64,000 bases of DNA from Corallococcus sp. NCRR. Lineage in GTDB: Bacteria; Myxococcota; Myxococcia; Myxococcales; Myxococcaceae. The number at the start of each line of letters is the position of its first letter. The first letter of the stretch is position 1. Location: the NCBI RefSeq assembly GCF_026965535.1, contig NZ_CP114039.1:1736001-1800000 (forward strand), in the 5' to 3' direction. Below the pieces are notes generated by a model. That model saw nothing but the letters and a program-made list of their open reading frames with translations, was not told where the DNA came from and did not search any database. Of the stretch, positions 1 to 64,000 are shown in pieces. The position numbers were made by a program, and so were the translations under genes.

Positions 1-80
1 ATCATTCCAAGCCCACCGGCATGGCTTCACTGGCGGTGACGCCATCCCGGGTGCGGCCAAGCAGGCGCCAGGCCGGCCGC

Positions 81-455
81 TCAGCGGGTGGGCTGTGGGA
101 GGAAGGGCGCCACCTCGCGGTGGCAGACGTCGTCGCACTCGGAGAAGCGGACGAGGAACGCCGCGTGGCTCGCGCACTTCTTGGGCCAGCGCGAGGCGCC
201 GCCGTCCGCCAGGCACAGCAGGCGGAACTCGTCGCGGGTGTCCGTGAAGAGGGCTTCACGCTGCGAGGGGGACATGGCGTCCAGCGCGCGGTTCTCCCCG
301 CCCTGGAGCCAGATGAAGACGCCCACCATCGACACGAAGACGAGGGTGAGCCAGGTGCCCTTGCGCAGCCAGATGCTGGGCGGTGGAGCCAGCTCCTTCG
401 CGAAGATGTTCTTGTCGTCGCCCCCCGCGTCCGGAGGCGTCCCTTCGTTGCCCAT
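81..455 (-). CDS. Small single-pass membrane protein, function unknown
   Basis: Encodes about 124 aa. I chose the ATG at 455 because GGAAGGGAG lies just upstream; the frame stays open further upstream but without a ribosome site. The first 30 residues are polar, then one hydrophobic segment (about residues 33-51) predicts a single membrane anchor. The C-terminal part holds four cysteines in C-x17-C and C-x3-C arrangements, which could form disulfides if it faces the periplasm. It is divergent from the response regulator gene, with about 190 bp between them. I recognise no family. Confidence 0.6.
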   Translation of the reverse strand: MGNEGTPPDAGGDDKNIFAKELAPPPSIWLRKGTWLTLVFVSMVGVFIWLQGGENRALDAMSPSQREALFTDTRDEFRLLCLADGGASRWPKKCASHAAFLVRFSECDDVCHREVAPFLPQPTR

Positions 456-634
456 GGGCTCCCTTCCATCCATGGCGCGTGCCAGCCGCACGGCCCAAGC
501 CGCAGCAGACACCAGCCCGTTCCACGTTGCACCTTGCAACCGCCATCCGGGGCACACCGTGCCGGATGCGATGCGCGCACCGTGACTTGCGCCGCCCGGC
601 ATCCGACAGACGGGCCCGGCACACGGCGTGCTCT

Positions 635-646
635 TAGACTGTGACC
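635..646 (+). promoter_or_regulatory. Putative -10 box giving a leaderless regulator mRNA
   Basis: TAGACT at 635-640 sits 6 nt before the ATG at 647, so transcription would begin at or next to the start codon. No clear -35 box and no ribosome site are visible. This is inference from spacing only. Confidence 0.3.
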
Positions 647-2023
<1,377 letters not shown>

Positions 2024-2142
2024 CGCACCTGGGCTTGTGCTCCAGTGCATGCAGGCCCGGCACTGGCGGCCGGGGCGTGCAGGGGCGCTCGTCCTGGAGA
2101 GTGGATTGCGTCCTTGCGCGCGCGTGCGAACCCTGGCCCGTC

Positions 2143-2604
2143 ATGAACCTCATCGACATGCTCATCCAGCAGCACCGCGACGCAGAGGCCCTCTTCGAGG
2201 CCTGGCGCCACGCCCTGGACGAAGAGAAGGCGGAGCTGTGCCTGCGCCTGGCCGAGACGCTCACCCTGCACAGCACCCTGGAGGAGCGCTGGGTGTATCC
2301 CGTCGCGCGGAGCGTCGTGGACGGGCCGCGCATCGACTTCGCGGTGGAGGAGCATGGGGAGATGACCCAGCTCATCTCCGAACTGTTGCGCGTCCGTCAC
2401 GACGCCCGCCGCCGCGAGGCCACGGTGCGGCAACTGGAGGCGGTGGCCGCGCAACACATGTCGGAGGAGGAGCGCGAGGTGATTCCCCGCCTGCGCAAGA
2501 TGGACGCGAGCGCGTTCGGCCTGTCCAGCGATGAAATCGTCCGCTCCGCGTCCGACGCCCGGAAGGAAGCGATGCGCCAGTTGGAGACGGCCGCGCCGGT
2601 GTGA
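2143..2604 (+). CDS. Hemerythrin-like (HHE) cation-binding protein
   Basis: 153-aa, all-helical protein with the hemerythrin/HHE pattern of metal ligands: QQHRD near the N-terminus, HSTLEERWVYP, EEHGEM, then HMSEEEREVIPRL. Such proteins bind a di-iron centre and act in O2, NO or iron handling in the cytoplasm. ATG 2143 starts the conserved domain directly; the frame is open upstream but that stretch has no homology-like character. It lies 120 nt after the response regulator on the same strand, so it may be cotranscribed. The substrate cannot be read from sequence. Confidence 0.85.
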   Translation: MNLIDMLIQQHRDAEALFEAWRHALDEEKAELCLRLAETLTLHSTLEERWVYPVARSVVDGPRIDFAVEEHGEMTQLISELLRVRHDARRREATVRQLEAVAAQHMSEEEREVIPRLRKMDASAFGLSSDEIVRSASDARKEAMRQLETAAPV

Positions 2605-2620
2605 CGCCACGACTTGAGAA

Positions 2621-5305
2621 TCAGGGGAAGGAGCCCGTCAATTCGTTGAGCAGGGACCAGACCTCCTTCCACCCCTGGGTCCGCCTCCGGATCCGTTCGT
2701 GAAGCCAGTGAATGACATCCTGACGGGGCCCGTCAGATTGCCTAAGGCCCTGCCGCACCATCTGGGTGATCGCCTGGGTCTCCCCGTCGGGCGCTTCCCA
2801 CACAAGGAGTAAGGCGGAAGTCCATCGTCCCTGCTCAATGAGCCGGCCTAGTTCCTGCCGGACCGAGGAGGCGGCAACTTCCCAGATCACCTCCAAGGCT
2901 CCTCGCTGGTAGGGGTAGAAGATCTCCTCGTCGATGGCGCGCCGGATGAACCTGTCGGGCATGTGGCGCCAGGCCTCGGAGTCCTCGGAGAAACCCGAGT
3001 TCTCCTTTCGCTTCCAGTAGGTAAGGAAGGCCTCCCATTGCGCATCCCCGAAGCGCTCAAAGGGGAGTTCGTTGTTCTTCAGAACGTGCTCGAGCCGCTT
3101 GTCTAGAATGGCTTCGGGAGGCACGAAGGCATACCACTCCACGACCCAGTCTGGCAGCTCGGTCTTTCGCCGTCCTCCCAACCCTTCATCCGAATCCAGC
3201 CATGCTCGCCAGAGTGCGCGTGCAAACACCTCCCAGGAGTTGTCCTGTCGTTCCAGGTACTCACGCATCAGCGGCATGAACAACTCGCGAGCTTGGCGGT
3301 ACCCCTTGAAGTAGCTCCAGTCGAGGGTCTCGACCCTGGCGCATTGGGACAGAAACTCTGGCATCTGCAGGTCATGCACGGGTTCGCCCAGATGAGCGAT
3401 GGGCCCTACGGTCCACAACAGGCGCCCGTAGAGTTCGAAGACGCACAGCCGCGTCTCTTCCTCTATCGCATCATCGAAAACCACGTCCTGGACCAAGGAC
3501 AACATCCGCTCCATCAGCGGAAGCTCCCCGCCTGCACTCCATGGATTGAGCAAGGGGTGATCCGTGTCTGGCGGTGGGTTGCGCTGTTCGGCCAGGGCGT
3601 GCGCCGCGAGCAGCCAGGCCCCCGGCTTCAACATCGGGTGCCACGCATCATACCCATAGCCCAGTCGCGGAAGTGGCACCCCATGGTGCTCGACCATGAG
3701 CCGCTGCTGCGCCTCAAAAACCCCAATGGCGAGCGCTGGAGGGACTTGGCCGCCCTTTAGAAGTGTCCAGCCCAGCGCCACGAAGCTAGCTTCTAATGAA
3801 GCCACCCACTGAGGGGAAGTGGGCTCACGCTGGTCAAGAAGAGACTGGATGGATTTGAAGTCTCCTGTGCCGCACCGCATGAGAAGGTTGCCGAGGATGG
3901 CACGCGCTGAATGCGAATGCAGCAGCGCTTGGCCCCATGCAGCCGCAGAGTCATTCAAGAGAGCGCCTGCGGCATGCTGGAACAGCAAGAGGAACACCCA
4001 CCTGGGCCGCGGGATGTACTGGCCAGGTTGCTGTTCCCGAAGCAGCCGAGTGTCCTGCAGCGCGCGGACCATCAGAAATGCATCGGGCGGGTGCTTCTCA
4101 GCCAGCTCTTGGATGGCGCGCTCGCTCACCTTCAGCTTGTCGCGGACGGCCTGTTGTGAAAGCCATGCGAGTGCATCCGAACCCGGGTTGACCGGAACGA
4201 GTTCCTGCCACTCCTCAATCGAGCGAGCCTGCTCCCAGGATTGCTCGTTGTGCGTAAGCATCCCCTTCGCCATTTGCTGCAAGTAAGACCAGAGCGCATC
4301 GAGCTTTGGGACTTGGCGCTCGCTCCTGACATGGCTCAGACGCGTCCGGATGAATGGGCGGGCGAGCTTCAGCAGGGACTCGAACTGCAAGGGGCCTTTC
4401 TCGCTCAGGAGATGATTCCGGTGGGTGGCATAGAGCCCAACAAAGCCCACGGCGGAGTCGAACCCGTCGATGAAGCCCATGGGTAAGACTCCCTCCCGTA
4501 GCCATTCGATGCAGGAGAGGACTTTGAACTCCACACCAGGGTCTCGTCGCTCCCAGATCCAGCCCACGAGCGCTTCCAGCCACTGCGCCACCGGCGGTGA
4601 CCTCACCAGGGGCCACGTCTGCTCCGGGTTGGGCTCGTCCTGCTTCAGGGGCACCCCATCCAACACATTCCGCGGAAGAACACGGTGTTCCCTCACTCCA
4701 TCCACCGCGACACAGATGGACAACCTCGATGGCACTTCCTGCACCACGGGCATTCCGATGGGCGACTTCAGTGAGATGAAGACCTTGCCCTTGCCTGATG
4801 GCAGCTGCAGCTGCGCCTCGGCCCAGTGCTCGGCCTTGATGAAAACCACATCCAATTGCGCCGCCAGCCACTCGCCAACGAGCGTTCGCGCCGAGCCACT
4901 GGGGGCCTGCCACAACACGGGCCATGCCTTTGGCTCAAGCACCTGAGGCGGGAAAGCGGGGGGAAGTGATTCCTTGCGCAGGTCCAGTGGGCGAGTGCCC
5001 GCGTCCCAGAGTTCGAAGAGAGAGAACTGACGGTCACGCGGAGTTTTCGACGCCATCAACTGCGCCTCGAATTCATCCGCGTCGAGATTCAGAGCGACAG
5101 ACAGGAACTCGCGAAGCGCAGGATTCTCTTCGAGGAAGTGGAGGTCTTTTCCCTGGTCGAACTTCTTCAAGTACGTCCCCAGGGAGGATGCCTTGAGGCG
5201 TACCGCCTTGGGCCAATTGGACTTACTTCGCAGCCGTCGCGCCCACTCGGTGAGCGTAAGTCCTGTGCCATCGATTTCCTGTGCGCGCGCTTCCAACCAC
5301 CCCAT
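2621..5305 (-). CDS. Large unrecognised protein with a degenerate P-loop-like motif, low GC
   Basis: About 894 aa, not recognised. I use ATG 5305, which has GGGGA upstream; a TTG at 5317 would add four residues. The N-terminal 85 residues look like a small helical, possibly DNA-binding domain (TLTEWARRLRSKSNW). Around residues 134-141 APSGSART resembles a Walker A loop that has lost the GK pair. The rest is helical and Trp-rich with no signal peptide or membrane segment, so it is probably cytosolic. Base composition in the lines I counted is about 63% GC, against about 80% in one neighbouring line, pointing to recent acquisition. It is divergent from the HEPN-like gene at 5438, sharing a promoter with palindromic operators. 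A defence or toxin role is possible, not shown. Confidence 0.72.
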   Translation of the reverse strand: MGWLEARAQEIDGTGLTLTEWARRLRSKSNWPKAVRLKASSLGTYLKKFDQGKDLHFLEENPALREFLSVALNLDADEFEAQLMASKTPRDRQFSLFELWDAGTRPLDLRKESLPPAFPPQVLEPKAWPVLWQAPSGSARTLVGEWLAAQLDVVFIKAEHWAEAQLQLPSGKGKVFISLKSPIGMPVVQEVPSRLSICVAVDGVREHRVLPRNVLDGVPLKQDEPNPEQTWPLVRSPPVAQWLEALVGWIWERRDPGVEFKVLSCIEWLREGVLPMGFIDGFDSAVGFVGLYATHRNHLLSEKGPLQFESLLKLARPFIRTRLSHVRSERQVPKLDALWSYLQQMAKGMLTHNEQSWEQARSIEEWQELVPVNPGSDALAWLSQQAVRDKLKVSERAIQELAEKHPPDAFLMVRALQDTRLLREQQPGQYIPRPRWVFLLLFQHAAGALLNDSAAAWGQALLHSHSARAILGNLLMRCGTGDFKSIQSLLDQREPTSPQWVASLEASFVALGWTLLKGGQVPPALAIGVFEAQQRLMVEHHGVPLPRLGYGYDAWHPMLKPGAWLLAAHALAEQRNPPPDTDHPLLNPWSAGGELPLMERMLSLVQDVVFDDAIEEETRLCVFELYGRLLWTVGPIAHLGEPVHDLQMPEFLSQCARVETLDWSYFKGYRQARELFMPLMREYLERQDNSWEVFARALWRAWLDSDEGLGGRRKTELPDWVVEWYAFVPPEAILDKRLEHVLKNNELPFERFGDAQWEAFLTYWKRKENSGFSEDSEAWRHMPDRFIRRAIDEEIFYPYQRGALEVIWEVAASSVRQELGRLIEQGRWTSALLLVWEAPDGETQAITQMVRQGLRQSDGPRQDVIHWLHERIRRRTQGWKEVWSLLNELTGSFP

Positions 5306-5347
5306 GAGAGTCCCCAAGGAAAAGAGCCTGCTTCAGCCTCGCACAGT

Positions 5348-5368
5348 GCCAATTGGCGGCCAATTGGC
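5348..5368. promoter_or_regulatory. Tandem GCCAATTGGC palindromes in a divergent promoter
   Basis: Two identical 10-bp perfect palindromes GCCAATTGGC lie at 5348-5357 and 5359-5368, centre to centre 11 bp, about one helical turn. They sit between the starts of the 894-aa gene (-) and the HEPN-like gene (+). A third near-copy, GCCAATTGG, is at 5212-5220 inside the 894-aa coding region. This is what a cooperative dimer-binding operator looks like. The N-terminal domain of the 894-aa protein is one possible binder (inference). Confidence 0.55.
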
Positions 5369-5437
5369 GCTGTGTTGAAGCTTCCACGTTTGGGGCCTAT
5401 TCCTGTCCTTGTCCTGAACTCACGGAGGTCTTCCCGC

Positions 5438-5827
5438 ATGAATCCCTCTCTCTGGCCCAGACCCAACTGGCTCCAGGAGCTTCCCAAGCCCATCCGAACT
5501 GGCCTTGAGGAGGTCTACGCCCTTGCGACCCGATGCGAGTCCATCCTCGCGGTGGCAGGCCTGCGCATGCTGATCGAATTGGTAGCGCGACAGGTCGGCT
5601 GCCCGACCCAGCCTCAGTCGAAGTTGATCGACAGGCTCCACGCACAGGGACTGCTCGGCACTCGAGAACGAGACCGTCTGCGCCAGGTGATGGGGTGTGG
5701 CAACGCCGCCATTCACGAGGGCACGCCAGTCCGTGGAGACCAACTCCTCTACCTGATCCGGTGTGTCGAGCACCTGCTCCAGGGGACCTTCATCCTGCGG
5801 TCTCCTCCTGATTCAGGCCTCGACTGA
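5438..5827 (+). CDS. Small DUF4145/HEPN-like protein
   Basis: 129 aa from ATG 5438, with ACGGAGG at 5422-5428. The core (about residues 20-110) has the DUF4145-like layout: a helix with alanine/leucine-rich LIELVARQ, then KLIDRLHAQGLL, then a conserved GCGNAAIHEG block near residue 90. DUF4145 belongs to the HEPN-type helical fold, often found beside restriction and abortive-infection genes or fused to nucleases. There is no catalytic RNase motif of the strict Rx4-6H spacing, so it may be a regulatory or antitoxin-like partner. It is transcribed away from the 894-aa gene and is similarly lower in GC. Family assignment is from memory of the motif. Confidence 0.65.
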   Translation: MNPSLWPRPNWLQELPKPIRTGLEEVYALATRCESILAVAGLRMLIELVARQVGCPTQPQSKLIDRLHAQGLLGTRERDRLRQVMGCGNAAIHEGTPVRGDQLLYLIRCVEHLLQGTFILRSPPDSGLD

Positions 5828-5838
5828 TTTGATGCGGT

Positions 5839-7674
5839 TCAGCCCTGTTCAGGTTGCGGCAGCGTGAACCAGAAGGTGCTGCCCTGCCCCGGAGTGCTCA
5901 CCACGCCCAGCTCGCCGCCGTGGGCCTGGACGATGTCGCGGGCGATGGACAGCCCCAGCCCCGCGCCTCCCGCGGGCGCGCCCGGGGCCCGGTAGAACTT
6001 CTCGAAGATGCGCGCCTGCTCCTGGGCGGGGATGCCTTCGCCGGTGTCCTTCACCTCGAAGCGCACGTGGGGGCCTTCGCGCGACACGCGCACGGACACC
6101 TCGCCGTCATGCGGCGTGTGCTTCACGCCGTTGCCCAGCAGGTTGCCCAGCACCAACTGCATCCGGTCTGGATCCACCCGCACCGTCTCCACGTCCGGTG
6201 ACAGGGATTGCGACAGGCGCACGCCCCGGTCCTCCGCCAGCGCGCGCTGCGCGGAGAGGGCCTGCTCCAGCAGGTCCTCCGTGCGCACCTCCCGCACGTC
6301 CAGTTGGAGCTGCCCGGACTGGATGCGCGACAGGTCCAGCAGGTCGTCCACGATGCCCTGCAAGCGCTCGCAGTCCTCGCGCGCCGCGAAGAGCAGGTCC
6401 GCCTGCTTCTCCGTCACCTGCCCCACCACGCCTTCGGCCACCAGGTGGATGGCCATGCGCAGGGACGTGAGCGGCGTGCGGAACTCGTGCGCCACCGTGG
6501 CCACCAGGTCGTTCTTCAGCTCGTCGAAGCGCCGCAGCCGGGTCACGTCCTGGAGGATGAGCGTGGCGCCCACCACGTCCCCGGTCTCTCCGTGCACCGG
6601 GCTGCCTCGCGGCAGGAGCCACCGGACGCCTTCCGGGGATGACTCGACGCGCACCGCCTCTTCGTAGCCTCGGGGCTGGTACGCGCCCCTTCCTCCCACG
6701 ACGTGGGCTCGCACCCGCTCCAGCACGGCGCGCACTTCAGGCTCCACGCGGCCCAGCGCGTCCCCGCCTTCATCCAGCCGCAGGCGCAGCACGTCCTCCG
6801 CCGCGGCGTTCACGTTGAGCAGCCCGCCTTCCGCGCCCAGCACCAGCACGGGGTCGGGCAGGCTGTCGATGGCCGCCTGGGACACTGCTTGCGCCTGGAG
6901 CAGCTCCCCCAGGCTGCTCTTGCGGTACTGCGCCAGCCGCTCCGCCATGGTGTTGAAGTCCCGCGCGAGCCCGGCGATCTCGTCCCGCCCCTCCACCACC
7001 GCTCGCGCCTCCACGTCGCCCTGCCCCAGGCGACGCACGGCTTGCGACAGCACGGACACCGGCCGGAGCGCTCGCTGCACCAACGACGTGGTGAAGACCA
7101 GGCCGAAGCCCAGCGCCGCCACCACCGCCAGCACCATCAGCGTGTTCACCCGCTCGCTCTGCTGGCGCAGCCGGTCGTTCTTGCGCACCATCGCGTCCTG
7201 GTTCAGCGCGAGGACGGACGACGCTGCGGCCTTCGCCTCCTGGAAGGCCGGCGCGAGCGATTCGAAGTAGCGCGTGCGCGCGGCCTCCGCGTCTCGCGCC
7301 TGGAGGAAGAGGTCGAACTCCTCGCGGTACTTCGTCCACGCGGCGCGCAGCCGCTGCGTGGCCTCCGCCTCGCCGGGCTCGGTGATGTTGCCCTGCTGGA
7401 TGCCCAGCTCCGTCTCCAGCGCAGGGCGCTGCGTGGCCTGCTGGGTGAGGCCCTGCTCGCGCTCTCCCGCGATGATGAACAGCGCCGCGCTGTCCATGCG
7501 CTCCAGTTGCTCCGTGATGCGCTGGGTGGCGAGCACGCTGCGGTAGTTGTCCTCCAGCACCTGCTGGCCGGAGCGGCCCACTCGCGCCAGGGTGATGACG
7601 GCCGTGGCTCCCAGGAAGAGCAACGCCAGCACCAGCGGCGCCTGGGCCAGCAGCAGACGCGAGCGCAGCGTCAT
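5839..7674 (-). CDS. Membrane histidine kinase, KinB-like (HAMP-PAS-HisKA-HATPase)
   Basis: 611-aa sensor kinase. Transmembrane helices at about 8-30 and 178-198 flank a helical periplasmic sensor region; then HAMP (200-255), PAS (265-380), the H-box VAHEFRTPLTSL with His396, and a C-terminal ATPase domain with N, G1 (DTGEGIP) and G2 (GAGLGLS) boxes. The H-box region is close to that of KinB. Its ATG overlaps the stop of the short kdpD by 4 nt, so the two are translationally coupled. It probably supplies the kinase activity that the truncated KdpD lacks. No response regulator is adjacent; the NtrC-type regulator at 647-2023 is the candidate partner (inference). Confidence 0.92.
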   Translation of the reverse strand: MTLRSRLLLAQAPLVLALLFLGATAVITLARVGRSGQQVLEDNYRSVLATQRITEQLERMDSAALFIIAGEREQGLTQQATQRPALETELGIQQGNITEPGEAEATQRLRAAWTKYREEFDLFLQARDAEAARTRYFESLAPAFQEAKAAASSVLALNQDAMVRKNDRLRQQSERVNTLMVLAVVAALGFGLVFTTSLVQRALRPVSVLSQAVRRLGQGDVEARAVVEGRDEIAGLARDFNTMAERLAQYRKSSLGELLQAQAVSQAAIDSLPDPVLVLGAEGGLLNVNAAAEDVLRLRLDEGGDALGRVEPEVRAVLERVRAHVVGGRGAYQPRGYEEAVRVESSPEGVRWLLPRGSPVHGETGDVVGATLILQDVTRLRRFDELKNDLVATVAHEFRTPLTSLRMAIHLVAEGVVGQVTEKQADLLFAAREDCERLQGIVDDLLDLSRIQSGQLQLDVREVRTEDLLEQALSAQRALAEDRGVRLSQSLSPDVETVRVDPDRMQLVLGNLLGNGVKHTPHDGEVSVRVSREGPHVRFEVKDTGEGIPAQEQARIFEKFYRAPGAPAGGAGLGLSIARDIVQAHGGELGVVSTPGQGSTFWFTLPQPEQG

Positions 7675-8834
7675 GGACGCTTCTCCTCGTGGGACTCAAA
7701 GGACACGACGTGGATGTCGAAGCCCTCCCCTTCCCGCAGGAGGCGCGCGTCCGCGGTCATCCCCAACCGCTGGCGCCACTTCGGCTGGTTCGAACGGCCG
7801 ATGATGATGTGCCCCACGCCGTGCGAGCGGGCGAAGTCCAGCAGCGCCGCCACCGGGTCGCTGGCGCGCAGGCGCACCACCTCCGCGCCCAGCTCCTTCG
7901 CCTTCTCGATGTTCGTCAGCAGGTGCCGCTGCGCCTCCGCGTCGATGAGGTTGGGCGCCTCGCGCGGCGTCTCCACGTACACCACGAACCAGTCCGTGTT
8001 GAGCCGGCCCGCCATGCGCGAGCCCCGGCGCAGCAGCGTCGCCGCGCGCGGCGGATGGCTGGAGAGCGCCACCAGCACCCTGCCCCACGCGCCACCCTTC
8101 TGGGATGCGTCCTCGCCCGCCCGGGCCTGTCTGCCGGTGGTGGCCCGGTCCAGGCTCTCCGCTACCTCGCGCAGGGCCAGCTCGCGCAGGGTGGAGAGGT
8201 TGTCTCCGGTGAAGAAGCGCTCCAGCGCGTGCGGCACCTTGTCCGGCGCGTAGATCTTCCCCGACTTGAGCCGCTCGTGCAGGTCCTCCACCGCGAGGTC
8301 CAGGTTCACGACCTGGTCCGCCGTCTTGAGGAAGCTGTCTGGCAGCGTCTCCCGCACGGTGACGCCGGTGTTGCGCTCCACCAGGTCGTTGAGGCTCTCC
8401 AGGTGCTGCACGTTGAAGGCGCCAATGACGTTGATGCCCGCGGCCAGCAGCTCCTGCACGTCCTGGTAGCGCTTGCGGTGGCGGCACACGGGCGCGTTGG
8501 TGTGGGCCAGCTCGTCCACGATGGCCACCTGCGGCTTGCGCGCGAGGACGGCGTCCAGGTCCAGCTCCTCCACCGTGACGTCCCGGTACGTGAGGCGCTG
8601 GCGGGGCACGACTTCCAGGCCTTCGACCAGGGCCTCCGTCTCTGGACGGCCGTGGGTCTCGACGAAACCCAGCACCACGTCCACGCCTCGCGCCTTGAGC
8701 GCGTGCGCCTCCTCCAGCATGCGGAACGTCTTGCCCACGCCCGCAGCGAAGCCGATGTAGAGCTTCAGCCGGCCGCGCCGGCCTCGCTCCACCAGCTCCA
8801 GGAAGTCCTCCGCGCGAGGGCGCCGCGTCGTCAT
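7671..8834 (-). CDS. kdpD: Short KdpD: sensor and Usp domains only, no kinase domain
   Basis: 387 aa. It matches the N-terminal half of KdpD: the KdpD domain with Walker A GFAAGVGKT (residues 28-36) and the family block VDELAHTNAPVCRHRKRYQDV, followed by a universal-stress-like domain (about 250-380, VALSSHPPRA, HIIIGRSNQPKWRQ). Full KdpD is close to 900 aa; the four membrane helices and histidine kinase are absent, with a clean stop and a 4-nt overlap into a separate KinB-like kinase. Truncated KdpD proteins are known in some cyanobacteria and Deinococcus. It is likely to sense K+ status or a cytosolic ligand and act through the next gene. It begins 13 nt after kdpC. Confidence 0.93.
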   Translation of the reverse strand: MTTRRPRAEDFLELVERGRRGRLKLYIGFAAGVGKTFRMLEEAHALKARGVDVVLGFVETHGRPETEALVEGLEVVPRQRLTYRDVTVEELDLDAVLARKPQVAIVDELAHTNAPVCRHRKRYQDVQELLAAGINVIGAFNVQHLESLNDLVERNTGVTVRETLPDSFLKTADQVVNLDLAVEDLHERLKSGKIYAPDKVPHALERFFTGDNLSTLRELALREVAESLDRATTGRQARAGEDASQKGGAWGRVLVALSSHPPRAATLLRRGSRMAGRLNTDWFVVYVETPREAPNLIDAEAQRHLLTNIEKAKELGAEVVRLRASDPVAALLDFARSHGVGHIIIGRSNQPKWRQRLGMTADARLLREGEGFDIHVVSFESHEEKRP

Positions 8835-8847
8835 GCCTGCGTTCCTC

Positions 8848-9447
8848 TCACCGGGAGGCCGTGGGCGCGGGCCCGCCGAACTGACGGTCCATCGCGAGGT
8901 TCAACGTGAGCACGTTCACCCGGGGCTCTCCCAGCACGCCGAACGTCCGTCCTTCCACCCGTGACAGCACCAACGCCCGCACGCGCGCCGGGTCGATGCC
9001 TCGCGCCCTGGCCACGCGGGGAACCTGCCACAGCGCGGCCTCCGGCGACACCTGCGGATCCAACCCGGACGCGGAGGCTGTCACCAATTCAGCGGGCACG
9101 GGGCCTTCGGCCTCGGGGTTCTCGCGGCGCAGCCGGTCTGCTTCCGCCACGGCCCGGTCGCGGAGCTTCTGGGAGGTGGGGCCCAGGTTGCTGCCGCTGG
9201 AGGCCGTCGCGTCCCAGCCCGTGCCGGCGGCGGAGGGACGCGGCTGGAAGTAGCCGGCTTGCGTGAAGCCCTGGGCGATGAGCGCGCTGCCCACCACCCG
9301 GCCCCGGTCGTCCTTCACCAGCGACCCGTTGGCTTCCTTCGGGAACAGCACCTGCGCCACGCCGGTGACGGTCAGGGGGTACAGCACGCCCGTGAGGGCC
9401 AGCGTGACGGCGCTGACGCGCAGGGCGGTGAGGAGCGCGGAGACCAT
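8848..9447 (-). CDS. kdpC: K+-transporting ATPase subunit C
   Basis: 199 aa, usual length. One N-terminal membrane helix (about residues 7-27, [19 protein letters not shown]), then the periplasmic KdpC domain with the family features [31 protein letters not shown] and LNLAMDR at the end. KdpC stabilises the KdpFABC complex at the KdpA-KdpB interface. It lies between kdpB (21-nt gap) and kdpD (13-nt gap) in one operon. Confidence 0.96.
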
Positions 9448-9468
9448 GGGTGTTCCTTTCTTGTGTGC

Positions 9469-11529
9469 TCAGGTCAGGCCCACGGTGGTGAGCAGCACGT
9501 CGATGACCTTGATGCCCACGAACGGGACGATGACGCCGCCCACGCCGTAGAGGAGCAGGCTGCGGCGCAGCAGGGCCGCCGCTCCGAGTGGCCGGTAGCG
9601 CACGCCCTTCAGCGCCAGCGGGATGAGCGCCACGATGATGAGCGCGTTGAAGATGACGGCGGACAGGATGGCGCTGAACGGCGACGTCAGGCCCATCACG
9701 TTGAGCGGGGCGATTTGAGGGAAGACGCCCATGAAGAGCGCCGGGAGGATGGCGAAGTACTTCGCGACGTCGTTGGCGATGGAGAACGTCGTCAGTGTTC
9801 CTCGCGTCATCAGCAACTGCTTGCCCACCTCCACCACCTCCAGGAGCTTGGTGGGGTTGGAGTCCAGGTCCACCATGTTGCCGGCCTCCTTGGCGGCCTG
9901 GGTGCCGGTGTTCATCGCCACGCCCACGTCCGCCTGCGCCAGCGCGGGCGCGTCGTTGGTGCCGTCACCCGTCATCGCCACGAGCTTGCCCTTGCCCTGC
10001 TCCGCGCGGATGAGCGCGAGCTTCGCCTCCGGGGTCGCCTCCGCCAGGAAGTCGTCCACGCCGGCCTCCCGCGCGATGGCCGCCGCGGTGCGCGGGTTGT
10101 CGCCGGTGATCATCACCGTGCGGATGCCCATGGCGCGGAAGCGGTCGAAGCGCTCCTTGATGCCGCCCTTCACCACGTCCTTCAGGTGGATGATGCCCAG
10201 CACCCGAGCACCGTCCGCCACCGCGAGCGGCGTGCCTCCCGCGTCACCGATGCGGCCCGCCGCCTGGGTCAGCTCCTCCGGCACGGTGCCGCCCTGCGCC
10301 TGCGTGTGGCGGACGATGGCGTCCACGGCGCCCTTGCGGATGCTTCGCGGGTGCGGATCCACCAGGTCGCAGCCGCTCATGCGCGTCTGCGCGGTGAAGG
10401 GGACGAAGGTGGCCTGGTGCGCTCGCAGCTCGCGCGGACGCATCTTGTAGGTGTCCTTGACCAGCGTGACGACGGAGCGCCCTTCCGGGGTCTCGTCCGC
10501 GAGGCTCGCGAGCTGCGCGGCCTCCGCCAGCTCCTCCACGCGGACGCCCGGCATGGGCAAGAGCTCCGTGGCCATGCGATTGCCCAGGGTGATGGTGCCC
10601 GTCTTGTCGAGCAGCAACGTGTCCACGTCCCCCGCCGCCTCCACCGCGCGCCCGCTGAGCGCGAGCACGTTCTTGCGCAGCAGCCGGTCCATGCCCGCGA
10701 TGCCGATGGCGCTCAGGAGTCCACCGATGGTCGTGGGGATGAGGCACACCAAGAGCGCCACCACCGCCGTGCCGGACAACGGCACGCCCGAGTAGAGCGC
10801 CAGCGGCACCAGCGTCACGCACGCCATCAGGAAGATTAGCGTGAGGCCCACCAGCAGGATGTGCAGCGCGATTTCATTGGGCGTCTTCTTGCGGGCCGCG
10901 CCCTCCACCAAGCCGATCATCCGGTCGAGGAACGACTCGCCCGGATCCACGCTGATGCGGATGACGATGCGGTCGGACAGCACCTTCGTGCCTCCGGTGA
11001 CGGCGGAGCGGTCTCCGCCGGACTCGCGGATGACGGGGGCGGACTCGCCGGTGACGGCGGACTCGTCCACGCTGGCGATGCCCTCCAGCACCTCTCCGTC
11101 GCCGGGGATGACGTCTCCGGCCTCGCACACCACGCGGTCTCCCTTGCGCAGGGCGGGGGCTCCGACGCGCTCCTCCCGGTCATCGTCGGTGAGGCGGCGG
11201 GCCTGGGTGTCCTGACGCATGCGGCGCAGGGCGCTCGCCTGGGCCTTGCCTCGGCCCTCCGCCACGGCTTCGGCGAAGTTGGCGAAGAGGACGGTGAACC
11301 ACAGCCACAGCATCACGGACACGGTGAACCAGACGGGCGCGCTGTCCGGCCGGCGCGCCACCAGGTCCTTGAGCACGAACACGGTGGTGAGCAGGCTTCC
11401 GGCCCACACCACGAACATCACGGGGTTCCGGGCCACGTCGCGCGGGTGGAGCTTCTTGAGGCTCTCCCAGACGGCGGGCTTGAGCAGCGCGGGGTCCAAC
11501 AGCGAGGCCTGCTTGCTTGCGGGGGCCAT
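9469..11529 (-). CDS. kdpB: K+-transporting P-type ATPase subunit B
   Basis: 686 aa, full length. This is the ATP-hydrolysing subunit: TGES at about 160-163, phosphorylation site DKTGTIT with Asp308, KGA and [11 protein letters not shown] hinge motifs, and the TGDN block in the P-domain. N-terminal helices around 37-60 and 66-86 and the C-terminal membrane part are present. In E. coli, Ser162 within TGES is an inhibitory phosphorylation site; the equivalent Ser is kept here. It is 2 nt from kdpA, so translation is coupled. Confidence 0.97.
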
Positions 11530-11531
11530 GG

Positions 11532-13229
11532 TCAGAACACCTTTCCGGCCGCGCCGAGGAAGTGCTCGACGATGGGGCCCAGGGACAGCGCGGGGAAGAA
11601 CGTCAGCGCGCCCACGACGACGACGACGCTCACGAGCAGGCCGGTGAAGAGGACTCCATTCGTGGGAAAGGTGCCGGGCCCGGGGGCCACGGTCTTCTTG
11701 CCCACGAGCGAGCCCGCCAGCGCCAGCACCGGCACCATCATCAGGAAGCGGCCCGCGAGCATCGACACGCCCAGGCTGATGTTCCAGAACGGCGTGTTGG
11801 CGTTGAGGCCCGCGAAGGCGCTGCCGTTGTTGGCGACACCGCTGGTGAACGCGTAGAGGATTTCGGACAGGCCGTGCGGCCCCGCGTTGTTGAGGGATGA
11901 CGTGCCCTGCGGGAGCACCGCGCCCACGGCGGACAGGCCCAGGATGACCAGCGGGAAGACGAGCACGTACAGCATCGCGAGCGTCATCTCTCGCGCTTCG
12001 ATCTTCTTGCCGAGGAACTCCGGCGTGCGGCCCACCATGAGGCCCGCGATGAAGACCGCGAGCACCGCCATCACGAGGATGCCGTAGAGGCCCGCGCCGA
12101 CGCCGCCGAAGATGACCTCGCCCAACTGCATGTTGACCATGGGCACCAGCCCGCCGAGCGCCGTGAAGCTGTCATGCATGGAATTGACCGCGCCGCAGGA
12201 CGCGTCGGTGGTGACGGTGGCGAACAGCGTGGAGGCCGCGACGCCGAAGCGCGTCTCCTTTCCTTCCATGTTTCCGGTCTGGAGGACGTTCGCGGCGGTG
12301 AGCGCGGGGTTGGATTGCGATTCGGCGGCGTAGCTTGCCGCCGCGCCCACGAGGAAGAGGACGGACATGGCCGCGAAGAGGGCCCAGCCCTGCTTCGTGT
12401 CGCCGGTCATCTTGCCGTAGGTGTACGTGAGCCCCGCGGGCAGCAGGAAGATGAGCAGCAATTGGACCAGGTTGGTGAGCGGGGTGGGGTTTTCGAAGGG
12501 GTGGGCGCTGTTGGCGTTGAAGAAGCCGCCGCCGTTGGTGCCCAGCATCTTGATGGTCTCTTGCGAGGCCACGGGACCGAAGGCGAGCGTCTGCTTCACG
12601 CCCTCCACGGTGGTGTGCTCGGGGTACGGCGCGAGGTTCTGGAGCACGCCTTGCGACACGAAGAACAGGGCCGCGAGGAAGCTCAGGGGCAGGAGCACGT
12701 AGAGCGTGCCGCGCACCAGGTCGATCCAGAAGTTGCCCAGGCTCCGGCGGGTGAGGCCTCGCGCGAGGGCGAGCGCGACGCCGAGGCCCGTGGCGGCGGA
12801 GACGAAGTTCTGCCACGTCAGCCCCAGCATCTGGGTGGCGTAGCTCATCGTGGATTCACCGGCGTATGCCTGCCAGTTGGTGTTGGCCACGAAGCTAGCG
12901 GCGGTGTTGAAGGCGAGCGCCGGGCCCACGGCGGGCAGGCCCTGGGGGTTGAGCGGGAGCACGTGCTGGAGCCGCTGGAGCGCGAAGAGGACGGCGAGGC
13001 CCACGGCGCTGAAGGCGAGCAGGGCGACGGTGTACTGGCCCCATGTCTGCTCGTGTTTGGGGTCCACGCCGCAAAGGCGCAGCAGGGCGCGCTCGATGGG
13101 ACCGAGCACGCGGGGAAGGGGTTGGGTGTCGGCCTCGAAGGCGCGGAAGAGGTAGAGGCCCACGGGCTTCGTCAGCGCGAGGACGAGGGTGAAGAACAGC
13201 AGGGTCTGGAGCCAGCCAATGAGGGTCAT
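11532..13229 (-). CDS. kdpA: K+-transporting ATPase subunit A (K+ channel-like subunit)
   Basis: 565 aa, full length, about ten membrane helices. KdpA carries the K+ selectivity filter and evolved from the SKT channel superfamily; here the four filter-like loops are seen as [34 protein letters not shown] and [12 protein letters not shown]. It hands K+ to KdpB for ATP-driven uptake at low external K+. It is the first long gene of the operon, 9 nt after kdpF. Confidence 0.97.
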
Positions 13230-13238
13230 GGCGTGCTC

Positions 13239-13328
13239 CTAGAAGCGCTCGGGCCGAAGCAGGGCGTAGACGAGGTAGATGGAGAGGAGGACCGCGAGCG
13301 CGGTCCCTGCGGCGTATTCGAAGCTCAT
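13239..13328 (-). CDS. kdpF: KdpF, 29-aa stabilising subunit
   Basis: A 29-codon frame that reads MSFEYAAGTALAVLLSIYLV and ends YALLRPERF. It is one hydrophobic helix ending YLVYAL plus a short polar tail, matching the E. coli KdpF pattern and its exact length of 29 aa. It sits immediately before kdpA, where kdpF is expected. KdpF is a lipid-like stabiliser of the complex. Confidence 0.9.
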   Translation of the reverse strand: MSFEYAAGTALAVLLSIYLVYALLRPERF

Positions 13329-13404
13329 GACGGAAGGGGCATGAGCATCCGCCGTACCGGAGCGGGCCTTGCGTCAGGCCCAGACATTCCGAGGGGTTGC
13401 GGGC

Positions 13405-13451
13405 GCGTGGTCCACGCCCGGGTTGCAACGTGCACGAACCGGCGCGGTTCG
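13405..13451. promoter_or_regulatory. Two inverted repeats upstream of kdpF and the Fic gene
   Basis: GCGTGG-T-CCACGC (13405-13417) is a perfect 13-bp palindrome, and CGAACC-GGCGC-GGTTCG (13435-13451) is a 6-bp inverted repeat. Both lie in the 180-bp divergent region between kdpF and the Fic gene. They are candidate operators for the Kdp operon; I found no GG-N10-GC sigma54 promoter there. Confidence 0.35.
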
Positions 13452-13481
13452 CCCCTGCGAGGTGAAAGGGGGCGGCGGCGT

Positions 13482-13487
13482 TACAGT
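13482..13487 (+). promoter_or_regulatory. Putative -10 box of the Fic gene
   Basis: TACAGT (within TTACAGT) lies about 20 nt before the GTG start, so the leader would be only about 14 nt and just include the GGAGG ribosome site. No convincing -35 box. Confidence 0.3.
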
Positions 13488-13507
13488 GGAGAGCGGAGGT
13501 GGTTGGC

Positions 13508-14806
13508 GTGCATCAGTACCGGTGGAGCGAGAGCATCGAACCCAGGCTTCAGCAGGCGACCGAGCGCATGCGCCGGCTGCGTGCCACACGGATGCCGCCT
13601 GCGGCGGTGGAGAATCTGCGGCACTGGTTCCGGATCCATCACACGTACAACTCGAACGCGATTGAAGGGAACCGTCTGACCCTGCCGGAGACTCGCGCAG
13701 TGGTGGAGGACGGCATCACCATCGCGGGCAAGTCGCTGAAGGATCACTTCGAGGCGGTGAACCTCGCACACGCGCTCGACTTCGTCGAAGCGTTGGCCCG
13801 CAAGGATTCCGTCCTGGGCGAGCGGGACGTGCGCGAGATGCACGGCATCGTCCTGCGGGCAATCGACCCCGAGAACGCCGGAGCCTATCGGCGCATCAAC
13901 GTACGGATCGGCGGTACGAAGTACGTGCCTCCGCAAGCTGTCCAGGTGCCGGAGGAGATGCGGATGTTCGGAGAGTGGTTGGCGGGAGCCAAGACCGAGC
14001 ACCCGGTGGTCGTCTGCGCCATCGCGCATGCGTGGTTCGAGACGATTCATCCCTTCGTGGACGGAAACGGACGGACAGGGAGGTTGCTCGCCAATCTGTT
14101 GCTGATGCGGGAGCACTACCCCGCCATCGTCCTGCTCGTCGAGGACCGGGCCCGGTATTACCTGGCGCTCGATGCATCCCATTCGGGCGACATCACCGCG
14201 ATGGTGGAGTTGACGCTCGATCGTCTGGACCAAAGCTTCGAAGAATACGAGCGCGCGTCCCGTGAAATCACGGAGGTCCGTGAGCCTTCGATTGATTACC
14301 TGGCGGAGCAACTGGGTAAGACGCGAGCCGCGACGTCATCCCAGTTCAGCCGTTGGTACGAAGCCGTCCGAGTGCTTCATGGCGCACTCGTGGACTTCGC
14401 CGGGCAGTTGATGGCGAAGTTCCCGGAGGACAATCGACCGCACCTGCAGGTGTCTGACCTTCCTGCACTGACTGAGCGCGAATGGGCCTCCATCCAGAAA
14501 GCTCCCTACTGGCTTTTCGGCCTGGTGGGTGACAGCCATGGCGCGCACATGGATCTTTCCTTCAGTGCGATTCCTCCGGGAGGAGGGATTGGCGGATGGA
14601 ACAAGGAGGGCACGGGCGTTCGACTGACCCTTCCCAGCACGGAAGCTGTGCCCCGGGACCACCGCATCGAGGCGGTTCCCACAGGGCACACCTTTCACGT
14701 CATAAGCGACGGGAACTCCAGTCAGGCCGAGTCCGATGTCTCCGTGATCAAGCTCGCCACGGAGTTCTGGACCGCCGCCATAAAGCATCTGCTCCAGATT
14801 CGCTGA
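13508..14806 (+). CDS. Fic-family AMP/NMP transferase with an unusual C-terminal domain
   Basis: 432 aa. Fic enzymes attach AMP or a related group to protein hydroxyls. The catalytic motif HPFVDGNGRTGR is intact (about 181-192) and the N-terminal autoinhibitory motif SNAIEG (49-54) fits the S/T-x3-E-G/N rule, so this is a self-inhibited class II Fic protein. GTG 13508 is chosen because GGAGG at 13495-13499 would overlap the earlier GTG 13499. Beyond residue 290 there is no winged helix of the usual kind but about 140 residues (LTEREWASIQKAPYWLFGLV onward) that I do not recognise. One line I counted has about 57% GC, suggesting transfer. Confidence 0.9.
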   Translation: MHQYRWSESIEPRLQQATERMRRLRATRMPPAAVENLRHWFRIHHTYNSNAIEGNRLTLPETRAVVEDGITIAGKSLKDHFEAVNLAHALDFVEALARKDSVLGERDVREMHGIVLRAIDPENAGAYRRINVRIGGTKYVPPQAVQVPEEMRMFGEWLAGAKTEHPVVVCAIAHAWFETIHPFVDGNGRTGRLLANLLLMREHYPAIVLLVEDRARYYLALDASHSGDITAMVELTLDRLDQSFEEYERASREITEVREPSIDYLAEQLGKTRAATSSQFSRWYEAVRVLHGALVDFAGQLMAKFPEDNRPHLQVSDLPALTEREWASIQKAPYWLFGLVGDSHGAHMDLSFSAIPPGGGIGGWNKEGTGVRLTLPSTEAVPRDHRIEAVPTGHTFHVISDGNSSQAESDVSVIKLATEFWTAAIKHLLQIR

Positions 14807-14808
14807 CT

Positions 14809-15161
14809 TCACGGGCTGCTGGACACGGACGAGTCACAGTCCGAGGTGCACTTGCCCGAGCAGGCGACCTGTCCGGGGTACGAGTCCAGGATGGCGCACG
14901 TGGTGCCGCCCGTGCAGGACACGAGTTCGGTGCAGACCTTGGAATCGTCCACGCAGCGTGCCTTGGACTCGCCGTCCAGCTTGAGCACGAGGCAGGACAG
15001 GCCTTGCGGACACTGGGGCAGGTCCACTCCGCACTCCTGCGCCAGGTCCAGCGACTGCCCCTCGCGCAGCTTCAGCCTCCCCTGCGCGCCTTCGTCGTTC
15101 GACCCACGGCCGCGAGGGCCATCACCGTCAGACAACCGCCCAGCATCCGCATCCAGCGCAT
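14809..15161 (-). pseudogene. Cys-rich lipoprotein gene with an apparent frameshift
   Basis: The ATG at 15161 has an ideal AAGGAG site and starts a lipoprotein signal (MRWMRMLGGCLTVMALAAVG) whose frame stops at 15072. The Cys-rich body (about ten cysteines, QECGVDLPQCPQGLSCLV) is in another frame and runs to 14809. One extra G in the GGG run complementary to 15103-15105 would join them as ...LAAVGSNDEGAQG. So this is either a one-base deletion, a programmed slip, or a sequencing error. The body on its own would need a TTG start. It converges with the Fic gene, with 2 nt between stops. No known family. Confidence 0.6.
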
Positions 15162-15293
15162 CGTGGCTCCTTGGAGTCGTGAAGCCTCATGCCGGGAGCA
15201 AGGCGTGGACCAGGAGGGCATCGCAGGGATTCCGCGTGCTTGGCGGCGGGAGGCTGCCTCGGAAATCTGATGACGCCTCGAATCCCTGGCGGC

Positions 15294-15791
15294 TCAGCGG
15301 AACTCGTCCACGATGTACACGCCTGCTCGCGGGGAGTTGAGGATCGCTGTTCCTGGCTTGGACTCGGGTCGCTTGCGCAGCTGTCCGAAGCCGAGCCTCG
15401 CCACCGCGCAGATGGGCACGCGGTCCTTTCCCTTCAGGAACTGGGCTTCGTAGTACCGGATGACCGGCTGTTCTCCGCCGGTCCAGACGCGCCCGTAGAG
15501 GCGCATGGGCGCCTCCAACGTCCCGATGTCTTCATCGAGCACGCTCTCGATGGGCCCGTCGTGAAGCGTGATGTGCTCCGCCCGGCTCTGGTTCGCATCC
15601 AGTTGGACCCACGCGGCTTCGCCCACATAGAGCTGCAGGTAGCGCATCACTTCCAGCGACTTCTCCGGACACTTCTCCGACATGGGCGTCCCATCCGCAT
15701 GAAGGCGGACGTCGCCCAGGGTCGTCGCACAACCCGGATGAAGGGCCAGCAGGCCCATCCAGGCCACGAGCACGTATCGACGCGAGGTCAT
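15294..15791 (-). CDS. Outer-surface lipoprotein, unknown function
   Basis: 165 aa with a lipoprotein signal peptide ending LLALHPGCA, so Cys21 should be lipidated. The mature part has no motif I recognise (CPEKSLEVMRYLQLYVGEAA, RLYGRVWTGGEQPVIRYYEA). It starts 10 nt after the stop of the DUF2381 gene, clearly one operon, and the two probably act together in the envelope. Confidence 0.7.
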   Translation of the reverse strand: MTSRRYVLVAWMGLLALHPGCATTLGDVRLHADGTPMSEKCPEKSLEVMRYLQLYVGEAAWVQLDANQSRAEHITLHDGPIESVLDEDIGTLEAPMRLYGRVWTGGEQPVIRYYEAQFLKGKDRVPICAVARLGFGQLRKRPESKPGTAILNSPRAGVYIVDEFR

Positions 15792-15801
15792 GCGGCTGTT
15801 C

Positions 15802-16725
15802 CTACTTCCCGAGCAAGCTCGGGCTCAACTCAACAACCGCCTGCCGCAGCCCATCGTGCCGGTACAGCTCCAGGAACAGGGAGGTCAGGGTCCCGCTGTC
15901 CACGAACGCACTTCCATCCACCACGAGCCCGATGACACCCGAGGTCCCAGGCGCAATCACCGCTGAGGATGACCGGACCGCCAGCGGCCGCTCACGCGTG
16001 TCCGACCTGCCCACGAGCCGCACGGAGCTCATGCTCCACGGACGCTGAGCGCTCAGGTTCTTCACCTTGAACACGACCGCGGCCTTGCCCGTGCCCCGGT
16101 AGACAGTGCCATCCATTGCCGTTTCGCCATCCGAGCCGGAGAAATGATCCGCTACACCGAAAGGCGTCTGCGCCACCGCGCCCGTGGTCAGCAAGGCCGC
16201 CAGCGCATGGTCCTCGGAGACCTCCTCCTTGTGGAGCCGCTCGTTCTCCGCACGGAGGGTCTTGTTCTCCTTCTCCGAATCCAACAGCGCGGAGGCCATG
16301 GCCTCGTAGCCATCACGGTCCTTGTAGACATTCAGTTGCTGGTCCGCGCTTCCGTGCTCGCGCCGTCCCGGAGGACGGAGGAGGAAGGGGACCTCCCGCG
16401 CATCCGACATCGTGACGAGCAGGGAGAATCCTTCTTCCGGTGCCAGGTCGCGCCGGGGTTCCAGCACCACCTTCCGGCCCACGACGCCCACCGGCTCGAA
16501 CCGTCCCTCTCCGCCCACCAGCCGTGCCCGGAGCGGCGCGAGGTCCTGCTCGAAGCGGAGGACCGTTACGACCTGCCCCTTCACGTAGATGCGCTGGGGC
16601 GCGGCTTCGGGCTCCTCGGGGAGGAAGAGCGTCCGGATGACGGCGTGCTCGTGCTCCTGCGCCACGGCGGCGCCAGCAAACAGCGTCCCGAGCAGCGCCC
16701 ACGTCCCAGGTAGAGCGATTCGCAT
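15802..16725 (-). CDS. DUF2381 family secreted protein (myxobacterial paralogous family)
   Basis: 307 aa with a cleavable signal peptide (about residues 1-22, ending GAAVAQ). The body matches the DUF2381/TIGR02268 family known chiefly from Myxococcus xanthus paralogues: IYVKGQVVTVLRFEQDL, an EGRFEPVGVVGRKVVLEPRRDL block, a short coiled coil near 155-175, then a C-terminal beta-rich domain (VFKVKNLSAQRPWSMSSVRL). Members often lie beside Ser/Thr kinase genes; here the partner is a lipoprotein. Molecular role unknown. Confidence 0.82.
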   Translation of the reverse strand: MRIALPGTWALLGTLFAGAAVAQEHEHAVIRTLFLPEEPEAAPQRIYVKGQVVTVLRFEQDLAPLRARLVGGEGRFEPVGVVGRKVVLEPRRDLAPEEGFSLLVTMSDAREVPFLLRPPGRREHGSADQQLNVYKDRDGYEAMASALLDSEKENKTLRAENERLHKEEVSEDHALAALLTTGAVAQTPFGVADHFSGSDGETAMDGTVYRGTGKAAVVFKVKNLSAQRPWSMSSVRLVGRSDTRERPLAVRSSSAVIAPGTSGVIGLVVDGSAFVDSGTLTSLFLELYRHDGLRQAVVELSPSLLGK

Positions 16726-16770
16726 ACAACCTGGGACATAGCATCCCCCTCCTGGGGGTCCAAGCCACGC

Positions 16771-17481
16771 TCACGTCGCGCGGTGCGCGAGGAAGACCTT
16801 GTACTGGAGCGAGACGAAGAGCGTCTTCGGCGCCGTGAAGCCGGTTCGCTCGAACATCGCGAACAGCGCCGCGTCGGAATCGATGGGCTGCATCTTCGCC
16901 ATGGCCTGCCCCCGGGCCTCCAACTTCTCCCGCGTCACGCCATACGCCCGCAGCCGGCGGAACTCGATTTTCGTCAACTCGGGGTCCTGGCCGATGCGGC
17001 AGCCCAGCACCAGCGGCGATCCCGGCTTGAGCCTCCGCGCCACCTCTCGCAGCAATTCGAGGCGGGCCTCCTCCCCTTCCACGTGGTGCAGCACGCCCAT
17101 CATCTGCGCGCCGTCGAACGAGGAACCTTGCGGCAACGTGCGCAGCTCGCCTTCATGCAGCTGCGTGCGCGAGAGCAGTCCTTCCTCCTCCAGGCGCTTG
17201 CGCGCGACGGCGAGCATCGGCGCGGAGGGCTCCACGCCCGTGAAGCGCCAGCCCGGCACGTTGAAGCGGTGATAGGGCAGCAGCTCCGCGCCCGTACCCA
17301 GGCCCACGTGGAGCAGTGACGCCGTCTCTTGGCCGTCCAGATGGGCAGCCAGGGCGCTGACGCCCAGCTCGTAGGCCGCCTGGTAGCCAGCGAGGCTGAC
17401 CGCGGCCTGGGCGTCGTAGTGGGGCGCGCGGTCTGCGCCAAAGCCGTGCACCGGCGCGTGTGCGGAATGGTCGTGGTTCAT
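16771..17481 (-). CDS. Class I SAM-dependent methyltransferase
   Basis: 236 aa. SAM-binding motif I is LLHVGLGTGAELLP (about 56-69), followed by the acidic loop GVEPSAPML and the post-motif block FDGAQMMGVLHHV, typical of type 11/12 small-molecule methyltransferases. His-rich N-terminus (NHDHSAHAP). No substrate can be assigned. The gene stands alone, 78 nt before the stop of the next minus-strand gene. Confidence 0.85.
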   Translation of the reverse strand: MNHDHSAHAPVHGFGADRAPHYDAQAAVSLAGYQAAYELGVSALAAHLDGQETASLLHVGLGTGAELLPYHRFNVPGWRFTGVEPSAPMLAVARKRLEEEGLLSRTQLHEGELRTLPQGSSFDGAQMMGVLHHVEGEEARLELLREVARRLKPGSPLVLGCRIGQDPELTKIEFRRLRAYGVTREKLEARGQAMAKMQPIDSDAALFAMFERTGFTAPKTLFVSLQYKVFLAHRAT

Positions 17482-17559
17482 GACCGGAAGATGCGTCCGC
17501 CCCGCGCTGAATGGCAGAGCGGGGATTCAGACGGAATCAGCGGATCTTTCGGTGGAGCC

Positions 17560-18870
17560 CTACTCCTCCGGAACGAACCCGTTCCCCTCGCGCCGGAACA
17601 CCGTGCCGACCGGCGCGTCCAGGATGGCGTCCAATTCCTTGTACCGGCCCAGCAACGCGCGCAGCGGGACGATGACCGCGTTGTCGCTGTCCTCCATGTA
17701 CTCCTTGGTCTCCAGGCCCGAGGTGAAGAGCCAGCCGCTGTCCTCCTCCGCCGCGGGCTCCGAGCGCTCCGCGAAGCGGATGGGCTCCCCGTTCTCAGTG
17801 ATGAAGCGCGTGGCGAGCGCCTTGCCCTGACGCAGCCGGATGCCTCGCAGCAACTTCTGCCGCTGCTCCGTGCCCAGCTCCACCCGGACGCGCACCGTCC
17901 TCCCTTCCGCGTCCAGGTGCCGGCTCACCGTGAAGATGCCGTCTCCCCAGCGATTCCCACACCCCACCACGCGCGCGCCGTCCAGCACGAGCGAGGCCGC
18001 GTCCTCCTCGCTCTCCCGCAGCGCGGCGTTCAGCTTCTCCAGGTTGCAGTGCGGCCGGTAGTCCACGCCCACCGCGAGCCCTTCGTTCTCGATGCGCTCC
18101 TGCAACGGCGTGGCCTTCTCCCCCACCCGCTCCATGGGCAGGTCCTTCCACCCATACAGCCCGCCGCCCAGGTCGCTTGCGCCCAGCTCCTTCGCGAGCT
18201 TCGGCGCGTCCCGGCCGTGAAACACATAGTCGGCCAGCCCGTCCTCCGGCTCCCACATGCGGAACCGTCCCATCGGGCCCAACCCGGTGAACATCAATTG
18301 ACCATGGTCCACCATCACTCCGGCCACATCTTCTGACCGGACCGCTTCCGCCTCCCCGCCAACGACGATGTCGATGGACCGCCAACGCCCGCCGAACTCC
18401 CCCGGCGGCATGGGGACTCCAATCACTTTCAAGCCCTGGCCCGCGGGCAGGTCTCCCGCGACCACCGCCCACAGGCCGTTGTACTTCACGACCCCCAATC
18501 CCCTTCCATGCTCCAGCGCCAGCCGCGCCCGCTCCGTGTGCGGAATCCGCGCGGACAACACCTCCGCTCGCGCGTCGAAGCCCCGCTCCTTCGCGAACCC
18601 CTCGAAGTGCGCCGCGGCGTCCGCCGGGTCCTTCCGGTCGAAGAGGAAGCGCGGGTCGAACTCGCGGTCGTAGGCCTGGCCCGCCGCGTCCGCGTCCGGC
18701 CCGGTGATGCGCAGGTCGTGCTCCGCCGGCGCCTTCTTCCGGGGCGACGCCGGCTCCGCGTCATGCCGCCAGAAGCGCCCCAGGCCTGGATCCAGGATGA
18801 GCAACACCCCTTCCGGCAGATCCACCTCTCCCAGCACTACCGGCTTCGGCGTCTTCACGGCTCGCGTCAT
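17560..18870 (-). CDS. DUF2185 (Imm33-like) protein with unknown N-terminal region
   Basis: 436 aa from ATG 18870; ATG 18876 and GTG 18894 are alternatives. The last 60 residues (WLFTSGLETKEYMEDSDNAV, then ALLGRYKELDAILDAPVGTVFRR) match DUF2185, also called Imm33, a domain seen in polymorphic-toxin immunity proteins. The first 370 residues form a separate, mostly beta-rich region I do not recognise (FLFDRKDPADAAAHFEGFAK; LKVIGVPMPPGEFGGRWRSI). No toxin gene is adjacent, so immunity is not supported by context. Cytosolic by lack of signal. Confidence 0.72.
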   Translation of the reverse strand: MTRAVKTPKPVVLGEVDLPEGVLLILDPGLGRFWRHDAEPASPRKKAPAEHDLRITGPDADAAGQAYDREFDPRFLFDRKDPADAAAHFEGFAKERGFDARAEVLSARIPHTERARLALEHGRGLGVVKYNGLWAVVAGDLPAGQGLKVIGVPMPPGEFGGRWRSIDIVVGGEAEAVRSEDVAGVMVDHGQLMFTGLGPMGRFRMWEPEDGLADYVFHGRDAPKLAKELGASDLGGGLYGWKDLPMERVGEKATPLQERIENEGLAVGVDYRPHCNLEKLNAALRESEEDAASLVLDGARVVGCGNRWGDGIFTVSRHLDAEGRTVRVRVELGTEQRQKLLRGIRLRQGKALATRFITENGEPIRFAERSEPAAEEDSGWLFTSGLETKEYMEDSDNAVIVPLRALLGRYKELDAILDAPVGTVFRREGNGFVPEE

Positions 18871-18978
18871 GGGCATCACCCTATGCGACCCCACGGCCTG
18901 CCGGACGAGCCTTCGCCGGGACTGGCGGTCTTCAACGCTGACGCTTCAAGGCATGGCGCGGGCCTATGCTCCCGCGCC

Positions 18979-19557
18979 ATGCCGTCGCATCCCTATGTCG
19001 TGAGGGCCGTGCAGTCCCAGGACGAGCTGGAGCAGGTGCTGGCCCTGCAGCGCCGCAACCTGCCTCCGTCGCTATCGCCTGAAGAGCAGCAGGCCCAGGG
19101 CTTCGTCACCGTCCAGCATGACCTGGCCACGCTGCTGCACATGCATGCGCTGGAGCCCAGCGTCATCGCCATGCAGGGCTCGGAGGTCGTGGCGTACGCG
19201 CTGGTGATGCCTCGCGAGTGCCGCGCTTGGGTCCCCGTCCTGGACCCGATGTTCGCGCTCCTCGAAGGGCTCGAACACCGGGGCCGGCCGCTGAAGGACC
19301 AGCGCTTCTACGTGATGGGGCAGGTGTGCGTGGACAAGGCCCACCGGGGGAAGGGCCTCTTCGACGCGCTCTACCACCAGCACCGCGAGCAGCTTCGCTC
19401 GCGCTTCGACTGCGTGGTGACGGAGGTCTCGGTGCGCAACACCCGCTCCCTGCGCGCGCACGCGCGGGTCGGGTTCGAGACCGTCCACACCTACCGCGAC
19501 GCCAGCGACACCTGGGCCGTGGTGCTCTGGGACTGGGGCGCGGGCACGTCGCGCTGA
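18979..19557 (+). CDS. GNAT-family N-acetyltransferase
   Basis: 192 aa. The acetyl-CoA loop is seen as QVCVDKAHRGKGLFDALY (R-G-x-G type) followed by VTEVSVRNTRSLRAHARVGF. A box TATGCT lies only 8 nt before the ATG, suggesting a leaderless message. Substrate unknown. Its last 67 bp overlap the 3' end of the response regulator gene on the other strand. Confidence 0.87.
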   Translation: MPSHPYVVRAVQSQDELEQVLALQRRNLPPSLSPEEQQAQGFVTVQHDLATLLHMHALEPSVIAMQGSEVVAYALVMPRECRAWVPVLDPMFALLEGLEHRGRPLKDQRFYVMGQVCVDKAHRGKGLFDALYHQHREQLRSRFDCVVTEVSVRNTRSLRAHARVGFETVHTYRDASDTWAVVLWDWGAGTSR

Positions 19558-19973
19558 AGCACGTTGTCCGCGCGCACCGGCGTGGGGCGGTTCGCCATCC
19601 GCTTGTGGTGCAGGCCGGACAGCTTCAGCGCCAGCTCCGGACCGGTGACACCCTTGGGGATGTAGCCGTCCGCACCGGACGCGCGCACCAGCTCGCGCAG
19701 CCGCGACTCGTCCATGGACGAGTACAGGATGAAGAGCGTGTCCGGACCCGCGAACTGGCGCACCACGCCCAGGATGCGGTCGCCGCTCAGCGCCGGGATG
19801 TTCACGTCCAGGAGCACGATGTCCGGCTGCTCGGTCCGCAGCAGGTTGGCCACACCCAGCGCCGCGCGCGTGGTGACGACCTCGAAGCCGTAGCGGCTGA
19901 TGGAGCGCTCCACCAGCTCCAGCACGAGTGGGTCATCATCCACCACAAGCGCCTTCAACTTGCCTTCCGCCAT
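19491..19973 (-). CDS. Stand-alone response regulator receiver
   Basis: 160 aa from ATG 19973 (GGCGGAGA upstream). One receiver domain: acidic pair VDDDP, phosphoacceptor Asp56 (IVLLDVN), Ser/Thr in YSSMDES, and Lys in YIPKGVTG. There is no output domain; a 40-residue Gln/Ser-rich tail follows. Such proteins relay phosphate or bind a partner. The tail region, about 22 codons, is antisense to the GNAT gene. Confidence 0.88.
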   Translation of the reverse strand: MAEGKLKALVVDDDPLVLELVERSISRYGFEVVTTRAALGVANLLRTEQPDIVLLDVNIPALSGDRILGVVRQFAGPDTLFILYSSMDESRLRELVRASGADGYIPKGVTGPELALKLSGLHHKRMANRPTPVRADNVLQRDVPAPQSQSTTAQVSLASR

Positions 19974-20026
19974 CGCGTCTCCGCCTTTCAAGACCCCGGG
20001 GGAAAGGTCTGAAGTGCATTACGTCC

Positions 20027-20055
20027 AGGTATGCTGTGCAATATACGCCATACCT
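20027..20055. promoter_or_regulatory. Inverted repeat AGGTATG-N15-CATACCT upstream of the response regulator
   Basis: Perfect 7-bp arms at 20027-20033 and 20049-20055 in an AT-rich stretch that stands out from the GC-rich surroundings. It lies about 55 bp upstream of the response regulator start, a good place for an operator or promoter. TGTGCA and TGCACA half sites (20035-20040 and 20063-20068) overlap it. Confidence 0.4.
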
Positions 20056-20156
20056 GTATTCATGCACAATGCCCCCAAGCCTGAAGACCTGGGAGACCTG
20101 TACTTTGAGTACGGATTTCCGCTCTCCAAGTCGCGCGAGGGTGGGGAAAAAGGGTC

Positions 20157-21719
20157 CTACGCCGCAGGGGCGGCGGCGACCCCCAAACCAACACCGTCAG
20201 TGAAAACAGGAGGCTTCGCGCGGGTGGGAGGACGGGCTTCGAAGCGGCCTTCGGCGCGGGCGCGGCAGTTGTCGCAGCGGGCGCAGTCGTCCTCCAGCGG
20301 CTCCTCGAACCAGGTGCCCAGCACCTTCCAGCGGCACGCGGTGGTGCTCCCGTAGCGCATCATCGCGTCCAGGCGCTCGTGGTCATTCTGGTGGCGGTCC
20401 TCGTACGCGCGCAGGTACGCATCCAGCTCCTCGGGTGATTCGAACGCGCGCAGCTGCTTCACGCCTCGCGCGCCCTTCTCCAGCACGCCCGCGGCCACCA
20501 GCTGCGCCACCAGCACGCGGGTGCGCTTGTCGCCCAGTCCGCTCGCTTCGGACAAACGCTTGAGGGCCACGGCCTTGCCTTGCGCGCACAGCGTGTTCGC
20601 GGCCTGGTAGAGGCGCTGGCTCTCGTCGCGGCGCGGGTACTTGCCGCCCAGGAAGAAGCCCTGGATGCGCCGGTCCTCCAGCCGGTACAGCAGCGCCGCC
20701 TTCGCGGGGAGCCCATCTCGGCCCGCGCGGCCCGCCTCCTGGTAGTAGCTCTCCAGCGAGTCGGGGAAGTGGTAGTGCACCACGAGCCGCAGGTCCGGCT
20801 TGTCGATGCCCAGGCCGAAGGCCTTCGTCGCCACCACCACCGGAGTGGTGCCGTCCATGAAGTGGCGCTGGTTCTCCTCGCGCTCGGCGGCCTTGAGCTT
20901 GCCGTGGTAGCGGCCCGCCTCCAGTCCTTCCGCGCGCAGCCATCGCCACAGCTCGTCCGCCTTGCGCACGGTGGCCGTGTAGACGATGGCGCTGCCGTCG
21001 TTGGCGCGCAGCAGCTCCAGCAGCTTCTGGCGCTTGAGCTCCGGGTTCACCGTGCGGTGGACCTCCAGCGTGAGGTTTTCGCGCTGGATGCCGGTGCGCA
21101 CCACCACCGGGTCCTCCATCCCCAGCTGCGTGCGGATGTCCTCGCGCACGCGGGGCGTGGCGGTGGCCGTGAGCGCGAGCACCCGGGGGCGCCCCAGCGC
21201 GCGGATGGCGTCCCCCAACGCGAGGTACGCGGGCCGGAAGTCGTGGCCCCACTGCGAGACGCAGTGCGCTTCGTCCACCACGAAGAGGCTTACGTTCGCG
21301 CGCTTGAGCAGCGCCAGCCGCTCCGGGTTCTCCAACTGCTCGGGGGTGACGTAGATGAACTCGTGCTCGCCCCGGCGGATCTCCTTCTGGAGCGCCTTCA
21401 GCTCACCGGCCTTCAGCGTGGAGTCCAGCTTCGCCGCGTCCAGGTCGTAGCGCTCCGTGAGGTGTTCACGCTGGTCGTGCATCAGCGCGAGCAGCGGGCT
21501 CACCACCAACGTGGCGCCGGGCACGAAGAGGGCGGGCAGTTGGAAGGTGAGGCTCTTGCCCGCGCCCGTGGGCAGCACGCCCATCACGTCACGCCCCGCG
21601 AGCACCGCCTCGATGATGTCCCGCTGGCCCGGCCGGAAGTCCTCCACGCCGAACCGCTCGCGCGCCTCCTGCTCGAGCTGGGGCCAGAGGGGGGAGCGGT
21701 CCTGCGTCGCGGTGGTCAT
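20157..21719 (-). CDS. recQ: RecQ-type ATP-dependent DNA helicase
   Basis: 520 aa 3'-5' helicase. Walker A PTGAGKS, DEAH box (VVDEAHCVSQWGHDFRP), motif VI (YYQEAGRAGRDG), then an RQC-like region with a winged helix and a four-Cys zinc site (CRWK ... CARCDNC). The HRDC domain of longer RecQ proteins is absent, and the C-terminus is a short tail. Functions in recombination and fork repair. It is divergent from the R3H/AAA ATPase gene. Confidence 0.95.
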   Translation of the reverse strand: MTTATQDRSPLWPQLEQEARERFGVEDFRPGQRDIIEAVLAGRDVMGVLPTGAGKSLTFQLPALFVPGATLVVSPLLALMHDQREHLTERYDLDAAKLDSTLKAGELKALQKEIRRGEHEFIYVTPEQLENPERLALLKRANVSLFVVDEAHCVSQWGHDFRPAYLALGDAIRALGRPRVLALTATATPRVREDIRTQLGMEDPVVVRTGIQRENLTLEVHRTVNPELKRQKLLELLRANDGSAIVYTATVRKADELWRWLRAEGLEAGRYHGKLKAAEREENQRHFMDGTTPVVVATKAFGLGIDKPDLRLVVHYHFPDSLESYYQEAGRAGRDGLPAKAALLYRLEDRRIQGFFLGGKYPRRDESQRLYQAANTLCAQGKAVALKRLSEASGLGDKRTRVLVAQLVAAGVLEKGARGVKQLRAFESPEELDAYLRAYEDRHQNDHERLDAMMRYGSTTACRWKVLGTWFEEPLEDDCARCDNCRARAEGRFEARPPTRAKPPVFTDGVGLGVAAAPAA

Positions 21720-21879
21720 GGCCTGAAGGTAGGGATGGCCCCCGACTGGCTCCTCCCCGTCACGCGCGGTGCGCCTGGCCGCCTGCCGGGCTGGGAGGGG
21801 TTGTTCTTCCGGGCGTCCCGTTCATGGACCCTCGTAGGAAAGCCGTGCGCGGGGGGGCGGGGCGAGGCAGCTTTGGGGG

Positions 21880-23568
21880 ATGGATGACTTTGCCCTGCTG
21901 GTGGCGGTCCTGCCGCCGTCGCTCCAGGAGGCGGTGCGGCGGCTCCCCGAGGCGGAGTTGCTGGAAGTGGTGATGGACCTGGGCCGGCCTCCGGAGGCGC
22001 GGTTGGTGCACGGCGTGGCGCGCCTGTCGGAAGCGCCCGTGACGCAGGATGCGCTCCAGGCGGTGCTCGCCCACGTAGGCGAGGTGGGCGGCGACAACCG
22101 CGCGGGCATCGAGCGCACACTCCACCGCGTGTCGGCCATCCGCAACCGCCAGGGCCGCGTGGTGGGGCTCACGCTGCGCGTGGGGCGCGCCATCCAAGGC
22201 ACCATCGACATGCTGCGCGACCTGGTGGAGTCCGGCCGCAACCTGCTGCTGCTCGGGCGGCCGGGCGTGGGCAAGACGACGAAGCTGCGCGAGGTGGCGC
22301 GCGTGCTCGCGGACGCGTTGGGCAAGCGCGTGATGGTGGTGGACACGTCCAACGAGATTGGCGGCGACGGGGACATCCCGCACCCGGGCATCGGCGGCGC
22401 GCGGCGCATGCAGGTGAGCCGGCCGGACCGCCAGCACGACGTGATGATCGAGGCGGTGGAGAACCACATGCCCGAGGCCATCGTGGTGGATGAGATTGGC
22501 ACCGCCGCGGAGGCCGCCGCCGCGCGCACCATCGCGGAGCGCGGCGTGCAGTTGGTGGCGACGGCGCACGGCAACACGCTGGAGAACCTGGTGCTGAACC
22601 CCACGCTGTCCGACCTGGTGGGCGGCGTGCAGACCGTCACGCTGAGCGACGACGAGGCCCGGCGCCGGGGCACGCAGAAGACCGTCACGGAGCGCAAGGG
22701 CACGCCCACGTTCGACATCGTGGTGGAGATGGTGAGCCGCGACGAGGTGCGCGTGCACCGCGACACGGGCGGCGCGGTGGACCGGCTGCTCACGGGCGCG
22801 GAGGTGGGCGGCGAGAAGCGGCGGCAGCAGGACGGCGCCGTGCACGTGGAGGCCGCGCCGGAGGTGGTGGAGGCCACGCCGCCGGGAGGCCGTGTGCCCA
22901 AGGGGACGCCCGCGTTGGGTGCGCCACGGCCCGGGCCCACGCGCATCGCCGCGCACGCGGTGAGCCGTGAGTTGCTGGAGCGCGTGCTGCGCGACCTGCC
23001 GGTGGAAGCCGTGGTGGTGGGCCGTCCGGAGAATGCGGAGGTGGTACTCACGCTGCGAAGCCGCGCGAATTCGCCCCGGCTGCGCCGCGCGGCGGAACGC
23101 GTGGGCGCGCGGGTACTGGCCATCAAGCGCAACAGCGCCACGGAGATCCGCCGTGCGCTGCGCACGGAGTTCCATCTGCTGGAGGGCGTGGCCCCCGCGG
23201 ACGTGCACGCCGCGGTCGCGGACGTGGAAGAGGCCATCCAGCGAGTGCTCTCGGAGGGCATCAGCCTGCCGCTCGCGCCACGTCCGTCGCGCCTGCGGAA
23301 GTTGCAGCACACGGTGGTGGTGAAGAACCACCTGGAGGCCGTGAGCGTGGGCAGCGAGCCCCTGCGCCACCTGGTCATCTATCCGCTGGGCACCGTGCTC
23401 ACGGAAGCGTCCGACAGAGCACCGGAGTACGTGGACGACCCAGAGCCGGATGATGAGCTGGAGGACGACGACGCGTCGGCCGTGGACGAAGAAACCGGGG
23501 ATGACGCGGACGCGGCCCCGGATGCTTCGACCCAGGACGAAAGCAGCTCCCAGCCCCCTCGGACCTGA
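21880..23568 (+). CDS. R3H-domain AAA ATPase, SpoIIIAA/Ycf45-like
   Basis: 562 aa. ATPase domain with Walker A GRPGVGKTTKL (near residue 125) and Walker B EAIVVDEIGTAAEAA, of the SpoIIIAA/Ycf45 type, then a Pro-rich linker and a C-terminal R3H-type nucleic-acid-binding region (RPSRLRKLQHTVVVKNHLEA). It ends in about 50 acidic, low-complexity residues. R3H binds single-stranded nucleic acid. Divergent with recQ, so a DNA/RNA metabolism role is plausible but the biochemical job is unknown. Confidence 0.88.
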   Translation: MDDFALLVAVLPPSLQEAVRRLPEAELLEVVMDLGRPPEARLVHGVARLSEAPVTQDALQAVLAHVGEVGGDNRAGIERTLHRVSAIRNRQGRVVGLTLRVGRAIQGTIDMLRDLVESGRNLLLLGRPGVGKTTKLREVARVLADALGKRVMVVDTSNEIGGDGDIPHPGIGGARRMQVSRPDRQHDVMIEAVENHMPEAIVVDEIGTAAEAAAARTIAERGVQLVATAHGNTLENLVLNPTLSDLVGGVQTVTLSDDEARRRGTQKTVTERKGTPTFDIVVEMVSRDEVRVHRDTGGAVDRLLTGAEVGGEKRRQQDGAVHVEAAPEVVEATPPGGRVPKGTPALGAPRPGPTRIAAHAVSRELLERVLRDLPVEAVVVGRPENAEVVLTLRSRANSPRLRRAAERVGARVLAIKRNSATEIRRALRTEFHLLEGVAPADVHAAVADVEEAIQRVLSEGISLPLAPRPSRLRKLQHTVVVKNHLEAVSVGSEPLRHLVIYPLGTVLTEASDRAPEYVDDPEPDDELEDDDASAVDEETGDDADAAPDASTQDESSSQPPRT

Positions 23569-23598
23569 GCGCTGCCGCCCCTCCGGCGGCGACCCGTA

Positions 23599-23955
23599 GA
23601 AACCTGTCCGACTGTCCTACAGGTTTTGGACCGAGGCCCAGCGGGCGGCGGACCGCGCGAACTTGTCCGACTGTCCTACAGGTTTTGGACCGAGGCCCAG
23701 CGGGCGGCGGACCGCGTGAACTTGTCCGACTGTCCTACAGGTTTTGGATCGGGCCGGGCCGGGTAGGAGGCGACGCGCGCGAACGGGTCCGACTGTCGGA
23801 CAGGTTTTGAACCGGGCGGGCCGGGCCGGAGGCGAAGCGCGCGAACGGGTCCGACTGTCGGACAGGTTTTGAACCGGGCGGGCCGGGCCGGAGGCGACGC
23901 GCGCGAACGGGTCCGACTGTCGGACAGGTTTTGGACCGGGCGGGCCCGGACAGGG
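23599..23955. repeat. Six-copy tandem array with a GTCCGACTGTCGGAC core
   Basis: Six units whose core GTCCGACTGTC starts at 23605, 23665, 23724, 23787, 23849 and 23911, periods of 59 to 63 bp. Copies 4-6 carry the perfect 15-bp palindrome GTCCGACTGTCGGAC; copies 1-3 have GTCCGACTGTCCTAC. Each is followed by AGGTTTTG, so each unit can fold as a short hairpin with a T-run, resembling a weak terminator. Units 1-3 share one spacer type and 4-6 another, implying two rounds of duplication. The array begins 31 bp after the R3H ATPase stop. From 23956 to 24117 I see nothing but a candidate promoter. Confidence 0.85.
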
Positions 23956-24063
23956 CCGCCCGTGGGTGCGCAGCGCGCTGCACACGTCACATGCGTCATG
24001 GGGGCTCGTTTCCCTGGAGATTCGCGGGGTTGAGGGGGGCATGACCGTTGCTGAAGGCTCGGG

Positions 24064-24069
24064 TACGGT
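24064..24069 (+). promoter_or_regulatory. Putative -10 box TACGGT
   Basis: CTCGGGTACGGT occurs here and again at 57421-57432, each time shortly before a gene. The shared string suggests a common promoter element. No -35 box is evident. Confidence 0.35.
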
Positions 24070-24117
24070 CCCCCGCGATGGCGCGGGGGGAGCCGCACCG
24101 TCGTTCCGGAGACCTTC

Positions 24118-24927
24118 ATGCGCCGCATTGCCTTCGCTGCCCTCGCCGCCCTCGCCACCACCGCCTGTGGGGACAACCTCCCCTCTCAGGAGGAGATAGA
24201 CGACGCGAAGGCCCGCGTGGAACGGCTGGCGGCCTCCACGCACCAGGTGCGGGGCGCGTTCGAGATGCTGGGCCTGATGCCCGTGTACACGTGCGGCGAG
24301 CCCCGGCGCTCCTTCCTGAACCACGCCGTGGAGGGGCTGAGCGCCTCGGTGACCTGCGCGACCGCCCGGGTGCAGGCCGTGGACGACGTCACCGACTCCG
24401 TCGTCGTGTCCTTCCCGTCCAGCGGCTGTGACGTGCACGGCCTGCGCTTCACCGGCCGCGCGGTGCTGGAGTACCGCGGCGGCGAGGACCTGATGGAGTT
24501 GAAGGCCGACCTGCGCGAGCTGGCCGTGGATGGCCAGACGCTCCAGGCCAAGGTGGGCTACGGCACGTGCTCCGACGAGACGCGCCTGTTCGCGGAGGTC
24601 GAGGGCCAGGTGCCCGGCCGCGAGGGCCACAGCTTCCACATCAACAGCACCGTGGGGAAGCGCGACGGGCTGCCCATCATCGGCGGCACGGCGCTGGTGT
24701 TCGACGGTCCGGGTGAGCTGACGGGCCCGAACGGCACGGACCGCATCACGCTCACGGCGCTCGAATATGAAGTCGGCAACTACCTTCCCAAGGAGGGCAC
24801 CGCCCTGCTGGAGACCGCGGACGGACACCGTCTGAGCTTCGCGTTCCAGCCCGTGCTCTGGCGCGTGGGCAAGGTGGAGGTCACCGTGGACGAGAAGGAC
24901 CCGGTGACCGTGCCCGTCGTGCGCTGA
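24118..24927 (+). CDS. Lipoprotein, unknown function
   Basis: 269 aa with a lipoprotein signal (ALAALATTAC, Cys17). A short helical region follows (residues 22-45), then a beta-rich body with repeated short strands and paired cysteines (SGCDVHGLRFTGRAVLEYRG; GYGTCSDETRLF). No family recognised. It sits between the repeat array and hflX, and ends 3 nt from the stop of hflX on the other strand. Confidence 0.7.
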   Translation: MRRIAFAALAALATTACGDNLPSQEEIDDAKARVERLAASTHQVRGAFEMLGLMPVYTCGEPRRSFLNHAVEGLSASVTCATARVQAVDDVTDSVVVSFPSSGCDVHGLRFTGRAVLEYRGGEDLMELKADLRELAVDGQTLQAKVGYGTCSDETRLFAEVEGQVPGREGHSFHINSTVGKRDGLPIIGGTALVFDGPGELTGPNGTDRITLTALEYEVGNYLPKEGTALLETADGHRLSFAFQPVLWRVGKVEVTVDEKDPVTVPVVR

Positions 24928-24930
24928 GGC

Positions 24931-26412
24931 CTACTCCTGGAACGACCGGGTGAGCCGGGCGATGGCGCCCGGCAATCCCCGCACGCGCAGCCGGCTGCCC
25001 GTCTCGTCGTAGGCCTGGGACACCACGGTGGTGTGCTCGTACACCTCGCCGATGCGGGCCTGCCGCGCGTAGGGAATCACCAGGTCCGCCTCCACCATGG
25101 AGGCCTCGAAGAAGGCGATGACCTCCCGGCGCAGCCCGGCCACGTCGTCCGGCCGGTGCGCGGACACGAGGAGCGCTTCGGGGTGTCCCGCCCGGAGCGC
25201 TTCCTGGGCCGCCGCGTCCAGCCGGTCCACCTTGTTGAAGACCAGCCGGCCCGGCACCACGTCCGCGCCAATCTCCTTCAGCACCGTGCGGGTGACCTCC
25301 AACTGCGCGGCCCAGGTGGGGTCGGACGCGTCCACCACGTAGAGCAGCAGCGACGCCTCCAGCGCCTCGTCCAGCGTGGAGCGGAAGGACGCCACCAGGT
25401 CGTGCGGCAGCTTCTGGATGAAGCCCACCGTGTCGGAGACGAGGATGCGCGGCCGGGTCTCCGGCTGCATCGCGCGCACCGTCGTGTCGAGCGTGGCGAA
25501 GAGCTGATCCGCCACCAGCACCGTGCTGCCCGTCAGCGCCCGCATCAGCGAGGACTTGCCCGCGTTCGTGTAGCCCACCAGCGCCACGCGCAACTGGTCC
25601 CGGCGCGCGTAGCGGCGCTGGTCCTGGTCCTTCTGGATGGCGGCCAGGCCCTCGCGCAGCTCCGCCAGCCGGTCGCGAATCTTGCGGCGGTCCAGCTCGA
25701 TCGCGGAGTCACCAGAGCCCCGGCCCTGCTGGCGCTCGCGGCCTCCGGGAGCTTCGCGCAGGCGCGGGGCCAGGTAGTTGAGCCGGGCGATCTCCACCTG
25801 CATGCGTGCCTCGTGGCTCCGGGCGTGCCGGTGGAAGATGTCCACGATGACGCCCGCGCGGTCCAGCACCTGCACGCCCGTGGCGCGCTCCAGGTTGCGC
25901 AGCTGGCTGGGGGACAGCTCGTGGTCCACGACCACCACGGTGGGCCTGGGGCCCGGTTCGATGGCGGTGGCCTCCGCGTCCACGTCTGAGTCCGGATCCA
26001 CGTCCGTGTCCGTGTCCGGGAAGGCGTCGTCGTCCTCATCCGACGGCTCGGCTCCGGAGCCGTCCAGGTCCGCTTCGCCGGGAGCCACCGGGGCGTCCGG
26101 GGCCTCGGGCTCCATGTCGGCTGCGGCTTCCCACTTCTCCCGCGCCTTCGACGTCTTGCCCTGAGCGCCGGACGGGATGACGCCCGAGCCGCCGGTGAGT
26201 TCGGACAGCTCCTTGAGCTTGCCGGAGCCGAGCACCGTGCCCGTGGCCAGCCGCTGCCTGCGCTGAGTCACGGTCGCCACCGTGTCGAAGCCCAGCGTGT
26301 GCACCAGCCGCTTCAGCTCCGCGAGGTCCGCGGCATGCGCCTCGTCCGTGACACCGGGGAGCTGGACGCCAACGAGGACCGCGCGCGGGCGCTCGGGAAG
26401 GGTTTTCGCCAT
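24931..26412 (-). CDS. hflX: Ribosome-associated GTPase HflX with an acidic insertion
   Basis: 493 aa from ATG 26412 (MAKTLPERPRAVLVGV); ATG 26460 is a weaker alternative. The HflX N-terminal domain, helical linker (LNYLAPRLRE) and GTPase domain are all present: G1 GYTNAGKSS, G3 DTVGFIQKLP, G4 NKVD. HflX splits stalled 70S ribosomes. Between GSGKLKELSEL and VVVVDHELSPSQ, normally a few residues apart, about 80 residues are inserted (about 74-156), half of them Asp/Glu with PDTDTDVDPDSDVD. This is unlike enterobacterial HflX. Confidence 0.94.
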   Translation of the reverse strand: MAKTLPERPRAVLVGVQLPGVTDEAHAADLAELKRLVHTLGFDTVATVTQRRQRLATGTVLGSGKLKELSELTGGSGVIPSGAQGKTSKAREKWEAAADMEPEAPDAPVAPGEADLDGSGAEPSDEDDDAFPDTDTDVDPDSDVDAEATAIEPGPRPTVVVVDHELSPSQLRNLERATGVQVLDRAGVIVDIFHRHARSHEARMQVEIARLNYLAPRLREAPGGRERQQGRGSGDSAIELDRRKIRDRLAELREGLAAIQKDQDQRRYARRDQLRVALVGYTNAGKSSLMRALTGSTVLVADQLFATLDTTVRAMQPETRPRILVSDTVGFIQKLPHDLVASFRSTLDEALEASLLLYVVDASDPTWAAQLEVTRTVLKEIGADVVPGRLVFNKVDRLDAAAQEALRAGHPEALLVSAHRPDDVAGLRREVIAFFEASMVEADLVIPYARQARIGEVYEHTTVVSQAYDETGSRLRVRGLPGAIARLTRSFQE

Positions 26413-26458
26413 GCAGGGCTCGTAACACGCCGGGCCCGGCCGTGCTCCTGCATCATCC

Positions 26459-26520
26459 ATTCAATTTTCCGCTTAATCTTGAATAGCCAGTTTAAAAGCA
26501 ACTCAATCCCAGACATTGAG
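26459..26520. promoter_or_regulatory. AT-rich divergent promoter with two inverted repeats
   Basis: ATTCAA (26459-26464) with TTGAAT (26479-26484), and CTCAAT (26502-26507) with ATTGAG (26515-26520). The stretch is strikingly AT-rich for this genome and lies between hflX (-) and the TolB-like gene (+). Confidence 0.35.
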
Positions 26521-26572
26521 ACAACCCTGTCACCGCGCTCCCGTCGCGGTTTCCCCCATCCCCTGGAGTGAA

Positions 26573-27439
26573 ATGACACATCGATTCCTCGCACTCACCG
26601 TGATGACGCTGGTGGGCGGCTCCGCCTTCGCGGAAGCGCCTCCGAACCCCGCGGACCTGCGCCGCGTGACGAAGGCGCGCGAGAGCCTGGTGCCCGCCGT
26701 GGAGAAGGCCTTCGGGCCCAAGGCGCGCTTCGTCCAGCTCTTCGGCCAGGGCCGCGAGATGCTGGCGGGCATCGTCGCGGAGATTCCCACGGAGCCGCTG
26801 GGGACGGATGACCTGCCGCTGCTGGCCATCGTCCGGTACGCCGAGGACACCGGCGCGGTCCGCGTGGTGGCCCCGGAGTTCAAGTACCGCGAGGCGCGCA
26901 TCGTGGGGCAGGAGGTGGCGCTGCTGGACGGCGAAGGCACCCTGCGGCTGCGCGACGCGAACGGCCGGGAGCGGCTGCTCGCCGAGCAGGTGGGCGGCGA
27001 CCTGTTCCCCTCGGCGAAGGGGGACGCGCTGGTGGCCACGCTGAAGACGGGCGCTCCGGGCCCGCATGAGACGGCGGTGGGCATCATCGACATGAAGGGG
27101 CGCGTGAAGGTGCTGGCGGACGGCCCGGGCGTGGACGCGACGCCGAGCATCTCTCCGGACGGCAGGACGGTGGTGTTCGTGTCGGGCCGGACGAGCGTGG
27201 CGTCGTTCTTCGTCACGACGGTGGAGGGCGCGGAGCCCAAGCAGCTCACCAACGTGGGCCTGGAGAACTGGATGCTGTTCGGCGGCCCGCCGAAGGAGTT
27301 CGTGCCCCCGCCCGTCTCCAGCCACCACATGGAATGGCTGAACGACGACGTGCTCCGCTACAACGCGGGCGGCGGCGCGTTCTGGACGCTCAACGTGCGC
27401 ACCGGCCATGCGGCCGCGGACGTGGGAGGTGCGAAGTGA
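26573..27439 (+). CDS. Periplasmic TolB/PD40-like protein
   Basis: 288 aa from ATG 26573 (CTGGAG upstream), with a cleavable signal peptide (GGSAFAEA). The body has a beta-propeller style repeat, including the PD40/WD40-like block DATPSISPDGRTVVFVSGRT, a signature of TolB-type propellers. Function unknown. Its stop overlaps the start of the LytM peptidase by one base (TGATG), so they are coupled and may act on the same envelope target. Confidence 0.75.
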   Translation: MTHRFLALTVMTLVGGSAFAEAPPNPADLRRVTKARESLVPAVEKAFGPKARFVQLFGQGREMLAGIVAEIPTEPLGTDDLPLLAIVRYAEDTGAVRVVAPEFKYREARIVGQEVALLDGEGTLRLRDANGRERLLAEQVGGDLFPSAKGDALVATLKTGAPGPHETAVGIIDMKGRVKVLADGPGVDATPSISPDGRTVVFVSGRTSVASFFVTTVEGAEPKQLTNVGLENWMLFGGPPKEFVPPPVSSHHMEWLNDDVLRYNAGGGAFWTLNVRTGHAAADVGGAK

Positions 27440-28083
27440 TGCGCCTTCAGCGGCTGATGGTGGCAGCGGCGTTCGCGCTGCTTTCGCTCCCGGCGGTCTC
27501 CACCGCGCAGACGATGTTCCGCTTCCCCGCGTCGCAGCTCGCGGACCAGTGCGGCAACGGTGGCTGCACGGTGAGCGCGTACAAGGACTACGGCGGCCGG
27601 GACTACGCCTGCGGTGGCGTGCGCTACAGCGGGCACACGGGCACGGACTACGCGCTGGTGGGCGGCTTCTCCAAGATGGACTACGGCGTCTGGGCGATGA
27701 ACGCCGCCCGGGGCTACGTCGAGGCGTCGGTGGATGGGTACTACGACCGGTGCAATTATTGGAACCAGGCCAATCCCTATGCCGCGTGCGGCCTCTACAC
27801 GGCGAACTACATCATCATGCGGCACCCGGACAACACGCAGACCTGGTACTGGCACCTGAAGGCATACACGCAGCAGTTCGCGCGGGGGACCACGCTCGCC
27901 TGCGGCAACTGGATTGCGCGCGTGGGCTCGTCCGGCGCGTCCACGGGCCCGCACCTGCACTTCGAGTACTGGGTCCCGGGCTACGGCACGGATGACCCCT
28001 ACGCGGGCTCCTGCGGCACGCCCTACACGCGGTGGACCGCGCAGGGCGCGTACCGGGGACTTCCCGGCATCACCTGCCAGTAG
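27439..28083 (+). CDS. Secreted M23 (LytM-type) metallopeptidase
   Basis: 214 aa, signal peptide to about residue 23 (VSTAQ). A compact M23 domain with all zinc/catalytic residues: His66 and Asp70 in HTGTD, His139 in WYWHL, and HLHFE with His172 and His174. Such enzymes cut peptidoglycan cross-bridges or, in predatory myxobacteria, prey walls. Four to six cysteines suggest disulfides outside the cytoplasm. Confidence 0.9.
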   Translation: MRLQRLMVAAAFALLSLPAVSTAQTMFRFPASQLADQCGNGGCTVSAYKDYGGRDYACGGVRYSGHTGTDYALVGGFSKMDYGVWAMNAARGYVEASVDGYYDRCNYWNQANPYAACGLYTANYIIMRHPDNTQTWYWHLKAYTQQFARGTTLACGNWIARVGSSGASTGPHLHFEYWVPGYGTDDPYAGSCGTPYTRWTAQGAYRGLPGITCQ

Positions 28084-28191
28084 GCCGTGGGGACGGGAGA
28101 TGCCAGGGAGGGCCCTCCCGTCCTGAACCGGGCGTCTCGCGGAGGAAAACCCGGGAGCGGCGGGATGAAGCCGGTAGCGTGTCCGGGAACC

Positions 28192-28211
28192 CCACGGGCC
28201 TTGGCCCGTGG
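28192..28211. terminator. Perfect 9-bp inverted repeat before the CPBP gene
   Basis: CCACGGGCC-TT-GGCCCGTGG. It could be a factor-aided terminator for the peptidase operon or a leader hairpin of the CPBP gene, whose ribosome site begins 4 nt later. No T-run follows. Confidence 0.4.
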
Positions 28212-28229
28212 CGCCGGAAGGAAGTGCCC

Positions 28230-29147
28230 GTGCTGCTTCGTGGTGATGTCGCCGTCCTGCTGGAGAACGCCCCTCAGAAGCGCCAGGCGCTGGCGGAGGC
28301 GGCGTTCGTGTTCTTCGCGGTGCTGGGCCCCGCTTCGGTGGCCCGGCTGAGCCAGTGGGCCGCCGTCGCGGTGGAGCTGGCGCTGCTGGCGTGGGGGCTG
28401 CTGCTGCTGCGGCCCTGGGAGTCCTCGCGGCGCGGGGCGTGGTGGGGCGTGCTGGGCCTGGTGGTGGCGCTGGGCGGCGCGGGCGCGGGGGCGTGGGTGG
28501 CGGCGTCGGAAGCGGAGATGGCGAAGGGCTTCTCACTGTCCATGGCGCCGCTGGTGGTCCGGGCGCTGGGCATGTGCCTGCTGGTGGCGGTGCTGCTGTG
28601 GCGCGACGGTCAGGGCCCCGCGCAGGTGGGGCTGGTGCGCGAGGGCTGGGCGCGCGAGCTCTTGCTGGGCGGCGTGGTGCTGGCGGGCACGTACGCGGTG
28701 CACCTCGCGGTGTCGGTGCCGTTGGCGGCGGTCGCGGTGGCGCTGAAGCTGGCGGGCGCGGAGCTGGCGGCGCGCAAGGGCGTGGCGGCGGCGCTGCTGG
28801 ACACGGGGCTGGGCATCCCGGCGTTCGCGGCCATCATGGTGGTGGTGACGGGCTTCGAGGAGTTCGTCTTCCGGGGCTTCCTCGTGCCCCGGCTGAAGGT
28901 GGTGCTGGGAGGCTGGGTGCCGGCCATCCTGGGCGCCGCGGTGCTCTTCTCCGTGGGGCACTTCTACGAGGGCACGCTCGCGGTCTTCCAGACGTTCGTG
29001 ATGGGCGCCTGGTTCGGCGTCGTCCTCTGGTACCGGGGGCGGCTGCTGCCGCTCATCGTGGCCCACGCGGCCTTCAACACCATCAGCTTCGCGCTGATGC
29101 TGTGGCTGTCACGCTCGGGGTTCCTGGAGAAGCTGCCGCCCCTCTGA
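28230..29147 (+). CDS. CPBP-family intramembrane metalloprotease
   Basis: 305 aa from GTG 28230, picked because GGAAGGAAG is 6 nt upstream. About eight membrane helices. The three CPBP (Rce1/Abi) motifs are intact: GFEEFVFRGFL (EExxxR), LFSVGHFYEG (FxxxH) and HAAFNT (HxxxN). Abi members often process bacteriocin or self-immunity peptides; no such peptide gene is adjacent. A hairpin precedes the ribosome site. Confidence 0.88.
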   Translation: MLLRGDVAVLLENAPQKRQALAEAAFVFFAVLGPASVARLSQWAAVAVELALLAWGLLLLRPWESSRRGAWWGVLGLVVALGGAGAGAWVAASEAEMAKGFSLSMAPLVVRALGMCLLVAVLLWRDGQGPAQVGLVREGWARELLLGGVVLAGTYAVHLAVSVPLAAVAVALKLAGAELAARKGVAAALLDTGLGIPAFAAIMVVVTGFEEFVFRGFLVPRLKVVLGGWVPAILGAAVLFSVGHFYEGTLAVFQTFVMGAWFGVVLWYRGRLLPLIVAHAAFNTISFALMLWLSRSGFLEKLPPL

Positions 29148-29182
29148 AGCGAGGAGCGGCGCAGGTGCAATAGATTGGTGAT

Positions 29183-29198
29183 GGAGCAGGACTGCTCC
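29183..29198. terminator. Short hairpin between convergent genes
   Basis: GGAGCAG-GA-CTGCTCC, 7-bp arms, between the CPBP gene and the ABC ATPase gene, which run toward each other. No T-run, so low confidence. Confidence 0.3.
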
Positions 29199-29218
29199 GC
29201 GTGCCTCAGCAATCCTTG

Positions 29219-30016
29219 TCAGGCCTGGGGTGCCTGCGTTTGCGCGGAGCGCCTGCGCAACCAGTTGCGCAGGAAGGCCTTCACCTCCGGGTGCTGCGAC
29301 TGACGGAAGTGGTCCGGCGGGCCGTACTCCACCACGCGGCCCTCGTGCATCAGCGCCAGGTTGTCCGCCATGCCGAAGGCGGAGGCCACGTCCGGCGTAA
29401 TCACCAGCGACGTGGCGCCCAGTTGCTGCTTGCCCGTGGTGATGATTTCGTTCACCGCCGCCGTGGTGAGCGGATCCAGGCCCGCCGTGGGGTCGTCGTA
29501 GAGGAGAATCTTCGGCTGGAGGATGGTCGCGCGCGCGAAGCCCACGCGCTTCTGCATGCCGCCGGACAGCTCTCCCGGGAAGCGCGTGGCCGCGTGCGAC
29601 AGACCCACCTTCCCCAGCGTCTCGTTCACCGTCTTGGTGATGTCCGGCTCGGACATCTTCGTGCGCTCGCGCAGCGGGAACGCCACGTTGTCGAAGACGT
29701 TCAGCGAGTCGAACAGCGCGTTCGCCTGGAAGAGGATGCCCAGCTTGCGGCGCATCTGGTTGAGCTCGGGCTCGTTCATCTTCGCCACCTCCGCGCCCTC
29801 CACCAGCACCACGCCCCGGTCCGGCCGAATCAGGCCCATGATGTGCTTCATCAGCACCGTCTTGCCCGAACCGGACACGCCCATCAGCACGCAGGTCGTG
29901 CCCTCCGGCACCACCAGGTCCACGCCCCGCAGCGCCGCCTGCCCGCCAAACGACTTGTGCAGGTCCCGCACCTCGAGGGTCAGCTTCGGCGCCGGCTCAC
30001 GGCTCGCGTCACTCAT
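29219..30016 (-). CDS. MlaF-like ABC ATPase with altered catalytic residues
   Basis: 265 aa from ATG 30016. Looks like the ATPase of the Mla/phospholipid-transport class: Walker A GVSGSGKT (46-53), Q-loop FQANALFDSLNVFDNV, signature LSGGM. But the Walker B ends LLYDDP, with Asp175 where the catalytic Glu should be, and the H-loop reads ITPDV, with Pro208 replacing the conserved His. Both are directly visible. Either hydrolysis is slow or the protein has another role. No MlaE permease or MCE protein gene is next to it. Confidence 0.85.
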   Translation of the reverse strand: MSDASREPAPKLTLEVRDLHKSFGGQAALRGVDLVVPEGTTCVLMGVSGSGKTVLMKHIMGLIRPDRGVVLVEGAEVAKMNEPELNQMRRKLGILFQANALFDSLNVFDNVAFPLRERTKMSEPDITKTVNETLGKVGLSHAATRFPGELSGGMQKRVGFARATILQPKILLYDDPTAGLDPLTTAAVNEIITTGKQQLGATSLVITPDVASAFGMADNLALMHEGRVVEYGPPDHFRQSQHPEVKAFLRNWLRRRSAQTQAPQA

Positions 30017-30059
30017 CGCCTGGAACCCTACCGCGCACGCCCCGCCGGCCGCTTCGGAT

Positions 30060-33002
30060 TCACGCCGCCTGCCCGCTCCCCCGCTTCCGGCGGCGCATCC
30101 CGAAACCCCACAACCCCAGCGCCAGCAGGCCGGCCCCCGTGGACACGCCCAGCAGGACACCCCGCCCCATGCCCCCCGCGGCGGGCCGCACCGGCACCAG
30201 CGTCGCGTCCCCCATCACCCCCAGCCCGGCCCACATGGCCGCGGGCTCGCCGTCCTCCCAGGCGTCGCGCTGGGCGTTTCGCAGCGCCGACGCCGCGCTC
30301 TGTCCCTCCGCCAGGTGCTGGTAGTAGCGCTCCAGCAGCGCCGCGGCCTCGGCATCGCGCATGGGCCACAGGCTGGCGACCACGGCTCGCGCTCCCGACT
30401 CGAAGAAGGCCCGTGAGAGGCTCAGCACGCCTTCTCCCGCGAGCAGCGCGCCGGAGGCTCCCCGGCAGCTGGAGAGCACCACCAGCGCGTCCCGCAGCCG
30501 CAGCTCCGCGATCTCCCGGGGCTGGAGCAGGCCGTCCTCCCCCGCCTCGCCCGGAGCCAGAACCAGGGCGGAGCGCTCGGGGGACTCGACGTCCACGACC
30601 GCGTGCGCGGCCACGTGGAGGATGCGCACCACGTCCCAACGGGATGCCTTGAGCGCATGCTCGGAGGCCTCCGCGCCCATGAGCAGCCGGGGCTTCACGG
30701 CCGTGTCCTCCAGGGACTCGCTCACGGTGCGGCCTTCGCGCCGCGCCTCTGGGAGCGCGCCCAGGTTCGCGGTCTCCAGGAACATGCCTCCTCGCGCGGA
30801 AGCCACTTGCGTGCCCTGGAGGGTGTCCTTCCGGTCGGGATCCGCCAGGACCAGGGCCTCGCCCTCGGGAGGCCGCGCGGGCTGCGCGCGCCAGTAGTGG
30901 AGCAGGCTCGCGGAGGGCACCCGCGCCAGTTCGTACCGGGCCATCAAGGGCGGAGCGTCCGCGTGCTCCCGCAGCGCGGCGAAGGGCAGGTCGTGCAGCG
31001 GACCGTCCGGCACGAGCAGCAGGCGCGACACCTTCGACGGAAGGTCCCGCAGCGCGGGGGCAAGCAGCTGCGCGTACAGCGCCGCGGCGGCTCCTGCCTC
31101 CGAACCATCGCGACGCTCGATGAGGCCCGACAGGAGCGCCACCGAGGGGCGTAGCCGTGCTCGCTCTGGAATGCGGTACGCGCGCGTGCCCTCGCGTGTC
31201 ACCGCCATCACCCACGCGCCTCCCGCGCGCTCGCCCACGAGGTCGTGGTCCACACCCGCGAGGAAGACGAGCAGCGCCTCCTCCTCGCCCAGGCTTTGCT
31301 CCGTCGCGGCGAGCGACGCGAAGGGAAGCTCCGCATGCGCGGCCTCTGTGCCCGCCTCGCGTTCCTGCTCCGGTCGTGCCCCGGTCGGGGTGCGCGATGC
31401 GGACGGGAGCTCCCTTCTCCGCGTCGCGGGTCGCAGCTCGCGCTCGCGGCGCTCCAGTTCCTGGAGCTCGCCCAGCAGCCGTGTTCGCTCGGACTCAGAC
31501 AGGGCCGGGTCCAGCAGCCTGCGCTGGAGCGCGGACAGGTTCCGCAGCACGCCGTCCCGGGCCTTGCGCTGCTCCGGTGTCTCCTCTTGCGTGGGGAGCG
31601 CGCGTGAAGCCACCAGGGCCTCGAACAACGTCCTCGCCCGCAGGCGCTCACTCACCGCGAAGGCTCGCTCCAGGGCCTCGCGGGGTGGCAGGGCGGAGGT
31701 CTCTCCGGCCTCGAGGGTGAAGCCCGCGAGCCGGTGGTAGTCACTGGCCCAGTTGGAGAAGAGCTCGGCCTGGCTGGAGGCGTCCCGCTGCCACTGGCGC
31801 AGCACCTCCACCGCGTCGAGCGCTCGCTCCGCGTGCCCCAGGGCCTCCGGCAACGGACGCGTGCGGAACGCCACCGTCGCCCGCGTGCGCCACACCGAGG
31901 CGAGGTAGAGCGGGTTGTCGTGCTCGGCGGCCAGCGCCAGGGCCTCGTCCACGTCACGCCACGCGGCGGCCGCGTCCACCGCCGCTCTGCGTTCGGCGCG
32001 CGTCCACAGACAGGTGATGCGCCGCTCGGTCATGCCCGTCTCCCGGGAGATGTCGATGCAGCGGCCGAGCGCGTCCTCCGCTTCGCTCCGCTCTCCAGGC
32101 CCGTCGCCCAGCAGCTCCGCCACGAGGCGCAGCGAGCTCGTCTCCAAGACCTTGCTGCCCGCGCGCTCGGACGCCGCGAGCGCCTCGCGCCCGAGCCGCA
32201 GCAGCGCCGCCCGGCCTCCCGCGTCGGGACGCGCGTCCAGCCGCCGCCAGGCGAGGTTCGCGAGCGCGAAGCGGACGCGCGCCTCCGTGCTCGCGTCCTT
32301 CGTGCGCTCCGCCAGCTCCGCGAGCCGCCCGTACACGTCCAGCGCCTCGTCGAAGCGCCCCAGGTTCACGCTCACCGCGGCCAGCGGGACCAGCAGCTGC
32401 TTCTTCAGGCCGTCCGTCCCGTCCGGAAAGGCGAGCCCTTCCGCGCGCTTGAGCAGGCGCCAGGCACGCCCCAGGTCCTGGCCCAGGTCGGAGAGCTCGG
32501 CCGCCTCCAGGATGAGCGCGCGCACCTCCAGCCAGGGGTTCCCGGAGGCCCGGGCCACCTCGCCCACGCGCAGCACCCACTGGTGCGCCTCCTCCGTCTG
32601 GCCGCGCAGGCCCAGCGCGTTGCGCACGTTGATGCCGGCCATCACCTCGCCCTCGGCATCCCCCTGACTCCGGAAGGCGAGGGCCGCGCGGCGGTAGGAC
32701 ACCTCCGCCAGCGCGGGGTCGGAGGGCAGCTCCATGTGGCCGAGCACCAGCATGAGCCAAGGGCGCTCCGGGTGCCGTGCGATGAGGGCCTGCAGCCTGC
32801 GCCGGGCCTCGTCGCGCGCCTCCTGCCCCTGGGCGCTCCGGAAGAAGCACATCGCCGCGTCGGAGGTCTCCGGATGGGCGTCGAAGCCCTCCTCGCACCG
32901 GGCGAGCGCGGAGGACTCCGCGGCGGCCCGCGTGGGGGCGCACAGGGCCAGCCCTACCGAAAGGGTGAAGCCGCCCCATCGCCATACGCGCAGCCGCCGC
33001 AT
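30060..33002 (-). CDS. Secreted/membrane TPR-CHAT caspase-like protease
   Basis: 980 aa from ATG 33002 (GAGGTG upstream; ATG 33008 also possible). Signal peptide (to about residue 28, PTRAAA), then roughly 500 residues of TPR-like helical repeats, a linker with basic/acidic coiled coil, and a C-terminal CHAT domain. The catalytic pair is present: His800 in HVAAHAVVD and Cys846 in LSSCRGA. It ends in a membrane helix (about 945-965) and an RRRKR anchor, so the protease would be outside the cytoplasm. Last gene of the sigma-factor operon, 10 nt after the previous gene. CHAT proteases cut effector partners in known defence and stress systems; the target here is unknown. Confidence 0.9.
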   Translation of the reverse strand: MRRLRVWRWGGFTLSVGLALCAPTRAAAESSALARCEEGFDAHPETSDAAMCFFRSAQGQEARDEARRRLQALIARHPERPWLMLVLGHMELPSDPALAEVSYRRAALAFRSQGDAEGEVMAGINVRNALGLRGQTEEAHQWVLRVGEVARASGNPWLEVRALILEAAELSDLGQDLGRAWRLLKRAEGLAFPDGTDGLKKQLLVPLAAVSVNLGRFDEALDVYGRLAELAERTKDASTEARVRFALANLAWRRLDARPDAGGRAALLRLGREALAASERAGSKVLETSSLRLVAELLGDGPGERSEAEDALGRCIDISRETGMTERRITCLWTRAERRAAVDAAAAWRDVDEALALAAEHDNPLYLASVWRTRATVAFRTRPLPEALGHAERALDAVEVLRQWQRDASSQAELFSNWASDYHRLAGFTLEAGETSALPPREALERAFAVSERLRARTLFEALVASRALPTQEETPEQRKARDGVLRNLSALQRRLLDPALSESERTRLLGELQELERRERELRPATRRRELPSASRTPTGARPEQEREAGTEAAHAELPFASLAATEQSLGEEEALLVFLAGVDHDLVGERAGGAWVMAVTREGTRAYRIPERARLRPSVALLSGLIERRDGSEAGAAAALYAQLLAPALRDLPSKVSRLLLVPDGPLHDLPFAALREHADAPPLMARYELARVPSASLLHYWRAQPARPPEGEALVLADPDRKDTLQGTQVASARGGMFLETANLGALPEARREGRTVSESLEDTAVKPRLLMGAEASEHALKASRWDVVRILHVAAHAVVDVESPERSALVLAPGEAGEDGLLQPREIAELRLRDALVVLSSCRGASGALLAGEGVLSLSRAFFESGARAVVASLWPMRDAEAAALLERYYQHLAEGQSAASALRNAQRDAWEDGEPAAMWAGLGVMGDATLVPVRPAAGGMGRGVLLGVSTGAGLLALGLWGFGMRRRKRGSGQAA

Positions 33003-33012
33003 CTCCATCACC

Positions 33013-33528
33013 TCAGGTCTTCTGGGTTTCCACCCTGCATCCCCAGAGGGTGACAGGGTCTCCGCCCGGTCCGGGATCCCTGCTGACCGGGGGAATCTCA
33101 CAGACATCCCGCGTGGGAGGCGGCGGCGGGTCGCCCTGCCCCAACCGCTCGATGACCAGGATGCCGGCGGACATCTTCCCGGCACCGGGCGGCAGGGTGA
33201 GCTGCGCGCGGACGCCGCCGGCCGAAGGCGCCATCACGCTCACCCGCAGCGGCGCCGTCGTGCTCACCGTGCCCGTGACGGTCGCGAGCACCGCCCCGGA
33301 GTCATCCAGGATGCGCAGGGTCATGGGCACCGTGGATGATGACCCCAGGATGCCCGCGTCCACCACGGAGGCCACCACCGTGTCGTTCGTGGCGCCCGTC
33401 AGCGGCTCCGTGGTGATGATCATCGTGTACGACGGGGGCGCGGTCTGCGCCGCGACCGAGACACCCCACAGCAGCGCCATCATCGACAGCGCGCGCACGA
33501 ATCCCCTACCCATATTGATTGCTTTCAT
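33013..33528 (-). CDS. Small secreted protein, unknown
   Basis: 171 aa, cleavable signal peptide (WGVSVAAQ). One beta-sandwich-like domain (TMIITTEPLTGATNDTVVAS; GVRAQLTLPPGAGKMSAGIL) and a Pro-rich, two-Cys tail. No family recognised. Lies between the anti-sigma and TPR-CHAT genes and is probably a substrate, chaperone or signal of that set (inference). Confidence 0.7.
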   Translation of the reverse strand: MKAINMGRGFVRALSMMALLWGVSVAAQTAPPSYTMIITTEPLTGATNDTVVASVVDAGILGSSSTVPMTLRILDDSGAVLATVTGTVSTTAPLRVSVMAPSAGGVRAQLTLPPGAGKMSAGILVIERLGQGDPPPPPTRDVCEIPPVSRDPGPGGDPVTLWGCRVETQKT

Positions 33529-33584
33529 TGCATCCCCCTCTGCATGTCATTGGGCCGCCGGCCTGGCCCAAGGTGGTGCGGTGC

Positions 33585-34328
33585 TCACCGCAACCGGTTC
33601 ACGAACGTACTGCCGCGCTGGACGCTTCCATCCGGAAGCCGCGCCTCCACCTGCCACAGGACGCGCGCTCCGGAGGGCAGCTCCGCGAGCACGTCCGGCG
33701 GCACCGTGTACTCGCGCGACTCCAGCCGCTCCGCGCGATGGAACACCTTCAAGTCCTCCGACGACACCTGCACGCTCCAGGACACCGCCTGGGGCACGCC
33801 GCTCCAGCGGAGCACGAACTGCTCGCGGGGAAGCGCGGTGGCCTCCGGCACCCGCGAGGCGATGGCCCCGGACGCACCGCCCCGGATGCGCGTCGGATCC
33901 ACCTGTGACTGCTGCTGCCGCACCACCACGACCGCGCCCACCAGGACCACCACCGTCGCCGCCATCGCGGCCATCGCCTGCCGTCCCTGCCAGAAGCGCC
34001 GGGCGGTCAGAGACACCACCTTCGCGGGAGTCTCCAAGCCTGTCGCTGGCACCTCCGCCCTTCCCTCCACCGGAGCCCCCCGCTCCGCCTCCGCCGCTGC
34101 CTGCGACATCGCCTTCGCCAACCGCCACGCCTGCGCCCACGCGGGATCCGCCGCGACGCGCTCGACGACCGCCCGGCGCTCCTCCACCGGCAGCTCCTGC
34201 CTCACCGCGCGCCAGACGAGGTCCGCGTCCACCGGCTCCCCCGCCGCGTCATCCTCGCGCAGCGCCGTGCGCAGCCGCTCCACGCCCGCGGCATCCAGCG
34301 TGTCATCCTCGGGACGGCGGTCGCTCAC
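33585..34328 (-). CDS. Anti-sigma factor-like membrane protein
   Basis: 247 aa from GTG 34328, which overlaps the sigma stop codon (GTGA) and has AAGGGAG upstream. N-terminal cytoplasmic region about 1-115 (helical, with WRAVRQEL and ERVAADPAWAQAWRLA, as in anti-sigma helices), one membrane helix (about 118-137), and a periplasmic beta-rich domain (LRWSGVPQAVSWSVQVSSED) resembling fibronectin/FecR-like sensing modules. No zinc HxxxCxxC motif. Function inferred from position. Confidence 0.8.
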   Translation of the reverse strand: MSDRRPEDDTLDAAGVERLRTALREDDAAGEPVDADLVWRAVRQELPVEERRAVVERVAADPAWAQAWRLAKAMSQAAAEAERGAPVEGRAEVPATGLETPAKVVSLTARRFWQGRQAMAAMAATVVVLVGAVVVVRQQQSQVDPTRIRGGASGAIASRVPEATALPREQFVLRWSGVPQAVSWSVQVSSEDLKVFHRAERLESREYTVPPDVLAELPSGARVLWQVEARLPDGSVQRGSTFVNRLR

Positions 34329-34870
34329 GGCTGGACTCCCTTCAGGGAGAGACAGGCACGCAGCGCGCTCAGCCCCCGGTAGATGAGGTTCTCGGTCCGC
34401 TTGGCCTCCCACCCCAACAGCTCCGCGGCCTCCGGGACGGTGTGCCCCTGCAGGTGCAGCGTCACGGCGAGGCGGCGGTCCTGCACCAGCCCCTGAAGAC
34501 AGTCACGCACGGCCCGGGCAATCTGCGCGGCCCCCGCCGCCCGCTCCGGGTCTCCCGGCGCCACCGGTTGGGCCGGTCCCTCCGCCACCTCCTCCAACGC
34601 CACCTCCTTGCGCGCCCCCATCCGGCGAAGCTCGTCGATGAGCGTCGTGTACGCCACCCGGTACAGGTACGCGGGGGTCAGCTCCGTCTGGCCCTGGGTG
34701 CGCCCGCGCAGCTCCACCACCTTCATCATCGCGACCTGCAACAGGTCCTCCCGCCGGTCCGCGAGCGACGCGGGACAAACGCTCGCGAGCGCCCGGCCCA
34801 GGTCACGCCGCAGCGTCTCCAACCCGGCGTCCGGGGATGCACCCGCCCATGGGCCGTGCCGCAACTCCAA
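34325..34870 (-). CDS. ECF-type RNA polymerase sigma factor
   Basis: 181 aa from TTG 34870, which has a strong GAGGAGAGG site. Region 2 (REDLLQVAMMKVVEL, TPAYLYRVAYTTLIDELRR) and region 4 (LHLQGHTVPEAAELLGWEAK, TENLIYRGLSALR) are clear. First gene of an operon with the anti-sigma, secreted and TPR-CHAT genes. It likely transcribes its own operon and a regulon in response to an envelope signal. Confidence 0.9.
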   Translation of the reverse strand: MELRHGPWAGASPDAGLETLRRDLGRALASVCPASLADRREDLLQVAMMKVVELRGRTQGQTELTPAYLYRVAYTTLIDELRRMGARKEVALEEVAEGPAQPVAPGDPERAAGAAQIARAVRDCLQGLVQDRRLAVTLHLQGHTVPEAAELLGWEAKRTENLIYRGLSALRACLSLKGVQP

Positions 34871-34891
34871 GATGCCTCTCCTCGCGAATGG

Positions 34892-34926
34892 GGCGCCGAG
34901 CGTCGTTCGAACGCATCATCGGCGCC
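34892..34926. promoter_or_regulatory. Inverted repeat GGCGCCGA-N19-TCGGCGCC in the sigma operon promoter
   Basis: Perfect 8-bp arms with TTCGAA in the spacer, about 20-55 bp upstream of the TTG start. The position fits autoregulation of the sigma operon. Confidence 0.4.
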
Positions 34927-34966
34927 TCGGAGAAGCCGGGCAATCCGGGAAAACTCCCCGGAGCCT

Positions 34967-34990
34967 CCCCGGAGCCTTGGGGCTCCGGGG
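34967..34990. terminator. 10-bp hairpin (GC-rich) after the M23/propeller gene
   Basis: CCCCGGAGCC-TTGG-GGCTCCGGGG, a perfect stem; a second CCCCGGAGCC copy at 34956-34965 could pair alternatively. It lies 12 nt beyond the stop of the LytM/propeller gene, which is transcribed toward it. No T-run. Confidence 0.5.
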
Positions 34991-35002
34991 ACGACACCCG
35001 TG

Positions 35003-36928
35003 CTAGCGGAGGTTCGCGTCCCAGGCAATCAGACGCAGGTCCCCGCCCCCCGTGCCCGTCGTCAGGCGCACGGCGGTGACGACGAGGCGGACGCCCACGG
35101 TGGTGGAGGTGGCGGAAAGGCCAGACACGATGGCGCCCGCGCGCTCCTTGCCGGTGCGGCGCACCTTGCCGTCCGTGCCCACGTCCCAGGTGTAGACGCG
35201 CAGGTTGCCCGTGGTGTCGCGCACCGGCGTCACCAGGTGCTGGCCTCCCACGCGCGTCGCGCTCAGGTCCAGGATGGTCTCGCCGTCCTCGTGGTCACGG
35301 CGCACGAACTGTCCGGCCGCGGTGACGTCGAAGGAGATGTTGCGCAGCACCCCGTTGGTCAGGCGCGTGCTGGCCACCACCATCTCGCGCGAACCGTCCG
35401 GCACCATGACGGTGCTGAGGGCCACGTCCGTCACCGCGCCCGCCAGATGGCTGCCCCGCTGGATGAGCGTCTTCTGCGGCGTGATTTCCCACGCCGTCAG
35501 GCTCAGGTTCCCCGTGGGCGTGCGCACCGCAGTGACGACGCCGGTGAAGCGGTTCACGTCCCCGGCCACGCGGCCGTTGAGGACGGGCGTCATGGCCACC
35601 TTCGTCGCCTCCTCGCCGAAGCCGTTGTCCATGCGGGTCAACGTGTCCAGCGTCGTGGTCGTCTCCCAGGTGCTGACCTTCAGGTGGCCCGAGGCGTCGC
35701 GGATGGCGCTCACCACGCCCAGCCCCGAAGGCAGGGCGGCGACGTTGAGCTCCGTCGCGTCCGCGTCGCCTCCGGCCTCGCCCTTGCGCACGATGGCGCC
35801 GTTCGAGCCGACCTGCCACGCGATGAGCTTGAGGCTCCCGCTCCCATCCCGCAGCGCCGTCACCACGTCGCGGGTGCTGCCGGCGTGCGGGTGCGCCATG
35901 GCGATGGAGCTCGCCGCACCCGCTGAGGCGTCCTGCAGCTTCGTGAACTGGCCGCCCCCCGTGAGCTGCCACGAGCCCAGCGCCAGCCGCCCCGTCACGT
36001 CCCGCGTGGCCGTCACCACCATGCTGCCCGAGGACGCCGTCGCCACCTCCAGCACCGGGTCCCCGGTGATGTCACCCCGGCGCAGCAGCGGATCCGGGTG
36101 GATGGCGGAGGGGAACTGGTTGAGCGTCTGGTTGAAGAGCGGGTCGAAGGTGAGCGACGAGTCGAAGTCCACGTCGCCGTTCTTCCGCCACGCGTGGGAG
36201 AAGGGCAGCGGCAGGGACGTGCCCACCGTCGTCTCGCTCGTCATGGGTTGCAGGTGCACGTGCAGGTGGGGATGCGCCGAGGCGCCGGAGCTGCCCACGC
36301 GGCCCAGGAACTGTCCGCGCTTCACGCGCACCCGCTGCGCCGCGGGGACAATCACTTCCCGAGGCAGGTCCCCCACGCGGTCCTCGGCGTCGTCCACGTA
36401 GGTGTCGTTGAAGGGGCAGAGCGCCTCCGGGACGCTCCCGGGCTGGAGGTGCGCGTAGAGGATGATCTTCCCGTCGTCCGTGCGGACGTTCACGTGGTTG
36501 CCCGAGCGCGGGATGCGCAGCGGGTTGGTGGTGCGGCCCGGGTGGGGCACGTCGTCACCGCCGTACACCGCCGGCTTGAGGCCCTCCGGGGCGTTGCGCC
36601 AGCAGGTGAGCACCTCGCCGTCCGCGATGGCGGAGACGGGCAGCCCGTAGATGACCCAGTCGGAGTTCTTCGGGTCGGCCGCGTAGTCCGCGAAGGGAAT
36701 CTTCACGCGGGTGAAGCGCTTCGCGTCGTCGTCGAAGCGCACGGCTTCCAGGTCGCGGTTGTTCGTGCCGCCGTGGTCGCTGGCGATCCACCAGTGGCTG
36801 CCCTCGGGCAGGTCCGCGCTGGCGCCGGGAAAGGCATACGTCGTCTGCGCGGACGCGCTGAAGCCCAGGGTGGTGAAGGCCACGGCGGTGAGCCGGGCCA
36901 TGGAACGAAGGCGTGGGGACGGTGACAT
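35003..36928 (-). CDS. Secreted M23-like protein with seven propeller-type repeats
   Basis: 641 aa from ATG 36928 (GGGAGC upstream), signal peptide to about residue 28 (FSASAQ). Residues 95-235 form an M23 domain: GNHVNVRTDDG, YAHLQPGS, GRVGSSGASAHPHLHVHLQP; the HLH pair is kept, the first His-Asp site is not obvious. Residues 300-641 carry seven copies of a motif like VVTAxRDxxGxLxLxxW, about 50 residues apart (near 303, 354, 404, 463, 516, 565, 615). Seven repeats suggest a seven-bladed beta-propeller. It would be an extracellular wall-cutting or binding protein. Confidence 0.85.
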   Translation of the reverse strand: MSPSPRLRSMARLTAVAFTTLGFSASAQTTYAFPGASADLPEGSHWWIASDHGGTNNRDLEAVRFDDDAKRFTRVKIPFADYAADPKNSDWVIYGLPVSAIADGEVLTCWRNAPEGLKPAVYGGDDVPHPGRTTNPLRIPRSGNHVNVRTDDGKIILYAHLQPGSVPEALCPFNDTYVDDAEDRVGDLPREVIVPAAQRVRVKRGQFLGRVGSSGASAHPHLHVHLQPMTSETTVGTSLPLPFSHAWRKNGDVDFDSSLTFDPLFNQTLNQFPSAIHPDPLLRRGDITGDPVLEVATASSGSMVVTATRDVTGRLALGSWQLTGGGQFTKLQDASAGAASSIAMAHPHAGSTRDVVTALRDGSGSLKLIAWQVGSNGAIVRKGEAGGDADATELNVAALPSGLGVVSAIRDASGHLKVSTWETTTTLDTLTRMDNGFGEEATKVAMTPVLNGRVAGDVNRFTGVVTAVRTPTGNLSLTAWEITPQKTLIQRGSHLAGAVTDVALSTVMVPDGSREMVVASTRLTNGVLRNISFDVTAAGQFVRRDHEDGETILDLSATRVGGQHLVTPVRDTTGNLRVYTWDVGTDGKVRRTGKERAGAIVSGLSATSTTVGVRLVVTAVRLTTGTGGGDLRLIAWDANLR

Positions 36929-37040
36929 GGGGTTGCTCCCAATGGTGGCGCCCGGCGGCCGTGAGGGCCCTCCCGGTTTCGCGCCTGTCCCCACCCAACG
37001 GAAATGCCCCTTTTTTCCCCTCACCCCCTCCGCGCGGTTT

Positions 37041-37784
37041 TCAGACCATGCCGCCGTTGGCGCGGAGTGTCTGTCCGTTGATCCACCCGCCCTCCGGGCC
37101 CGCGAGGAATGCGACGGACGCGGCGATGTCCTCCGGCGTGCCCAGCCGCTCCAGCGGGTTCAGCTTCGCCATGCGCTCCACCAGCTCCGGGGACTTGCCT
37201 TCGAAGAAGAGCTCCGTGGCGGTGGGGCCTGGCGCCACGCAATTGACGGTGATGTTCCGGCCGCGCAGCTCCTTGGACAGGACCGCGCTCATCGTCTCCA
37301 CGGCGGCCTTGGTGGCGGAATAGACGCCGTAGTTCTCCATCCGCAGCCCGATGACACTGGTGGAGAAGTTGATGACGCGCCCCCCGTCGCGCAGGCGGCG
37401 CGCGGCTTCACGCAGGCCGTTGAACGTGCCCTTGATGTTGACGGCCACGTGCTGGTCGAACAGCGCGTCGTCGAAGTCCGCGAAGCGCACGAACTTCCCG
37501 ATGCCGGCGTTGTTCACCAGCACGTCCACGCCGCCGAACGCTGCTTCCGCCGCGTCGAACATCCGGGGGAACGCGGTGGGGTCCGCGACATCCGCCTGGA
37601 AGCTCGAGGCCCGGCCGCCCGCCGCTTCAATCCTGCGCACCACGGCCTCCGCCGCGTCCCGGTTGCCCGCGTAGTTGATGAGGACATTGAAGCCGTCGCG
37701 AGCGAGCCGCTCCGCCACCGCGGCGCCGATGCCGCGCGAGCCTCCCGTCACGAGGGCCGTCTTCTTCTGGGTCTGGGTCGTCAT
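37041..37784 (-). CDS. Short-chain dehydrogenase/reductase
   Basis: 247 aa from ATG 37784 (GGAGAC upstream). NAD(P)-binding TGGSRGIG, the NNAG motif in VLVNNAGIG, catalytic Ser in FSTSV and YxxxK in YSATKAA, and the PGPTATEL block after it. Substrate unknown. Divergent from the LysR gene with 92 bp between them, the classic arrangement of an SDR under LysR control. Confidence 0.92.
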   Translation of the reverse strand: MTTQTQKKTALVTGGSRGIGAAVAERLARDGFNVLINYAGNRDAAEAVVRRIEAAGGRASSFQADVADPTAFPRMFDAAEAAFGGVDVLVNNAGIGKFVRFADFDDALFDQHVAVNIKGTFNGLREAARRLRDGGRVINFSTSVIGLRMENYGVYSATKAAVETMSAVLSKELRGRNITVNCVAPGPTATELFFEGKSPELVERMAKLNPLERLGTPEDIAASVAFLAGPEGGWINGQTLRANGGMV

Positions 37785-37876
37785 GGGTCCGTCTCCTTCA
37801 GGTGGGGACAAGATGGACCTTTCCGCTCCACGGATAATCGGGTTTGTTCCGGCATCACTGTTCGACAAGGCGGACA

Positions 37877-38767
37877 ATGGACCGGTTCGACGCCATGAAG
37901 GCCTTCACGCGCATCGTGGAGCGCCGGAGCTTCACGCAGGCCGCGAAGGACCTGGGGCTGCCGCGCTCGTCGGTGACGGACGCGGTGAAGCAACTGGAGG
38001 AGAGGCTGGGGGTGCGGCTGCTCCAGCGCACCACGCGGCACGTGAGCCCCACGCTGGAGGGCGAGGCGTACTACCAGCGCTGCGTGTCGCTGCTGGCGGA
38101 CCTGGAGGAGGCGGACGCGGCGTTCGTGGGAGGCCAGCCGAAGGGGCTGGTGCGCGTGGACGTGCAGGGGACGCTGGCGCGCAGGGTCGTGCTGCCGCGG
38201 CTGCCGGAGTTCCTGGAGCGCTACCCGGGCATCGAGCTCTACATGAGCGAAGGCGACCGGCTGGTGGACCTGGTGCGCGAGGGCGTGGACTGCGTGCTGC
38301 GCGCGGGGGAGCCCAGGGACAGCGACATGGTGGCCCGCCGCGTGGCGCTGCTGGAGGAGGTGACGTGCGCGTCTCCGGCCTACCTGGCGCGGCACGGCGT
38401 GCCGGAGAGCGTCGAGGCGCTCCAGCATGGGCACCGCATGGTGGGCTTCCGCTCGTCACTGACGGGGAGCCTGATTCCGCTGGAGTTCACGGTGGGCGGC
38501 GAGGTGCGCCACGTCGTGCTGCCCACCACGATGTCCGTGAACGGCGCGGAGACCTTCGTCGCCGCCGCGCGGCTGGGGCTGGGCCTCATCCAGGCGCCGC
38601 GCTACCGCCTGGAGGAGGACTTCGGGCGTGGCACGCTGGTGCCCGTGCTGCCCCAGCACCCGCCGACGCCCACGCCCGTGTCCCTGATGTACCCGCGCGA
38701 CCGGCAGCTGTCCCCGCGCGTGCGCGTCTTCATCGACTGGCTGACGCGGGGCTTCACCGCGCCGTGA
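37877..38767 (+). CDS. LysR-family transcriptional regulator
   Basis: 296 aa from ATG 37877. N-terminal winged helix (MKAFTRIVERRSFTQAAKDL, then PRSSVTDAVKQLEERLGVRL), then the periplasmic-binding-like effector domain. Probably controls the divergent SDR gene and itself, since the shared 92-bp promoter is the only gap. Effector unknown. Confidence 0.93.
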   Translation: MDRFDAMKAFTRIVERRSFTQAAKDLGLPRSSVTDAVKQLEERLGVRLLQRTTRHVSPTLEGEAYYQRCVSLLADLEEADAAFVGGQPKGLVRVDVQGTLARRVVLPRLPEFLERYPGIELYMSEGDRLVDLVREGVDCVLRAGEPRDSDMVARRVALLEEVTCASPAYLARHGVPESVEALQHGHRMVGFRSSLTGSLIPLEFTVGGEVRHVVLPTTMSVNGAETFVAAARLGLGLIQAPRYRLEEDFGRGTLVPVLPQHPPTPTPVSLMYPRDRQLSPRVRVFIDWLTRGFTAP

Positions 38768-38779
38768 AGCGTGGAGCGC

Positions 38780-39352
38780 TCAGCCCAGCTTCAAGCCCTT
38801 GGGGCGGGCCTGGAGCCGGTCCACGTAGGCCTCCAGCTTCGGGCGCCCCGTCGAACCGCCCAGCATGCGCTGGTAGATGAACATGGAGCCGATCATCACG
38901 TCCGCGGCGGTGAACCAGTCACCGAAGAGGTAGGGGCCGTCCCCCAGCTCGCGCTCCACGGCGTCCAGCGTCTGCGCGTACTCCGTCCACCCGCGCTGCG
39001 GCAGCATGGGGGCCTTGGCCATGTGGTCGCCCATGGACGGCTCCAGCTGCGACGTGGAGTACACCATCAGCGACAGGTACCGGCCGCGCTCGGGCGCATC
39101 CACCGCGGGCGCCAGCTTCGCCTTCGGGTACTTGTCCGCGACGTAGAGACAGAGGGCGGCGTTCTCGAACACGCGCGCATCTCCGTCCACCAGCGCGGGC
39201 AGCTTGCCGGCGGGGTTCACCTTGAGGAACTCCGGCGACTTCTGCTCCCGCTTCTCCAGGTCGATGGGCACGATCTCGTACTCGACTCCGGCCTCGTCGA
39301 GCATCCACTTGCCAATGACCGCCCGGCTGCGCGGATTGAAATAGAGCTTCAT
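38780..39352 (-). CDS. Glutathione S-transferase-family protein
   Basis: 190 aa. The N-terminal thioredoxin-like domain opens MKLYFNPRSRAV and contains VNPAGKLPALVDGD with the cis-Pro, then ENAALCLYVADKYP; the C-terminal helical domain follows (LFGDWFTAADVMIG). The active Ser is likely in NPRSRA. 18 nt from the preceding serine hydrolase gene on the same strand, so cotranscription is likely. Confidence 0.9.
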   Translation of the reverse strand: MKLYFNPRSRAVIGKWMLDEAGVEYEIVPIDLEKREQKSPEFLKVNPAGKLPALVDGDARVFENAALCLYVADKYPKAKLAPAVDAPERGRYLSLMVYSTSQLEPSMGDHMAKAPMLPQRGWTEYAQTLDAVERELGDGPYLFGDWFTAADVMIGSMFIYQRMLGGSTGRPKLEAYVDRLQARPKGLKLG

Positions 39353-39370
39353 GCAGGCACCTCTCGTGCG

Positions 39371-40828
39371 TCAGGGAGCGGCCTGAGCCCCCAGCTTCTG
39401 AAGCGCGGCCGCCGCGTTGGTGTTCTTCGGGTCCAGCTCCAACGCCTTACTGTAGTTCACGCGGGCCTGCTGTTTGTCTCCGACCGCGAGGTAGGCCTCG
39501 CCCAGGCTGTCGTAGACGTTGCCCACCTTGGGGAACATCTCCACGTTGAGCTTGAAGATTTCGACGGCGTCCGCCGGGCGCTTCATCCGGAGCAACTGGT
39601 AGCCCAGGCTGTTGAGCTCTCCGTCGGAGTAGTCATACGCGTCCGGCTTCGAGGCCTTCAGCTCGCGGTAGCGCGCGATCGTCTTCGCGACGGGCTCCTT
39701 TTCGACCGTCGTGCTCAGCAGCTCCCGGATGCCGATGCGGGGCGCCTTGGGCGGGATGCCGTGGAGCACGCTGAAGAGACCCGCGGACAGCTCCTTGAGC
39801 TTGCCGCCGCGGGCCGTGTTGTCCAGGAGGATGACCACCTCCCTGCCCGCCGGCACGCGGTAGATGCGCGAGCTGAACCCGTTGATGCCGCCGCTGTGGC
39901 CGATGGTGGCGAGCACCGTCTTGCCGTCGTCCAGCGGCAGCGGGTCCATGGTCAGGCCGAAGCCGTAGTTCTCCAGGCCGGGCGTGAACATCTTCTGCTT
40001 CAGGGCCTCTGGCAGCAGCTTGTTCTCATAGAGCGCGCGGTCCCAGCGGTAGAGGTCCTCCACCGTCGAGTACAGCGACCCGGCGGCGTACGGCAGGGAC
40101 ATGTCCAGGTAGGTGGCGTTCACGTAGCCGTCCGGCGCGAGCTCATAGCCGCTGGCCCGCTTGGGGAGCACCGTAGTGGAGACGTCGTAGCCGGAGTCCT
40201 TCATGCCCAGCGGCGTGAAGATGCGCTCCTGCACCGCCTGCGCGTACGTCTTGCCGGTGACGCGCTCGATGATGGCGCCCAGCAGGAAGTAGCCGGAGTT
40301 GTTGTAGGCGAACTTCGAGCCGGGCTCGAACTCCAGGTCCCCGCTGGCGAACTGCTTCACGAAGTCCGCGACGACGTAGGGATTGCGCGACACCTTGGCG
40401 AAGAAGTCCGGCGCGTTCGTGTAGCTGGGGATGCCGGACGTGTGGTTGAGCAGGTGCGTGACGGTGATGCGCGAGCCCGTGTCCTTGCGGTAGTCCGGCA
40501 GGGCCGACACCAGCGTGTCATCCAGCTTCAGCTTCCCCTCCGCGACAAGCTGAAGGATGACCATCGCGGTGAACTGCTTGGTCACGGACGCGATGCGGAA
40601 CTTCGTGTCCGGGGTGTTGGGCACGTTCCATTCGAAGTTGGCCTGGCCGTAGGCCTTCTTCAGGATGACGCCCTTCTCGTTGGCCACGAGCGCCGCGCCG
40701 TTGAACTGGCGCAACTGGTGGTACTGCGTCAGCAACCTGTCCAGCTCCTGCGGTTTCGTCGCGGCGACCGCGGCTTCGGAGATGAACAGCAGCGCCACGG
40801 CCAGCACGCGCAACGGGTTCCAGGTCAT
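39371..40828 (-). CDS. Beta-lactamase-family serine hydrolase with TPR tail
   Basis: 485 aa from ATG 40828 (GGGAGAGAG upstream), signal peptide to about 22. Class C-type fold: Ser81-x-x-Lys84 in SVTK, YNN (YNNSGYFLLG), and the HSG triad (GHSGGINGF). The last 75 residues form TPR units (GNVYDSLGEAYLAVGDKQQA, ALELDPKNT). Likely a peptidoglycan-acting or esterase enzyme in the periplasm, not a true drug lactamase. Confidence 0.9.
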   Translation of the reverse strand: MTWNPLRVLAVALLFISEAAVAATKPQELDRLLTQYHQLRQFNGAALVANEKGVILKKAYGQANFEWNVPNTPDTKFRIASVTKQFTAMVILQLVAEGKLKLDDTLVSALPDYRKDTGSRITVTHLLNHTSGIPSYTNAPDFFAKVSRNPYVVADFVKQFASGDLEFEPGSKFAYNNSGYFLLGAIIERVTGKTYAQAVQERIFTPLGMKDSGYDVSTTVLPKRASGYELAPDGYVNATYLDMSLPYAAGSLYSTVEDLYRWDRALYENKLLPEALKQKMFTPGLENYGFGLTMDPLPLDDGKTVLATIGHSGGINGFSSRIYRVPAGREVVILLDNTARGGKLKELSAGLFSVLHGIPPKAPRIGIRELLSTTVEKEPVAKTIARYRELKASKPDAYDYSDGELNSLGYQLLRMKRPADAVEIFKLNVEMFPKVGNVYDSLGEAYLAVGDKQQARVNYSKALELDPKNTNAAAALQKLGAQAAP

Positions 40829-40884
40829 TCGCTCTCTCCCACGCATGAGCCTACCTACGCCCCGTTGGCGGGGCGATTGCATCC

Positions 40885-43500
40885 TCAGGCGGTGTCGAAG
40901 CGGCGGAAGAACCAGCGGTTGAGCCCCCACGCGCAGCCCAGGTACAGCGCCACCAGCGCGCCCAGCGACGCGAGGATGGCGGGCGGCGGCGGCACGAAGC
41001 CGAAGTAGTGCCCCAGCGGCGTGAAGGGCAGCACGCAGGCCACCGCCACCGCGCCCAGCGAGGACAGCACCAGGAGCCGCGCGGGGGGACTGCGCGCCGA
41101 GCCACCCCGGGTGCGGATGATGAAGATGACCAGCACCTGCGTGGTCAGCGACTCCATGAACCAGCCCGTCTGGAAGAGCGGCGCGTCGGCCCGGAAGCCG
41201 TGCAGCAGCACCGTGAAGGTGGCCGCGTCGAAGAGCGAGCTGAGCGTGCCGAACACCGCCATGTAGAGGCGCACGAAGCGCAGGTCCCAGCGGGGAGGCC
41301 GCGCGAGCTGCTCCGCGTCCACCGTGTCCAGCGGGATGGCCAGCTCCGACACGTCGTACAGCATGTTGTTGAGGAGGATCTGGATGGGCAGCATGGGCAG
41401 GAACGGCAGCACCAGCGACGCCAGGGCCATGCTCAGCATGTTGCCGAAGTTGGAGCTGGTCCCCATGCGGATGTACTTCATGACGTTGCCGAAGGTGCGC
41501 CGCCCCTCCTGGACGCCGTCGTGCAGGACGCCCAGCTCCTGGCGCAGCAGGAGCAGCGCCGCGGCCTCGCGCGCGACGTCCACCGCACCCGCGACGGAGA
41601 TGCCCACGTCCGCCTCGTGCAGCGACGGCGCGTCGTTGATGCCGTCCCCCAGGTAGCCCACCACGTGGCCGCGCTGCCGCAGCGCGCGCAGGATGCGGCT
41701 CTTCTGCGAGGGGGACACGCGCGCGAAGACGGTGGTGTCCTCCGCCCGCGCGCGCAGGCCCGGGTCGTCCAGCAGGGCCAGCTCCGCGCCGGTGAGCACG
41801 CCCCGCACCTCCAGCCCCAGCTCCTGGCAGACATGCACCGCCACGCGCGCGTTGTCGCCCGTCACCACCTTCACCGCGACGCCCGCCGCGTGCAGCGCCG
41901 CCAGCGCGGGCCGGGCGCTCTGCTTGGGCGGATCCAGGAAGGAGGCGAAGCCCGCGAAGACGAGGCCCGTCTCATCTTCCGGGGACAGCGGCTCGCGCTG
42001 GGACGGGACGTCGCGCCAGGCCAGCCCCAGCACCCGGAAGCCCTGTTCGCCCAGGGTATCGGCGCGGGCTTGCAGCGCCTCCCGCTCGACCGCGTCCAGG
42101 GCTCGCGGCGGACCCTCCGGGGCTTCCCACGCTTCGCAGCGGGACAGCAGGGCCTCCGGCGCGCCCTTCACCACCAGGACGCGGCGGCCGTCCTTCTCCA
42201 GCAGCACGGACACGCGGCGGCGCTCGAAGTCGAAGGGCAGCTCGTCCTGCTTGCGCCAGCCCTGCGCGCACGCCACGCCCCGGGCCAGGATGGCCTCGTC
42301 CATGGGGCTGCGCAGGCCGGTGGCGAAGTGGCTGTTGAGGCAGGCCCACGCGAGGGTGCGCTCGCTGTGCCGGGAGGCGGCGTCCTCGGTGTGCTCCAGC
42401 CGGATGTTCGCCTCCGTGAGCGTGCCCGTCTTGTCGGTGCACAGCACGTCCATGCAGCCCAGGTCGTGCACCGCGCTCAGCCGCTTGACGATGACCTCCT
42501 GGTCCGCGAGCCGCAGGGCGCCCCGGGCGAGCGTCACCGAGACCACCATGGGGAGCAGCTCCGGCGTGAGCCCCACCGCCAGCGCCATGGCGAAGAGGAA
42601 GGACTCCAGCAGCGGGCGCTCCAGCGTCAGGTTCACCAGGAGCACGAACAGCACCATCAGGACCGTGAGCCGCATCAGCATCACGGAGAAGCGGCGCGTG
42701 TCCCGCTCGAAGGCGGTGGAGGAGACGGGCGCGTCCAGCCCTCGGGCGATGCCGCCCACCTCGGTGTCGCGGCCGGTGGCGAACACGAGCGCGCGGGCCG
42801 TGCCTCCCAGCACGGACGTCCCGGCGAAGACGGTGTTGCCCACCTCCGCGAGCGGTGCGTCCGCGGGCGCCAGGCCCGGCGTCTTCTCCACGGGGTAGGG
42901 CTCGCCGGTGAGCAGCGACTCGTTCACGGACAGCGCATGTGACTCCAGGAGGCGCGCGTCCGCGGGGACGCGGCTGCCGGTGGCCAGCAGGACCACGTCC
43001 CCGGGGACGAGCTCCGTGGCGGGCCGCACCTGCTCCTCGCCGTCGCGCAGCACCCGGGCGCGCAGGGCCACGGTGCCGCGCAGGCGCTCCGCCGCGTTGC
43101 TGGCGCGGTGCTCCTGGACGAAGTCCAGCGTCACGCTGATCAACACGATGACGGCGATGATGGCGGAGCTGGTCAGGTCGTGGACCACGGCCGAGATGCC
43201 GCACGCCACCAGCAGCACCAGCACCAGCGGGTTGCCCAACCGCAGCAACAGCTCCAGGGGGAGCGGCCGGCGGCGCCGGGACTCCAGCGCGTTGGGGCCC
43301 AGGGACTCGAGCCGCTCCTCGGCCTCCTGGGGAGACAGTCCTTGGAGTGGGGAACCCAGGCGGGCGCGCAGGGAGTCCACCGGCTCGCTCCAGGCAGGGG
43401 GCCCTTCACGCTTCGGTGCCTGCCTCCGCCGCGCGCCGGAGTGACGCGGGGGGTGCGCCAGGGGCCCGGTGCCCTGGCCGCTCGAGCGTTGGGCGCCCAT
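40885..43500 (-). CDS. mgtA: Mg2+-importing P-type ATPase (PIIIB)
   Basis: About 871 aa from ATG 43500; the start lacks a clear ribosome site. Ten membrane segments, TGEP, the phosphorylation motif CTDKTGTLTEAN, KGAPE, TGDN and the GDGINDAPSL hinge, and the PIIIB-type pattern in LPIQILLNNMLYDVSELAIP (C-terminal ion site). MgtA-type pumps import Mg2+ using ATP. It follows the PBP gene at 43584 by 83 nt on the same strand. Confidence 0.93.
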   Translation of the reverse strand: MGAQRSSGQGTGPLAHPPRHSGARRRQAPKREGPPAWSEPVDSLRARLGSPLQGLSPQEAEERLESLGPNALESRRRRPLPLELLLRLGNPLVLVLLVACGISAVVHDLTSSAIIAVIVLISVTLDFVQEHRASNAAERLRGTVALRARVLRDGEEQVRPATELVPGDVVLLATGSRVPADARLLESHALSVNESLLTGEPYPVEKTPGLAPADAPLAEVGNTVFAGTSVLGGTARALVFATGRDTEVGGIARGLDAPVSSTAFERDTRRFSVMLMRLTVLMVLFVLLVNLTLERPLLESFLFAMALAVGLTPELLPMVVSVTLARGALRLADQEVIVKRLSAVHDLGCMDVLCTDKTGTLTEANIRLEHTEDAASRHSERTLAWACLNSHFATGLRSPMDEAILARGVACAQGWRKQDELPFDFERRRVSVLLEKDGRRVLVVKGAPEALLSRCEAWEAPEGPPRALDAVEREALQARADTLGEQGFRVLGLAWRDVPSQREPLSPEDETGLVFAGFASFLDPPKQSARPALAALHAAGVAVKVVTGDNARVAVHVCQELGLEVRGVLTGAELALLDDPGLRARAEDTTVFARVSPSQKSRILRALRQRGHVVGYLGDGINDAPSLHEADVGISVAGAVDVAREAAALLLLRQELGVLHDGVQEGRRTFGNVMKYIRMGTSSNFGNMLSMALASLVLPFLPMLPIQILLNNMLYDVSELAIPLDTVDAEQLARPPRWDLRFVRLYMAVFGTLSSLFDAATFTVLLHGFRADAPLFQTGWFMESLTTQVLVIFIIRTRGGSARSPPARLLVLSSLGAVAVACVLPFTPLGHYFGFVPPPPAILASLGALVALYLGCAWGLNRWFFRRFDTA

Positions 43501-43583
43501 CCTCGCAACGTGGGCAGTGTCCTCCGGGGTGACCAGCCAGCGCGGGAGGGGAGCGCGGCGCTCGGAGGGGCGGCCCCGTGGCC

Positions 43584-45515
43584 CTAGCTGGCGTCGTCCC
43601 GCTTGAAGGAGAGGACCGAGGCCGCGTCCAGCGCCTGGAGGAACCGGACCGCGAGCGGCAGGGCGACGCGGCCTCCCACGCCGCCGCCCTCCACGAACAC
43701 CGCGAAGCCGATGCCGTCGCGCACGCCGACGAACCACGCGTGGGTCTCGGGCGGCACGGACATGCCGAACTCCGCCGTGCCCGTCTTGCCCATGAGGCCC
43801 GGCATGGCGGCGGCGGACTTCGCCGTGCCGTCCGTCACCACCGAGCGCATCAGGTCACGCAGCATGACCGTGGTGCCCGCGCCCAGCCGCGCCTCCGGGC
43901 CGGGCGCCGCGTCCGCGAGCAGGCGCGGCGCGTGCCAGACGCCGGTGGCCGCCGCGGACACGACGGTGGCCATGTGCAGCGGCGTGACCAGGACGCGCCC
44001 CTGGCCCATGGCGTCCGCCGCGCGCTCGGCGTCGTCCTTCGGCGGGGGGAAGGTGGCGCCCGGTGACGGGAGCCCGACATCGTAGGGCACCCCGAAGCCG
44101 AAGCGCCGGGCCGCGTCCTCCAGCACGCGCGGGTCCAGCTTCGCCGCTTGCTGGATGAACGTCGTGTTGCACGACAACGCGAACGCCCGCCGCAGCGTGG
44201 TGGTGCCCAGCACCTCGGATTCGAAGTTGCGGAAGCGCTTGCGGCCCACCGTCACCTCCAGGGGGCAGTCCACGCGGGAGTCCGGCTTCAGGCCGTTTTC
44301 GAGCAGCGCCGTGGCCGTCACCAGCTTGAACGTGGAGGCCGGGGGATAGCGCCCCATCAGCGCGCGGTGCCACCCCTCCCCCAACGGCCGGCTGGCCACC
44401 GCGAGCACCTCGCCCGTGGCCGTGTCCACCGCGACCAGCGCGGCGGGCTGGGTGACGTCCGCGAGCGCCGCCTCCGCCGCCGCCTGCACGTCCATCCGCA
44501 ACGTGGTGCGCACCGCGCGTCCCGGCTCGCCCTCGAAGCGGTACAGCAGCTCGCTGCCGCCGGCGCGGCGCTGGAGCCGCACCTCACCCGAGGGACGTCC
44601 CGCCAGCGTCCGCTCCTGCGCGCGCTCCAGGCCGGACAGGCCCACCATGTCGCCCGGCTGGTAGGGCTGGCCCAGCGCCTGGAGGACCTCCGCGGTGATT
44701 TCCCCAACCCGTCCCACCGTGTGCGCGGCGAAGCCCTCCGCGGGGGTGAGGCGCGCGGGCCGCTTGCGGAAGAAGATGCCGGGCACCGGCGCGAGCACGG
44801 GGCGCACCTGCTGGTAGCGCTCCGGGCGCACGTCGATGAAGGCGATGAACTGCTCGGGCTGCGCGCTCGGGGCATTCAGCGCGGCGAGCACCCTCGCGGG
44901 GTCCACGCCGAGCTGCGACTGGAGCACGCTGGCCACGGCCGCGCGGTCCTTCACCCGTCCCGGCATCACGCCGATGCGAATCACCTCGCCTGGCGCGGTG
45001 AGCGACTCACCCTCCGCATCGAGCAGGTCCGCGCGAGGGCCCCAGCTCCGCGTGCGCGCGAAGCGGTCTCCGGGCCGCGCGTCGGGATGGAACACCTCCG
45101 GCGTCCAGCGCAGGTACCAGCGCTTGTTCCGGAGCACGAAGCGCAGGCGGGACTCGACCTCCCAGTCGCCCAGGCCCCGCAGCGTGTGCACGCCGTGGAA
45201 GCGCACCACCGCCGTGGTGGCGTCCTGGGACTCGACCGCCACCGGGTCGAAGCGCGAGGCGATGACGCCCAGGTCCTGCCTCCAGCGCGCGTGCTGCGCG
45301 TCGAAGTCCTGGGGCGCGTCCACGACCACCTGGCGCTGCGCGGCCACGTCGTTGCGCGCCCAGGCCTCCAGGTACCGCAGGGCCCGGTCCTCGACGCCTC
45401 CGGGCGCCACGGTGGGCGCGGTGGGCGCGGCGGGCTTCGTGGCTCGCGGCGCGCACGCGGGAAGCAGCAACAGGAGGCAGAGCCCCACCCAGGAAATGAC
45501 CGCCCGTCCGTACAC
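43584..45515 (-). CDS. Penicillin-binding protein (PBP2a-like, lipoprotein)
   Basis: 643 aa from GTG 45515 (GGGGGATGC upstream). Lipoprotein-like signal (LCLLLLLPAC). N-terminal NTF2/MecA_N-like domain, then a PBP-dimer region (AEGFAAHTVGRVGEIT), then the transpeptidase domain with STFK (active Ser), SCN, and KTGTAEFG. Structure resembles MecA-type class B PBPs, but here anchored by lipid rather than a helix. It would cross-link peptidoglycan. Confidence 0.9.
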   Translation of the reverse strand: MYGRAVISWVGLCLLLLLPACAPRATKPAAPTAPTVAPGGVEDRALRYLEAWARNDVAAQRQVVVDAPQDFDAQHARWRQDLGVIASRFDPVAVESQDATTAVVRFHGVHTLRGLGDWEVESRLRFVLRNKRWYLRWTPEVFHPDARPGDRFARTRSWGPRADLLDAEGESLTAPGEVIRIGVMPGRVKDRAAVASVLQSQLGVDPARVLAALNAPSAQPEQFIAFIDVRPERYQQVRPVLAPVPGIFFRKRPARLTPAEGFAAHTVGRVGEITAEVLQALGQPYQPGDMVGLSGLERAQERTLAGRPSGEVRLQRRAGGSELLYRFEGEPGRAVRTTLRMDVQAAAEAALADVTQPAALVAVDTATGEVLAVASRPLGEGWHRALMGRYPPASTFKLVTATALLENGLKPDSRVDCPLEVTVGRKRFRNFESEVLGTTTLRRAFALSCNTTFIQQAAKLDPRVLEDAARRFGFGVPYDVGLPSPGATFPPPKDDAERAADAMGQGRVLVTPLHMATVVSAAATGVWHAPRLLADAAPGPEARLGAGTTVMLRDLMRSVVTDGTAKSAAAMPGLMGKTGTAEFGMSVPPETHAWFVGVRDGIGFAVFVEGGGVGGRVALPLAVRFLQALDAASVLSFKRDDAS

Positions 45516-45617
45516 GCATCCCCCTCTACCGCGCCCGCATCGCCGAGGCGAACATCCGGCGAGGACCGTCTCCATCTGGACCGGCGGTCGGTCCGCCGCG
45601 CGCACGCACAGCGTGGA

Positions 45618-48215
45618 TCAACGGACCGTCTGATCCTGGGACTTGCTCGCGCCGTCGCCCGTCGCCGTGACGGTCAGCGGTCCGGCGGTCGCGGCGCGGA
45701 CGAAGAAGAGGCCTTCGCGCTGCGCGTTCTTGAGGCTGACCTCCGTCACGGGCGCATCCGAGCAGTCCGGCAGCAGGTGGAAGGTCGCGCCTGGATCCGA
45801 CGCGGCCAGCGTCACCTCCGGCACGGACAGCGCGGCCAGGTTGCCCACCAGGTCCCAGCCCTGCACCACCAGTTCCTCCGAACAGGTGCCCACGTCCAGC
45901 GTCCGCGCCGGAGTGGCGAAGCCCACCTGGCGCTCATCGCCCTGCGTCACCACGTCCACGCCGATGGCGTTCTCGTACAGCTCGCCGTTGTACCCGTCAC
46001 CGCTGATGCGGTTGCGGCTGATGAGGTTGGCGGTCCCGTTGTCCGAGATGGCGGCCTGGTAGACCTGGTTCGTCATCCCGTCCTTGCTCAGCTCGTTGCC
46101 AATCACCTGGATGTTCTGGGGCGTGGCGGGCGGGTCGTAGTCGTTGCCCTCCGCCTGGATGAGGTTGACGCCGACGTCGTTGCCCACCAGCTCGTTCTCC
46201 TGGATGAGCAGGTCGTGGCACAGCTCCCGCCCCGCGCCGTAGGCCGAGCCCCCCACCACCAGGATGCCGGAGCCGTAGTCGGCGAATCGCAGCTCATCGA
46301 ACTGGTACGCGTTGCCCTGCACCTCGTTGCCCACCACCTGCCCGGAGACGCCGTAGGAGAGCTGGATGCCAGTGCGCGCGATGCGGCCGGTAGGCCCCAG
46401 GCCATCGAGGGTGTTGTCCTCCAGCGTGACCGCCACGCGCCCCTGCACCACCACGCCCACCTTCTGGTAGCCCAGCAGCCGGTTGCCCCGGATGACCACC
46501 GGCAGCGGCGCCCCAACCGTCGCGCTGTTGCGCACGTCGATGGCGAAGCCCTCCTGGCATCCGCTGATGCTTCCCTGGTTCAGGTCCTCCACCGCCGTGT
46601 TCTCGATGGTGCCGCTCGCGTCCTCCAGCAGGATGCCGCGCAGCCGGTCCCCTCCCGCGTCGCACACGTCCGACAGGTTGCGCGCCGTCACGGTGACGAA
46701 CCGCACGTTCGCCACCGCGCCCCGGTTGCGCAGCACCGCGCCTTTGTAATTGGCCCCCGCCCCGTCCTCGGACGCGGTCAGCGTGTGCCCGCCCCCGTCG
46801 AACGTGTAGCCGTCCGGGATGAACACCGCGCTCTGCACCACGCAGTCCTCGCGCAGCGTCACCTGTCCGGGCGATAGGGTGATGGCGCAGGCCGTCTCGC
46901 CCGGGCCGCAGCGCCGGCCCATCCACTCCACGGGGAAGGAGTGCCGCGAGCTCGCGCCCGAGGCGTTCGTCACCACCAACTCCACGGTGGGCGTCACGCC
47001 CGCCGGCAGGCAGGAGAGCTCCGTCCAGTCCACCGTGCTCGTCGCGCCACTTCCCACCGGCGTGCCGAGCGCGCCGACGTTCGAGGACCAGGCGAACGTC
47101 ATCCCCTCGCCGCGCGGATCCGTCGCGGCCACCGTGAACGTCACGCGCTCACCCGCGAGCGCGCTCGTGGCGGACTGCGACGTGGTCTCCAGGACCGGCG
47201 GCGCCTCCGCGCGCACGCACAGGTTCACGAGCTGCGTCGTGCTTCCACCGAAGCCGTCCGTCACGGCGCCCTTGAGCTGACAGGCGCAGCCGTCCGTGGG
47301 CTCCGCCGTAGGCTTGAAGGCGGGTGTGGCCAGGGTGACGTTGTCGAAGGTGCCCTCGCACGTCGCGCTCCAGGCGTAGGTCAGCACCTCCTGGGGCCCG
47401 TCCTCGTCCGTCACCGTCGCCTGGACCTGGAAGGCACTGCCCAGCATCACCTGCTGGGGTTCACCGGCTTCGGAAGGGATGGGGGCCCGGTTGAAGCGCG
47501 TGTCCCCCAGCCACGCGGGCCCGCGAACGGTGCCCACGGCGATCCGGAACTGGAGCGTGGACACCGCGCCCCGCGCGTCCGTGACCTGCAAGCTGATCAA
47601 CGCGCCCTTCCTGCGCTCATCGGCGTCCTTGGGAAGGGCCGCCGTCCACTGGCATGAAGCCTCCGCGCAGTCGAGCACACCGGAGGAGGTGGTCCAGGCG
47701 TAGGTGAGCGCGTCCGCATCCGGGTCGCTCGCGTGCGCGAGCAGGTCCACCGTCTCTCCGTCCCCGACGATGGCGGTCGGTCCGGTCACCGCGAGGATGT
47801 TCGGCGCATGGTTCGCCAACCCCTGGGGCGGGTTCCTCGTCAGCGTGGGCACCAGGACGGCGAGCGCTTCGCCATACCGGGGGACCCGCACTCCCGTCTC
47901 CAGCCTCATGGAGGCCGCGATGGTGTCCTCCGAGTCCATGACGTCCGCGGACAGGAAGACCTCTTCCCCGGGGGCATCCGGCTTCAAGCTTCCGGCCCAG
48001 GTGGGGCCCCCCTCTGGCGCCTGCGTCAGGTTCATCGACGCAGGGCCCGCGCTCGCGCCCACGAAGAGAGGCGTCACCGCGCGGGGCGCCGCGACCACCA
48101 CCCTCACGCCACCGGCCAGCGGCGCCGTGACGGCGGGCTCCTCCTCCACGCAACCGAACGTGGACAGCAACAACAACCCCACGAGGTGCAACGCACGGGC
48201 GGGCTTCAGGGTCAC
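45618..48215 (-). CDS. Surface lipoprotein with Ig-like and right-handed beta-helix regions
   Basis: 865 aa from GTG 48215 (GAGGA upstream), lipoprotein signal (LLLLSTFGC). Residues about 80-450 contain Ig/cadherin-type domains (LLAHASDPDADALTYAWTTS, DEDGPQEVLTYAWSATCEG). From about 480 on there is a parallel beta-helix repeat of the NosD/pectate-lyase kind (DGYTFDGGGHTLTASEDG, VVIRGNRLLGYQKVGVVVQG, LEDNTLDGLGPTG). Probably an outer-surface adhesin or polysaccharide-binding protein. Confidence 0.82.
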   Translation of the reverse strand: MTLKPARALHLVGLLLLSTFGCVEEEPAVTAPLAGGVRVVVAAPRAVTPLFVGASAGPASMNLTQAPEGGPTWAGSLKPDAPGEEVFLSADVMDSEDTIAASMRLETGVRVPRYGEALAVLVPTLTRNPPQGLANHAPNILAVTGPTAIVGDGETVDLLAHASDPDADALTYAWTTSSGVLDCAEASCQWTAALPKDADERRKGALISLQVTDARGAVSTLQFRIAVGTVRGPAWLGDTRFNRAPIPSEAGEPQQVMLGSAFQVQATVTDEDGPQEVLTYAWSATCEGTFDNVTLATPAFKPTAEPTDGCACQLKGAVTDGFGGSTTQLVNLCVRAEAPPVLETTSQSATSALAGERVTFTVAATDPRGEGMTFAWSSNVGALGTPVGSGATSTVDWTELSCLPAGVTPTVELVVTNASGASSRHSFPVEWMGRRCGPGETACAITLSPGQVTLREDCVVQSAVFIPDGYTFDGGGHTLTASEDGAGANYKGAVLRNRGAVANVRFVTVTARNLSDVCDAGGDRLRGILLEDASGTIENTAVEDLNQGSISGCQEGFAIDVRNSATVGAPLPVVIRGNRLLGYQKVGVVVQGRVAVTLEDNTLDGLGPTGRIARTGIQLSYGVSGQVVGNEVQGNAYQFDELRFADYGSGILVVGGSAYGAGRELCHDLLIQENELVGNDVGVNLIQAEGNDYDPPATPQNIQVIGNELSKDGMTNQVYQAAISDNGTANLISRNRISGDGYNGELYENAIGVDVVTQGDERQVGFATPARTLDVGTCSEELVVQGWDLVGNLAALSVPEVTLAASDPGATFHLLPDCSDAPVTEVSLKNAQREGLFFVRAATAGPLTVTATGDGASKSQDQTVR

Positions 48216-48435
48216 GGCATCCTCGGGGAAGTAGGACGGGAGCAGGAACGATACTGGCTCGTTCCCACACGTCCAATCCACGGGGGACACGGGCCGCGTG
48301 CATCCGGCACGCCGTCCAATGCCTGCCAGACCTACGCGACCGGCGGGCCAGTGCCACCGAAGTCCTCTCCCGAGCGTTCGCGCCACCCTCCCGCCGCATG
48401 GTTTCGCGCGGCGCAGCGGTGTTGGGTTCCGCCGC

Positions 48436-49098
48436 GTGCACCCGCCCGAGTCCCGCCGTCCCCAGCCCTGGCCCATCCGGTTCGCGCACTGGGCCAACGT
48501 GCCGCTGCTCGCCATCCTCGCGGCCAGCGGGCTGCAGATCCTCACCGCGTATCCGCGCATGGGCGCTCGCGGACAGCCCTTCGCGTTCTATCCCTTCCAG
48601 GACGCCACGCCGCCGTCGTGGCTGCGCCTGGGGGACTGGCTCGCGGGGGCGCGAAGCTGGCACTTCGCGTTCGGCTGGTTCCTGGCCCTCAACGGCTTCG
48701 CGTACGTGCTCTATCTCGCCATCAGCGGCGAGTGGCGCCGCCGCCTGTTCCTCCCGCGCCGCGACACGCGCGATGCCGTGGCCACGCTCGCGTACTACCT
48801 GCGGCTGCGCCCCGCGCCCGTACAGACGGGCCTCTACAACGGGCTCCAGCGGCTGGCGTACACCGCCACGCTGTTCATGGGCGCGCTGTCCATCCTGTCC
48901 GGGCTCGTCCTCTACAAGCCCGTGCAGCTCCAGTGGCTCACCCGGCTCTTCGGGGGCTACGACCCCGCGCGCTTCGTGCACCTGCTGCTGCTCGCGCTGT
49001 TCGCGTTCTTCACCGTGGGCCACGTCCTCCTCGTCGCCCTGCACCCGCGCACCTTCGGGGAGATGATCACCGGAGGGAGGAAGCCCGATGCCCGCTGA
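48436..49098 (+). CDS. Cytochrome b561-like membrane subunit
   Basis: 220 aa from GTG 48436 (weakly supported start). Four membrane helices with His pairs as in di-heme b-type cytochromes: IRFAHWANVPLLAILA, SWHFAFGWFLALNG, GHVLLVALHP. Its last 11 bp overlap the molybdopterin oxidoreductase gene, making a two-gene unit like the membrane anchor plus catalytic subunit of sulfite/methionine-sulfoxide reductases. Confidence 0.8.
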   Translation: MHPPESRRPQPWPIRFAHWANVPLLAILAASGLQILTAYPRMGARGQPFAFYPFQDATPPSWLRLGDWLAGARSWHFAFGWFLALNGFAYVLYLAISGEWRRRLFLPRRDTRDAVATLAYYLRLRPAPVQTGLYNGLQRLAYTATLFMGALSILSGLVLYKPVQLQWLTRLFGGYDPARFVHLLLLALFAFFTVGHVLLVALHPRTFGEMITGGRKPDAR

Positions 49099-49786
49099 GC
49101 GCGTCCTCACCCGCCGCCGAGTCCTCCTGGGCGCCGCGGCGCTCGCCACCAGCGCCTGCGACTCCCAACGTCCGCGCGCGGGCTTCCTCGGCGTGATGGA
49201 CCGCTTCAACGAGCGCGCCCAGGCCGCCCTCTTCCATCCCCACCGGCTCGCCCCCGAGGAGCCCGTCGAGCAGCTCACCCCGCCCGGCGACTTCCCCCAC
49301 TACTTCATCTCCGACACCGTGCCCCTGGCCCCCGCGGGCTGGAGGCTCGAAGTGGGCGGACTCGTGGCCCGTCCGCGCGCCTTCACGCTGGAGGAGCTGC
49401 GGAGGCTGCCCCGGACGGACTACCGGATCCGCCACCACTGCGTGGAGGGCTGGAGCGCGGTGGCGTCATGGCACGGCGTGGCCCTCCGCGACCTGGCCCA
49501 GGCCGTGGGCGCGGATCCGCGCGCGGGGTTCGTGGAGTTCCGCTCGTTCGACCAGGGCTACTACTCGTCGTGGGATGCGCCGAGCGCGCTGCACCCGCAG
49601 ACCGTGCTCGCGTACGGCATGAACGGAGCGCCGCTCATCCCCGGCCACGGCGCGCCGCTGCGCCTCTATTCGGGCGTGAAGCTGGGCTACAAGATGGTGA
49701 AGTACCTCACCACCGTGCGCTTCCTCCCGGAGCCCACGGGGGGCACCTGGGAGGACCGCGGCTACGAGTGGTTCGCCGGCGTCTAG
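49088..49786 (+). CDS. Molybdopterin oxidoreductase (sulfite oxidase/MsrP-like), Tat-exported
   Basis: 232 aa. Twin-arginine signal (LTRRRVLLGAAALATSAC) with a possible lipobox Cys. The Mo-coordinating Cys118 is in RIRHHCVEGWSAV, and the domain ends as in Oxidored_molyb proteins (LPEPTGGTWEDRGYEWF). With the cytochrome b gene it forms an electron-transfer pair at the membrane. GGGAGGAAG site upstream. The substrate (sulfite or methionine sulfoxide) is not decided by sequence. Confidence 0.88.
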   Translation: MPAERVLTRRRVLLGAAALATSACDSQRPRAGFLGVMDRFNERAQAALFHPHRLAPEEPVEQLTPPGDFPHYFISDTVPLAPAGWRLEVGGLVARPRAFTLEELRRLPRTDYRIRHHCVEGWSAVASWHGVALRDLAQAVGADPRAGFVEFRSFDQGYYSSWDAPSALHPQTVLAYGMNGAPLIPGHGAPLRLYSGVKLGYKMVKYLTTVRFLPEPTGGTWEDRGYEWFAGV

Positions 49787-50217
49787 CGCTTGGAGTTGAT
49801 GACGCCCGGCAGGAACGGCGTGAAGCCGCGCTTGCGCAGGCTCTCGCGCTCGGCGAGCAGGGCCGCCAGGGCGGCCTCGCGCGTGGCGAAGTGGTTCACG
49901 GCGGCGCCGTTGATGGCGCCGCTGGTGTTGATGAACACGAGCGTCGTCGTGTCACCGCCGTAGCGGTACGAGCGGTGCGTGTTGCGCTCCAGCACCTCGC
50001 GGCGCACCTTGCCGAAGGTGCGCCCCGCCGTGTGGCGGACGACGAGCCCATCCAGGTTGATGAGCAGGTCCACCCGGCCGTTGAACTTCGCGAACTGGGC
50101 CTCCACCTCGTCCCGCCAGCGGAACACGTCCTCGTCCGTCACCAGGATGCAGTCGGTGAAGTTCGCGGTGACGACGTCGTGCTCGGCGTCGCGCTCGAAC
50201 GACATACCCCAGGCCAT
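49783..50217 (-). CDS. Small STAS-like protein, unknown function
   Basis: 144 aa, ATG 50217 with GGAGG upstream. One alpha/beta domain that looks like a STAS/SpoIIAA-type fold (VTANFTDCILVTDEDVFRWR, RVDLLINLDGLVV). Cytosolic. Stops overlap the preceding gene tail on the other strand by 4 nt. I cannot name a partner. Confidence 0.6.
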   Translation of the reverse strand: MAWGMSFERDAEHDVVTANFTDCILVTDEDVFRWRDEVEAQFAKFNGRVDLLINLDGLVVRHTAGRTFGKVRREVLERNTHRSYRYGGDTTTLVFINTSGAINGAAVNHFATREAALAALLAERESLRKRGFTPFLPGVINSKR

Positions 50218-50230
50218 GTCACGTCCTCCT

Positions 50231-51019
50231 TCAGGCCTGCGCGGCGTTGCCCGCGAGGAAGGCCGACACCAGCGCGGCCGTCTCCGCCGGACGCTCCACC
50301 TGGGGGTAGTGCCCCGGCCCCGGCAGGTGCGTCAGGCGCGCGTTGCGGATGAGCCCCACCACCGCCTGCTTGAGGAACACGGCCGGCAGGAACGGATCAT
50401 CCGTGGCCACCACCAGCGTGGGCGCGGTGATGGCGGACAGCCGGTCCGCGAAGCCGCCCGCCGTCCAGGAGTCGAAGCACTGCTCGATGGCGTCCTTCGA
50501 CACCGCGCCCGAGTCCTTCAGCAGGACCTCCAGCGACTCCGGCGACAGCTGCTTGCAGGCCAGGCCCAGGATGGTCTTCTGCTTCTCCCGGTCGCCCGCG
50601 GAGGTGCGGAACAGCCCCGCCGCGTCCGGAGGCAGGGGCAGCCCCGCCGCGGGCACCGTGTTGAGCAGCACCAGGCCGCTGACGCGCGAGGGCGCATCCG
50701 CCGCCACCCACTTGGCGATCTGCCCGCCCATGCTGTGGCCCACCAGCGCGAAGCGCTGCGCCTTCGCGTGGTCCGCCACCGCGAGCACGTCCCTGGCGTA
50801 CTGCTCCAGCGTGTACCCCGACGCCGGCCGCCCGGACGCCCCGGTGCCCCGGTGGTCCGGGACGATGAGCCGCAGGCCGGTCATGTCCAGCTTCTCCAGC
50901 ATCGCGTCCCACACCGCGCCGGACACCATCCACCCGTGCACCAGCACCACGTCGCGAGGACCGTCCCCGAACACCCGGTAGTTCAGGGGTGTGCCATCCG
51001 TCGCGTGGGTCGTGGGCAT
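50231..51019 (-). CDS. Alpha/beta hydrolase
   Basis: 262 aa from ATG 51019 (GAGGACA upstream). Oxyanion motif VVLVHGWMV, nucleophile elbow GHSMGGQ, Asp after TLVVATDDPFLPA, and the catalytic His in GPGHYPQVERP. Typical small esterase/haloperoxidase-type hydrolase. Substrate unknown. 13 nt from the STAS-like gene, probably one operon. Confidence 0.9.
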   Translation of the reverse strand: MPTTHATDGTPLNYRVFGDGPRDVVLVHGWMVSGAVWDAMLEKLDMTGLRLIVPDHRGTGASGRPASGYTLEQYARDVLAVADHAKAQRFALVGHSMGGQIAKWVAADAPSRVSGLVLLNTVPAAGLPLPPDAAGLFRTSAGDREKQKTILGLACKQLSPESLEVLLKDSGAVSKDAIEQCFDSWTAGGFADRLSAITAPTLVVATDDPFLPAVFLKQAVVGLIRNARLTHLPGPGHYPQVERPAETAALVSAFLAGNAAQA

Positions 51020-51221
51020 GGGGGCTGTCCTCTTCGGGGGGAAAGACTGAGAAGTCACGTCTTGCAGGGGAAGCGTAGCAAGCCACGACTGGGGCGTGGC
51101 CGTCCACATGCTCGGGGGTTGCCTGACGGTCCGAGGAGCGAGCTGTCCTGGCGGGTAGGTGTGAGGGGGAGGGAATGAAGGGTGGGAGCGGGTGCGCGGT
51201 TACGGCAGACTCGGGTGCGTC

Positions 51222-51953
51222 ATGACGGATGGACGCAGCGGGACGGCGGCAGCGAAGCGCACGGTGTACTGCGAGGACGCGCTCGCGTGGCTGGACGCAC
51301 GGCCGGTGTTGGAGGGGTGCTCGATGGTGGCGTCGCTGCCGGACGTCTCCGAGTTCCCGCAGCTCACGGTGCCCCAGTGGAAGGACTGGTTCGTGGGGGC
51401 GGCGGCGAAGGTGTTGTCGCGGGTGCCGGAGGACGGGGTGGCGGTGTTCTACCAGTCGGACGTGAAGAAGGACGGCGCCTGGGTGGACAAGGGCTACCTG
51501 GTGTCGAAGGCGGCGGAGCTGTCAGGGTGCGACACGCTCTGGCACAAGGTGGTGTGTCGCAGGACGCCGGGGACGGTGACGTTCGGGAGGCCCGCGTACT
51601 CGCACCTGCTGTGTTTCAGCCGGGGGTTGAAGGCGGACGCGGCGAGGTCCACGGCGGACGTGTTGCCGGACCCCGGTGAGGTGACGTGGACGCGAGGCAT
51701 GGGGCTCAACGCGTGCCTGGTGGCGTGCCGCTTCATCCTGGAGCAGACGCGGACGCGAACGGTAGTGGACCCGTTCTGCGGCCACGGCACCGCGCTCGCG
51801 GTGGCCAACGCGCTGGGCCTGGACGCGGTGGGCGTGGAGCTGAGCCGCAAGCGGGCACGCCGAGCGAGGAACCTCCAGGCGGCGTGGACGGGCGGGAAGC
51901 TGGTGCTGTCCAGCGCGGCCGGTGACGGCGAAGACGAGCCGTCACCGGAGTGA
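51222..51953 (+). CDS. Diverged DNA-methyltransferase-like SAM enzyme
   Basis: 243 aa from ATG 51222. SAM-binding motif VVDPFCGHGTALAVAN (near 181-195) at the C-terminus, in the circular order of N4/N6-type DNA or RNA methyltransferases. The catalytic spot usually reading DPPY/SPPY is SLPD (38-41), so the canonical Pro-Pro-Tyr is lost. An upstream TACGGCAGACT could be its promoter. Either substrate is changed or activity is lost. Confidence 0.72.
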   Translation: MTDGRSGTAAAKRTVYCEDALAWLDARPVLEGCSMVASLPDVSEFPQLTVPQWKDWFVGAAAKVLSRVPEDGVAVFYQSDVKKDGAWVDKGYLVSKAAELSGCDTLWHKVVCRRTPGTVTFGRPAYSHLLCFSRGLKADAARSTADVLPDPGEVTWTRGMGLNACLVACRFILEQTRTRTVVDPFCGHGTALAVANALGLDAVGVELSRKRARRARNLQAAWTGGKLVLSSAAGDGEDEPSPE

Positions 51954-51959
51954 CGGCTC
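51936..51959. terminator. Bidirectional hairpin across two stop codons
   Basis: GAGCCGTCA-CCGGAG-TGACGGCTC, a perfect 9-bp stem whose arms include the methyltransferase stop (51951-51953) and abut the ferritin-like stop (51958-51960). It serves both convergent genes. No T-run. Confidence 0.55.
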
Positions 51960-52578
51960 AGGCCGCCTGGGCTCCGCCGAGCGCCTGGGTGACGTCCTTC
52001 TCCAACTGGGTGAGGAACGTCTCGAACAGGCGCTCCTCCAGCGCGAGCGCGGGCTCCAGCGTCACTCCCGCCTTGTCCAGGCGCTGCTGGCAGGCGTCCT
52101 CGATGGCGCGGCGGTGGGACTGCTCCTCCACCACCACGCGCCCCAGCTCCTCGCGCACCACCGCGTGCCGCGTGGCCGCCTTGTAGAGCGGGTAGAGCAC
52201 CATCGCCCGGCGCTCCACCACCGCCGTCGTGAGCAGGTAGTGCAGGTACACGTCCGCCGTCCCCGTGACGCCCGTCACCCACTCCGCCAACTGCCGATCC
52301 AACGACTGGAACCACGCGGACGCCGCGTCCACGCTCAGGAACTCCGTCACGTCCTCGCGGCCCGCCACCTCACAGGCCAGCCGCTTGAACGTGAACGCGT
52401 GGCGCGTCTCGTCCGCCAGGTGCCCCAGCACCTCCAGCGACGGGTGCCGGTCCGCCACCGTGCGCGAAATCTTCCGCGCCCCAATGAACTCCAGCAGCGA
52501 CAACGTGTGCAGCCACCGCACTTCCAACTCCGGAGCTTGAGCCAGCTGCCGCAACACCGTCTGGATTCTGTCACGCAT
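51958..52578 (-). CDS. Ferritin-like di-iron protein
   Basis: 206 aa from ATG 52578 (GAGGGGC upstream). Four-helix bundle with metal-ligand pattern E...ExxH: LLEFIGARK, ADETRHAFTFKRL, VVERRAMVLYP, VVEEQSHRRAIED. These look like a di-iron carboxylate site, as in rubrerythrin/ferritin-like proteins. Role in oxidative or iron handling is likely but not specific. Confidence 0.72.
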   Translation of the reverse strand: MRDRIQTVLRQLAQAPELEVRWLHTLSLLEFIGARKISRTVADRHPSLEVLGHLADETRHAFTFKRLACEVAGREDVTEFLSVDAASAWFQSLDRQLAEWVTGVTGTADVYLHYLLTTAVVERRAMVLYPLYKAATRHAVVREELGRVVVEEQSHRRAIEDACQQRLDKAGVTLEPALALEERLFETFLTQLEKDVTQALGGAQAA

Positions 52579-52864
52579 GGGGCGCCCCTCTATCGCGCCC
52601 CGCACGCCCTCCCAAGCACTGTCGCTCCGGACAGGAGTCATCCCCCCGCCCTGACCGGAAGGCCAGGGACGGCGGACTGGCCAACAATGGCCATGCCCCC
52701 GGGTTTGACCGGGAGGCCTCCTCCGCCGTTTGCTTCTCCGTGTCGAGGGCTGCGCCTGGTGCCGGGGGGTTGACCAGCATGCGTCCGTATCGCGGAGACC
52801 TGCATCCGTCCGGGCACCGACCTGCCCGCGCCGCCGCGTGGCGGTCCGGCACCGGAGCGTCCGC

Positions 52865-54220
52865 ATGAAGTCCCCGCCCCCGTCCTCCTGCCAGGGAGTG
52901 ACGGCCTTCCGCCGCTGGATGCGCGCCCAGGACGCGGGCCAGCTCCTCGCGTCCCTGCGCGTGCGCCCCCTCGCGGGCTACCTCCTCCGGGGTTCGGCGC
53001 TCGTGGGCGCCGTCGCGTGGGCCCCCGGCGTCCACTCCTTCTTCGCCGTGCCCCTCACGCCCGCGCTCGCGTGCTTCCTGCCCGGCGCCGTCCACCGCGT
53101 CGCCTTCGCCTGCGTGCACGCGCGCCACCGTCGCGTGGGCGAGGGGAGCTGGCTCGCGTGGCTGCCGGGCCTGGCGCTGGAGCACTTCTTCCTCGCGGGC
53201 CTCACCGCGCTCGCCGCGCCGCCCGGGGTGTTCATCCTCGGCCTGCTGCTCATCGGCACCTCGGCGGTGCATGGCCAGCGCTACCGCGTGACGTGGCGCG
53301 AGCCCTTCCTCATGATCGGCACGCTCGCGGCCCTGCTGGGCGCAGCGGTCCTGGCGTGGCACGCCCACAACGGGCTGCTCCTCGCCGTCGTGGGGCCCGC
53401 GGCCCTCGGCGCGCAGGTGTACCTGGGCTCGCTCGCCATGCGCTACGACCAGGCCCGCGCGGACGCGGACCGCCTGCGCGCCGCCGTGCACGCGCAGCTC
53501 GTGGAGCAGCAGGAGCGCGACGTGGGCCGCCTCACCCAGGCCATGGCGGAAATCCTCGGCCACCACCAGGGCATGGACCAGGCGCTGCACGAGGCCGGCA
53601 CCGCCGCGGACATGATGAAGGCCTTCGGCACGCAGCGCGGCGTGCTCGCGCGCACCGGCTTCGAGGACCAGGCCCGCCAGCTGCAAGACAGCCTGCGCCA
53701 GCTCCAGGAGATGGTGAAGGAGGTGCGCGCCAAGAGCCGCCGCTTCGCCGGCACGGAGCCGGAGGCCGTGGACCTGGGGCTCGTCCTGGAGTCCGTGCAG
53801 GCCCAGGTGTCCCTGCGCTTCCCCGACGTGGACATCCACGTGGAGCTGCAGATGCCCCAGCCGCCTCGCGCGCTCCTGCGCGGCGGGCCGCTCACGCTGC
53901 GCCGGGTGGTGGAGAACCTGGTTGTCAACGCATGCGAGGGCAATGGCGAGCAGGGCGCGTCCCGGGTCTTCATCCGGGCGCGCACCGAACCCCTCAGCGG
54001 ACGCCTGGAGGTGGAGATCGAGGACGACGGACCCGGCTTCCCTCCGGAGCGCCTCACCGCACCCGCGGAGGAGCTCTACACGACCAAGTCCCAGGGCACG
54101 GGACTGGGCCTCTACACCAGCGAGTGCCTGCTCCGCGCCAGCGGGGGCCTGCTGCACCGGCACAACGGACCAGGAGGCGGCGCCCTGCTCCGCATCCTGC
54201 TGCCCCGGGAGTACCCATGA
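52865..54220 (+). CDS. Membrane histidine kinase-like protein
   Basis: 451 aa from ATG 52865. Several N-terminal helices (residues about 40-210), then a helical region with GHHQGMDQALHEAG where a phosphoacceptor His may sit, and a GHKL ATPase domain (ENLVVNACEG, EDDGPGFPPERL, GTGLGLYTSECLL). The H-box is atypical, so phosphoacceptor assignment is uncertain. Its stop overlaps the methyltransferase start by 4 nt (ATGA). No response regulator gene is adjacent. Confidence 0.82.
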   Translation: MKSPPPSSCQGVTAFRRWMRAQDAGQLLASLRVRPLAGYLLRGSALVGAVAWAPGVHSFFAVPLTPALACFLPGAVHRVAFACVHARHRRVGEGSWLAWLPGLALEHFFLAGLTALAAPPGVFILGLLLIGTSAVHGQRYRVTWREPFLMIGTLAALLGAAVLAWHAHNGLLLAVVGPAALGAQVYLGSLAMRYDQARADADRLRAAVHAQLVEQQERDVGRLTQAMAEILGHHQGMDQALHEAGTAADMMKAFGTQRGVLARTGFEDQARQLQDSLRQLQEMVKEVRAKSRRFAGTEPEAVDLGLVLESVQAQVSLRFPDVDIHVELQMPQPPRALLRGGPLTLRRVVENLVVNACEGNGEQGASRVFIRARTEPLSGRLEVEIEDDGPGFPPERLTAPAEELYTTKSQGTGLGLYTSECLLRASGGLLHRHNGPGGGALLRILLPREYP

Positions 54221-55173
54221 AGCCCCTCAGCGCACCCACCCCGACGCCGTCCACGACCCCGACGCGCGGGCGCGCCGCGAATGAGGCGGTGACCCCGTCC
54301 AGCGGCCCGCACGTGCCCACCCCGCTCGATGTGCGCGCCTACCATGAAGCCCTCGCCGCGCGCGGCCTCGCCCGCCAGGGCGCGAGCCCCCGCGTGTACT
54401 GCCACACGGGGCTGGTGGACCGGCTGCCTCCCCCCGGCACGCCGGGACCGGAGCTGCGCGAGCGGCTGAGGAGCTCGCAGGAGGCGCTGCTCGCGGAGCT
54501 GGCGCGCGCCATGGGCCCCTTCCCGGACGGCGGCGAGGTGCTGGACGTGGGCAGCGTGCTGGGCGGCAGCGCGCTCTACTGGGCCCAGGAGCACCGCGCG
54601 CGCGTGACGGCGATGGTGAGCGAGCCCACGCACGTGGAGCAGGCGCGCCGCTTCGTGCACGAGGCGGGCATGAGCGCGCACGTGCACGTCCGGCCGTGTA
54701 CGGGCGAGCCGCCCCGGCCCCGCGAGCGCTACGACGCCATCATCGCCGTGGAGAACACCTGCGCCCTGCCCCGGGCGGAGAGGCTGCGCGCCGCGCACGC
54801 CCGGCTCAAGCCCGGCGGCATGCTCGCCATCGCGGACTGCTTCTGGGTGCGGCCCGACGCCGTGCATCCGACCGAGAACGCATGGAGCCGGCACCTGGGC
54901 AGCGTGAACGCGTTCCTCGCCGACGCGCGCGAAGCAGGCCTGGAGCTGGAGGTGCACGACGACGTGTCCGCGCGAGCGGTGGGCTTCTGGACGCTGAGCT
55001 CGGAGCTGCGCATCCACGAGCACATGGCACGCGCGCCCACGGACGCACGCAGCCTGCGCGCCGCGCTCAACGCCATGCGCGCCGAGTCGCGCCGCGAGCA
55101 CCTGTGGCTGCAGCAGGGCCTGCTGGATGGAGGCCTGGAGTACGCGCTGCTCGTGCTGCGCCGCGAGGCATGA
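54217..55173 (+). CDS. SAM-dependent methyltransferase coupled to the kinase
   Basis: 318 aa from ATG 54217. Motif I VLDVGSVLGGSALYWAQ, motif post-I VSEPTHVEQAR, and ARLKPGGMLAIADCFWV: a class I small-molecule methyltransferase, similar in layout to those of polyketide or isoprenoid methylation. Pro/Thr-rich N-terminus of 40 residues. Overlap with the kinase gene means linked expression. Confidence 0.85.
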   Translation: MKPLSAPTPTPSTTPTRGRAANEAVTPSSGPHVPTPLDVRAYHEALAARGLARQGASPRVYCHTGLVDRLPPPGTPGPELRERLRSSQEALLAELARAMGPFPDGGEVLDVGSVLGGSALYWAQEHRARVTAMVSEPTHVEQARRFVHEAGMSAHVHVRPCTGEPPRPRERYDAIIAVENTCALPRAERLRAAHARLKPGGMLAIADCFWVRPDAVHPTENAWSRHLGSVNAFLADAREAGLELEVHDDVSARAVGFWTLSSELRIHEHMARAPTDARSLRAALNAMRAESRREHLWLQQGLLDGGLEYALLVLRREA

Positions 55174-55321
55174 GCCGCAGCCCATGCACAGACGGCCTGG
55201 CGGGCCCCTGCCCCAAGGCACGTGGGGAGGGCGGCCCGGCGTCGTGCCGCCCCCCGGACGATGCTCCCGCGCCGCCCCACCCCCAGCCTTGGGTTCGTCA
55301 CACCAACAAGGGGGGACATGC

Positions 55322-55756
55322 ATGACGGGTTTCACGCGATGGATGGTGATGGGGGCGGTGGCGGGCGCGATGGCCCTAACGGGGTGCCAGAGCAAGGAGC
55401 GCTCGCAGGAGAGCATGGGTGGGACGGGGGGCGCCGGAAGCACGCAGGGGTCCCAGGGCACGCAGGGGACCCAGGGCACTGAGCCCAGCATGGGCGCGGG
55501 GCAGGAACAGACCCCGCCCCAGGGCGAAGGTTCGACGATGGACCAGGGCATGGGCGGCTCCGGTTACGACGCGGGCACGGGCGGCTCCGGCTACGACGCG
55601 GGCACCGGCGGCTCCGGCTACGACTCCGGCACGGGCGGCTCCGGCATGGAGCCGGGCAGCACCGGTGGCGACACCGGCGGCTCCATGACGCCGGAATCCA
55701 GCGGCAACACCGACACCGGGAACACGGGTGGCACGGTCCCCGAGCCCACCCGCTAG
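55322..55756 (+). CDS. Low-complexity Gly-rich lipoprotein
   Basis: 144 aa from ATG 55322 (GGGGGGA upstream), lipoprotein signal (AMALTGC). The rest is Gly/Ser/Thr-rich with three and a partial fourth tandem GGSGYDAGT units. Likely a flexible surface-exposed lipoprotein. No function known. Confidence 0.75.
   Translation: MTGFTRWMVMGAVAGAMALTGCQSKERSQESMGGTGGAGSTQGSQGTQGTQGTEPSMGAGQEQTPPQGEGSTMDQGMGGSGYDAGTGGSGYDAGTGGSGYDSGTGGSGMEPGSTGGDTGGSMTPESSGNTDTGNTGGTVPEPTR
55553..55653 (+). repeat. 27-bp coding tandem repeat in the Gly-rich lipoprotein
   Basis: Three nearly identical 27-bp units (55553-55579, 55580-55606, 55607-55633) plus the start of a fourth, coding GGSGYDAGT, in frame. Length variation between strains is likely. 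Confidence 0.8.
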
Positions 55757-55775
55757 GCATTCATTGCCCCTGAAA

Positions 55776-55808
55776 GGCGCGGGCGTGCCCTGCTGGCGCG
55801 CCCGCGCC
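55776..55808. terminator. 13-bp hairpin between convergent genes
   Basis: GGCGCGGGCGTGC (55776-55788) pairs with GCGCGCCCGCGCC (55796-55808), one G-U wobble, 7-nt loop. On the minus strand it is followed by TTTC. Serves the Gly-rich lipoprotein (+) and the outer-membrane protein (-). Confidence 0.55.
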
Positions 55809-55812
55809 TCGC

Positions 55813-57153
55813 TCAAAGCTTCACCATCAACGCGCCGGTGAGGCGGCTCTCCGTCTTCACCAGGTCGGGGCGCCAGCCGTCCACGAACGAGCCCGGCGCG
55901 CCCTGGTTGCCACCGGGCGGCGTGACGCCTCCGCGTCCGGAGAAGTACGGCACGCTGGCGGCGCGGTGGTTGAACTCCACGCGGAAGGTGATGAACGGCT
56001 GGGGGATGACGTCCACGGCCACCTGGAGGTCCCAGGCGCGGTAGCGGTCGCCCGGGTTCGCGGTGAAGTACGGCGTGCCGGAGGCCGCGGTCGTCCCGTT
56101 GATGGGCGGCAGCAGCACCAGGTAGCGCCCGGGATTGGTGATGGCGCCACCGCCCACCGTCAGCGCCAGCCGGTCCTGGAGGAACCACGCGCGGTGGTAC
56201 GCCATGAACCCCAGGAAGTACTGCGACCCGCAGTCCACGCCGCCGCCGAACTCACAGCCCGCGTCCAGCGTGAGCGACGCCGCCGCCTTGCTGACGAAGC
56301 GGGCCGGCGCGTCGTGGTACTTCACCATCACGCTGTCGTCGGTGTGCACGCGCTTGCGGCCCGGGTTCCCCAGCGTGTCGGAGCCGTAATACTGGTTGCC
56401 CACCACCGACAGCCAGCCCGTGGGACGCCACAGAATCTGCCCGCCCACGCCTTGGCCGTCGTTGAAGCGGCCATACGACTGCCAGCCATTGACGAGCCAC
56501 GGTTCAATCTTGAGCGTGTCGCTGACGAAGATTTGAGCGCGCACGCCGTTGAAGAACCACGGCGTGTTCGACGACACGTAGGACGGCTGGTAGGTCCAGT
56601 TGTCCGCGTTGTAGTAGCTCCACAAGCCGATGTAGCTCATGAAGATGCCGGCCTGCAGGTTGATGCCTCGCAGCGCATCGAAGTGGTAGCCGCCGTAGGC
56701 CTCGGAGACGTAGCGGTAGGCGTTGTCCAGACTCCACTGGCCGCGCGAGGGGCTCGCGTCGTTGCGCGGCGTGGTCTGCGAGTACATGCCGAACTGGGTC
56801 ATCAAGCGGCCCATGACGTTCTTGTAGAGAAAGTCCCCGCCCATCCCCAGCTGCGTGACCTGCACCTCGCCGTGGCGGAACACCTCGCTGGAGCCGGAGA
56901 GCGTGTCGTCCTGGGGGCGGTTGAAGCTGTAGTGGTACGCCGTATCCAGGCGGAGCTCGCCGGTGAACGGGCCGAAGCTCAGCGGCCTCTCGCTGGCGCC
57001 CGCGTTGCCGGGCAGCCAGGAGAAGTCCGCGAAGGCCAGCGGCGCGGGGCCCTCGTCGGACGGGGCTTGGGCTTCGGCGCGCGGTGCGAGCAGCAACACG
57101 GCGAGCGCGGGTAGGAGCGGGAGCGGAGGCAGCCAGGAGGTGACGGGTCTCAT
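55813..57153 (-). CDS. Outer-membrane beta-barrel (OmpL-like porin-2 type)
   Basis: 446 aa from ATG 57153, signal peptide (LLLAPRAEAQA). Alternating aromatic strands typical of an outer-membrane barrel (AYRYVSEAYGGYHFDALRGI, LWSYYNADNWTYQPSYVSSN, FITFRVEFNHRAA) and a C-terminal end in LTGALMVKL. Layout matches putative beta-barrel porin-2/OmpL-like proteins. Solute unknown. Divergent from the YhaO-like gene; the 288-bp gap holds a promoter box only. Confidence 0.85.
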   Translation of the reverse strand: MRPVTSWLPPLPLLPALAVLLLAPRAEAQAPSDEGPAPLAFADFSWLPGNAGASERPLSFGPFTGELRLDTAYHYSFNRPQDDTLSGSSEVFRHGEVQVTQLGMGGDFLYKNVMGRLMTQFGMYSQTTPRNDASPSRGQWSLDNAYRYVSEAYGGYHFDALRGINLQAGIFMSYIGLWSYYNADNWTYQPSYVSSNTPWFFNGVRAQIFVSDTLKIEPWLVNGWQSYGRFNDGQGVGGQILWRPTGWLSVVGNQYYGSDTLGNPGRKRVHTDDSVMVKYHDAPARFVSKAAASLTLDAGCEFGGGVDCGSQYFLGFMAYHRAWFLQDRLALTVGGGAITNPGRYLVLLPPINGTTAASGTPYFTANPGDRYRAWDLQVAVDVIPQPFITFRVEFNHRAASVPYFSGRGGVTPPGGNQGAPGSFVDGWRPDLVKTESRLTGALMVKL

Positions 57154-57426
57154 GGCCGGGCGGGATTGCAGCCGTCGTACCCGGGGGCGGAAACGCGCGG
57201 GACGCCAGCAACCCCGCGAGGTTGGCGAAGCGGGGTGGGCCCTGGCGTCGTGCGAATCGCAGGGAGCCGGTATGGGACTTCGCGCGAAGCGCAAGAGGGG
57301 CGGACCGCGCGTCCGACGTGCGGGGTTTCCAGAGGTGAACGCGGCATGGGACCCGGGGGCATCCCCTCTGTCCACCCGCGCATCACCCCGGGGGGCGGGA
57401 AAGTCGGGAGGACGGCAGGACTCGGG

Positions 57427-57432
57427 TACGGT
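57427..57432 (+). promoter_or_regulatory. Putative -10 box TACGGT (leaderless mRNA)
   Basis: TACGGT within CTCGGGTACGGT lies 9 nt before the ATG at 57442, so the transcript likely begins at the start codon. Same string as at 24064. Confidence 0.35.
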
Positions 57433-57441
57433 TCCCGCACG

Positions 57442-58692
57442 ATGCGCTTCTCCTTCGTGCATGCCGCGGATCTCCATCTGGACACGCCGTTCCGGGGAGT
57501 GGCCACGCACGGCCCGCTCCTGGAGCGCTTCCAGCAGTCCACCTTCCATGCACTCGCGCGCATCGTGGACGTGTGTTTGCGCGAGCGCGTGACGTTCCTC
57601 CTCCTGGCCGGGGACTTGTTCGACGTGAAGGACCGCTCGGTGCGCGCGCGGCTGGCGCTGCGCACGGAGCTGTCGCGGCTGGACCGCGCGGGCATCCAGA
57701 CCTTCATCGTCCACGGCAACCATGATCCGCTGAGCGGGGACACCGGCACGCTGGGGCTGCCCGCGTCGGTGAAGGTGTTCGGCCCGGAGTGGGAGGACGT
57801 GGAGGTGCGGCGCGAGGGCCGGCGCCTGTGCCACGTGCAGGGCGTGTCCTATCCGGACGTGGAGGTGCGCGAGAACCTGTCCGCGCGCTTCCGCCGCACC
57901 GGCGAGCACTTCAGCGTGGGCCTGCTGCACGCGAACCTGGGCGGCGACGCGGGCCACGCGAACTACGCGCCCTGCACCGCCGCGGACCTGGCGGCGGGCG
58001 GGCTGGACTACTGGGCGCTGGGCCACGTGCACACGCGCGCGGAGCACCTGCTGCCCGGCGGCGGCGTGGCGGTGTACCCGGGCAACCCGCAGGGCCGGCA
58101 CGTGCACGAAACGGGCGAGCGCGGCTGCGTGGTGGTGGACGTGGAGGACGGCGTCGCGCGCAGGCGCTTCGTGCCGGTGGACCGCGTGCGCTGGCACCGG
58201 CTGGACGTGCCGCTCGCGGGCGTCACGTCGCTGGACATGCTCCAGGCGGTGGCCACGGAGGTGGTGGAGTCGCGCTGCGCGGAGGACTTCGACGGGCACG
58301 CGGTGCGCCTCACGCTGGCCGGACGCGGCCCGCTGCACCGGGAGCTCGCGCGGCCCAACGCGAGGACGCAGCTGGAGGCGGACCTGCGCGAGCGGCTCTC
58401 TCGCGCGCATCCGCCGGTGCTGCTGGAGTCGCTGCGCGATGGCAGCCGGCCGGAGGTGGACCTGGAGGCGGTGCGCGCCGGGGGCGGCTTCCTGGGCACG
58501 CTGCTGGAAGAAGCGCGGGCGCTGACCCAGGACGACGAAGCGCTCGCGGCCCTATGGGACGACGAGGACCTGACGACGCTGGGACAGCGCCTCAAGCGGC
58601 TGGGCGTGGATGCGCTGGAAGCGCCCCGGCCGGAGTGGGTGTCGCAGGCGGGCCAGCGCGGCGTGGAGCAACTCCACGAGGAGGCATCATGA
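57442..58692 (+). CDS. DNA repair exonuclease, YhaO/SbcD-like metallophosphoesterase
   Basis: 416 aa. Metallophosphoesterase motifs: FVHAADLHLD (DxH), LLAGDLFDV (GDxxD), IVHGNHDP (GNHD), HANLGG, and GHVHTR (GHxH). It matches the YhaO branch rather than classic SbcD. The stop overlaps the next gene by 4 nt; YhaO/YhaN pairs act together on DNA ends. Confidence 0.9.
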   Translation: MRFSFVHAADLHLDTPFRGVATHGPLLERFQQSTFHALARIVDVCLRERVTFLLLAGDLFDVKDRSVRARLALRTELSRLDRAGIQTFIVHGNHDPLSGDTGTLGLPASVKVFGPEWEDVEVRREGRRLCHVQGVSYPDVEVRENLSARFRRTGEHFSVGLLHANLGGDAGHANYAPCTAADLAAGGLDYWALGHVHTRAEHLLPGGGVAVYPGNPQGRHVHETGERGCVVVDVEDGVARRRFVPVDRVRWHRLDVPLAGVTSLDMLQAVATEVVESRCAEDFDGHAVRLTLAGRGPLHRELARPNARTQLEADLRERLSRAHPPVLLESLRDGSRPEVDLEAVRAGGGFLGTLLEEARALTQDDEALAALWDDEDLTTLGQRLKRLGVDALEAPRPEWVSQAGQRGVEQLHEEAS

Positions 58693-61600
58693 AGCCGGGT
58701 CTGCGCATCAACCGCTTCCAGGTGGACGGCTTCGGGCACTTCCGGGGCTACTCGGGCACGCCGGGGCCGGGGCTCACGTTGCTGTACGGGCCCAACGAGG
58801 CGGGCAAGAGCACCCTGCTCGCGTTCCTGCGCGGCGTGCTGTTCGGCTTCGAGAAGCGCGGCCAGCCGGAGCGCTACGAACCGGAGGGCGCGCTCTTCGG
58901 CGGTGAGCTGTGGCTGGACACGGCCGTCGGCCCGCTGGTGGTGCACCGCCACGGCGGCAAGCGCGCGTCGGAGGGCACGCTCACGGTGCGCGGTCTGGAT
59001 GGACAGCCGCTGCCGGAGACGCTGCTCGACCAGGCGCTGGCGGACGTGCCGCGCGAGCTGTTCTTCGAGGTGTTCGCCTTCCGCCTGGATGAGCTGTCCT
59101 CCTTCCAGCGGCTCGCGCAGCAGCGCGGCGTGTCGGAGGCGCTGTTCGCCGCGGGCATGCAGGGCGCGCGGCGGCTGCCGGAGGCGGTGGAGCGGCTGCG
59201 CAAGGACGCGGAGGCGCTGTATGCGCCGCGCGGGCAGAAGCCCGAATTGAACCGCGTGATGAAGGAACTGGAGGAGGTGCAGCAGGCGCTGCGCGAAGCG
59301 GGAGACCGGCCCGCGCTCTACTTCTCCACGCGCGACCAGTTGGCGGAGCGCATCGCGGAGGGCCACGCGCTGGAGGTGGCGCGCAAGCACACCGAGCACG
59401 AGCTGGACCGCGCCTCGCGGCTGGAGTCCGCGCTGGGGGACCTGGCGGTGCTCGCGCGCGACCGGGCGGAGCTGGCCACGCTGCCGGTGCTGGACACCTT
59501 CCCACCGGGCGCGGAGACGCGGCTGGAGGACGTGCTCCAGCGGCGCAAGACGTACCGGGCCCAGCAGGCGCAGCTGCACGAAAGGCTCGCGCCCATCGAA
59601 GAGGCGCGGGAGCGGCTGGCGGCCCCATGGCCCGTGCGCGAGCGCGCGGAGTCCCTGCGCACGGCGCTGGCCACGTATTCCGGGCACTCCGAACAGCTCC
59701 GCTCGCTGCCCGCGCGCAGGGCGTCGCTCACGTCCCGGCGGCGTCAGTTGGAGCAGTCGCTGGGAGAGCTGGGGCTCGCGGTGGACGCGGGCGGATTGCT
59801 CGCACTGGACCTGGGCGCGCGGGCGCGAGGTGAGCTGGAGTCGCTCGCGGGGAGGCTGGACGCGGCGGACACGGCGCTCGCGCAGGCGGAGGCGGAGCAG
59901 GCGCGCACGCGCGAGGAGCGGGCCCGGCTGGAGACGGCGCTGGGGCGCGTGCAGGCGGAGCTGGAGGTGCTGCCCGAGGCTCGGCCCGCGCAGGTGCGGC
60001 AGCGGCAGGCGGCGGTGGGGCGGATGCGCGCGGTGCGCGGAGATTTGGAACGGCTGGCCGAGCAGCGGATGGAGCAGCGCCGTCAGATGGACGGTGTGCG
60101 GGCGCCCACGGACGCGGTGCCGCTGCGCTCGCTGTTGCCGCTGTCCTGGGTGGTGGCGGCGGCCCTCGTGGCGTGGGGGTTCGCGGCGCTCGCGGCGTGG
60201 CTCGCGGGTCCGTCGGTGGGCGTGCTGTGCGCGGTGGGCGGCCTGCTGCTGGTGGGGTTGCTGCTGTTCGTGCGCCACCGCGTGGAGACGGCGCGCAAGG
60301 CCAGCCTGGAGGCGCAGGCGGCGCGGCACCGCTGGCGGCAGCAGGAGGAGGAGCGCTTCCGCTCGGCGCAGGCCGCGATGTGCGCGCGGGAGGAGTTGCT
60401 CCAGCGCGAGCTGCTGAACGCCTCCGGCGCGGCGGGGCTGTCCCCGGGCGCTTCGCTGTCGGACCTGGCCGCGCAGGAGTCCCAGCTCGCGGAGCTGTTG
60501 ACGCAGGCCGAGCGGCGCGAGCTGCTGGTGCGCGAGGAGGACACGCTGCGCACCGCCTGGGACGCGGCGGTGCGCGAGGACCAGCGCGTGGAGGAGGCGC
60601 GGCTGCGCGCGAGCCAGCGAGAGGAGGTGCTGCGCGAGGAGTGGAGGGCGTTCCTGGTGGCGCGCCGCTTCCCGGAGACCCTCTCCGCGGCGTCGGCGCT
60701 GACGCTGTGGCTGGATGCCGCGGCGCTGCGGCAGCGGCTGTTGGACCTGCGCACGGACGAAGAGGAGTTCACGGTGGCGGAGGCCGCGTGCGACGCGGTG
60801 ACGACGCGGCTGCTACAGGAAGCGCGGGCCGCCGGCCTGCCCGAGGGGCCGCCGGAGACGGTGGCCGCGCGCGTGTCCGTGGCGCTGGAAGAGGTGCGCT
60901 CGCGGGCTGCCGACCAGCGGCACCTGGACGGTCAGCGCGGAGAGCTGCTGGCGGAGAAGGCGCGGCTGGACCAGCTGTCGCTGGACGAGGACCAGGCCTG
61001 GGAGGCGCTGCTCACGGAAGGCGGCTGCCAGGACGAGGCCACCTTCCGCCGCCGCGCGGTGCAGGCGCGAAGGTACGCGGAGCTGGCCGCCCGGGTGCGC
61101 GAGCACGTCCAGCGGGTGCAGGCCCTCACCGGCCTGGGTGAGAACGCGGCGAACGAGGAGGTCCACTCGGCGGGCGGTGAGGCGGGCCTGAAGGAACAGC
61201 TCGCCACGCTGCGCGAGCGCCACAAGGCCGAGGGCGAGCGGCACAAGGCCTTGCTCACGGAGCAGGGCAGCCTGAAGACGCAGCTGTCGCAGTGGGAGAA
61301 CGACGACCGGGTGTCCCGGCTGCGCATCCAGGAGGAGACGCTGCGGGCGAAGGCGGCGGAGCTGGCCACGCGCTACGCGGCGGACCGGCTGACGCTCGCG
61401 CTGCTCGGGAGGGCGCGCCGGAGGTTCGAGGAGGAGCAGCAGCCGCGCGTCATCCAACTGGCGAGCGAGCTGTTCTCCGAGCTGACGGCGGGGCGCTACC
61501 GCCGCGTCTTCATCCCGGCCGGGGACGCGCGCGAGCTGCGCGTCAGCGACGGCACCAGGGACTGGAGCGCGGAGCAGCTGTCCCGGGGCACGCGCGAGCA

Positions 61601-61880
61601 GCTGTTCCTCGCGTTCCGGCTGGCCGTCATCCGCGACTTCGGAGAGACCCGGGGCGCGCTGCCGCTCATCACGGACGACGTGCTGGTGAACTTCGATCCA
61701 GAGCGGGCCCGGGGCGCGGTGCGGCTCTTCGCGAGGCTGGCGGAGGCCCACCAGGTCATCGCCTTCACCTGCCACCCGTGGCTGCGCGAGCACTTCGAAG
61801 CGGAGGGCGCCCACGTGCTGGAGCTGCCCGGCGCCACGAAGTCCCCCCGTGAAAGCCTGCGAGTCGTCTCCAGCGGCTAG
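58689..61880 (+). CDS. YhaN-like AAA/SMC-type ATPase with membrane insertion
   Basis: 1063 aa. N-terminal P-loop GPNEAGKST (34-42) and C-terminal signature/Walker B (LSRGTREQLFLAFRLAVIRD, LPLITDDVLVNFD) of the SbcC/Rad50-like group, with about 800 residues of Ala/Glu/Arg-rich coiled coil between. Two membrane helices are inserted near the middle (about 480-530, VVAALVAWGFAALAAWL, VLCAVGGLLLVGLLLFV), as in YhaN. Together with the preceding YhaO-like exonuclease it forms a DNA-end processing pair tethered to the membrane. Confidence 0.9.
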   Translation: MKPGLRINRFQVDGFGHFRGYSGTPGPGLTLLYGPNEAGKSTLLAFLRGVLFGFEKRGQPERYEPEGALFGGELWLDTAVGPLVVHRHGGKRASEGTLTVRGLDGQPLPETLLDQALADVPRELFFEVFAFRLDELSSFQRLAQQRGVSEALFAAGMQGARRLPEAVERLRKDAEALYAPRGQKPELNRVMKELEEVQQALREAGDRPALYFSTRDQLAERIAEGHALEVARKHTEHELDRASRLESALGDLAVLARDRAELATLPVLDTFPPGAETRLEDVLQRRKTYRAQQAQLHERLAPIEEARERLAAPWPVRERAESLRTALATYSGHSEQLRSLPARRASLTSRRRQLEQSLGELGLAVDAGGLLALDLGARARGELESLAGRLDAADTALAQAEAEQARTREERARLETALGRVQAELEVLPEARPAQVRQRQAAVGRMRAVRGDLERLAEQRMEQRRQMDGVRAPTDAVPLRSLLPLSWVVAAALVAWGFAALAAWLAGPSVGVLCAVGGLLLVGLLLFVRHRVETARKASLEAQAARHRWRQQEEERFRSAQAAMCAREELLQRELLNASGAAGLSPGASLSDLAAQESQLAELLTQAERRELLVREEDTLRTAWDAAVREDQRVEEARLRASQREEVLREEWRAFLVARRFPETLSAASALTLWLDAAALRQRLLDLRTDEEEFTVAEAACDAVTTRLLQEARAAGLPEGPPETVAARVSVALEEVRSRAADQRHLDGQRGELLAEKARLDQLSLDEDQAWEALLTEGGCQDEATFRRRAVQARRYAELAARVREHVQRVQALTGLGENAANEEVHSAGGEAGLKEQLATLRERHKAEGERHKALLTEQGSLKTQLSQWENDDRVSRLRIQEETLRAKAAELATRYAADRLTLALLGRARRRFEEEQQPRVIQLASELFSELTAGRYRRVFIPAGDARELRVSDGTRDWSAEQLSRGTREQLFLAFRLAVIRDFGETRGALPLITDDVLVNFDPERARGAVRLFARLAEAHQVIAFTCHPWLREHFEAEGAHVLELPGATKSPRESLRVVSSG

Positions 61881-62672
61881 CTAGAAGTCCTCCGCCACGA
61901 GCAGGCAGTCCCAGCCGTCATACGTGCCGTGGTACGACTCCACGATGTCTTGGATCTCCTCGGCCACCGCGTCCACCCGCGCGTCGTCCACGGTGTCCAC
62001 CCGGTGGAAGTCCATGCGCCACTCCACCCCGAGCACGCTCCCGGGCGCCCGGACGAGCTCACACCGGAAGCCCTGGAACCCCGCGCTCCTCAGCCCGTCC
62101 TCCGCGTCCTGCGCGAACGCCCCCACCTGGAAGGACACGCGGTGCTCTACCCTGCGGGCCACGTCCAGCGGCTCCCCCTCCGCTCGCAGGAGCGCGACCC
62201 GCTGGCGGTTCATCCTCAACTGATAGTGCAGGGGCGGCGGGAAGAGCATCCGGAGATACGCCGTCCAGTGGGGGTCCCACGTCCGTGACACGCCCACGTC
62301 ATAGGTCCCCTGATGGGCCCGCACGAGCGGCCGTACCTGCCTGGCCGAGATGGACTTCGGGCCATACAGGTAGACGAACTGCACGCCTTGATCCACGAGG
62401 TGCCCGACCCTGAGCAGCCCCAGGGGACGCAAGCACGCCTCCAGCGCGCCCTGCACCGCGAACACCGCGTCCTGCTCGTCGCTGTCCCGGAGCCCGTTCG
62501 ACATCGGGTTCTTCAACGGGAGGGCCAGTCGCCAGAGCACGGGGTGACTGGCCATGGGCGCGAGCGTATTGGCGCCCAGGTCGATGCCCACGGTCTGTGG
62601 CCCCTGCGTGGACCACCGGAAGTAGTCCTCGAAGGCTTCCCGCCAGGGCTTCTCGAAGGACGGAGCGTTCAT
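61881..62672 (-). CDS. DUF695/RraB-like protein
   Basis: 263 aa. N-terminal DUF695-type domain (about 1-145; VGIDLGANTLAPMASHPVLW, FPPPLHYQLRMNRQRVAL) and C-terminal RraB-like domain (about 165-263; RVEHRVSFQVGAFAQDAEDG, EIQDIVESYHGTYDGWDCLL), RraB being a regulator of RNase E. The two-domain order is known in DUF695 proteins. The stop codons of this gene and yhaN are immediately adjacent. Confidence 0.85.
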   Translation of the reverse strand: MNAPSFEKPWREAFEDYFRWSTQGPQTVGIDLGANTLAPMASHPVLWRLALPLKNPMSNGLRDSDEQDAVFAVQGALEACLRPLGLLRVGHLVDQGVQFVYLYGPKSISARQVRPLVRAHQGTYDVGVSRTWDPHWTAYLRMLFPPPLHYQLRMNRQRVALLRAEGEPLDVARRVEHRVSFQVGAFAQDAEDGLRSAGFQGFRCELVRAPGSVLGVEWRMDFHRVDTVDDARVDAVAEEIQDIVESYHGTYDGWDCLLVAEDF

Positions 62673-62716
62673 GCCGGGCGATTCTACCCGCCGCGCGGCA
62701 CCAGACCCTGGCGCAC

Positions 62717-62758
62717 AAAAAAATACTGGGAGCGCGCCCCCTCGACGCGCTCCCAGTA
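62717..62758 (-). terminator. Rho-independent terminator, minus strand
   Basis: A 13-bp stem TACTGGGAGCGCG (62724-62736) with CGCGCTCCCAGTA (62746-62758), 9-nt loop, followed on the minus strand by a T7 run (complement of the A's at 62717-62723). It stops transcripts that cross 62758-63013 leftward; no protein gene feeds it. Confidence 0.8.
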
Positions 62759-63013
62759 ACTCAACCCCTCCCCCGAGGGGTCCCCCTCTCGGATGCGGCC
62801 CCCAAAGCTCCGCGTCCGTCCTGCTTTTCCTTCAAGACGTCGACTACCGAAAACCTTGAGTCCCGGAAGATCGACCCCCGAAACCCTTTCCCCCGCTGCC
62901 CGGTCCGCTCTTGCGTCCCGAGCCCTTGGACCCTGGTGGCTCTGCCCCCAGCATCCCCACCTCGCCTTCAATACGTCGGCCGCGAAAAACCTTGGTTCGG
63001 CCCTGTTTTTTTT
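62758..63013. ncRNA. Candidate structured RNA locus, three repeated units, strand uncertain
   Basis: About 255 bp without a credible protein, bounded by a minus-strand terminator on the left and a plus-strand terminator-like hairpin on the right. It holds three related units: CTTCAAGACGTCGACTACCG (then AAAACCTTG) from 62830, a shorter GGAAGATCGACCCCCGAAACCC at 62865-62886, and CTTCAATACGTCGGCCGCG (then AAAAACCTTGG) from 62966. The unit repeats every 136 bp for the outer pair. Such repeated short stems between terminators look like an sRNA or leader. I recognise no named RNA (not tmRNA, RNase P or 6S by motif). Confidence 0.4.
62978..63013 (+). terminator. Terminator-like hairpin with T8, plus strand
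   Basis: GGCCG (62978-62982) pairs with CGGCC (62998-63002), an inner AACC-TT-GGTT stem (62988-62997) with a small bulge, then T8 at 63006-63013. It would end a plus-strand transcript before the next gene's promoter. Confidence 0.5.
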
Positions 63014-63053
63014 CGCCGGCCCCCTCTGAAGAGGCCCGCGTCAGCGCTCCTGC

Positions 63054-63059
63054 TACAGT
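63054..63059 (+). promoter_or_regulatory. Putative -10 box TACAGT
   Basis: TACAGT lies 21 nt before the ATG at 63081, with GGAGGGG as ribosome site between. No -35 box. Confidence 0.35.
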
Positions 63060-63080
63060 GGCCCACCCTGGAGGGGCGCC

Positions 63081-64000
63081 ATGCGGAAGACGTCGGCGGT
63101 GGTCATTGGAGGCGTCGTGCTCCTGCTCCTCATTGGAGCCGGGGTCTTCTGGTGGCCGCGCCCCACCCCCACCGCCCCCGCGGCCCCACCGGCCGCCCAC
63201 GCCTCGCGCCGCCAGCTCCCCCCCGCGCCGCCCCCGCCGCCCCAGGGCGCCCTCCAGGTCCAGGGCCGCGTCGTCGACCTCCAGGGCCGGCCCGTCGCCG
63301 GCATCGAGGTCTCCGCCTCCGTCCCGCTGCCCGGAGAGACCCTGACGGAGCTGCCGTGTGACACGGCCGAGCCCGACGTGTCCCTGGCCTCGGAGGACTG
63401 CCTCACGTCCCCCGCCAACCTCTGGGTCCGGGAGCTGGTGGAGGCCCACCGGGGCGGGGCCTTCGTCCTGTCGCGCACCACCTCCGCCCAGGACGGCTCC
63501 TTCACCCTGGAGGGCCTGCCCCAGGGGACGGTCACCCTCTGGGCCCTGGGCGCCCAGGGCGCGGGACTCCTGGAGGACGTCGCCTCCGGCACCCAGGACG
63601 TGACGCTGGAGCTCGAGGCCAGCCAGGCGCTCACGGGCCGCGTGGTGGACGAGGACGGCGCCCCGCTCTCCCAGGTCCAGGTGACCGTGATGCATCTGGG
63701 CACGGCGCGCTTCTTCGACGCGAAGACCGGCGCGGACGGCCGCTTCTCCGTGGGCCCCCTGCCCGACGACACCTATGGCCTGCTCGCCGCCCGGCAGGGA
63801 CGCATCACCCTGTGGATGCGAGGGGTGGCCGTGGGTCCCCTGCCGGAGGACGTGGTGCTGTACACGCCCCGGCGCATGGTGGGCACCGTGGTGGACGGCG
63901 AGCACCCCGTCGCTGGCGCCACCGTCACGGTGGCCGACACCGATCTCGTCGCCACCACCGACGCCCAGGGGCGCTTCACCTTCGAAGGAATGACCCCCGA
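63081..64000 (+). CDS. Carboxypeptidase-regulatory-like domain protein (truncated by window end)
   Basis: ATG 63081 with GGAGGGG upstream; open to the right edge, so partial (at least 306 codons). N-terminal membrane anchor (VVIGGVVLLLLIGAGVFWW), a Pro/Ala-rich linker, then at least three Ig-like carboxypeptidase-regulatory domains: VQGRVVDLQGRPVAGIEVSA, LTGRVVDEDGAPLSQVQVTV, VGTVVDGEHPVAGATVTVAD. Typical envelope proteins of myxobacteria. Confidence 0.8.
   Translation, partial: MRKTSAVVIGGVVLLLLIGAGVFWWPRPTPTAPAAPPAAHASRRQLPPAPPPPPQGALQVQGRVVDLQGRPVAGIEVSASVPLPGETLTELPCDTAEPDVSLASEDCLTSPANLWVRELVEAHRGGAFVLSRTTSAQDGSFTLEGLPQGTVTLWALGAQGAGLLEDVASGTQDVTLELEASQALTGRVVDEDGAPLSQVQVTVMHLGTARFFDAKTGADGRFSVGPLPDDTYGLLAARQGRITLWMRGVAVGPLPEDVVLYTPRRMVGTVVDGEHPVAGATVTVADTDLVATTDAQGRFTFEGMTP

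Follow-up and report, generated by a model that had tools for sequence, protein, structure and literature searches.

The locus and its features

The window (the whole stretch of 64,000 nucleotides of Corallococcus sp. NCRR analysed here) contains, close to its right end, a gene-free stretch that very probably codes for an RNA conserved in three related bacterial genera, which is strongly folded and composed of repeated hairpin modules. The RNA is flanked in the window by YhaN-like and CarboxypepD_reg genes. The features are:

61881–62672, minus strand: DUF695 + RraB protein gene (Pfam), lying here between the RNA and the YhaN-like gene
62717–63014, minus strand: the whole structured RNA gene (5′ end put at ∼63014 from the onset of conservation, 3′ end taken from the terminator)
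63002–63014, minus strand: A-tract, presumed 5′ end; conservation in Corallococcus begins here (by eye)
62978–63002, minus strand: 5′ hairpin GGCCG/CGGCC (pairing by eye), which would show the first CAAGG motif in its loop
62965–62997, minus strand: unit 1 (CCAAGGUUUUUCG...CGUAUUGAAGG), with a copy of the 30-nt repeat D1
62928–62956, minus strand: hairpin H1 of unit 1, tip GGC-AGA-GCC, strong covariation (helix 1)
62898–62930, minus strand: unit 2 (UCCAAGGGCUC...) with hairpin H2 (covariation helix 2)
62858–62886, minus strand: hairpin H3 of unit 2 (covariation helix 3)
62829–62860, minus strand: unit 3 (CUCAAGGUUUUCGG...CGUCUUGAAGG), with a copy of the 30-nt repeat D1
62790–62818, minus strand: G-rich hairpin of unit 3 (helices 2 and 3 of alignment A6)
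62765–62780, minus strand: hairpin CCCCUC-GGGG-GAGGGG (folding)
62717–62758, minus strand: intrinsic terminator of the RNA (terminator scan; helix 4 of A6)

An earlier inspection of the letters (the sequence-only reading) had proposed at 62758–63013 a possible novel sRNA of ∼250 nt, on either strand, with three related units between a minus-strand terminator and a plus-strand T8 hairpin. The locus, the minus-strand terminator and the repeats stood up to our analysis; the T8 hairpin, the third unit and the length did not. The RNA reads through the terminator to 62717, so that it is ∼298 nt long (minus strand, ∼63014 down to 62717). The T8 is simply the A-tract close to the 5′ end of the RNA, read on the plus strand, and the hairpin was absent from the output of our terminator scan, which permits loops of 3–8 only. 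Two of the three units are the copies of the 30-nt repeat (62829–62858 and 62965–62994, 80% identical; the best 30-nt self-match of the RNA has 24 identities out of 30, against a maximum of 22 among 300 shuffles); the third (presumably 62868–62886) is one arm of the hairpin at 62858–62886, and the middle unit is instead placed by between-genus comparison at about 62898–62930. Seven runs of five G are found in the RNA (shuffled mean 3.8), a number reached in 36 out of 2000 shuffles.

The terminator consists of a 15-pair hairpin from 62758 to 62724 followed by T7, i.e. the GC-rich hairpin and U-run of an ncRNA ended by an intrinsic terminator; two terminator-like sites, overlapping each other, were found in 2.5 kb (shuffled mean 0.6). 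Its loop, GUCGAGGGGG, is kept between genera while two stem pairs are altered on both sides, and a terminator with this loop closes every RNA that was read to its end. Seven third-genus loci (L093, L099, L100, L103, L140, L142 and L143) have, on the same strand just downstream of the terminator, another hairpin; its loop is GUCGGGGGG, and a T-run accompanies it. Short matches to the terminator are also found elsewhere in the window genome (contig C1, near 658383, 680835, 5843655 and 8672898), so this hairpin may be a favoured type of terminator.

Comparison by eye suggests a common order within a module: an exposed (C)UCAAGG-like segment, a small hairpin, a linker rich in G, and another hairpin whose tip is often GGGG or AGA. 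By the same count there are three modules in Corallococcus, four in Citreicoccus, and three in some genomes of the third genus but one in others. Citreicoccus and the third-genus RNAs with three modules show the small hairpin clearly, and it is weak in units 1 and 3 of Corallococcus; the G-rich hairpin of unit 3 is the counterpart of the GGGG-loop hairpin in Citreicoccus and the third genus. In the one-module form (eight genomes aligned) the 5′ loop and the linker are nearly invariant. The modules resemble one another, as covariance model R3 (see below) matches two places ∼130 nt apart within a single RNA in three genomes (G089, G098 and G101). Variation within hairpins is seen as well: the tip of H2 is CGC-AAGA-GCG in the window and CGC-AGA-GCG in most relatives, and the stem of the 5′ hairpin reads GGUCG/CGACC in one other locus (L018).

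No convincing protein gene was found at 62758–63013, as the sequence-only reading had it. In each of the 16 loci compared, that of the window among them, ORFs of at least 40 codons cross the RNA, but none is shared by all 16; one start peptide is common to five loci, in which the ORF lengths range from 56 to 196 a.a. A protein-coding reading was accordingly rejected. A scan for sigma-70-type promoters gave no sites, which counts against a separate ncRNA gene.

Distribution of the RNA

43 out of 96 genomes of the family contain the RNA according to two covariance models (R1 and R3) taken together: 15 out of 16 Corallococcus, 2 out of 2 Citreicoccus, 26 out of 27 genomes of a third genus (g41, which we take to be Myxococcus in the wide sense) and none of the 51 genomes of other genera. 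R1 was built from 14 Corallococcus and Citreicoccus genomes and matches 33 of the 96 at E ≤ 0.1, including 18 third-genus genomes (E ≤ 1.1e-5), none of which was in its training set. R3 matches 42 of the 96 at E ≤ 0.01 (13 of these 42 supplied training sequences) and 25 of the 27 third-genus genomes; in two genomes (G012 and G015) its match spans only part of the model. Covariance search in relatives had been proposed along with the possible novel sRNA, and its outcome supports that proposal well: three genera have homologues in which base changes compensate each other, and Rfam gave no match.

Searches by blastn agree with this distribution (59 genomes, the window's own included): the RNA was found in 14 out of 15 other Corallococcus genomes (E ≤ 2.0e-26), with some copies interrupted by contig ends, and in one further genus; the other matches at E ≤ 1 are many, short and chance-like. 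The Corallococcus genome without a hit is G004, in which the YhaN-like gene ends about 160 bases from a contig end. The window genome itself has one strong match (E 1.3e-152; the next best has E 0.208). R3 gave weak second hits in three genomes (G086:C13, E 0.0017; G015:C403, E 0.005; and G102:C1, E 0.0084).

In an order-wide search of 145 genomes (49 of them outside the family, if all 96 family genomes are included), 42 have a match at E ≤ 0.001, all in the same three genera, although weak homologues can be missed because searches of more than 40 genomes use stricter filters. The sole match among the 51 other-genus genomes (G075; E 0.033, and 0.09 in a second search, which returned 12 weak hits, nine of them at E 0.95–4.9) was judged to be chance; this hit and those in G029 (E 0.19) and G104 (E 0.35) look protein-coding by eye, have no terminator and were dropped (G104 has a strong R3 match at another place). 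A pattern scan gave nine stretches, five in Corallococcus or Citreicoccus and four, taken as chance, in other organisms.

No Rfam family was matched above its gathering cut-off: Rfam release 15 gave four matches over 62500–63200, all at chance level (E ≥ 1.4), and none at E ≤ 0.1 for four orthologous loci.

Covariation, folding and strand

Compensatory changes exceed those of shuffled controls in all three alignments that we used (the aligned sequences are related, so the fractions of shuffles are not probabilities). In A3 (MAFFT, structure ignored, 14 sequences, 30 proposed pairs), both sides have changed in 8 of the 30 pairs and in 23 cells, as in none of 500 shuffles; 94.2% of the paired cells can pair, compared with at most 53.0% when the partners are slid. 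The number of further pair types in A3 is not above shuffles (222/500), and two of the pairs inside H2 do not form in nine and seven of the 14 rows. A5 (29 sequences, fitted to the structure) has both-side changes in 16 of 30 pairs and 82 cells (0/500 shuffles). A6 (13 sequences) covers the 3′ module and the terminator: both-side changes are found in 8 of 29 pairs, two terminator pairs included (1/500 shuffles as high), and in 26 cells (0/500), and further pair types are only modestly above shuffles (20/500). Helix 1 of A6, the small hairpin beside CAAGG, pairs in 89.2% of cells, with the failures mostly in Corallococcus rows (by eye). Lack of covariation in relatives, named by the sequence-only reading as an outcome that would speak against an RNA, is thus not what the alignments give.

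Folding of the minus strand of 62717–63013 gives −147.1 kcal/mol and z −7.07, a stability matched by 0/200 shuffles; the z of −1.85 for the plus strand refers to a stretch that lacks most of the terminator and is not comparable with this value. Like for like (eight RNAs, 60 shuffles each), the window RNA has z −8.56 on the minus versus −4.10 on the plus strand with the terminator included, and −5.42 versus −1.85 with it removed. Without their terminators, z on the RNA strand lies between −3.05 and −5.90 for four Corallococcus or Citreicoccus RNAs, and is −6.92 and −4.42 for two third-genus RNAs with three modules. Two one-module RNAs, however, show no excess folding stability (z −0.50 and −0.36), whereas their opposite strands have z −4.63 and −4.58, and this speaks against an ncRNA gene. 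The opposite strands of three more loci (L024, L093 and L103) also beat shuffles (z −6.23, −5.66 and −4.94), so that thermodynamics alone leaves the strand unsettled.

The strand is indicated by the helices themselves, in which G-U cells far exceed A-C cells: 90:0 in A3, 123:3 in A5 and 47:5 in A6 (a count that leans towards the minus strand, from which the helices were proposed). A functional opposite strand would be expected to show A-C, and we therefore assign the RNA to the minus strand and not, as had been suggested, to either strand. Taking together what was computed (hairpins that covary, the strand, the terminator, and the occurrence of one RNA beside different neighbours in three genera), we consider it highly likely from these sequence comparisons that the minus strand at 62717–63014 carries a conserved gene for a structured ncRNA in Corallococcus sp. 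NCRR; this confidence covers the gene, its structure and its strand only, and leaves the mechanism aside. The minus strand from 63014 to 62717 would then be a separate gene, its product a structured regulatory RNA ∼300 nt long, presumably transcribed as a discrete sRNA, either from its own promoter or through processing.

Genomic contexts

Genomic contexts of the RNA differ between genera. In both Corallococcus and Citreicoccus, a gene for an AAA_27/YhaN-like ATPase converges with the RNA, whose upstream neighbour is divergent. The third-genus genomes that were read have the RNA directly downstream of rsgA, or of rsgA and a TAXI-type gene, in the same orientation, with a presumed lipoprotein gene convergent on the other side (the window genome has its rsgA at another place, away from the RNA). 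The occurrence of the same RNA at unrelated places with different neighbours argues for an independent gene, but the distance from the rsgA stop codon to the start of the RNA is as little as tens of bases in some genomes, where the RNA could be part of an mRNA.

The link to DUF695/RraB genes, which had been suggested as a guide to homologues, is not supported: the RNA directly adjoins the YhaN-like gene in many Corallococcus genomes and is near rsgA in the third genus. The DUF695/RraB gene, missing from the gap between the YhaN-like gene and the RNA in many relatives, is an occasional neighbour outside the RNA system.

Possible functions of the RNA

Repeated modules in varying number look like a protein-sequestering RNA. 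We tentatively favour a multivalent RNA that would hold an RNA-binding protein off its mRNA targets, with each module (the exposed (C)UCAAGG-like segment, a hairpin and the G-rich linker or hairpin) as one putative binding site, so that one, three or four sites would be present per RNA. The sequestered protein would be neither CsrA nor Hfq. CsrA (PF02599) gave no match at E ≤ 0.001 in the window genome, to which this search was confined (the control was positive in 3 of 14 genomes), and a CsrA sponge was rejected on this ground; Hfq (PF17209) was found in none of six genomes (control positive in 5 of 14), in agreement with PMC5684412, according to which no hfq homologue was found in myxobacteria. 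Even more speculatively, the RNA might be a lineage-specific sponge, Csr-like but independent of CsrA, in which the number of modules (1, 3 or 4) has been tuned by evolution to titrate an RNA-binding protein in bacteria without Hfq, perhaps as a control of growth against multicellular development.

Base pairing by way of CUCAAGG comes close to sequestration in likelihood: in a trans-acting, Hfq-free sRNA, the repeated CUCAAGG(U/A)UUU or the G-rich loops would pair with mRNAs. This would fit the repetition of the motif and its placement in loops or linkers, the near invariance of the 5′ loop and linker in the eight one-module RNAs, and the precedent of Pxr, which shows that a myxobacterial sRNA can work without Hfq (PMC5684412). 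But the motif drifts by genome (CUCAAGG, CUCAAGA, CUCGAGU, CUCAGGU), a poor fit to a fixed target seed, and pairing with the 16S anti-Shine–Dalgarno end is no better than in shuffles for any of five RNAs, a result that also led us to reject a Shine–Dalgarno mimic. The arrangement in the third genus, with the RNA after rsgA or rsgA and the TAXI-type gene on the same strand and sometimes tens of bases from the stop codon, would also suit a processed 3′-UTR or readthrough element of the upstream mRNA acting in cis on stability or termination. Such a cis effect within the rsgA mRNA could apply to the third genus, but it leaves Corallococcus unexplained: there and in Citreicoccus the upstream gene is divergent, rsgA of the window genome is elsewhere, and the RNA structure is still kept. 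As a general account we regard it as unlikely.

It is improbable that the locus is a bidirectional or extended terminator, or a REP-like intergenic spacer without RNA function: internal hairpins covary, the G-U bias favours one strand, the RNA is kept at two unrelated places, and each genome searched has one full copy, bar the few weak second hits, even though a hairpin and U-run do form the 3′ end, the 5′ hairpin is followed by T8 on the opposite strand, the third-genus locus lies between converging genes, the terminator hairpin has short matches elsewhere in the window genome, and the opposite strands of several RNAs fold well too. Slightly less probable again is that the CAAGG-N14-CGU elements act in tandem as promoters of an alternative sigma factor and not as RNA modules; a count by eye does give a spacing of 14 nt between CAAGG and CGU in the units (about 15 in unit 2), but where the small hairpin forms, bases across this spacing pair and co-vary, as RNA would (helix 1 of A6, one pair changed on both sides). 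Hardly credible, finally, is an antisense RNA to the converging YhaN-like ATPase gene, as several species (the window's included) have intervening genes of about 0.5–4 kb and the third genus has the RNA at another place; the tail-to-tail arrangement in Corallococcus and Citreicoccus, with matches about 10–50 bp apart in several genomes, is what would speak for it.

The favoured sequestering RNA has counterparts in the CsrB/RsmZ-type sRNAs, which likewise contain several similar hairpin modules in a number varying among relatives (see also PMC12047976 and PMC4894983). Unlike those systems, the window genome has no detected protein of the CsrA family, and a GGA loop does not appear to be the motif shared by the modules: the shared loops are AGA, GGGG or CAAGG, and GGA is seen at the tip of H2 only in two Citreicoccus rows and one Corallococcus row (by eye). 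Pxr of Myxococcus xanthus, an sRNA downstream of the response-regulator gene pxrR with three predicted stem loops (PMC5684412, PMC11928866 and PMC10217877), is the only myxobacterial sRNA that stood out among the matches listed in the literature searched. Both Pxr and the present RNA are noncoding RNAs with hairpins in hosts in which Hfq was not found. The present RNA differs from Pxr in location and description: its modules are repeated, and it lies beside YhaN-like or rsgA genes, with flanks (YhaN-like and CarboxypepD_reg in the window, rsgA and TAXI-type in the third genus) that do not place pxrR/pxrK upstream. Among the openly licensed papers listed on myxobacterial sRNAs, transcriptomes and structured-RNA surveys we recognised nothing as the present RNA, and a search of PMC6791715 gave no hit to terms for noncoding or small RNA or intergenic regions.

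A second strongly structured myxobacterial RNA beside Pxr, kept across Corallococcus, Citreicoccus and probably Myxococcus, would lend itself to deletion and pull-down in bacteria that serve as a model of multicellularity. The variation in module number provides a natural dosage series, with the one-module form as a minimal version for dissection.

Gene gain beside the RNA

The stretch between the YhaN-like gene and the terminator of the RNA (61881–62716 in the window) is a site of gene gain in Corallococcus. The window has the DUF695/RraB gene there, as does G003 (by eye); G002 and G006 have two different small ORFs, of which one is shared with G008 and G014; and, again by eye, G015 has YeeE-like genes and G005 has TauE-like and rhodanese-like ORFs. 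The gap is nearly empty in several other genomes. In other genera of the family, inspection by eye found no RNA beside the YhaN-like gene in the stretches from eight genomes (G016, G017, G018, G022, G024, G025, G026 and G034). In three genomes of such genera (L055, L065 and L066) the YhaN-like gene is followed by an isocitrate lyase gene (by eye); in Corallococcus the RNA may thus have come later to its position next to the YhaN-like gene. One third-genus context has a further gene: a spermidine-synthase-like gene (by eye) lies between the TAXI-type gene and a one-module RNA in G106 (C1, 2594500–2597433).
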